A DNA stretch of 28,144 nt from a virus, in the IMG/VR virus record IMGVR_UViG_3300028030_000048, positions 1-28,144 of that record. One strand, given 5' to 3'. The notes under the pieces are model-generated. The model was not told where the DNA came from. It did no database searches and worked only from the letters and a program-made list of their open reading frames with translations. How positions within the stretch are numbered: position 1 is the first letter of the stretch; every line of letters starts with the position of its first letter. The position numbers and the translations under genes are program-made. Below are positions 1 to 28,144 of the stretch, one piece after another.

Positions 1-3000
1 CTCCGCATCCCGGCCTTCCGCCAGAAGTCACCCCCAAAACTGCCAGTAGCGGACCCGCCGTAGCCGCCATAACCGCCGCCCGCGCCGCCATACCCCCCAG
101 AACCGCCGTAGCCCCCCGACCCGGCGTAACCGCCGGAGCTGCCCAGCGACAGCCCACGAAGTTCGGCCACGACCTCTTTGAGCGCCGCCACCACTTCCAT
201 GACGGAATCCTTGAACTCCCGGGCCGATTCCCGGATGGTCCAAAAAACCTCCTTCATGGCTTGGCCTTGCGTGTCCACGATCCCGCGCATGGTCGCCTGA
301 ACCTGCGCCGAGAACTCCGACACGCCGGAATACCTGCCGCCCTGCATGAGCCCCGCACGTGGCATGTTATTCCGGTGCCGGGGATCATTCGGGGTGATGA
401 CCTCTTCCCCCGCTTTCAGAATGACCGGGATTTCATCCGGACGGAGCCCCGCAATGCCGCCGGTATGGTATTTCGGCGCGGCGGTGAACAGCATCGGATC
501 CACGTCGCGCGTAGCGTTCCCGCCAATCTGGCCGTGGCCTACGATACCGCCCGCGTGCGCAGTGCCAACACGGCCCCGCCGTGCCTGCGCCGAAGCCGCA
601 GCCATCCGGCGCGCCGCTTCCGCCGCCGACCGGTAGGCCGCCGCAAGCGAATACAACTGCCGAGTAAGGCTTGAAGCAAACCTGTTCGCGTCCCGCATGG
701 CAAAGACACTGTGGCCCACTCCCGTTGACATCCGCACGGCGGCATCCGCCGCGCGCAAAGACGCTTCCGTGAAGGCTTTAAGCCCCGGAACCAGAGTAGA
801 CAGTTTGTCCGCCATCAAAGCGGCGGCTTCCGCGAACTTGCGGAACACCGCGTCGCCCCGTTTCAGCGCTTCGGAGAAGGCATCCAGCGTTTCCACACCC
901 GCCTTCAATTCCGCCGTGGCCTTCCCGAGGGTCCGCATCGCTTTGGCGAGACTCGCAGCCGACTTTTCAAGCCTCCCCATCGCCACGGCTTCGCGGCGGG
1001 CTGACGCTGTAAACGCTGCCGACTCATGCGTCAGCGCCTGAAAGTCCTTACTTGCCGCGCGCGCTGCAACCGCTGCATCCCGAAGCGGCGGAGCGATTTC
1101 CGCCACCCCAGACGCAAATGCTGTCACAGGAGCCGAGGCCGCAGCCGCCGCACCAGACAGCACTGTAAGGCCATCCGCCATGCCCTTCGTAAGCGGAGTG
1201 GCCGCAGCCAATGCCGTAGCCGCCTTCTCCGCCGAACCCGCTACCACCGCGAGCGCCGTCCCCGGCTGGGCCGCCGCCAGTGACGCCAGCACCGATACTG
1301 CAACCGTGGCGACCTTCACGAACCCGTTGAACGCTTCCGTCGCCATCTGCGCGGGGCCGGCAAGACCCGAGAACATCGAAGACAGCGCCTCCTGGACCGT
1401 CACGGACTGCTGGCGCAACCCTTCCATGGCCTGTTTCGTCTGCTCGATTTCAGCCCGGCCCTGATCATCCACGCGGACCTGTGCCACAATCGGTTCGCGC
1501 GCGGAATCCCGCAGGTTGGACACGCCCGCCGCTGCTGCATCCGCCGCCTGCTGCACACCCGCAGCCGCACCCTTGACCCCCGCAGCTGCACTCGCCGCGC
1601 GTTGCGCAGCCGCCGCCGATTCATCCCCCGCCGCCTTGGCCGCAGCCGCCGCTCTCTCTTGCGCTGCCGTGGCCGCTTCCAGATTGTGCGTAGCCTGCGC
1701 GGAATCGACCCCCGCAGACCTCACAGCGCGCATGGCGTCCGCTTGGGCCTGCGTGGCCTTAGCCAAGCGCTGCTGCGCCTCTCCGGCCTTCCGAGCCGCG
1801 ATTTCCGCCGCAGCGACCGCCGCCTTCTGATCCGCCGTGGCCTGTTTCAATTTGGTGGACGCCGTAGTGGTCGCAGCAGCCGACTCTTTAGCCCCCCGCG
1901 TCCACAGTTTATAGCCCGCATATAGCGCCGCCAAAGCAGCTGCGGCAGCCCACCCATAAGGGCCGAGCGCCATCAAGGCGCGGCCCGCCAACGCCACGCC
2001 GCGCGCCAGCAGACTCATCCCGCGCGCACCTGCGCCAGCGGCCGTCCCGATAGCCGCCAAGCCACCGCGTGCGCTTATGAGGGAAGTGATAACCGCCAAA
2101 GCTGGGCGCAGCCCAATGATAGTCAAAGCGAGGCGCGCAATGGCCGGGACCATTTTCAGCCCCACCACGGTAGCCACAATAGAGCCGACAAGTTTCCAAT
2201 TATCGGCCATGGCGGTAAGACCATCAATCGTCTTGGCCACCAGATAAGACAGCTTGACCGTGAACGCCTTGAAATCCGCAGATTGCATGACTTCGGTCAG
2301 TTTCTGGAACAGCTTGGTGAGGGATTCAAGCGCCCCCGCCTTATTGAACGCCAGAACCGTCTCGAACCACGCATTCTTCATGCGCTGGAACTCGGCGGCG
2401 TTGGAATGGATTGCCTGTTGCAGTTGCGGGCCGAACTCGACGTTCAACTCCTTGGCGAACTCCACCAGCATCTTGGCGCTCACGTCGCCGTGCTGAATCG
2501 CCTTATAGAACGCCGCCATTTCATCCGCGCCGTAGCCTGCGGCCTTGGCCATCATCCGGATAGCGCCCGGCAGGTTGTCGCCCAACTGCTGCCGCAACTC
2601 TTCCATTTGCACCTTGCCCTTGGAGGCAATCTGCACAATGGCGGTGAACACCCGGTCCGTCTGCTCCGCAGACAGATTCATGACGCGAGAGGCGCCAGAC
2701 ACCGCCTCAAAGATCAATTTGGTATCTTCAAAATTGATCTTTGTCCCGCGCGTCGCGACGCCCAGGCGAGCAAATTCCTTCACGGATGACTGGATGCTAA
2801 CCCCAAGTTTGTCGGCAACTCCGACAACGTAATCCATCTCTTTGCCGACCTTCGCCACGTCAAGCGAATTGATCGCCACGCCGATGGACCGGACAGCAGC
2901 ATCCCACTGCCGCTGGACATCCACCATCTCATTGGCGCCCCGGAAGGCCGCAAAAACGCCCGCATAAGAAGCCGCAATAGCCAAAAGCTGCCCGCGAATA

Positions 3001-4451
3001 CGCTGCAAGAGTGAAAGGCTTGTCCGGCTCTCATTCCCCATGCGCCGGAAAGCCCGGCCCAGCCTGCGAATACCCCCGGCGGCCTGATTGGCTGTGCGCG
3101 CAACCTGCCGCTGCTCACGCGCAACTTGGGCTTCCCGTGTGCGCAATTGAGCCGCCGTCTGGGCGGTCCTGCGTTCCTCCACAGACAGCCGTCCGAGCGC
3201 AGTGCGCATCGTGGTGACAGACACCCCGGCCCCTTGAACCTCCTGCCGCATCCGATGAACAGATGCCCGCAGAAGATTGTATTCATCCTTGGCGTTTCGC
3301 GCGGCCTGCCGCGCCTGCATGAGCCTGCGGGAGATCTCTTCATTGGCCCCGCCCGCTGCACGAAGCTGCTGGGCATACTGCCGGACTTCATTCTCGGCGT
3401 CGCGCCATGTCCGGCGGACTTCCAGCATACTGCGCCGCTGCCGGGAGACAATCTGCTCCATGGCAGCGCGAACTGAACCTGCGACCTGATCGTAAGCCTG
3501 TGCGGCTTGCCGGGCGGCGGTAGACACCTGCGCCATATTGCCGCGTGCTTCCACCAGCGCCGCGTTATTGCTGCGCAGAGCGGTGCGCGCCTTGGCCAGC
3601 GCCGATGACGTTTCAGCATAGTGAGACGCCGCGACTCGAACGGCTTCGCCCAACCGGCGCTCCGCTTCGGTCGCAGCCCGGACGGATTCCCCCCGTGCCT
3701 TCACCGCCTTCGCCGCATTGCGGGCCTGCGTCGAAAGATCCGCGTATTCCTTCCGCATCTTCGTCAAGACCGCGCCGGATTTCCGCTGCTCGGCAGTCAG
3801 TTTGGCAACCTGCGAAGAATATCTGCGCACCGCGTCCGCCGCCGTCTTTTGCGCCGACAACATCCGCTTCGTGGGGGCTTCCGCCCGCAACATCTGCTCG
3901 GTGTATTTCTGCCACCGGGCTTCCGCCTTGGTCAGGGACTGCTCCTGTGAAGCCAACGCCTTACCGACGCGGCGGGCCGCCGTTTCCTGCTTCTTGACAC
4001 TAGACGCGGCCTGTTTGGCGGACGCTTCAAACTGTTTCTGCTGCTCCGTGACTTTCCGGAAAGCTTCGGATTCAGCCCGCGCTGCCTGCTGCGCCTTTTC
4101 CAGTTTTGCGGTGAGTTTATCTTCATTGACCGCCGCGCGCGCCGCAGCGTCGGACATCTTGCGCACGGCGCTGGCCGCGTCCGTAACGTCCGCTTTCACC
4201 CGCCGATACGCCGCGCGCGCCTTATCCGCCTCGCCGGTTATCCGGGCAAGGCCGCCGCCCTTGGCCGCCCCATCAAGGTCTTTCAGCGCCCCCGAAAGGG
4301 CCTTGAAAGAGGCGTCCAGCGTTCCGGTATCACGCGCCACGGTCCGCTGGACTTCGCCAATACGAGACAGCGCCTTGGTGATCGCTTCCAGCGCCTGTGA
4401 CGCTTCATTCCGAGCCTTGATTGTAAGCTGAACGTCGCGATTGTTGGCCAT
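1..4451 (-). CDS. Tail tape measure protein (lambda H position, TP901-type), 3' end outside the window
   Basis: The frame is open from an ATG at 4451 to the left edge, at least 1483 codons with no stop; the C terminus is missing. Tape measure proteins fill the tail tube and set its length. Residues 1-500 are charged, Ala/Lys/Arg/Gln-rich and strongly coiled-coil. A TP901-like core follows (about 530-700, with GVSIQSSVKEFARLG, SGASRVMNLSAEQTD and LRQQLGDNLPGAIRMMAKAA). A hydrophobic stretch with several possible membrane helices spans about 740-850, then Ala-rich helices. Near 1327-1352 is YHTGGIAGLRPDEIPVILKAGE, a motif often seen near tape measure C termini; it is followed by a Gly/Tyr repeat of the GGYGGSGG type. 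The start has an AAGG Shine-Dalgarno and lies 4 nt after the G-T stop, as in lambda. Confidence 0.93.
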   Translation of the reverse strand, partial: MANNRDVQLTIKARNEASQALEAITKALSRIGEVQRTVARDTGTLDASFKALSGALKDLDGAAKGGGLARITGEADKARAAYRRVKADVTDAASAVRKMSDAAARAAVNEDKLTAKLEKAQQAARAESEAFRKVTEQQKQFEASAKQAASSVKKQETAARRVGKALASQEQSLTKAEARWQKYTEQMLRAEAPTKRMLSAQKTAADAVRRYSSQVAKLTAEQRKSGAVLTKMRKEYADLSTQARNAAKAVKARGESVRAATEAERRLGEAVRVAASHYAETSSALAKARTALRSNNAALVEARGNMAQVSTAARQAAQAYDQVAGSVRAAMEQIVSRQRRSMLEVRRTWRDAENEVRQYAQQLRAAGGANEEISRRLMQARQAARNAKDEYNLLRASVHRMRQEVQGAGVSVTTMRTALGRLSVEERRTAQTAAQLRTREAQVAREQRQVARTANQAAGGIRRLGRAFRRMGNESRTSLSLLQRIRGQLLAIAASYAGVFAAFRGANEMVDVQRQWDAAVRSIGVAINSLDVAKVGKEMDYVVGVADKLGVSIQSSVKEFARLGVATRGTKINFEDTKLIFEAVSGASRVMNLSAEQTDRVFTAIVQIASKGKVQMEELRQQLGDNLPGAIRMMAKAAGYGADEMAAFYKAIQHGDVSAKMLVEFAKELNVEFGPQLQQAIHSNAAEFQRMKNAWFETVLAFNKAGALESLTKLFQKLTEVMQSADFKAFTVKLSYLVAKTIDGLTAMADNWKLVGSIVATVVGLKMVPAIARLALTIIGLRPALAVITSLISARGGLAAIGTAAGAGARGMSLLARGVALAGRALMALGPYGWAAAAALAALYAGYKLWTRGAKESAAATTTASTKLKQATADQKAAVAAAEIAARKAGEAQQRLAKATQAQADAMRAVRSAGVDSAQATHNLEAATAAQERAAAAAKAAGDESAAAAQRAASAAAGVKGAAAGVQQAADAAAAGVSNLRDSAREPIVAQVRVDDQGRAEIEQTKQAMEGLRQQSVTVQEALSSMFSGLAGPAQMATEAFNGFVKVATVAVSVLASLAAAQPGTALAVVAGSAEKAATALAAATPLTKGMADGLTVLSGAAAAASAPVTAFASGVAEIAPPLRDAAVAARAASKDFQALTHESAAFTASARREAVAMGRLEKSAASLAKAMRTLGKATAELKAGVETLDAFSEALKRGDAVFRKFAEAAALMADKLSTLVPGLKAFTEASLRAADAAVRMSTGVGHSVFAMRDANRFASSLTRQLYSLAAAYRSAAEAARRMAAASAQARRGRVGTAHAGGIVGHGQIGGNATRDVDPMLFTAAPKYHTGGIAGLRPDEIPVILKAGEEVITPNDPRHRNNMPRAGLMQGGRYSGVSEFSAQVQATMRGIVDTQGQAMKEVFWTIRESAREFKDSVMEVVAALKEVVAELRGLSLGSSGGYAGSGGYGGSGGYGGAGGGYGGYGGSATGSFGGDFWRKAGMR

Positions 4452-4455
4452 GGGA

Positions 4456-5150
4456 TCACCTTCTAGGGCGCAAAGGCGCTATGAGCGCGGACAGGCGGGT
4501 CTTGAACGCCGCAGCTGCGTCTTTGCGGAACATAGACGACGCCGCCATTTGTAGCAAGCCGAGTTTCCCGGCCAGATCCGAGGACCCCCGAGAATGACAA
4601 ATGGCCGCCTCGTCCAGCATATACCCTATTGGTAACTCTCCGGGGGCGCAATACCCTTCGGAAACGAGGCGGGACCGTTCTTCCCGGAGCCCCCATCGCC
4701 ACTCGTTGAACGTGAGCCCCCCGCTGCCGGGGACGCCTCTGGCATCCGGGCCATGAGGGCTTGAAGCGTCCCCACCATGCGCTCCACGTCAACCTCGCTG
4801 GCGAACGTAAGATCCGCAACCTCCACGGCCACCGCGAGCAGCGCTTCGGCGGGCCACTTCCGGATTTCATCAACCATATCCGGTTCATCCGCCGCCAGCG
4901 CCACGGCATCCGCAATGAGATCCGGGAACTGCGCAATGGCGGTCTGAATGACCCCCACCACCGCATCTCCGGAGGCCGATTCAGGGGCCTTGACGACCTT
5001 CTCCATGACCGCATCATATACCGCCCGAATCGCAGCCTCATGCCGCGTGAGCAGTCGCGATACGTCTTCGTATGACAGCCCTCGAACTTCGACTGTGCCG
5101 CCGAGCATCGACAACACACGCTTCGGGATAACAATTCCGTTGATAGCCAT
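4456..5150 (-). CDS. Tail assembly chaperone G-T fusion made by -1 frameshift
   Basis: This is the long form of the tail chaperone. Ribosomes translating G slip back one base at a GGGGGGC heptamer (4716-4722) at codons 144-145. They then read 86 more codons, beginning LTFNEWRWGLREERSRLVSE and ending at the TGA at 4456-4458. The predicted fusion is 231 residues. The extension has no start codon or Shine-Dalgarno of its own, lies exactly between G and the tape measure gene, and stops 4 nt before the tape measure ATG. In lambda, gpG and gpG-T coat the tape measure during tail tube assembly, and the T part recruits the tube protein. Position, frame relation and slippery sequence all fit. Another frame is also open here (down to 4463), but it lacks the LTFNEWRWGLREE signature that such T domains often carry. 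Confidence 0.85.
4626..5150 (-). CDS. Tail assembly chaperone, short form (lambda G-like)
   Basis: The protein has 174 residues and starts MAINGIVIPKRVLSMLGGTV, preceded by GAGGG 7 nt upstream. It is largely helical and acidic (EDVSRLLTRHEAAIRAVYDAV, then a run rich in Asp and Glu around 80-125). It ends in a Ser/Gly-rich tail that is simply the region containing the slippery site. In lambda-type phages the G protein binds the tape measure protein and keeps it soluble. The assignment rests on position between the tail tube and tape measure genes, size, and the frameshift signal, rather than on a recognisable catalytic motif. Confidence 0.85.
   Translation of the reverse strand: MAINGIVIPKRVLSMLGGTVEVRGLSYEDVSRLLTRHEAAIRAVYDAVMEKVVKAPESASGDAVVGVIQTAIAQFPDLIADAVALAADEPDMVDEIRKWPAEALLAVAVEVADLTFASEVDVERMVGTLQALMARMPEASPAAGGSRSTSGDGGSGKNGPASFPKGIAPPESYQ
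4716..4722 (-). promoter_or_regulatory. Programmed -1 ribosomal frameshift slippery heptamer G-GGG-GGC
   Basis: In the G frame the codons are GCG GGG GGC. The heptamer G GGG GGC fits the X-XXY-YYZ rule, so both tRNAs can re-pair after a one-base backward slip and continue with CTC ACG TTC AAC GAG TGG. The site is 31 codons before the G stop, and the minus-one frame then stays open to the tape measure gene. I did not find an obvious strong pseudoknot downstream by eye. Confidence 0.8.
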
Positions 5151-5183
5151 TTACTTTCCCTCGGTGAAAACTTCGGTGGCCCA

Positions 5184-5201
5184 TGGGGGATCTCTCCCCC
5201 A
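5184..5201. terminator. Short G/C hairpin between tail tube and tail chaperone genes
   Basis: TGGGGGA and TCCCCCA pair perfectly (7 bp) around a 4-base loop in the 64-bp gap downstream of the tail tube gene. No T-run follows on the minus strand, so it may be a weak terminator, an mRNA stability element or a brake that sets tube versus chaperone levels. Confidence 0.4.
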
Positions 5202-5214
5202 CAGGAAATTATCG

Positions 5215-5988
5215 CTAGACGGGCACGCCGTCCTGATACATGGCCTGGCCATCGCTGGGCTTGAGGATCTTGACCGTGAGCGGAATCTGCCGCCAGTCAT
5301 CGCCCTTGAGCGCCATATCGCCATTCGGGTTCACCTTCACATACGGGAAATACCAGACGGAATTGCTTCCGACGGGATTGTATTCCTCATAAATGAGCGC
5401 GCCCTCGACCTGCGTCGAACCGGCGGCGATATGGTTGCGGGTATAGGCCAGAATGTCATATGTGACATCCACATCGTCCCCAGCAGTCACGCTGGTCGCG
5501 CCGGCGAGCAGCGTCATTTTGCCGCGCTTGGCATCCAGCGTGTAATCCGTGCCGGCCACCAGCGTTGTCGCGCCGACCTTGGCCACGAAAGTCGCCGGGT
5601 CGATATTCAGCACGCCGGACGGGTTGGCCGAAGACACGCCGATCTTGTAAGCCCGGTCAAGCTTCACCGCCGCGAATGTCTCGGTCAGGCCGGACTGCGC
5701 GGTAACGGAGATGGTGTCCGGCTGGGAGAACAGGAACAGCGCCACATTGTCGGGCTGGATGTCATCCAGCACAAGCGCGCCAGACCGGTTGGCCTGGAGG
5801 ACCACCGACTCATCAAGAACCTTCACGCCTTCATCGGCGTCATAGTGTTCCAGTTCCTGCACATCGACATTGAACGAGAAAGACGGGCTATTGCCCATAT
5901 ACCGGAAGCCATCCGGAGTCTGGGTGCCGGCCTTGAAAGGTGCGAAGGACAACTTCCCGCGCCCCAAAGTATAGTTTTTCGTCGCCAT
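5215..5988 (-). CDS. Major tail tube protein (lambda V position)
   Basis: The protein has 257 residues beginning MATKNYTLGRGKLSFAPF. I chose this ATG over one 24 nt upstream because an AAAGGAG Shine-Dalgarno sits 7 nt before it. The phrase SFSFNVDVQELEHYDADEGV near residues 38-57 and the mostly beta composition resemble tail tube proteins, which stack as hexameric rings around the tape measure. The middle (about 140-190) carries short repeated Ile/Val-Thr-Ala beta stretches (ATTLVAGTDYTLDAKRGKM, LLAGATSVTAGDDVDVTYDI), as in tube proteins with an inserted domain. The gene lies between the tail terminator and tail chaperone genes, as in lambda. Confidence 0.85.
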   Translation of the reverse strand: MATKNYTLGRGKLSFAPFKAGTQTPDGFRYMGNSPSFSFNVDVQELEHYDADEGVKVLDESVVLQANRSGALVLDDIQPDNVALFLFSQPDTISVTAQSGLTETFAAVKLDRAYKIGVSSANPSGVLNIDPATFVAKVGATTLVAGTDYTLDAKRGKMTLLAGATSVTAGDDVDVTYDILAYTRNHIAAGSTQVEGALIYEEYNPVGSNSVWYFPYVKVNPNGDMALKGDDWRQIPLTVKILKPSDGQAMYQDGVPV

Positions 5989-6071
5989 GATTGGCTCCTT
6001 TCTTTGCGCCACGGGATGTGGCTTCTGCCATGCCCTCCCCTATAACCCATTGGAAGGGCGTTCGTAAAGAC

Positions 6072-6563
6072 TCACACAAACTTTTCGACGACCTGGAACT
6101 CCAGAACAAGCCAAAAATACGCCTTGGCGGACACTTCATCGGGGGGCCGGACAACGCCCGTCCCGATCTGCATATCCGTTATTACGCTGGGCAGCCCCAA
6201 AAACCCGCGAACGTCATCATAGCTCCGTCCCGCGTCCATTTCATCGGCCAGCCGCTTCTTGACATCGTGCATGAGATAGTGCGCAGGGTCTGTCGGGTTG
6301 AGAGGATCATCCTTCACAAACCCCTGCACCACCAGTTCCCACCGCCCGGATCGAGCGCCCGCGCCGAGCGGCGCATCGCGCTGGTCCGGGGGCAGCGGAA
6401 CTTCCAGAATAGACACCATCGGGAGTGGATCAGACGACGCATAGAGCCGCCGGCCCCGGAAGACCGCATCTGAAAGATCATGCGCGTAACCGTTGCCGGG
6501 CGTAATCTCCCGCAAAGCCGCCGTCAATGCTTTCTGGACCTGTAGCCGCGCTGGATCTGCCAT
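6072..6563 (-). CDS. Tail terminator protein (lambda U-like)
   Basis: The protein has 163 residues. The start (MADPARLQVQKALTAALREI) overlaps the stop of the previous gene by one base (TGATG). The layout is an N-terminal helix, a strand with PLPMVSILEVPLPP, then WELVVQGFVKDD (about 75-86) and a final beta stretch AYFWLVLEFQVVEKFV. This pattern of a minor tail protein measuring about 150 residues, with the P..I.E and W.L.VQGF motifs, is typical of gpU-type terminators, which cap the tail tube and mate it with the head. Identification is by this pattern plus gene order. Confidence 0.78.
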   Translation of the reverse strand: MADPARLQVQKALTAALREITPGNGYAHDLSDAVFRGRRLYASSDPLPMVSILEVPLPPDQRDAPLGAGARSGRWELVVQGFVKDDPLNPTDPAHYLMHDVKKRLADEMDAGRSYDDVRGFLGLPSVITDMQIGTGVVRPPDEVSAKAYFWLVLEFQVVEKFV

Positions 6564-7189
6564 CAGAACACCCCTTTCAAATCCACCAGCCGCAGGTATT
6601 CACGCTCGGCCTCCCGAAGAATCCTGTCCGACAAATCTTTGGCCACGCCAGACCCCGACCGCGATATAAACGCCTGCTGGACGGACGGGCCGTAAAGCAG
6701 CGCCAACCCGCCGGAAATCATCTTCATGGTCTTCTTGTTCCGGACAGACTCGCCGGGGCGAAGCCGGATTGCCAACCCCATATTATGCTGCGTGTCAGTC
6801 AACACCTTCCCGCGCCGGAGCTTCATCAAGAAAGCCCCCTTCATGAACCGCGCTCGGCCAGGCGCCACCTGCACCGTGACGCCCCCACGCTTGCCCTTCG
6901 TCTGCGATACAACATACCGGGCCAGCGATGTCGGACGCGACCTCGCCCGAATATACGATTCAAGCTTCTTCGGCGTTGCCGCCGGAACCGCCACCAGACG
7001 GCCCCGTGTAGGCGCCACATATGCCGCCGGAAGATTAACCTGCCGCCGGATCATCTGGGCAGCTTCCGTTCGGCCCCTCTTTGCAGCCTTGTTTATCGCC
7101 ATGGCCGCAAACCGGGAGGTCCGGTTGCGGTCCCGCGAAGCCGAAAACCCTTCAAGCCCTTCTATCGTGATCTCGACGCCGGACATCAT
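6563..7189 (-). CDS. Minor tail protein Z-like
   Basis: The protein has 208 residues. The start has two adjacent ATGs (MMSGVEITIEGLEGF) and overlaps the previous stop by 4 nt. It shows the features of prophage minor tail protein Z: an N-terminal strand, FAAMAINKAAKRGRTEAAQMIRRQVNLPAAYV (about 27-58), and a basic middle with many Arg and Lys. The C-terminal part ends REAEREYLRLVDLKGVF. In lambda, Z is needed for a functional tail connection and for proper DNA placement. Order FII-Z-U supports it. Confidence 0.85.
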   Translation of the reverse strand: MMSGVEITIEGLEGFSASRDRNRTSRFAAMAINKAAKRGRTEAAQMIRRQVNLPAAYVAPTRGRLVAVPAATPKKLESYIRARSRPTSLARYVVSQTKGKRGGVTVQVAPGRARFMKGAFLMKLRRGKVLTDTQHNMGLAIRLRPGESVRNKKTMKMISGGLALLYGPSVQQAFISRSGSGVAKDLSDRILREAEREYLRLVDLKGVF

Positions 7190-8061
7190 GGAGCCCTCAT
7201 GTTCACAGAGAAACCCGCTGCTTCAAGATCCGTCGGAGCGATAACCTCTATCTCGAAACGCGCGCCATTCGCCATCATATCCGCATCCGCCACTACCATG
7301 AACGGCAGCGACGTAACAAAAGGGTCAGTTGTGGTCAGCGTAAAAGCCTTACCCGTGACCACTGTTGGCGCGGGCGTCGCTGGCGGCTGGGTATCCATCC
7401 GCAAGTGAACCCCATTCCCCGGTGGCGTTCCCTTGAAATGCAGATCCACCTGCATAAGATATTCCGCGCCTAGAACCAGTGGCATGACACGATCCGCCAC
7501 ATATAGCGTATGCGCGGCGTTGGACCCCGTCCGCGTATCGCGCGCAGTGCTGGCCCCCGTAAAATCCAATACAAAAGCCACCCCCGGCGCCAGAGCTACC
7601 GGCGCGGGTATGTCCAGCAAGACGCGCTGAAACTCCGGAAACCCGAACATCGGACCGTAATCCTCCTGCGGGGGCTCAAACGCCCCGGTATCATACGAAT
7701 CCGGAACGGCCAGCCCCGCCGTCTCGGATTCATCCATGCGGATGACATGGGAAATCGAGGTTATATCGTCGCGAGGCTCGCGCCGGTCAACCCGATACGC
7801 CTCTCCAGGCTCGACCGAAAACACCCCGCCGCGCTCGGGAAGGACATCTGAATCCATTGTGATTATCGACGGCGTGTTGTCCCCATATTCGGCGAAGTCA
7901 AAAGACGTGCCCTTCATGTCCCCAAGATACTGGAACCCCTGCCACACGCGCGGCATACACGGGACCGCAGCGCCCGACGCGCCGTAGTAGAGCGCCGGGA
8001 CGCGCATCATTCTGTGCAAATCCCGGCGCGCCTGTCGTCGTATTTGACGCCATGAGCCCAC
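7186..8061 (-). CDS. Head-tail joining protein (lambda FII position) with a long C-terminal extension
   Basis: Translation starts at a GTG that directly follows the stop of the upstream gene; GAGG lies 9 nt before it. The 291-residue product begins MGSWRQIRRQARRDLHRMMRVPALY, an Arg-rich helix followed by P-A-x-Y as in FII-type connectors. The next about 90 residues are beta-rich, including EYGDNTPSIITMDSDVLP and GEAYRVDRREP. Lambda gpFII is only about 117 residues. From about residue 115 there is an extra beta-rich domain of about 175 residues (for example YLMQVDLHFKGTPPGNGVHL and ARFEIEVIAPTDLEAAG) that I do not recognise. The N-terminal call rests on position and the opening motif; the extension may be a decoration or adhesin-like fold. 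Confidence 0.65.
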   Translation of the reverse strand: MGSWRQIRRQARRDLHRMMRVPALYYGASGAAVPCMPRVWQGFQYLGDMKGTSFDFAEYGDNTPSIITMDSDVLPERGGVFSVEPGEAYRVDRREPRDDITSISHVIRMDESETAGLAVPDSYDTGAFEPPQEDYGPMFGFPEFQRVLLDIPAPVALAPGVAFVLDFTGASTARDTRTGSNAAHTLYVADRVMPLVLGAEYLMQVDLHFKGTPPGNGVHLRMDTQPPATPAPTVVTGKAFTLTTTDPFVTSLPFMVVADADMMANGARFEIEVIAPTDLEAAGFSVNMRAP

Positions 8062-8397
8062 CTAGATGACCTCTTCTTCATCATCATCTTCGGCGGGTGC
8101 CGACGCCGGCGCGGGGGCATCCACCGGCGTCGGCTTGGCCGCGCCTTTCTTCTTGGCGCGCGGCTTCCGCGCAGCCTTCGGCGTGGCATCTTCGCCGGCC
8201 TTTTCAGCGTTCGGAACCGCCGCACCCGATTCAACCAGCCAGTCATATTCTTCCTGACTTTTCGCGACGAAATGCGTGCCGGGAACAAGCGTTTCGATCT
8301 TCGCGGGCACCGCCGGCGTCTTGTCGTGAGCGAACTTGCCAGGCTTTACGCACCGCTGAACGGCGGTAACGGCGATCAATGACAGTTTGGACATCAT
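8062..8397 (-). CDS. Small head protein in the lambda FI position
   Basis: The protein has 111 residues. Two adjacent ATGs (8397 and 8394) both follow a GGGAG. Residues 1-65 form the likely folded part: SKLSLIAVTAVQRCV, then IETLVPGTHFVAKSQEEYDWLVESGAAV. The P-G-T-x-F ... G-x-A pattern resembles the C-terminal part of lambda gpFI, a factor that helps the terminase-prohead step. The rest is a basic linker (ARKPRAKKK, residues 77-85), a Pro/Ala stretch and a final acidic run DDDEEEVI. It lies between the capsid and FII-like genes, as FI does. The same basic nonapeptide recurs in the protein at 23586-24095. The function remains an inference. Confidence 0.6.
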   Translation of the reverse strand: MMSKLSLIAVTAVQRCVKPGKFAHDKTPAVPAKIETLVPGTHFVAKSQEEYDWLVESGAAVPNAEKAGEDATPKAARKPRAKKKGAAKPTPVDAPAPASAPAEDDDEEEVI

Positions 8398-8424
8398 AAT
8401 TCTCCCTCGGATTGATTGTGGAAA

Positions 8425-8449
8425 CCCGGCGAGGCTCGGCCCCGCCGGG
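8425..8449 (-). terminator. GC hairpin directly downstream of the capsid gene
   Basis: CCCGGCG and CGCCGGG pair perfectly with 11 bases between them, and two further G-C pairs are possible inside. On the minus strand the stem is followed by TTTCC. It lies in the 67-bp gap after the major capsid gene, a common place for a partial terminator or an mRNA-stabilising hairpin. Confidence 0.5.
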
Positions 8450-8464
8450 GAATACCTGTAGCGG

Positions 8465-9538
8465 TTACGCCACCACGCGAGCGCGGAGCGTTGCGTTCGG
8501 GTTCACCGGAACCGGAAGCGGCGCGCTCTGCGTCAAGAACATCGTGGCCGACGGATTTTCCTTGTCCCACATCTTCGGGAAGATCGGGAGCGCCCGGAAG
8601 TCCGCCCGCTTGTCATGGATGGCGCCGAAGCAACGCACACCCTGCACAGACGGAGACGTGAACACCACATCGCGCGGGTCCATGATCTGCACGGAGTTCC
8701 CGTCGGAGTCATGGTAGAAATCACGATACACGTAAACCGCGATGTTGTTGGAAACCATCCCGCCGAACTGAATGTCCGCCGGCAACTGAACGCCGGTCTT
8801 GATGTTCAGCCCATTGTCCCGGGTGTCCCGGAAACGAGTATCCATTTCCTTACGGACATCGGGGTCACGCCGCATGGCGTCCCACGCCTGCGCTCCGACC
8901 GTGATGCGGTTCACCGCGCCACCGCCCTTGGCGGAGAACACGATGGCGGCCATATCTTCGATGGATTTGAGAATATCCACACCCGCATCGCCCCAGCGTG
9001 CGCCCGCACCCAGGGTGATCGTGTTGGCGGCGTCACGCTCGAAATCAACCAGCGTGGCGGGATAATCCTCGCCTTCCATTGTCACGGTCCCGTTCAGAAT
9101 CGCCTGGGCAGCCATCCACTCCCAGCGGCGGCGGATCGCCTTGTTGTGTTCGTTGGCGATGGCCACGATAGCGGCATTGTATCGCTGGCGCGGATTCATC
9201 GCCGAAACATTGGCGCCGAGCTCTCCGTTGCCCGCCCAGCGGCGCAGCACGCGGGAAGCCGACACCGCGTCGAGTTCCTTCACGTATGCCGGCTTGACAC
9301 GGACCAGGCTCTCGCCGCGCGACATGATGGGCCTGCCTTCCGCCAGAGGCGAAACGAACGGGGCCAGCTTGCGCGTGCCGGTCAGCTTGGAGAAATCGAC
9401 ATATTCATCGTCGAACGTGACGACCTGGGGGAAGCAGAGGTCCAGCCAGTAGGTATGGACCGGCTCCATCGCTTCCCGGTCCCGAAACACGCCGAGCAGC
9501 GTGTCGGTATCGTAGATGCTGTAGTTAAGATCAGCCAT
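8465..9538 (-). CDS. Major capsid protein (lambda E family)
   Basis: The protein has 357 residues beginning MADLNYSIYDTDTLLGVFRD; an AAGGAG lies 9 nt upstream of the ATG. Family signatures are FRDREAMEPVHTYWLDLCFP (about 18-37), FDDEYVDFSKLTGTRKLAPFV (42-62) and REAMSRGESLV-like PIMSRGESLVRVKPAYVKEL (70-89). Others are RRRWEWMAAQAILNGTVTME (about 140-160) and a C-terminal VQIMDPRDVVFTSPSVQGVR. These match the phage capsid E group, whose HK97-fold subunits build the icosahedral shell. Size and position after the decoration protein gene match lambda. Confidence 0.95.
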   Translation of the reverse strand: MADLNYSIYDTDTLLGVFRDREAMEPVHTYWLDLCFPQVVTFDDEYVDFSKLTGTRKLAPFVSPLAEGRPIMSRGESLVRVKPAYVKELDAVSASRVLRRWAGNGELGANVSAMNPRQRYNAAIVAIANEHNKAIRRRWEWMAAQAILNGTVTMEGEDYPATLVDFERDAANTITLGAGARWGDAGVDILKSIEDMAAIVFSAKGGGAVNRITVGAQAWDAMRRDPDVRKEMDTRFRDTRDNGLNIKTGVQLPADIQFGGMVSNNIAVYVYRDFYHDSDGNSVQIMDPRDVVFTSPSVQGVRCFGAIHDKRADFRALPIFPKMWDKENPSATMFLTQSAPLPVPVNPNATLRARVVA

Positions 9539-9577
9539 AGTTGTAGCTCCTTGTTGTTCACCGAGGACCGAAGCCCC

Positions 9578-9991
9578 TTAGATGTAAGCTTCATCCTTGA
9601 ACGGATTCTTCGAGATGAACAGGCTCGGGGACTTGCCGCCCTCAAACGCTGCCGCTTTCTGGTCGTCGGTGGCAAAAGAAGCGTCCCAGATCAGCGCATC
9701 CATAAGGAACTCGCCAGACCTGTAAACCGCCACAGTGGTTGATTCGCCTGCACCAGTCTTCACCGGCGCAGTGAGAATGCCATACGCCGGAGCGCCCTGC
9801 ACCGCAGCCGAAATGGTGGTGCCGTCATACGCGACAACCGCCAGCACCGGCAGGTCAACATTCTCTCCGACCTTGACCGAAGTTGTGGTGGCGTGCTGAT
9901 CGTTCGCGCGCCATTCACGCGGCCCGGTAAAGGTGCCGCTCTGGATTTCCGCAATCCCGGGCTTGCCGAGATCAAGAGGGGTATTCGCCAT
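9578..9991 (-). CDS. Head decoration protein (lambda D family)
   Basis: The protein has 137 residues and begins MANTPLDLGKPGIAEIQSGTF. An AGGAGG lies 8 nt before the ATG. It is beta-rich with the decoration-protein pattern: LPVLAVVAYDGTTI (about 47-60), a P-A-Y-G-I-L-T segment (67-74), and YRSGEFLMDALIWD (90-103). Trimers of this family sit on the threefold positions of the expanded capsid and stabilise it. The gene lies between the protease/scaffold and major capsid genes, as in lambda. Confidence 0.92.
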   Translation of the reverse strand: MANTPLDLGKPGIAEIQSGTFTGPREWRANDQHATTTSVKVGENVDLPVLAVVAYDGTTISAAVQGAPAYGILTAPVKTGAGESTTVAVYRSGEFLMDALIWDASFATDDQKAAAFEGGKSPSLFISKNPFKDEAYI

Positions 9992-10034
9992 GGTAATGGC
10001 CTCCTATTTTTCCGTTGTTCAGGCTCGGACGGGA

Positions 10035-10472
10035 TTACTGCGCCGTGGCAGAAATCCCGACAGCCGCCTTGTAGTCAGACAGCAGCGAATTGGCCGGGTC
10101 TTCCGGAGCATCCTCTTCGCCAGATTTCTTCGCCAGACCAACGGGGTCGTTGCCGTCTTCGGCCATGGCTTCCTCGAAATGATTGCGGCCTTCCGCACCG
10201 CGCATGGCCGGCGCGAGCGCGTCCTTGGGCAGCGAAGCCAGCAGGTCCGTCGCGTCTTCCGCCGTGAGCGCCGGGTTGAGCGCCAGTTTCAGCGCCGATT
10301 TGGCCCGGCCTTCGGCCTCCTTGGAAGTGAGGATGGCGGCCATCCGGGAACGCTCTGCGGCAGCTCCCTCGGCAACACCCTCGGCGCGGGCATCATTGAT
10401 CTGCGTTTCAAGCGCAAGATCCTCGACATGCTCGGGGCCAGCCGCCCCGGCGGGGTTCTTCTTGTCAGCCAT
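10035..10472 (-). CDS. Nested scaffold protein (lambda Nu3-like), internal in-frame start
   Basis: An ATG at codon 292 of the protease gene is preceded by AAGGAGG with 8 nt spacing, the best Shine-Dalgarno in this part of the window. Translation there would give a 145-residue protein beginning MADKKNPAGAAGPEHVEDLA. It is acidic and helical with a central DARAEGVAEGAAAERSRMAA coiled segment and a C-terminal part rich in Glu and Asp. Lambda makes Nu3 from the same kind of internal start inside gene C. A separate scaffold is needed in excess over the protease, which explains the strong internal site. Confidence 0.82.
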   Translation of the reverse strand: MADKKNPAGAAGPEHVEDLALETQINDARAEGVAEGAAAERSRMAAILTSKEAEGRAKSALKLALNPALTAEDATDLLASLPKDALAPAMRGAEGRNHFEEAMAEDGNDPVGLAKKSGEEDAPEDPANSLLSDYKAAVGISATAQ

Positions 10473-11345
10473 AGCGGCTTCCTCCTTGGTTACGAGGGCG
10501 CTAAACGCATCGCGCACGCGGCCCACCACTTCATCAACGAGGCCCTGCGCTTGGGCCTCTTCACCCCGGAACATCCGGGATTCCTGCGCGGAAACCGCAT
10601 CGGGATCAAGCCCCCGAAACTCCGCAACATCATTCACAAACTCCGCATGGAGCGTGTCAATTTCCGCCTTATACTCCGCAAGTGCCTCTGGAGACAAGTC
10701 CTTGGCCGGATGGCCATCGGCCTTGCGGTCCCCTTTGGCGATAACTGTCACCTTGATGCCCACCTGCGCGTAGGCTTGCTCGAAGGATACATGCGCCATG
10801 ATAACGCCGATACTTCCCGCGTAGCCTTGCTCCGTGGCCACAACGCGATCCGCCGCCGAAGCAATGTAATACCCCGCGCTCGCGGCCAGATCATTCACGA
10901 AAGCTGTTACCGGCTTGCTAACCCCTCGGATGGCGCTCACCACCGCGTGCAGCCCTGCGAGATACCCGCCAGGAGAATCCACGTTCAGCGCGATGTGCGA
11001 AACTTCGGGATCTCTCTCTGCACGGAGAACAGCTTCTTCGAGGTATTCATACCCGGTAAACATGCCGGGAACTGAAATACTCGCAGGGAGCAGCAACCCC
11101 GAGACTGGAATCTGCGCCACACTGCCGACTTTGACGTAGGGCCGGAAGGCCGCAGCACGCGCATTTGGATCCCAGAATGTTTCGGGGGTGGCAAGAGACC
11201 CAGCCATAACATCTGGCGTCACACCTTCCGCCCGAAGATGTTCCAATTCACGCGCCGCCGCTTGCAGCGCCGCATCCGCCGCAGCGGGCTCCAGCGCCAT
11301 GGCGCCGTGATGCAACAGCGACGTAGTGTATGCTGTTTTAACCAT
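10035..11345 (-). CDS. Head maturation protease (S49/ClpP-like, lambda C) fused to scaffold
   Basis: The protein has 436 residues. I prefer the ATG at 11345 (MVKTAYTTSLLHHGAM) to one 9 nt upstream because AAGGA lies 9 nt before it; the start overlaps the portal stop (ATGGTTAA). Protease motifs are IALNVDSPGGYLAGLHAVVSA (118-138) and AFVNDLAASAGYYIASAADR (148-167) with likely nucleophile Ser156. GSIGVIMAHVSFEQ (177-190) and KGDRKADGHPAKDLSPE follow, with Lys208 as candidate general base. After about residue 290 the sequence becomes helical and acidic, typical of a scaffold. In lambda the C protease cleaves the portal and degrades scaffold during prohead maturation. Confidence 0.93.
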   Translation of the reverse strand: MVKTAYTTSLLHHGAMALEPAAADAALQAAARELEHLRAEGVTPDVMAGSLATPETFWDPNARAAAFRPYVKVGSVAQIPVSGLLLPASISVPGMFTGYEYLEEAVLRAERDPEVSHIALNVDSPGGYLAGLHAVVSAIRGVSKPVTAFVNDLAASAGYYIASAADRVVATEQGYAGSIGVIMAHVSFEQAYAQVGIKVTVIAKGDRKADGHPAKDLSPEALAEYKAEIDTLHAEFVNDVAEFRGLDPDAVSAQESRMFRGEEAQAQGLVDEVVGRVRDAFSALVTKEEAAMADKKNPAGAAGPEHVEDLALETQINDARAEGVAEGAAAERSRMAAILTSKEAEGRAKSALKLALNPALTAEDATDLLASLPKDALAPAMRGAEGRNHFEEAMAEDGNDPVGLAKKSGEEDAPEDPANSLLSDYKAAVGISATAQ

Positions 11346-13041
11346 TCGTAGCATCCTTCACAGGGGCGGGAGTCTTCTGACCCCCGTCGCTATCCTTCAT
11401 CTGCCGGGGCGATCCCGATGCTGCATTCAACGATGGATCCACACCCGGAACAATATCAAGTCGTTCCAATTCGCCCTTCTCGCGAGCCCGCTGCGCGAAA
11501 ATATCGCGCCAATCACGGCCCAGCTTCCGGATTTCATCCTCGTAGGTCGAAAGCCCCATCTTGACGCGCAACAGCGCCGCCTGTGTTTCTTTCAGTTCGT
11601 CGATCTGGCCCGGCCCGGCCCCTAGCCACGTCGCGGTCGTATAGGCGTCGAGATTCATACCGCGATAGATGTTCGGGGCCTTGGAATACCGAAGAGTCTC
11701 CAGCCCGCCCCGAGACACCCGCTTGTTCGCGGCTTCTTCAAACCATGCCCGATAGATCGCATTGGCGGTCCGGTCCGCCACAAACCGTTTGCGGGACGCC
11801 ATGGCCTTGCGGGTCTGCAACATGGCGGCCCGGGCACTTGAATAGTTGGTAGCGGTATAATCCCGCGACAGTTCTTCGTATGACACCCCAAGCGTAGCCG
11901 CGAGATGCCGCAACAGGGATTTCTCGAAGTCCTGACCAACGCCGCCGATCTTCCCGGCGGGTTGCATGTTCAGCTTCGACCCGGGGAACAGATGCGGAAT
12001 TTTCACCCCGTCAATCTGAATATTCTGCGCGCCGGACACATATTGATTGACCGCTTTGAGATACTTCGAGGCAAACGCAACCGCAGCCGATGCAGGATCC
12101 ACATTGCCGCCGCCGAGCGCGGCAAACGCCGCCTCGGTTGGCAGTTCCGACTCGATGGTGGCGGCAAAACTCGCATTGACGACCGCGTTTTGCAGCGTCA
12201 CGTTCCGGAACTTGTGCAGGATCTTGGCTTCGGCCAGCCCCGCCACCAGTTCGGACACCCCGCGAGTCTGCTCGGGGCGGGTCCGATGCGCCAGATGCAA
12301 CACGCGAAGCCTGCCCCAACGAGTCCTTGCGCGAATATATTGCCAATCGCGTTTGGCCGTCGCCGCGTAGAACTGCTCCGCCGGGTGCCGGCGCCAGATA
12401 TAATACCCCAAAGGCTGCCCTGTCCTGGACAACCTCACACCGCCCCGAACAAGATCCTCGCCCATATGCTCATACGGAGTTTTCAGCCTGTCAATGTCAA
12501 TCACCTGAAACGCCGTCTGGTATGGGCGAGGACCGTTCTTCGCCCACTCCAAGACCCCAAGGAACTCTCCGGTGGCGATAGAGACGCCAACCGCCATCCT
12601 GACAATCTCGGTGAACGTCATCCTGCGAGCCATGTCCGGCCACGCATCGGGGCTCTCCGCCCACACGGAAAATTTGCTTTCAACCTCTTGCGTGAACTCT
12701 TTGGCCCATTCAGGATCGTCATGCAGCCCCAGCACGCGCAAATTGGGGCGGGAGGTAAGCTGATACAGCGCCCCAACAACCGAATCCTGGTGCAGCGCCG
12801 AACCGGAGCGCGCATAGCCATCATTGCGCAGCACATCGCGCACCCGGCCATCGAGCATTTGTTTTTCAGGGAGTATTTCACCATCTGGCGAAACGTAGGG
12901 CGGCGACCACAGCGCCACGGCCCGGTCGAACGCATCGGCGGCTTCGTGCGCGCCCCCAAGCGCCTTGATGGCCAGCCGAGGATCCACGCATTCTGCTATA
13001 TCCTGCGCCAGCGCCATCCGGTCATCTAGAATCTCGACCAT
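11338..13041 (-). CDS. Portal protein (lambda B family)
   Basis: The protein has 567 residues beginning MVEILDDRMALAQDIAECV. This ATG follows GAGGCGGGC; an in-frame ATG 21 nt upstream lies inside the end of the W-like gene and lacks a good site. Hallmarks of the lambda-type portal family are NDGYARSGSALHQDSVVGALYQ (about 75-96), TSRPNLRVLG, WPDMARRMTFTEIVRMAVG (about 132-150) and RVLHLAHRTRPEQTRGVSELV. LRHLAATLGVSYEELSRDYT and NYSSARAAMLQTRKAMASRK follow. Twelve subunits form the ring through which DNA enters. The last about 40 residues are Pro/Asp/Lys-rich. Confidence 0.95.
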   Translation of the reverse strand: MVEILDDRMALAQDIAECVDPRLAIKALGGAHEAADAFDRAVALWSPPYVSPDGEILPEKQMLDGRVRDVLRNDGYARSGSALHQDSVVGALYQLTSRPNLRVLGLHDDPEWAKEFTQEVESKFSVWAESPDAWPDMARRMTFTEIVRMAVGVSIATGEFLGVLEWAKNGPRPYQTAFQVIDIDRLKTPYEHMGEDLVRGGVRLSRTGQPLGYYIWRRHPAEQFYAATAKRDWQYIRARTRWGRLRVLHLAHRTRPEQTRGVSELVAGLAEAKILHKFRNVTLQNAVVNASFAATIESELPTEAAFAALGGGNVDPASAAVAFASKYLKAVNQYVSGAQNIQIDGVKIPHLFPGSKLNMQPAGKIGGVGQDFEKSLLRHLAATLGVSYEELSRDYTATNYSSARAAMLQTRKAMASRKRFVADRTANAIYRAWFEEAANKRVSRGGLETLRYSKAPNIYRGMNLDAYTTATWLGAGPGQIDELKETQAALLRVKMGLSTYEDEIRKLGRDWRDIFAQRAREKGELERLDIVPGVDPSLNAASGSPRQMKDSDGGQKTPAPVKDATNG

Positions 13042-13048
13042 GCCCGCC

Positions 13049-13279
13049 TCACATGAAAACATTCATTGGCCCCGAAGAAACGGCGGTGCCGTTCGCTTCG
13101 GCGATCTGCCGCGTTAGATCCCGAATGTAGAGCCGCAACTGCGCGATATTGGCGTGCTGGTATTCGACCCTCTCGCCATTCTGGTCCACCACAACGGAAG
13201 GCTTGACCCCCCGCACAAGATCGTGCAGCGCCGTTTCGGCTTCAACAAGACGCTGCGAGAGCGTCAATACCGTGGTCAT
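13049..13279 (-). CDS. Head-tail joining protein W-like
   Basis: The protein has 76 residues. The start overlaps the large terminase stop by 4 nt (ATGA). It holds an N-terminal helix TLSQRLVEAETALHDLVRG (5-23) and a short beta hairpin around VVVDQNGERVEYQHAN (29-44). A second helix QLRLYIRDLTRQIAEANG (47-64) follows, which is the layout of gpW-like joining proteins (helix-hairpin-helix of 60-80 residues with a G-x-x-V-x-Y turn). In lambda, W closes the portal after packaging and prepares it for FII and the tail. It sits between terminase and portal genes, exactly as in lambda. Confidence 0.88.
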   Translation of the reverse strand: MTTVLTLSQRLVEAETALHDLVRGVKPSVVVDQNGERVEYQHANIAQLRLYIRDLTRQIAEANGTAVSSGPMNVFM

Positions 13280-15423
13280 GCGAGTTCCTTCCCGAGCTGC
13301 GACAAGTCATCCAGGTCTTCTTTACCCTCAAATGGCTCGGATGTCGAGTCGGGGTCAAACACCAAATCATTTTCATCCCATTCGCGCGCCCATGTTGGCG
13401 GATCATTCCAATCTATCTGTTCAAGCGCCACTTCCGGCGTGAGCGTCGCCGCTAACGTATAGACCAGCAGGTCCCAACTCTCATTCCGGTAATTCTTCGG
13501 GTTGATCCAGCCCTTCTTCGGATCACGAACTTCGACCGTTAGCTCCCTGTAGAACGACTGTGGGAGCCAATCTGGGAACTGAATGCGCCCGCCCGGATCG
13601 GTCCGGTCCAGCATGGCGTCGATCTTATCCTTCAAGACCTGCGTATTGATTTCCCATACCGGAATCTCTCCGCGCGCGGCGGAAAATTTATCCTTCCGGC
13701 CCGCATCAGGATACGTGAGCTTCACGCGCGGCCCGCGCCCGGAGGTAGAACCCCGGAGCAAATTGTATCGGGCGGCCAGCCCAGGCTCCCATGAATACAC
13801 CGGATTACCGTCATCATCCAGAATGTCCGTTTCATCTCCCACGCGCAGCCATCGGACGAACTCGTAAGCGTTCGTCGTGAACCCTTTAGACCCCGCCGAA
13901 TCACTCATGACGATCTTGATCGCCATCCGGCGGCCCGATCCATCGCCCAGCGGATAGCTCTTCAACAGCACTTCATCCACCAGCTGCCGCCAGTCTTCCG
14001 GATGTGTAGCCAGATTCACCCATGATCGGTCGCCATCTTCATCCCGACGACGGGATTTTCGTATGTCAAACCGGTCGATGATCCACCAGTCGGGATCCCC
14101 ATTCTCCCCAGCCCCGATACCATGCACCTGCACCACAAACCGGTTCTTCTGGAGATCTATGGTAGCCACCAGAAACCGCACGCCCGGCGGGACTTCCCGA
14201 ATCCCGAATTGCTTGGCGCGGGACCGGAGCTCTTCCGGCGAACGGACCGTCTGTTCTGCGCGTGGAATGTAGGGCAGCGCCAACGTGGTATTGGTAACGG
14301 TCTTCAACTCCTCCTCTTCCCCCGTGGCCTCATATGTCCGCTCGGCCTTAAGGTAGTCCGATACGATCTGCTCGAACGTGACAAAAGTCGCCGCCGGCCC
14401 TTTGAGCCAGAATGACGCGATGTCGGAGCCATATGCCGTGCCTGCGACTTTCCCGGCGGGAGTCCACACCTGCCCGTCCTTGATCCACCGGGCATGGTGG
14501 CGGTTCATATCGTGCTTGCCGGGATGTCCGTCCAACTCCTCCTGCGCATACTTTGCGCCACAGGTCGGGCATTCCATCCATGCCCCCTGGGCGCATTCCT
14601 GAATGTCTTCCGAAGACGGCCATTTCATGTATTTGAAATCAGGCTCAAAGGCGTGATGGCACTCCACACAACGCCACATCCACCGGCGGCGATCTCCTGC
14701 GTTGTAGAGCGCCAAAATACCTTGCGTCGGCGCGGCTTCATGCGGGGTCTGCTTGACCCACTTCACCATATCAACCGGAAAAGACGGAGACGACTCCGCC
14801 ACTGTCATGCCATACCGGCCAAACGTGCGCGCCCGCTGCTTGGCCAGCCAGAACGGCGAGCCTTCCCCGTCGATGTCCTGCGGCATCCGGTCGTAGTCCG
14901 CCAGCCACATCTTCGGAATGGACTTGCCCGAAAGGTTGTTTTTCGTCGGCCACGTCAACGTCAATATCATCCCCGACTTGTAACGCCGGTCAAAAATATT
15001 ATCATTGTCCCGCCCGGGCCGGATACGTTCCGCGACCTCTGGAGAGTGTTCGTGCAGACGGTCAAGCTTGGCCATCGAGAACACCCGCGCCGTGTCCATG
15101 GATTTCTCGATGACCATCATGTCCATGGGGTCGCAAATTATGGTGTGCGTAAGCCAGTTCAGCGCGCAATCGGATTTCCCCGACTGCGCAGGCCCCACGA
15201 AAATCGCGCCGGTAAAATCTTCATCTGTGAGAACATCCATGAACTCCACCAGATACGGAGTGGTCGAGTTCTGCCACAGCCCAACATAGGATCCGGGGTT
15301 GTAAAGCATCCGGTATTTCTCCGCAGCCTGCGACACCGTAAGCCGCTCCGCTGGGCGCACCCCTTCCGCAGTGTATGCAATCAGATCTTCAAGCGCCGGA
15401 AACACTGGCAGGGTCTTCGTCAT
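13276..15423 (-). CDS. Terminase large subunit (GpA family)
   Basis: The 715-residue DNA packaging motor and endonuclease has the N-terminal ATPase first. Residues 44-52 (GSYVGLWQN) precede Walker A GPAQSGKS (77-84). The Walker B-like strand MWLADYDRM is at 172-180 and the coupling motif VAESSPS at 208-214. Two Cys pairs (C252/C255 and C285/C288) form a zinc ribbon inserted after the ATPase core, common in GpA relatives. The nuclease domain begins around FLVATIDLQKNRFVVQVHG with D421, and a second metal ligand is likely D506 in IVMSDSAGSKGF. The ATG overlaps the small-subunit stop by 4 nt; the GAGGAC in the coding end of that gene acts as its Shine-Dalgarno. Confidence 0.95.
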   Translation of the reverse strand: MTKTLPVFPALEDLIAYTAEGVRPAERLTVSQAAEKYRMLYNPGSYVGLWQNSTTPYLVEFMDVLTDEDFTGAIFVGPAQSGKSDCALNWLTHTIICDPMDMMVIEKSMDTARVFSMAKLDRLHEHSPEVAERIRPGRDNDNIFDRRYKSGMILTLTWPTKNNLSGKSIPKMWLADYDRMPQDIDGEGSPFWLAKQRARTFGRYGMTVAESSPSFPVDMVKWVKQTPHEAAPTQGILALYNAGDRRRWMWRCVECHHAFEPDFKYMKWPSSEDIQECAQGAWMECPTCGAKYAQEELDGHPGKHDMNRHHARWIKDGQVWTPAGKVAGTAYGSDIASFWLKGPAATFVTFEQIVSDYLKAERTYEATGEEEELKTVTNTTLALPYIPRAEQTVRSPEELRSRAKQFGIREVPPGVRFLVATIDLQKNRFVVQVHGIGAGENGDPDWWIIDRFDIRKSRRRDEDGDRSWVNLATHPEDWRQLVDEVLLKSYPLGDGSGRRMAIKIVMSDSAGSKGFTTNAYEFVRWLRVGDETDILDDDGNPVYSWEPGLAARYNLLRGSTSGRGPRVKLTYPDAGRKDKFSAARGEIPVWEINTQVLKDKIDAMLDRTDPGGRIQFPDWLPQSFYRELTVEVRDPKKGWINPKNYRNESWDLLVYTLAATLTPEVALEQIDWNDPPTWAREWDENDLVFDPDSTSEPFEGKEDLDDLSQLGKELA

Positions 15424-16145
15424 AGCAAGTCCTCATCTTCCACGGCAAGACACCGTTTCGCTGGTTTCCTGCCGGGCTTCTTGGCCTTGGCGTCCCCCTG
15501 TGCAGCTTCCGTTGACGCCATCAGCGCCGGGATTTCAGACACCGAAGCCGGGTGGGACTCCTTATGCGGCTTCTCCACCATCAGCCGATGAATGGCTTTG
15601 AGCAGGTGGTCTGATTGCGCACGCAAAGACGCCCGCTGCGCCTTGGTAAGGCCCACAGCGCGGTCCACGTCGTCCGTCCACAGCATGATAGAAGATCGTA
15701 TTTCCTTTGCCGTATCCCCAAGCACGTCGAGGACGTCTTCCGTCCGCCACAACTGCCGGGCTTCCATCTCATATTTCTGACGCTTCTGCATGGCAGACCA
15801 AAACTGGTGCTGAATCCCCACCGGCAAATCTGCCCGTTTCGCCAACCGCAGAAAGTCCTCCACAGAAGCCTTCGGCAGCACCATGTATTGCGCCGCGACC
15901 GAAATGTCGTAAAGCGGGCCGTGCCCACTCACACGCACCGGCGGGACGCCCCGAAGCAACTGCTTCACGCGGACATGACTCGTCCGGAATACCGTAGCCA
16001 GCCACGCAACGGTAACGCCCCCTAGCACGGGAGTCGGATCCGCCTGCGGATTGGCTGGATGCTTCCGCGCAGCCTCACATGCTTCCGCATCCTCCGGATC
16101 ATACCCGCCCAATGGCGGAAATTCATCTTTCACCGTCCGGCCCAT
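15420..16145 (-). CDS. Terminase small subunit (Nu1-like)
   Basis: The protein has 241 residues beginning MGRTVKDEFPPLGGYDPED. The ATG lies 2 nt after the SNF2 stop, with GAAGGG 6 nt upstream, so the longer open frame is not used. The DNA-binding part is LGGVTVAWLATVFRTSHVRV (about 40-60), followed by LRGVPPVRVSGHGPLYDISVAAQYMV. This is the helix-turn-helix-wing plus G-x-x-P-x-Y-x-x-x-x-A seen in Nu1-type subunits that recognise cos. A helical dimerisation section follows, then a Lys/Arg-rich linker (KAKKPGRKPAKR) and an acidic end EDEDLL. In lambda the C terminus of Nu1 contacts gpA. Confidence 0.85.
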   Translation of the reverse strand: MGRTVKDEFPPLGGYDPEDAEACEAARKHPANPQADPTPVLGGVTVAWLATVFRTSHVRVKQLLRGVPPVRVSGHGPLYDISVAAQYMVLPKASVEDFLRLAKRADLPVGIQHQFWSAMQKRQKYEMEARQLWRTEDVLDVLGDTAKEIRSSIMLWTDDVDRAVGLTKAQRASLRAQSDHLLKAIHRLMVEKPHKESHPASVSEIPALMASTEAAQGDAKAKKPGRKPAKRCLAVEDEDLL

Positions 16146-16147
16146 CG

Positions 16148-17596
16148 CTATCCCTTCTCTACCAGAACCCGCTGTTCTTCCAAGATCGCATCCTGCATGG
16201 TGCGTTTCTGCTCCAGCACCGGAAGCTGTTTTTCGTCCCACGTCTGCCGCGCGAGGATCCGATATATGAATACCGTATCCGCCCGCTGCCCCCGCCGATG
16301 CAGGCGCTTCATGGCCTGCAAATAATGCTCCAGATTCCACGTCAAGCCATACCACACGGCGATATGCCCGCCATGCTGGAAATTCAGCCCGTGGCCGGCA
16401 CTGGCTGGATGCGCCAGCAAGATTGGTATCTTTCCGGCATTCCAATCCCGCATGTCCGAAGCCGATTCTCCGAACACCCGAACGCGCCGGCCAAACTTCC
16501 GGCAGATCCGATCCTTGTCGAACTCGTAGGAGTAGAACACCAGCAGCGGTTCACCATTGGCTTCTTGCACGATAGATTCCAGCGCATCCAGTTTTTCCTT
16601 GTGAAAATGGTGAACGCCCCGCTCGGTATCATACACGCTGCCATTGGCGAATTGAAGCAGCTTGTTCACCAGCACGCCATTGTTGACCGCGATGATGTCA
16701 TTCTCTTCCAACACGGCGTCCCGCGCCAGCCGCCGATACGTGGCCAGCGCCTTGGGCGCCAAGCGGACCCATTTATCCACGACCTTCAACCCCGGCAAAC
16801 GAAGATAATCCTCTTCGCGCAACGCGAACATCCGATCCTTGACCAAATCCATTATCTCTTCAAACGCCCCTGGGCGGGGGGTCCACCCATAAGTGTATTT
16901 GCTTTCAGTGAACCATTTCTCGCGGAACCATGTGATGTTCCTACCCAGCCTGCGGCCCCTGTCGAGCAGATAGAACGGCCCCCACAAATCAATAAGCCCC
17001 TGCGGGGTCGGGGTGCCAGACAACTCGACCACCCGCTTGAACCCAAAACGGCGGCGCGACAACATGGCAAACGCCGACAGCTTGTTCCCCCCTTTGGTGC
17101 CGTCCGCGCGCGCCACCTTGGCCGTGCGCATCTTCCCGGATTTAAGGCGTGTCGCTTCGTCATATATCAGCGCATCAAAATCCCATTTCCGGCCAGGCAT
17201 CCGCCAATAAAGCCACGGAACATTCTCATAATTCACAATGAAAATGTTGGCTTCCGGATCGCTCAAAGCGGCCTCACGATTGGCTTCCGAACCAACCAGA
17301 ACGGCAGGCTTGAACCCCCGTGCGAAATACCACTTGGCGATCTCTTCCGGCCATGTGTTCTCCGCCACGGCCTTGGGCGCTATAACCAAAGGCTTCCGCA
17401 CCCCAAGCTTCTTTTTCCAGACCTGCGCCGCCTTCAAACACACCGCCGTCTTGCCGAGGCCCATGCCGGCGGCCAGATAGCAATAGGGCAGGCGCACCGC
17501 CTGCTCCGCCATCCAAACCTGATATGGCTCAAAATCGGCAAAACATAGCCCGCCCCCCGGCGGACCATATATGAAATGCTTTATGTCCGCAGACAT
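16148..17596 (-). CDS. SNF2-family DEAD/H-box helicase
   Basis: The protein has 482 residues from MSADIKHFIYGPPGGGLCF; this start lies 2 nt after the nuclease stop. The order is a Q-motif-like FEPYQVWMAEQA (22-33), Walker A GMGLGKT (44-50), motif II DEAT (146-149) and motif III SGTPTPQ (193-199). Motif V HPASAGHGLN (396-405) and motif VI QAMKRLHRRGQ (427-437) complete the set. Compact phage SNF2 helicases like this are usually next to VRR-NUC nucleases and DUF2815-polymerase sets, and are thought to act in replication or branched-DNA processing. The DEAT in place of DEAH and the very short insertion between lobes are typical of phage members. Confidence 0.92.
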   Translation of the reverse strand: MSADIKHFIYGPPGGGLCFADFEPYQVWMAEQAVRLPYCYLAAGMGLGKTAVCLKAAQVWKKKLGVRKPLVIAPKAVAENTWPEEIAKWYFARGFKPAVLVGSEANREAALSDPEANIFIVNYENVPWLYWRMPGRKWDFDALIYDEATRLKSGKMRTAKVARADGTKGGNKLSAFAMLSRRRFGFKRVVELSGTPTPQGLIDLWGPFYLLDRGRRLGRNITWFREKWFTESKYTYGWTPRPGAFEEIMDLVKDRMFALREEDYLRLPGLKVVDKWVRLAPKALATYRRLARDAVLEENDIIAVNNGVLVNKLLQFANGSVYDTERGVHHFHKEKLDALESIVQEANGEPLLVFYSYEFDKDRICRKFGRRVRVFGESASDMRDWNAGKIPILLAHPASAGHGLNFQHGGHIAVWYGLTWNLEHYLQAMKRLHRRGQRADTVFIYRILARQTWDEKQLPVLEQKRTMQDAILEEQRVLVEKG

Positions 17597-17598
17597 GT

Positions 17599-17883
17599 TC
17601 ACCGGCCCGATTCCTTCATCGCCAACGCGCACTTGAAATCTGCCACCGAAGAAATAACATCGGCCGCAATGCCTTCCCCCCGGAACAACCCCAACTCATG
17701 CGCCTGCAAAGCCGACAACTTCCCGCGCGGATCTTTGAACTCCACAAACCAGACCACCCCATTCTTGACGAACATCCGATCCGGCGCGCCGCGCCTTCCA
17801 GGATACGCCAATTTCCGGACCATCCAGCCCGCCTGCACTGCGATTTGAACGCATTCAGCCTCGATCTGCGCTTCATTCTGCAT
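17599..17883 (-). CDS. VRR-NUC domain nuclease
   Basis: The protein has 94 residues. I start it at MQNEAQIEAECVQIAVQAG because GGGAGAG lies 6 nt upstream; a longer frame begins inside the previous gene without such a site. It is a minimal PD-(D/E)xK fold: GRRGAPDRMFV with D35, then VWFVEFKDPRGKLSALQ with E48, K50 and Q60. This matches the virus-type replication-repair nuclease family, single-domain enzymes of about 90-110 residues. It overlaps the upstream membrane gene by 11 nt and the helicase follows 2 nt later, so nuclease and helicase are translated together and probably act on the same branched DNA. Confidence 0.9.
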   Translation of the reverse strand: MQNEAQIEAECVQIAVQAGWMVRKLAYPGRRGAPDRMFVKNGVVWFVEFKDPRGKLSALQAHELGLFRGEGIAADVISSVADFKCALAMKESGR

Positions 17884-18238
17884 CGCCACTCTCCCACGGC
17901 CACGGGCCACTCCAAACTCGCAATTGCGCGCCACTATAGATGTGAATCATCTTTTCCGCATGTGGTGCTACGGACTCCACCGCATAGCGAACCGACCCAT
18001 CGAGTTTTTCCATCTTCCCGATGACGACGCCGTAAAACTCATATCCAGAAATCTTCCCCACACGATCTCCGCGCTCGAAAACATGCTCCGTGGAGTTGCC
18101 ATCCCCAAAATACACGGCCTGCCGGCGCGCCGGTGGCGATATTGCCGCGCTCTCGGCCTTCCATACGATCCACAGAAGACCGCCGAAAAACGCGGAAAGC
18201 ACTGCAAGCGCCAGAAACAAGACATACCATTCAACCAT
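17873..18238 (-). CDS. Small protein with N-terminal membrane anchor
   Basis: The product is 121 residues, starting MVEWYVLFLALAVLSAFFGG. I chose this ATG because GGAGAGG is 9 nt upstream; it overlaps the previous stop by 8 nt. Residues 4-25 form one strong transmembrane helix, followed by a short basic stretch (ARRQ). A small beta-rich domain of about 75 residues comes next (FGDGNSTEHVFERGDRVG, GYEFYGVVIGKME, VRYAVESVAPHAEKM). The G-D-R-V-G ... Y-G-V-V-I-G pattern resembles a KOW- or SH3-like barrel, and such domains occur in many unrelated proteins. No function is assigned. It is the third in a row of membrane proteins. Confidence 0.75.
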   Translation of the reverse strand: MVEWYVLFLALAVLSAFFGGLLWIVWKAESAAISPPARRQAVYFGDGNSTEHVFERGDRVGKISGYEFYGVVIGKMEKLDGSVRYAVESVAPHAEKMIHIYSGAQLRVWSGPWPWESGDAE

Positions 18239-18476
18239 CGTCGTCATCCTCTCCAATACGCACCGCGCGGTGCAGCGCTTCGATGCCAAATACCATGCCC
18301 AGAACAGCCCCTATCCCCACGACTATAACCGGCCAAAGAAGTGCTGCCATGAAGCACCCGATGTCTGCACTCCCATCAGGCTTCCGAGCGTCACACAAAA
18401 CCACCCAGCTAACCCCCACCACCACATAACATGCAAAACCGGCCGCAGGCCCCCACACTTCCAACGCCCAAAGCAT
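18231..18476 (-). CDS. Small two-helix membrane protein
   Basis: The protein has 81 residues beginning MLWALEVWGPAAGFACY, with its ATG 1 nt after the stop of the 40-residue gene upstream (TGACATG), so it is probably translated by coupling. Two hydrophobic segments lie at about 10-28 and 41-66, separated by a short charged loop (DARKPDGSAD). The tail ends EDDDDG. The size resembles holins and superinfection-exclusion proteins, but its position inside the replication genes argues against a lysis role. I do not recognise a family. Confidence 0.7.
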   Translation of the reverse strand: MLWALEVWGPAAGFACYVVVGVSWVVLCDARKPDGSADIGCFMAALLWPVIVVGIGAVLGMVFGIEALHRAVRIGEDDDDG

Positions 18477-18477
18477 G

Positions 18478-18600
18478 TCAATATCCCCTCATATCTTTAT
18501 CGTTCATTCGGCCCACGGCCAGAACAACCGCCGCAAAAACCAGCCCCAGCACCACCAGCCCGCCGCCGGCAAGGATGATCACCACTCGAAGCACATACAT
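18478..18600 (-). CDS. Very short single-pass membrane protein (40 residues)
   Basis: An ATG at 18600 follows a good GGGGAAGG site and opens a 40-codon frame ending in TGA at 18478-18480. The product starts MYVLRVVIILAGGGLVVLGL and continues with an Ala/Val-rich segment, so residues 4-28 form one membrane helix; the end RMNDKDMRGY is charged. It is followed at 1 nt spacing by the next membrane gene and lies 12 nt after the polymerase gene. The Shine-Dalgarno, clean coupling and lack of any other gene in the gap support it as real. No function is assigned. Confidence 0.7.
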   Translation of the reverse strand: MYVLRVVIILAGGGLVVLGLVFAAVVLAVGRMNDKDMRGY

Positions 18601-18612
18601 GGCCTTCCCCTT

Positions 18613-21612
18613 TCAATCCTTCGTGAACACCGGCGACAAAAACCCGGCGGCATCAAGCGGGAAGCCCCGCGCCCATTTAGGCGCGTCGATCATGCACTCG
18701 CGGAGAACCTTCAATTCCTCTTCCGCCCGATCTTCGGGCGATTGCACAACAATCTGATCATGCACATGCAGCCGGATGTCGAGCCCGCGCCGATGCGCAT
18801 TCAACATCCCGTGGAGCAGCAGATCAAGGGCTACGGCCTGGGTGATGTTTTCCAGAAGCTTCCCGCCGTGAGTCTTGGTCCGCGCCCAATGCGCCCGGTC
18901 GCTCATGCCCATGTAAGTGAAGGTCGGCCGCCGCTCGCCCCACGGCGTCGTCTTCATCTGAATGAGCGGCTTGTAGTAGTGCAGATACCGCCCGGAAGGC
19001 AGTGAGATACGCAAGAACGGCCCTTCAAGATCGACCGTGAACCAGCGTAGCCGCGCAGGCCGCCCCGTCCGGATAACCTGCTTTACCGCCTGAACAATCC
19101 GCGCCCAGAACTTCACGACATCCCGATACGAATGCCGAAAAGTCTGCACGGAAAGCGCACTCTCTTCTGGCGTCAACTTGATGCCCATGTTCCACGCATA
19201 CCCGAGCAGCCCCGTAGCTTCGAGCTCCCCCGTCTGCTCATTCTCTATGACCTGCCCTTCGCCAAGCCCATAGCCGCAGTTGTGCGCTATCAGGGGTCCA
19301 CACGCCCCCATGACGACAAACCGTTGCGTTTCCTCAACGTCAAGAATGTCGTAAGTATGGGCCTCTGCAATTGATCTGTTCCGCAATAATTTCTTCGGCG
19401 GATTTACCCGAACGAATCTTCCTCGCCACTGTGCTTGAATCCCGATATTGAGGCGCGAAACGGCGATGAAACTCTGCCGCACACCACGCCCGGCCCAAAT
19501 GCAGAATTTCTCTATTCGTCTCCATGTTCTGGCACTGCGCCTGCCGAGACACGAGGCGAAGGTTCCCCTTCTCGTAATGCCCTGCGTTATCCGCCCGATC
19601 AATTTCCCTCGTATCCCCGTCAATAAACCCGAGATCGCAAACAACATGCCGAACGAAGTCACTGACATTACGGAACCGGCACCTGATCCCCCGAAGCCCA
19701 TATCTGCGATGCCCTCGCACCGGATCACATCGCGTCCGGATAGCGTAAAACCTATTGGCCAAAACTTCCCATGTCGAATCAGAACACCCAAAAAACTCCC
19801 GCTGTTCATACCCGGAGCATTCCCGGCACGCGACGCGCCGGTCAAGCCTCGACCGCCTGAGCCTCCTCCGGTGCCCTGACGGGCACTCAACGACATACAT
19901 CTGACCGGCACCAATCTGGACCCCAAGAAACTCGACAACCGTCCATGCGCCAACACAAGCGCCTGGCGCATGTGGTTTTTTCGCATATTGTCCGCGCGCA
20001 GCCATTTGCCCTCTCCAACCAGCACTTTATGGTCCGGCGTCATCATCACCCCGGCGGCCTCAATGACCTTTTTTCGCCCCCTATACGCCGCCCCTCCGCA
20101 GCGCCTGAACTTGGCCCCGTCATAAACTACATCCGACGCCTTCACACGTTCAATCGGAACCCATCCACGCCCCGTCAAGACAGGCGTTCCGGCGGCAATG
20201 CACCCGAGGACACCCGGCTTACTCACCTTGCGGAGTCCCCCCTTCCCTGCGCGATACTCCGCAACCACATCTTCATACGTCCGATGGAACATCCGGGAAC
20301 CAAAATCCAGATAGGGATCGCGCCCCTGCTCGAAGACCCGGAGGATCTGCGAATCCCCCGTAATCCACCCGATCCCCCTATTTTCAATAGCCGACAGATC
20401 ACAGTCCGAGAAAACATACCCCTCTGGCGCCTGCACCACGGGACGGATGGCGGATTTAAGCGCTGTAATCGGGTCCCCGAACGTCGCTCGCAGGCTTTCA
20501 ACATCCAATATCTCAACCGCTCTGGCGAGCGCCGGCATGGCCCTCTCATACTCCCCGGCAGGGCGGGGAAGATTTTGCGGCTGAAAAATTCTGCCGGCAA
20601 AACGCCCGGTGCGCGCCGCGCCAAAGAACTGAAACGTGTTCCGAAGCCTGCCGTCTTCCGCCGTTGCGCGTTCCAAAGCGTAATACTTCTTCGGCGATGT
20701 CTGTGAAATTACCGCCCGGCGCTCCAAAGCAGCAACCAGTGCGCGGCTCCGGGCATATGCCTCGGGCGATACCCCATCCGCCCCCATGGCTTCACGCGCC
20801 GCCGCCAAGCCCCGGGCCACATGCCCCTTGCGCAAGTCGTCAAACACATACCCGTGATGCTTCGCCCACGGAAGGAATTGCGCCCCGCTGTTAGGATTGG
20901 CCAGCCCGGTTATTTCAATCAATTCAGCGCGCAGCCGGGCCACTTCATCTTCATAAATCCAAATCGCGTTCTGGACCATCTTTGTGTTGACTGGCATCCC
21001 GCGCTGATTGATCACCTGATCCAGATGCCAAAACCGCCACCATTTCATTGACGGCATAAACCGTTTCAAGCGGCGGCGAACCTCTTGCTGCGCCACCACG
21101 TCCTGCCGGTTATATTCCCGAAACTCCGTCCATTCGTCTGGGGAAGTCTCCGGGGTTTCACGAGTCCATGGCTTGTTTTTTGTAGGCTTTCTCGGCTTGC
21201 AGAAGCGCCGCAGCAGCGCCTTGCCGCGCGACAGTTTCTTCTTGTCCTCGCCCATCCCGAGAATAGGGCCGAGCTTTTCCAGCGACCCCGGAAACGAACA
21301 GGAATGCGCGAGGATCATCGTGTCACGCCAACGGGAGATCGGCACCTTGATGCGCTCCACATTCCGCAAGACCTGCCGCTCAAAAGCTGCGTTGTGCGCC
21401 CACAGCAGACGGTCCTGCTCCATAAGAGCTTCCATGAAGTCTTGCGGAAAATACGGAATGCCCTCAAACCGGTCCCACTGCTTTACCGGCCCGTTGTCTA
21501 TCGAATAGGCGAGCAGCACAACCTCGCAAGACGGATGCCGCGTATAAACATCCGCCCCGACCTTCCGCAGGTCGAGCTCGCAGAATGTTTCAAAGTCAAA
21601 ATCCAGAATCAT
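18613..21612 (-). CDS. Family A DNA polymerase, interrupted by an intein
   Basis: The 999-residue precursor becomes a 691-residue polymerase once the intein (471-778) is removed. The N-terminal 3'-5' exonuclease shows DFDFETF (D6, E8), HNAAFERQ (73-80) and YNRQD (167-171). Polymerase motif A is SDCDLSAIENR with D405. Motif B (O-helix) is RKVSKPGVLG split from CGYGLGEG, with R461 and K465. Motif C is LHVHDQIVV (949-957). The usual H-D-E of motif C is H-D-Q here, an oddity worth noting. It copies the phage genome alongside the DUF2815 protein and the primase-helicase. The Shine-Dalgarno is weak (GGCGGG), and a hairpin lies just upstream. Confidence 0.94.
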   Translation of the reverse strand: MILDFDFETFCELDLRKVGADVYTRHPSCEVVLLAYSIDNGPVKQWDRFEGIPYFPQDFMEALMEQDRLLWAHNAAFERQVLRNVERIKVPISRWRDTMILAHSCSFPGSLEKLGPILGMGEDKKKLSRGKALLRRFCKPRKPTKNKPWTRETPETSPDEWTEFREYNRQDVVAQQEVRRRLKRFMPSMKWWRFWHLDQVINQRGMPVNTKMVQNAIWIYEDEVARLRAELIEITGLANPNSGAQFLPWAKHHGYVFDDLRKGHVARGLAAAREAMGADGVSPEAYARSRALVAALERRAVISQTSPKKYYALERATAEDGRLRNTFQFFGAARTGRFAGRIFQPQNLPRPAGEYERAMPALARAVEILDVESLRATFGDPITALKSAIRPVVQAPEGYVFSDCDLSAIENRGIGWITGDSQILRVFEQGRDPYLDFGSRMFHRTYEDVVAEYRAGKGGLRKVSKPGVLGCIAAGTPVLTGRGWVPIERVKASDVVYDGAKFRRCGGAAYRGRKKVIEAAGVMMTPDHKVLVGEGKWLRADNMRKNHMRQALVLAHGRLSSFLGSRLVPVRCMSLSARQGTGGGSGGRGLTGASRAGNAPGMNSGSFLGVLIRHGKFWPIGFTLSGRDVIRCEGIADMGFGGSGAGSVMSVTSFGMLFAISGLLTGIRGKLIGRITQGITRRGTFASCLGRRSARTWRRIEKFCIWAGRGVRQSFIAVSRLNIGIQAQWRGRFVRVNPPKKLLRNRSIAEAHTYDILDVEETQRFVVMGACGPLIAHNCGYGLGEGQVIENEQTGELEATGLLGYAWNMGIKLTPEESALSVQTFRHSYRDVVKFWARIVQAVKQVIRTGRPARLRWFTVDLEGPFLRISLPSGRYLHYYKPLIQMKTTPWGERRPTFTYMGMSDRAHWARTKTHGGKLLENITQAVALDLLLHGMLNAHRRGLDIRLHVHDQIVVQSPEDRAEEELKVLRECMIDAPKWARGFPLDAAGFLSPVFTKD
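19340..20005 (-). CDS. HNH homing endonuclease nested out of frame inside the intein
   Basis: The protein has 221 residues. The ATG sits within the intein codon for Trp of block B-GEGKW, with GGAG 7 nt upstream. The N-terminal part has WTVVEFLGVQ and a Cys/His zinc-binding set (ECPSGH ... CRECSGY, about 41-66). The central HNH region is RRYGLRGIRCRF (about 100-111), VCDLGFIDGDTREIDRADNA (122-141) and GHYEKGNLRLVSRQAQCQN (142-160). The C-terminal part, AAEFHRRFAPQYRDSSTVAR then RSGKSAEEIIAEQ, looks like the helix-turn-helix DNA-binding end of this family. Wobble bases look less GC-rich than in neighbours, so it is probably a later arrival. It likely cuts intein-free polymerase alleles and drives homing. 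Confidence 0.88.
   Translation of the reverse strand: MAARGQYAKKPHAPGACVGAWTVVEFLGVQIGAGQMYVVECPSGHRRRLRRSRLDRRVACRECSGYEQREFFGCSDSTWEVLANRFYAIRTRCDPVRGHRRYGLRGIRCRFRNVSDFVRHVVCDLGFIDGDTREIDRADNAGHYEKGNLRLVSRQAQCQNMETNREILHLGRAWCAAEFHRRFAPQYRDSSTVARKIRSGKSAEEIIAEQINCRGPYLRHS
20009..20016 (-). promoter_or_regulatory. Shine-Dalgarno of the nested HNH gene
   Basis: GGAGAGGG stands 3 nt before the ATG at 20005, counting 7 nt from its GGAG core. It encodes part of V-G-E-G-K in the intein block B frame, so the same bases serve the intein and the internal start. It fixes the start of the endonuclease and argues against a frameshift-made fusion. Confidence 0.75.
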
Positions 21613-21644
21613 GGCGCCCGCCGGTGAGATGCGTCAAGACAAGA

Positions 21645-21666
21645 CGGCGGGGCCGGAGCCCCGCCG
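21645..21666 (-). terminator. Strong hairpin upstream of the polymerase gene
   Basis: CGGCGGGGC and GCCCCGCCG pair over 9 bp around a CGGA tetraloop in the 68-bp gap between the DUF2815 gene and the polymerase gene. On the minus strand it is followed by TCTTGTCTTG rather than a pure T-run. It may be a partial terminator or an mRNA processing barrier that makes polymerase less abundant than the ssDNA-binding protein. Confidence 0.5.
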
Positions 21667-21680
21667 AAGACTGATCTTCG

Positions 21681-22343
21681 CTAAAGAAGATCGTCGTCAT
21701 CATCCTCAACAGGGGCGTCATCCTCATCGTCAAGGGCGTCTTCGTCATCCAGAACATCCTCCGGGACATCATCATCCCCGAAGACATCATCCGGATTGAC
21801 CGGCGCGGAATCCCCGAAGGGTTCGTCATCCGCGCGGAACTGGACGGACTCCAGAACGCAATTGATTCGCTTGCCGAATTTGGCATGATCCATGGCCCAG
21901 AAAGTCACCACGGCATTCACGCGGCACCCAGCATAGAGCCGGTTCGTCTTGTCATCTTCCAGCCGCAGCCAGTGCCCGTCACGCCCCTTCCGATTGTCCA
22001 CCAGCACGGGGCGGAACTCCTCTTTGGTGCGCGCGGATACCCGGTAACACCCCTCAATCTCTTCGGGGTGGTCATCGAGATCCATTTTCTGCGCAGCCTT
22101 GCGGTCTGGCTTGATCTTCGGCGGCTTCTTGCCCCACTTCTCCTCCACCACTTCACCCATGGCGGCCTTAATGGCCTTCATGTTCCGCTTGAAGAAGGGA
22201 TCATCCGGGCAGGTAATAAAAGCAGCCCGGTAGGTCTTCACGACCTCCCCCTGATCATTCTCCTGGCTGTCCGGCTTGTAGAGATAAGGGTAGGACAGCC
22301 GGACATCCACCAGTTTCACCCGGCCCGTTTTGTTCATATCCAT
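21681..22343 (-). CDS. DUF2815 family, probable ssDNA-binding protein
   Basis: The protein has 220 residues beginning MDMNKTGRVKLVDVRLSYPY; AAGGA lies 8 nt upstream. The N terminus with VKLVDVRLSYPYLYKPDS, the middle TYRAAFITCPDDPFFKRN, and GCYRVSARTKEEFRPVLVDN are typical of DUF2815. The segment VTFWAMDHAKFGKRINCVLESVQF is also typical. Members are phage OB-fold-like single-strand-binding proteins found with a DUF2800 nuclease and a family A polymerase, as here. The last 35 residues are almost entirely Asp/Glu with the very end DDDDLL, comparable in role to the acidic tail of SSB that recruits partners, but without the usual aromatic end. Confidence 0.86.
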   Translation of the reverse strand: MDMNKTGRVKLVDVRLSYPYLYKPDSQENDQGEVVKTYRAAFITCPDDPFFKRNMKAIKAAMGEVVEEKWGKKPPKIKPDRKAAQKMDLDDHPEEIEGCYRVSARTKEEFRPVLVDNRKGRDGHWLRLEDDKTNRLYAGCRVNAVVTFWAMDHAKFGKRINCVLESVQFRADDEPFGDSAPVNPDDVFGDDDVPEDVLDDEDALDDEDDAPVEDDDDDLL

Positions 22344-22356
22344 TACGATTTTCCTT

Positions 22357-23586
22357 TCAGGTTACATCATCGTCCGTGAACAGATCGGAAGCAGCCGTAA
22401 CCGCCTCCCGCTTGTCATCCTCCGGCACCAGTATCGGCTTTGGAGGATTCTGCTTCACCCAGGCGCCAAACGCCCGCGCAAAGCCCTCTTTGCCAAACTG
22501 TTTTTCAAGCTTGGCTATCGGGAGCAGCTTGCGCATGAACGCAGCCTCCCCGAATATCGTATCGGCGATCTCCATCGCCTCGGGCTGCTTGTCCTTGGGG
22601 ATGTGACGCGGTCCGCGCCGGCCCAGAACAAGTTTCAACCCTGGCAATTTCTTGCCGCGCATCAAATCCTCGATGGCAGCAGCGTGGAGTTGTTCCAGCC
22701 ACTGCGAAATCATGCCCCGGTTCAGCAGGATCTTGACCCGCAAGTCTTCCGGGATCGGCCCGGTATCCTCGCCAAAAGTCGCCTCTCCGGCCAATTCGTC
22801 GTAGTCCGCATTGACCATTTCGAGGATGAAGTCCGCGCGGGCCTTGCACGTCGTCTGCGCCGAACACCATTTGCAAGCCGCCTCGGACGGATTGTGTGCG
22901 GGCTTTGCGGAGCGGGTGGCTTTGGCCGCCCGGCGGAAGACCTCGCCCCATTCCATTAATTGCCCGCGTGTCAGCGACCACTTGCCGCCGCCGCCGGCGC
23001 ATCGGGGCTGCTCGATCCAGATCTCGATTTCGACAGGGGCGGGGTCTTCCGTGAAAGACGGCGGCGCATATGCGGTCCACGCTCCGAGCGCGTAAAGCAA
23101 CCCCTGCTTGTTTTCCTCCGGCGCGACAGGGACGCCGCGCCCATATTTCCAATCAAAAACAATCAGCCGCCGCTGCTTGGCCAGCACCACGATAGCATCC
23201 GCCGTCCCGAAAGCGCTTTCCCCCAGCCAATCTTCCAACGGGACGCGCTTCTCGACGTGCATGACCGCATCGGGGTCAGCCATTTCATTGCGCAGGCCGT
23301 CAAGCCCGGCGTGCATCTCTTCGGCCATCTCTTCGTCAAAGATAATGGCCTCAGTAACGCGATGCCCCTCGGAATCCGTCCAGTGAACCTCGCGCGCGTC
23401 TCCGATAAACTCCTCGGGTTCTTTCCCCTCTTCGAGACAAATTGCCGCATAATGATGGAACACGGTCCCGACGGCCGCTTCACGACCGGCGGAATCCGTG
23501 TTCCCGGCCTCCTCCCCCGGCGCGGCTGGACATGCCATCCAGCGGTGCGCCGAAGAAGGGGACAGTCTGGCGTGCTGACCCGGCAT
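22357..23586 (-). CDS. DUF2800 family Cas4/RecB-like nuclease
   Basis: The protein has 409 residues. The ATG overlaps the previous stop (TAATG), so translation is coupled. It opens RLSPSSAHRWMACPAAPGEE, the standard family start, with Cys19. Nuclease residues are H44/H45, D130 in FGTADAIVV, D145-W-K147 in LIVFDWKYGRG and Q161 in QGLLYALG. C238, C241 and C247 (CKWCSAQTTC) with Cys19 form a Cas4-like iron-sulfur cluster site. Family enzymes are 5'-3' exonucleases in phage recombination or replication. It precedes the DUF2815 protein, as in most phages carrying this pair. The C terminus ends LFTDDDVT. Confidence 0.9.
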   Translation of the reverse strand: MPGQHARLSPSSAHRWMACPAAPGEEAGNTDSAGREAAVGTVFHHYAAICLEEGKEPEEFIGDAREVHWTDSEGHRVTEAIIFDEEMAEEMHAGLDGLRNEMADPDAVMHVEKRVPLEDWLGESAFGTADAIVVLAKQRRLIVFDWKYGRGVPVAPEENKQGLLYALGAWTAYAPPSFTEDPAPVEIEIWIEQPRCAGGGGKWSLTRGQLMEWGEVFRRAAKATRSAKPAHNPSEAACKWCSAQTTCKARADFILEMVNADYDELAGEATFGEDTGPIPEDLRVKILLNRGMISQWLEQLHAAAIEDLMRGKKLPGLKLVLGRRGPRHIPKDKQPEAMEIADTIFGEAAFMRKLLPIAKLEKQFGKEGFARAFGAWVKQNPPKPILVPEDDKREAVTAASDLFTDDDVT

Positions 23587-24095
23587 TACAGCAGGTCGTC
23601 TTCATCGTCGCCACCGGACGCTTTCGCATCCTCGATGGCGGCCTTCACCGCCGCCAGCACCTTGGGGGCATCATCTTCGGAGAGCTCGGACAGCCGCGTC
23701 ACGCCGAAGTCCTTGCAGATGTCCTTGATGGCCTCACGGCGCGGACCACGTTCGTCCTTGGGGACCTCCCCCAGCCATTCGGCGGCTGTGGTGAGCGCAT
23801 CGGCCAAAACAACCTCGGGTTCGGCTTTCTTCTTGGCGCGAGGCTTCCGTGCGGTCTTCGGCTTGGCTTCGGCTTCGGCACCAGCCTCGGCTTCGGCTTC
23901 GGGTTCCGGCTTTGCCGCCGCCTTGCGGGTCCGCGTCTTGCGCGCAGGCTTGGCGCCCGCTGACGCATCGGCCTTGTCGAGCATCTCACGCAGAAGCTGA
24001 TTGTGCTGCACCAGCACCTTGTTCTGCTCTTTGGTGTGAACCACCAGTTCTTCCAGCGCTTCAGTGAGCGCACCGATCATCTGATCAACAGACAT
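23586..24095 (-). CDS. Coiled-coil protein with basic linker and acidic tail, unknown function
   Basis: The protein has 169 residues. I start it at MSVDQMIGALTEALEELVVH because GAGGAG lies 8 nt upstream; a longer frame has no site. Layout: a helical coiled coil (about 1-45) and an Ala/Glu/Lys linker with ARKTRTRKAAAKPEPEAEAE. The nonapeptide ARKPRAKKK (81-89) follows, then a small helical domain VVLADALTTAAEWLGEVPKD to KVLAAVKAAIEDAKA, and the end DDEDDLL. The Lys/Arg patches suggest nucleic acid binding, perhaps a DNA-organising or single-strand-handling protein. It is the first gene of the leftward operon, so it would be made earliest. No family is recognised. Confidence 0.75.
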   Translation of the reverse strand: MSVDQMIGALTEALEELVVHTKEQNKVLVQHNQLLREMLDKADASAGAKPARKTRTRKAAAKPEPEAEAEAGAEAEAKPKTARKPRAKKKAEPEVVLADALTTAAEWLGEVPKDERGPRREAIKDICKDFGVTRLSELSEDDAPKVLAAVKAAIEDAKASGGDDEDDLL

Positions 24096-24192
24096 GTAAT
24101 ATCTCCTCGGTATGTGAATTGCGTCGTCGGTTGACATGCCCCGAACAGGTATGCCATAAGGCTATAAACCACAAAACCAGAGGATAAGTCAA
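24096..24192. promoter_or_regulatory. Divergent promoter/operator region
   Basis: This 97-bp gap separates the leftward operon from the rightward regulator. On the plus strand TTGACA (24131-24136) is followed after 18 bp by CATAAG. On the minus strand TTGACT (24187-24192) has only a weak candidate -10 (TTTATA, 18 bp on). A short inverted repeat GCC-ATAA-GGC (24153-24162) lies at the plus-strand -10 and could be part of an operator for the adjacent helix-turn-helix protein. The hexamers are seen directly; their use is inferred. Confidence 0.45.
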
Positions 24193-24582
24193 ATGAAAAA
24201 AAGGAATTATATCGAAGAGGCTTTGGCGCTCGACGACATCGCCATCCGCAGGCCGCTTCAAAACCCTCTGGCCGCCATCCTCATTCTGGCGTGCCCGCCA
24301 AGCGGGAAGCTTCGCCACAAGACGCGTTCGTTCGGAAACCTCGCGCGTATGCTCGGCGTGCAGGACTCCATCATCTACCAGTGGGTTTATCGCGGGTCAA
24401 TCCCCTACAACCGCGCCATCCAGGTGGCGCGTATCAGCGCCGAAAACGGCACGGGCATCTCCATGGACGACCTTGACCCGTGGCTGACCATCAACCAGAA
24501 GCCCCGAAAGCCCCGCCGAGGCCCGCGCCCGGCTACCCGCGACGCCGTTCGCGAAGACCCCGAGTCAGAAGACCTCCTGTAG
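24193..24582 (+). CDS. Helix-turn-helix regulator (Cro/YdaS-like)
   Basis: The protein has 129 residues, starting MKKRNYIEEALALDDIAIRR with GAGGA 9 nt upstream. Residues 47-80 (FGNLARMLGVQDSIIYQWVYR then GSIPYNRAIQVARIS) are a classic Cro/YdaS-type helix-turn-helix, with the recognition helix around QDSIIYQWV. The C-terminal part is Arg/Pro-rich and ends in ESEDLL. It is transcribed away from the leftward operon and lies between it and the primase gene, so it probably controls one or both divergent promoters. No lambda CI-type repressor is seen nearby. Confidence 0.8.
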   Translation: MKKRNYIEEALALDDIAIRRPLQNPLAAILILACPPSGKLRHKTRSFGNLARMLGVQDSIIYQWVYRGSIPYNRAIQVARISAENGTGISMDDLDPWLTINQKPRKPRRGPRPATRDAVREDPESEDLL

Positions 24583-24603
24583 CGTGCGCCGCAGGAGGTC
24601 TTC
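24568..24603 (+). repeat. Perfect 12-bp inverted repeat across the regulator stop codon
   Basis: GAAGACCTCCTG (24568-24579) pairs with CAGGAGGTCTTC (24592-24603) over 12 bp with a 12-base loop. The left arm encodes the last residues of the regulator (E-D-L-L) and the stop codon begins the loop. No T-run follows, so a Rho-independent terminator is not certain. It may be an attenuator for the primase gene 110 nt downstream, or an operator. The rest of the 130-bp gap shows no gene, only a weak GAGGGGG/CCCCCTC pair (24633-24694). Confidence 0.6.
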
Positions 24604-24712
24604 GAGCCATCCCACCGAGGAAAAGATGGCATGAGGGGGGCTTTCTCGCGTCACCGACAACACGATTGAGGCATCCCTCTCGGGCAACCCCCTCTAACGA
24701 GGCACTACCACG

Positions 24713-27454
24713 ATGGCCACAGAAATACAAGCTCTGCCCATCCCCTTTTCAAAGGGCCACGGCAACAAAGGCAAGGTCAAAAACCTCGGGCTGCCATGGG
24801 CGCAATTCATCGACCTGTTCCGGCAGCCATACCGCACCGATGAAACTTCCCACACCTACAAGAACCTCGACCTGAAAGAAAAGCTGGCCAAAAAGAACGC
24901 CGCCGGCTTCTTCATGGCCGCACATTGCAAGAATGGCTCCCGGCGGAAAGACGCCATTCAGGAACGCCGGATCCTGACCATCGACATGGACGAAAATGTC
25001 AAGCCGGTGCTGCGCAGGATCAAGAAAGGCGAAGCCAAAATCTGCCGCTATGAATGGATCGCCCACACGACGCGGTCCCACTCGCGCGAGAACCCCCGCT
25101 ACCGCTTTATCATCCCTCTGAAACGCGCCATCCTGCCCGAAGAGCATGAACCCCTGTCACGTATCGTATCCAGTCTGCTGGACCCGACGATGAAATCCAT
25201 CGACCCGGTATCCCACCGGGTCGCGCAGATGATGTTCATGCCCACGGCGAGCAAGGATCAGGTTTACCGCTTCCACCATCACGAAGGCGTCCTGCTTGAC
25301 CCTGACGCGATCATCCGCGCATGGGAAAAGAAGCACGGACGCGGATCTTTCTTCGATTATGAAGTGCTGCCGCTGAACCCCGGCAAGGAAACCGGCCTGC
25401 GCGACAAGATGCAAAAAGCCGGGTTCCCGCTGGCCAAGCCGGGCATCGTCGGGACGTGGTGCCGGCATATGGGAGACATCCACACCACCATCGAGAAATA
25501 CCTGACCGATTTTTACGAACCGACATCCGAACCGGACCGCTATCAGGCGGTCGGCGGATCGGGGCTGGCCGGGGTAGTCATTTACGAAGACCAGTGGCTT
25601 TACAGCCACCACACCACGGACCCCTGCGCGGGCGAGCTCTGCAACAGCTTCGATGCTGTCCGGCTCTGCCTCTTCGGAGACAAGGACAAATCCATCGGCC
25701 CGGACAAGCCGGTGGTGGAGCGCCCATCGTTCAAAGCCATGAAGAAGTGGATGAGCGACGATCCGGGGTTCGTCGCGGCGCTGGCGCAAGAGCGTTTCGG
25801 CGACATAGACGCCGATTATTCCGACGAAGATGTCCCCGAAGCCGCCCCCGAAGCCGAAAAACCCGCTGATAAACGCCCAGAGAAGGCCGTGGAGAGCGAT
25901 TCAGGCTTCGATGACGCCGATATACCGGCAAACCCGGAGACACGCACCAGCGCCACGGAGAAGCCCGGCAAGGATGACGAAGACCCCCATGCCTGGGTGG
26001 CCAGCCTGCAAGTCGGCAATGACGGCGCGCTCCGCCCGACGACGCACAACCTGTTCACCATCATGATGAACGACCGCAGGCTCAAAAACGCATGGGCCTT
26101 CAACGAAATGTCGCGCCTGATCATGCGCACCCGGCCATTGAAGCTCGGCCTGCCGAATTTCAAGGACATGCCAGCCATGGATTTGCTGGACAATGAAGCC
26201 GGGATCGACGACCACGATGCACGCGCAATTCAATCGCTGCTCTCCCGGCCCGCGAACTCCAAGGAGCGCCCGCGCGGCTATGGCGTCGAATACGGGATCT
26301 CCCGGGTCCATGAGATGATCGCCATGCTGGCTGGAAACCGCAGTTACCATCCGGTGCAGAGACGCCTGCGGCGGCTCCCCGAGTGGGACGGAAAGAAGCG
26401 CATGGACACGGTGTTCATCGACTACCTCGGCGTCGAAGACACTGCCTACCATCGAGCCGCTGCCCACGTGTGCCTGCTCGGCGCCGTGGCGCGCGCCATG
26501 CTGCCGGGCATCTCTTTCGACTACATGCCGGTCCTCTCGGGCGGCCAGGGCTGCCGCAAGACTTCTTTCGTGCAGACGCTGGCCTTCGGATGCGCATGGA
26601 AAGGCGACAAGGGCTTCTACACCACCCTGCCGGGCGATCTGACCCGCCGCAAGGAGGTCTTCGAGGCCACGCAGGGCGCATGGTTCATCGAAGCCGCCGA
26701 AATGGTGGCTTTCCGGAAGGGTGAATCCGACGCCTTGAAAAAATTCATCACCGAGACGGTGGACAAGGTGCGGCCCGCCTATGCACGACAGGTTGTCGCA
26801 GCAAAGCGGAGCTTCGTCTTGTGGGGCACGACAAATGAAGAGCGGTTCCTCCGGGACATGACCGGCAACCGCCGCTATCTTCCCATCAAGGTTGGCGAAG
26901 GGCTGAACGCCGCCCATCCAATAGCAACGGACCTGCTCATGCGCGAGCGGGACCAGATATGGGCCGAAGCGCTGCACTGCTGGGATGCCGGGGACCGCGA
27001 ACTGCTACTCTCCGGGGAAGCCGAAGCGCAGGCGGAAGCCGCCCGGGAAGACTCCTTCGAGGAAATCCCCGAGGTCACATTCGCCGACGAAATCGACGCC
27101 TACTACACGCAGCCCCGGCCCATCGAGGAGTTCACGGGCGACGAATCAGGCTTCGAGGACGGCCAGAAGGCGATTTGGCGCGCCATCACGGCGAATCAGA
27201 TCCATGAAGACCTGCTCGGCGGCGCGGGCGACTTCTCGCGCCAGCATTCATCCTTCATCTATCGGGCGCTGCGCATGACGAAGCACTTCCACACGCGGAT
27301 CCGCCTGCGGGATGAAAATGGCGTCCGGCGCTACTATTGGTATGACGGCACTGAAGGCACTCTACCCCAATCCGTTCCTTGGGGCCGCATGGATAAATGG
27401 AAACCCGTCACAGCAACGCCGGACTTGCCGGAGAATGACGACGATATTCTATAA
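24713..27454 (+). CDS. Bifunctional primase-helicase (VapE/VirE-type superfamily 3-like)
   Basis: The protein has 913 residues. The N-terminal part holds an archaeo-eukaryotic primase-like core: RRILTIDMDENV with D91 and D93, then HTTRSHSRENPRYRFIIPL (118-136), and RVAQMMFMPTAS (169-180). Residues 366-425 are an acidic, Pro-rich linker. The ATPase/helicase part holds SYHPVQRRLRRLPEWDGKKR (about 544-563), Walker A LSGGQGCRKTSFV (608-620), Walker B-like QGAWFIEAAEM (654-664) and sensor/Arg-finger TGNRRYLPIK (717-726). It ends NDDDIL. Such proteins prime and unwind phage DNA, usually at an origin near their own gene. The Shine-Dalgarno is weak (GAGG, 10 nt). Confidence 0.9.
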   Translation: MATEIQALPIPFSKGHGNKGKVKNLGLPWAQFIDLFRQPYRTDETSHTYKNLDLKEKLAKKNAAGFFMAAHCKNGSRRKDAIQERRILTIDMDENVKPVLRRIKKGEAKICRYEWIAHTTRSHSRENPRYRFIIPLKRAILPEEHEPLSRIVSSLLDPTMKSIDPVSHRVAQMMFMPTASKDQVYRFHHHEGVLLDPDAIIRAWEKKHGRGSFFDYEVLPLNPGKETGLRDKMQKAGFPLAKPGIVGTWCRHMGDIHTTIEKYLTDFYEPTSEPDRYQAVGGSGLAGVVIYEDQWLYSHHTTDPCAGELCNSFDAVRLCLFGDKDKSIGPDKPVVERPSFKAMKKWMSDDPGFVAALAQERFGDIDADYSDEDVPEAAPEAEKPADKRPEKAVESDSGFDDADIPANPETRTSATEKPGKDDEDPHAWVASLQVGNDGALRPTTHNLFTIMMNDRRLKNAWAFNEMSRLIMRTRPLKLGLPNFKDMPAMDLLDNEAGIDDHDARAIQSLLSRPANSKERPRGYGVEYGISRVHEMIAMLAGNRSYHPVQRRLRRLPEWDGKKRMDTVFIDYLGVEDTAYHRAAAHVCLLGAVARAMLPGISFDYMPVLSGGQGCRKTSFVQTLAFGCAWKGDKGFYTTLPGDLTRRKEVFEATQGAWFIEAAEMVAFRKGESDALKKFITETVDKVRPAYARQVVAAKRSFVLWGTTNEERFLRDMTGNRRYLPIKVGEGLNAAHPIATDLLMRERDQIWAEALHCWDAGDRELLLSGEAEAQAEAAREDSFEEIPEVTFADEIDAYYTQPRPIEEFTGDESGFEDGQKAIWRAITANQIHEDLLGGAGDFSRQHSSFIYRALRMTKHFHTRIRLRDENGVRRYYWYDGTEGTLPQSVPWGRMDKWKPVTATPDLPENDDDIL

Positions 27455-27464
27455 TTTCAGAGAA

Positions 27465-27497
27465 TGCACTTAAGGGTTGTGGTAGGCTCTTAAATGC
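27465..27497 (+). repeat. Imperfect hairpin after the primase-helicase gene
   Basis: TGCACTTAAG and CTTAAATGCA pair over 10 bp with one mismatch and a 13-base loop. It lies just before the strong terminator and could protect the 3' end of the message. Confidence 0.35.
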
Positions 27498-27502
27498 AGA
27501 CT

Positions 27503-27551
27503 TGGCCCGCCCACACAGCGCTAAGCCTCACAGCGCCGGGCGGGCCTTTTT
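27503..27551 (+). terminator. Rho-independent terminator of the rightward operon
   Basis: GGCCCGCC (27503-27510) and GGCGGGCC (27538-27545) form an 8-bp perfect G/C stem, followed at once by six T residues (27546-27551). It lies 49 nt after the primase-helicase stop and ends the rightward transcript before the repeat region. Confidence 0.85.
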
Positions 27552-27714
27552 TATGCTCGCGCGCAACTCGCCGTTTGAGGGGCGAAAATTGTGGTATGGG
27601 GGGTGTCCCTTGTCCCCCTCATTTCTAAACAAACCTGTGAGAAGGAATTTTTTAGTATATATGGCTCTAGAATCACCCTTTTTTTCAAAATATCTCACAA
27701 GTTTACAACAATAG

Positions 27715-27738
27715 GGGGGACAGGGGGACAGGGGGACA
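27715..27738 (+). repeat. Three tandem 8-bp repeats GGGGGACA
   Basis: GGGGGACA occurs three times head to tail without gaps. The same octamer recurs singly on both strands through the next 230 bp. Octamer tandem copies of this kind are compatible with iterons for an initiator protein. Confidence 0.85.
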
Positions 27739-27783
27739 GCCCTTTATATGATATTGATTTTATTAGGTTTTTTAATTTGCGAA

Positions 27784-27955
27784 CTGTCCCCCCTACCCTG
27801 TCCCCCCAAAAAGCCATGTGGCGAAAATGTGGCAAAACACTCGGTAGAGTCTATCACACTACGGTATATTATATGCTGGTAGTGTGGTTATTGGCTATCA
27901 CGCCGTCACATTTTCGCCATATGGACTTTTTGGGGGGACAGGGTAGGGGGGCCAG
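27784..27955. repeat. Large inverted repeat with arms of about 50 bp
   Basis: Arms 27784-27833 and 27905-27955 are complementary at about 47 positions, with three substitutions and one single-base gap. Each arm carries two copies of the TGTCCCCC-type element spaced 14 bp apart, then AAAAAG and GGCGAAAATGTG. The 71-bp space between the arms contains a second perfect pair, CACACTAC (27855-27862) and GTAGTGTG (27879-27886), around an AT-rich 16-base loop. The whole can fold into a nested cruciform. The few compensated differences suggest conservation of the fold or of binding sites. Confidence 0.85.
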
Positions 27956-28144
27956 CAGGGACAGCGAATTTTCCAAAAAATCCGGCTTTTCACACTCCCG
28001 AGATTCCGGAGAATCGCAAATCCGAAATGGCAGAAAATCGGCGGCTCGGGAATACACCAAAAAAGTGTTCCACCCCCGCCAGATTTACGGGGACGACGAA
28101 AAAAGTTTCGTTTTTTCGCAAAAATTTTGAATAGGGTCGAGAGG

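Follow-up and report, generated by a model that had tools for sequence, protein, structure and literature searches.

Canonical homing inteins carry a LAGLIDADG or HNH endonuclease domain in frame. The element described here shares with them a Hint splicing domain, the placing of a putative endonuclease between blocks B and F, and apparent mobility, but differs in that the endonuclease lies outside the intein polypeptide, in another reading frame and with its own start. Fractured genes and split inteins with a free-standing endonuclease, reportedly described by Dassa et al. in 2009, likewise have the endonuclease as a separate protein within the intein locus; in those systems, however, the host gene is split and its product matures by trans-splicing, whereas the host frame of the present locus is continuous.

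Two further systems come closer in layout. The ShiLan domain is a hidden, mobile, out-of-frame HNH within an insertion of a phage methylase (PMC11855218); as at the locus studied here, the host frame stays open and the HNH stop codon is found at the very end of the insertion, whilst the differences are that ShiLan has no splicing domain and that its HNH starts from a GTG without a ribosome-binding site (PMC11855218). The other is the P45/P46 gene pair of Hamiltonella phage APSE-1, in which a polymerase (P45) contains an intein and the HNH protein P46 (positions 3431-3853 of L255) is annotated wholly inside P45 in another frame. By both its intein and its HNH profile, APSE-1 belongs to the family described below, differing from our locus in its polymerase insertion site (GGKS/CENICQAAARD), in its +1 offset and in an annotated P46 start that is downstream of the likely one; no discussion of the P45/P46 overlap was found in the literature searched. 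In the same literature an out-of-frame HNH was described only in the ShiLan paper (PMC11855218) and in a genome note that repeats the term (PMC12613952). The statement in an earlier note on this DNA that no such family is known is only partly borne out, given APSE-1 P46 within P45, the HNH ORF annotated between two polymerase pieces in Salmonella phage SS3e, and ShiLan, which lacks an intein. The ShiLan authors cite Gosselin 2025 (a preprint on actinobacteriophage inteins of non-canonical architecture) and Gorbalenya 1998 with regard to overlapping frames (PMC11855218), so a prior description is possible.

The DNA analysed, here called the window, is a virus record of 28,144 bases. Its minus strand encodes, at 18613..21612, a family A (phage PolA-type) DNA polymerase precursor of 999 aa (phrog_17 DNA polymerase, 2.4e-110; PF00476, 5.8e-10), and this ORF is stop-free from 21612 to 18613, straight through an intein of 308 aa at 19279..20202 that extends from Cys1 to His307-Asn308, with boundaries set by profile scan. 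The earlier note had placed a complete class 1 intein at exactly these coordinates, and the features that define the class are present: Cys1, the TxxH of block B (TPDH), a terminal His-Asn and a Cys at +1; block F reads TYDILDVEE. The intein interrupts the motif-B region of the polymerase, with GVLG before it and CGYG, beginning with the +1 Cys, after it. Inteinless relatives read GVLGCGYMLG at this point (e.g. L012), and the site is empty in the related polymerases L012 and L007.

Three parts of the intein, all minus-strand, can be told apart. Residues 1-75 (19978..20202) form the N-terminal splicing half, with blocks A and B and TPDH at 20040-20029, and residues 279-308 (19279..19368) form the C-terminal half, with blocks F and G; both halves are supported by the AF2 model, by invariant residues and by observed/expected (O/E) substitution ratios. 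Between them is an in-frame linker (about residues 98-261; 19420..19911), predicted to be disordered, which is the shadow of the HNH gene. In the AF2 model the block-mean pLDDT is 92-98 for residues 1-70 and 94-96 for the C-terminal half, and the linker of ~165 residues is mostly below 50. An alignment of 40 inteins shows C1, T55, H58 and D285 to be invariant and H307 and N308 nearly so, and has no conserved columns in the linker. When a profile built from 40 of the insert's relatives was run against the PDB, the only matches at E<=0.1 were inteins or an intein-like domain, the best being PI-MtuI (2.6e-5); a phmmer search of the PDB with a single mini-intein gave no match, although the family profile did. 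The Pfam Intein_splicing model scores above its cut-off in the relative L057, and Foldseek places the model of the window intein closest to inteins and Hint domains (top probability 1.00). The insert is thus confirmed as a class 1-type intein, with a Hint fold that is confidently predicted. The precursor would be expected to undergo protein splicing, and the purifying selection on the splicing halves reported below supports this indirectly. HNH-bearing group I introns are established residents of phage polymerase genes (e.g. PMC3428280), and the insert might have been an intron of this kind, bearing an HNH ORF and excised from the RNA. No sign of one was seen, because no part of the window matched Rfam; moreover the insert leaves the host frame open, its splicing blocks show protein-level conservation and it has the Hint fold, which together make an intron very improbable.

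Inside the intein, the same strand encodes an HNH endonuclease ORF of 221 aa at 19340..20005, in the +2 frame relative to the polymerase (phrog_374, 1.6e-16; also phrog_3377, 6e-12). The sequence GGAGAGG at 20010..20016 (minus strand), located by a sequence scan within the N-terminal intein coding region, is the likely ribosome-binding site, its GGAG being 7 nt upstream of the ATG; the earlier note's overlapping HNH gene with a GGAG site of its own is accordingly borne out. The predicted protein has a zinc-ribbon-like N-terminus and an HNH-like core at about residues 82-177, and includes the signature stretch EIDRADNAGHYEKGNLR (residues 134-150; 19556..19606, minus strand), picked out by its conservation in 40 relatives, among which R137, Y144 and N148 are invariant and N140 nearly invariant. 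The core is of a variant type, DR...N...N, that lacks the canonical paired histidine. Although its AF2 model has a mean pLDDT of 87.5, Foldseek found no fold match for it in the PDB, no Pfam or NCBIfam model matches it, and comparison with PDB sequences gave weak matches only, among them a weak profile match to PacI (E 0.022). The name HNH rests for this reason on the PHROG matches and the conserved DR..N...Y...N motif, and the naming of the PHROG family suggests that the product is a nuclease.

The arrangement is not confined to the window. IMG/VR was scanned with intein and HNH alignments and, together with phage loci already collected, gave 186 HNH matches, 115 of which (repeat fetches included; viral contigs and named phages) lie out of frame within a host ORF that is open and has both halves of an intein, and 65 of which have no overlapping open frame. 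Bacterial genomes, as prophages, added 59 contigs with the layout, in two of which the HNH is found beyond a mini-intein in the same ORF, and 10 further named-phage records show it, including APSE-1, Shewanella SFCi1, Caulobacter KcrB, Gardnerella AB1 and Shigella EP23; a plasmid search gave no match. After dereplication, the 115 viral-contig and named-phage ORFs and the bacterial prophages come to 144 cases, and the out-of-frame HNH within an intein is a recurring family of about 140 distinct phage and prophage cases. Among the genes that host it are PolA polymerases, which are entered at several sites, SNF2 helicases and ResIII/DEAD helicases. Where a locus retrieved by its intein has no nested HNH, it mostly proves to be a mini-intein, and bacterial genomes yield mini-inteins as well. 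Those of L049, L053, L075, L077 and L028 have the same splicing domain at the same sites (in L049, L075 and L077 the site is the one common to Streptococcus-type members) and differ in being about 120-150 aa long without an HNH; they are likely to be losses or pre-invasion forms.

Several members depart from the simple pattern. One polymerase ORF (L159:2954-4960) carries two such inteins, with HNH offsets of +2 and +1; another ORF carries two +1 inteins (L107), and in L039 each of two ORFs has one. In L242 and L245 one site holds a mini-intein, and farther along the same open ORF there is an HNH out of frame, probably within a second intein. At L028:4944-5528 a free-standing HNH gene overlaps the end of the ORF carrying the HNH-less mini-intein, and a terminase-like ORF (L003:9767-12067) was seen by eye to contain an in-frame insert resembling an intein (ALGLDTRIPTPSGW...VVTHN). 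Across the family the HNH stop codon often falls within the last codons of the intein: it is at 19342-19340 in the window, is a TAG 11 or 14 nt before the intein end in 53 +1 members, and is a TAA in the His-Asn codons of eight +2 members.

One sceptical account is that an HNH gene lies in a mini-intein whose frame happens to be open, the two-frame reading not being under selection. For the window this would be acceptable: the probability that the intein frame is open over the HNH domain by chance is between ~0.03 (codon-usage null) and 0.17 (codon permutation), which leaves the window by itself short of significance; the significance comes from the family counts. When the HNH amino acids were held fixed and synonymous codons redrawn, the 144 dereplicated overlaps contained 0 host-frame stops against 1392 expected, a set chosen for open host frames, although retrieval by the intein still shows broken hosts to be rare; in the third frame of the same overlaps 1575 stops were observed against 1153 expected. 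A set of 96 clusters gave 0 host-frame stops against 847 expected. Among free-standing HNH relatives, none of 53 has either other frame open. These stop counts, with the purging of stop-creating substitutions from the host frame only that is described next, lead us to reject chance openness at the family level and to give it hardly any credence overall.

Substitutions were analysed in 11 independent close pairs from which near-copies had been removed. In the HNH frame the nonsynonymous O/E is 0.43 and that for stops 0.10; for the window and L002 as a pair, the HNH nonsynonymous value is 0.37. The N-terminal splicing half (0.37), the C-terminal half (0.44) and the exteins (0.39) are similarly constrained across the pairs. 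The raw nonsynonymous O/E of the linker, 1.26, is inflated by HNH third positions, and for that reason the linker was assessed again on HNH-silent changes, where its nonsynonymous O/E is 1.06 whilst 0.5 host-frame stops were observed and 17.4 expected (9.0 and 12.1, respectively, in the third frame). It follows that the linker sequence is free and need only be readable, which agrees with the earlier note's description of a motif-free shadow kept open. Constraint is therefore present in both frames, as had been anticipated, and is asymmetric, in that the amino acids of the HNH are under constraint whereas the intein-frame linker is held only to the exclusion of stop codons. This asymmetry fits an essential host frame and a dispensable HNH. 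In L027:4141-4908 there is a stop at 4651-4653 in the HNH frame and the polymerase/intein frame is still open, an apparent case of HNH decay with the host frame kept; mini-inteins, moreover, are scattered on the tree. The proposition that both frames must stay open is upheld for the window and by its about 140 relatives, refined by this asymmetry and by the occurrence of such HNH decay.

An HNH domain that was originally in frame could also have been shifted by a sequencing or assembly indel, or by decay, and this has some initial appeal in that canonical inteins have their endonuclease in frame and that indels in SS3e are able to join the two frames. Each case would, however, need two compensating indels, and the offset is conserved over deep clades, in independently sequenced isolates and in bacterial genomes. 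Offsets of +1 and +2 both occur, each stable over a deep clade, and the HNH tree and the intein tree each require only two changes of offset. Of about 158 loci retrieved by their intein none proved to be truly in frame, nor did any in the HNH-retrieved set; in-frame restoration by indel, which the earlier note had held up as contrary evidence, has no true instance among them. Two candidates were rejected: in SS3e an indel puts the N-terminal half in frame with the HNH, and in L241 the HNH is a separate downstream ORF. Displacement by indel or decay is on these grounds most implausible. Homologues with a broken polymerase frame, the other kind of contrary evidence named, are rare: SS3e (L014), L034 and two loci from bacterial genomes, L229 and L251, the last without an HNH. 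In SS3e, the annotation of which reads polymerase, HNH, polymerase, indels break the polymerase frame near the intein start and within the linker and are possibly old sequencing errors. In L034:3869-5505 the host frame is broken near the intein C-terminus, beside an ambiguous base; this could reflect misassembly or a stage on the way to a split intein.

The double-frame logic is the same as that of ShiLan, and it might be supposed that the insert is likewise an out-of-frame HNH insertion kept, unspliced, as a tolerated loop of the host protein; the TAA in the His-Asn codons of the eight +2 members also recalls the TAAC with which the ShiLan insertion ends (PMC11855218). Against this, the window insert has complete and constrained splicing blocks and a Hint fold, and its site is within the catalytic region of an essential enzyme. 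The ShiLan HNH frame matches the family HNH profile only marginally (E about 0.01-0.02), and no C-terminal intein half was detected in the ShiLan methylase. A tolerated, unspliced loop is thus a poor candidate, if a shade better than the accounts dismissed above.

How the HNH would be produced is suggested by the sequence upstream of its start. A Shine-Dalgarno match of at least 5 nt is present at the 5' ends of 78% of the nested HNH genes (144 members) and at 31% of matched controls, which supports initiation of the HNH separately from the polymerase; endonuclease dosage may then be independent of splicing. Production of the HNH as a fusion to the N-terminal part of the intein by programmed frameshifting, instead of internal initiation, is the least weak of the competing accounts, since some HNH frames are open for some way upstream of the likely start, and yet it is still unlikely, given this excess of Shine-Dalgarno matches and the fact that in the window a stop just 7 codons upstream of the HNH start closes the HNH frame.

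In most close pairs the intein is more similar than the exteins that flank it (90% against 74% for the window and L002; 96% against 72% for L184 and L187), L040 and L052 being a reverse pair with exteins more alike than the intein. This high intein identity, together with patchy occupancy, is what homing predicts and is indirect evidence, drawn from sequence comparison, that the intein is mobile. Taking the observations together, we consider it highly probable that the locus holds a mobile intein and, nested in it out of frame, a separate gene for its homing endonuclease. We propose that ribosomes read the polymerase mRNA through the entire intein, that the Hint halves associate with the disordered linker of about 165-180 residues looped out, and that self-splicing restores the catalytic motif-B region of the polymerase. 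The HNH protein would be made from the same mRNA in the other frame, by way of the ribosome-binding site in the N-terminal intein coding region, and would cut polymerase alleles that lack the intein, close to the insertion site, with the result that repair would copy the intein and the HNH together. The linker would have no function beyond staying stop-free, this being imposed by the essential host frame.

As to origin, self-contained HNH genes most likely invaded mini-inteins out of phase, giving the +1 and +2 offsets, and mini-inteins may have been regained by deletion of the HNH. On a broader reading, which we regard as probable with less assurance than that of the locus itself, these loci form a large unrecognised class of phage inteins that have their endonuclease only as an out-of-phase nested gene, that arose at least twice by invasion of mini-inteins by free-standing HNH genes, and in which the HNH is selected at the amino-acid level and the linker only against stops, two-frame reading being a general route of entry.

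Such nucleases are missed by annotation pipelines, most of the Jerseyvirus and Streptococcus phage records examined annotating just an intein-containing or plain DNA polymerase. The family provides about 140 naturally occurring overlaps, roughly 350-660 nt long, with ordinary protein selection on one frame and no demand on the other beyond avoiding stops, a clean natural case for overlapping-gene theory, and a linker that tolerates essentially free sequence change may help intein engineering. The nuclease still has the look of a self-contained gene inserted out of phase, which bears on how homing endonucleases entered inteins, and the recurrence of the layout suggests how nuclease genes get into them.
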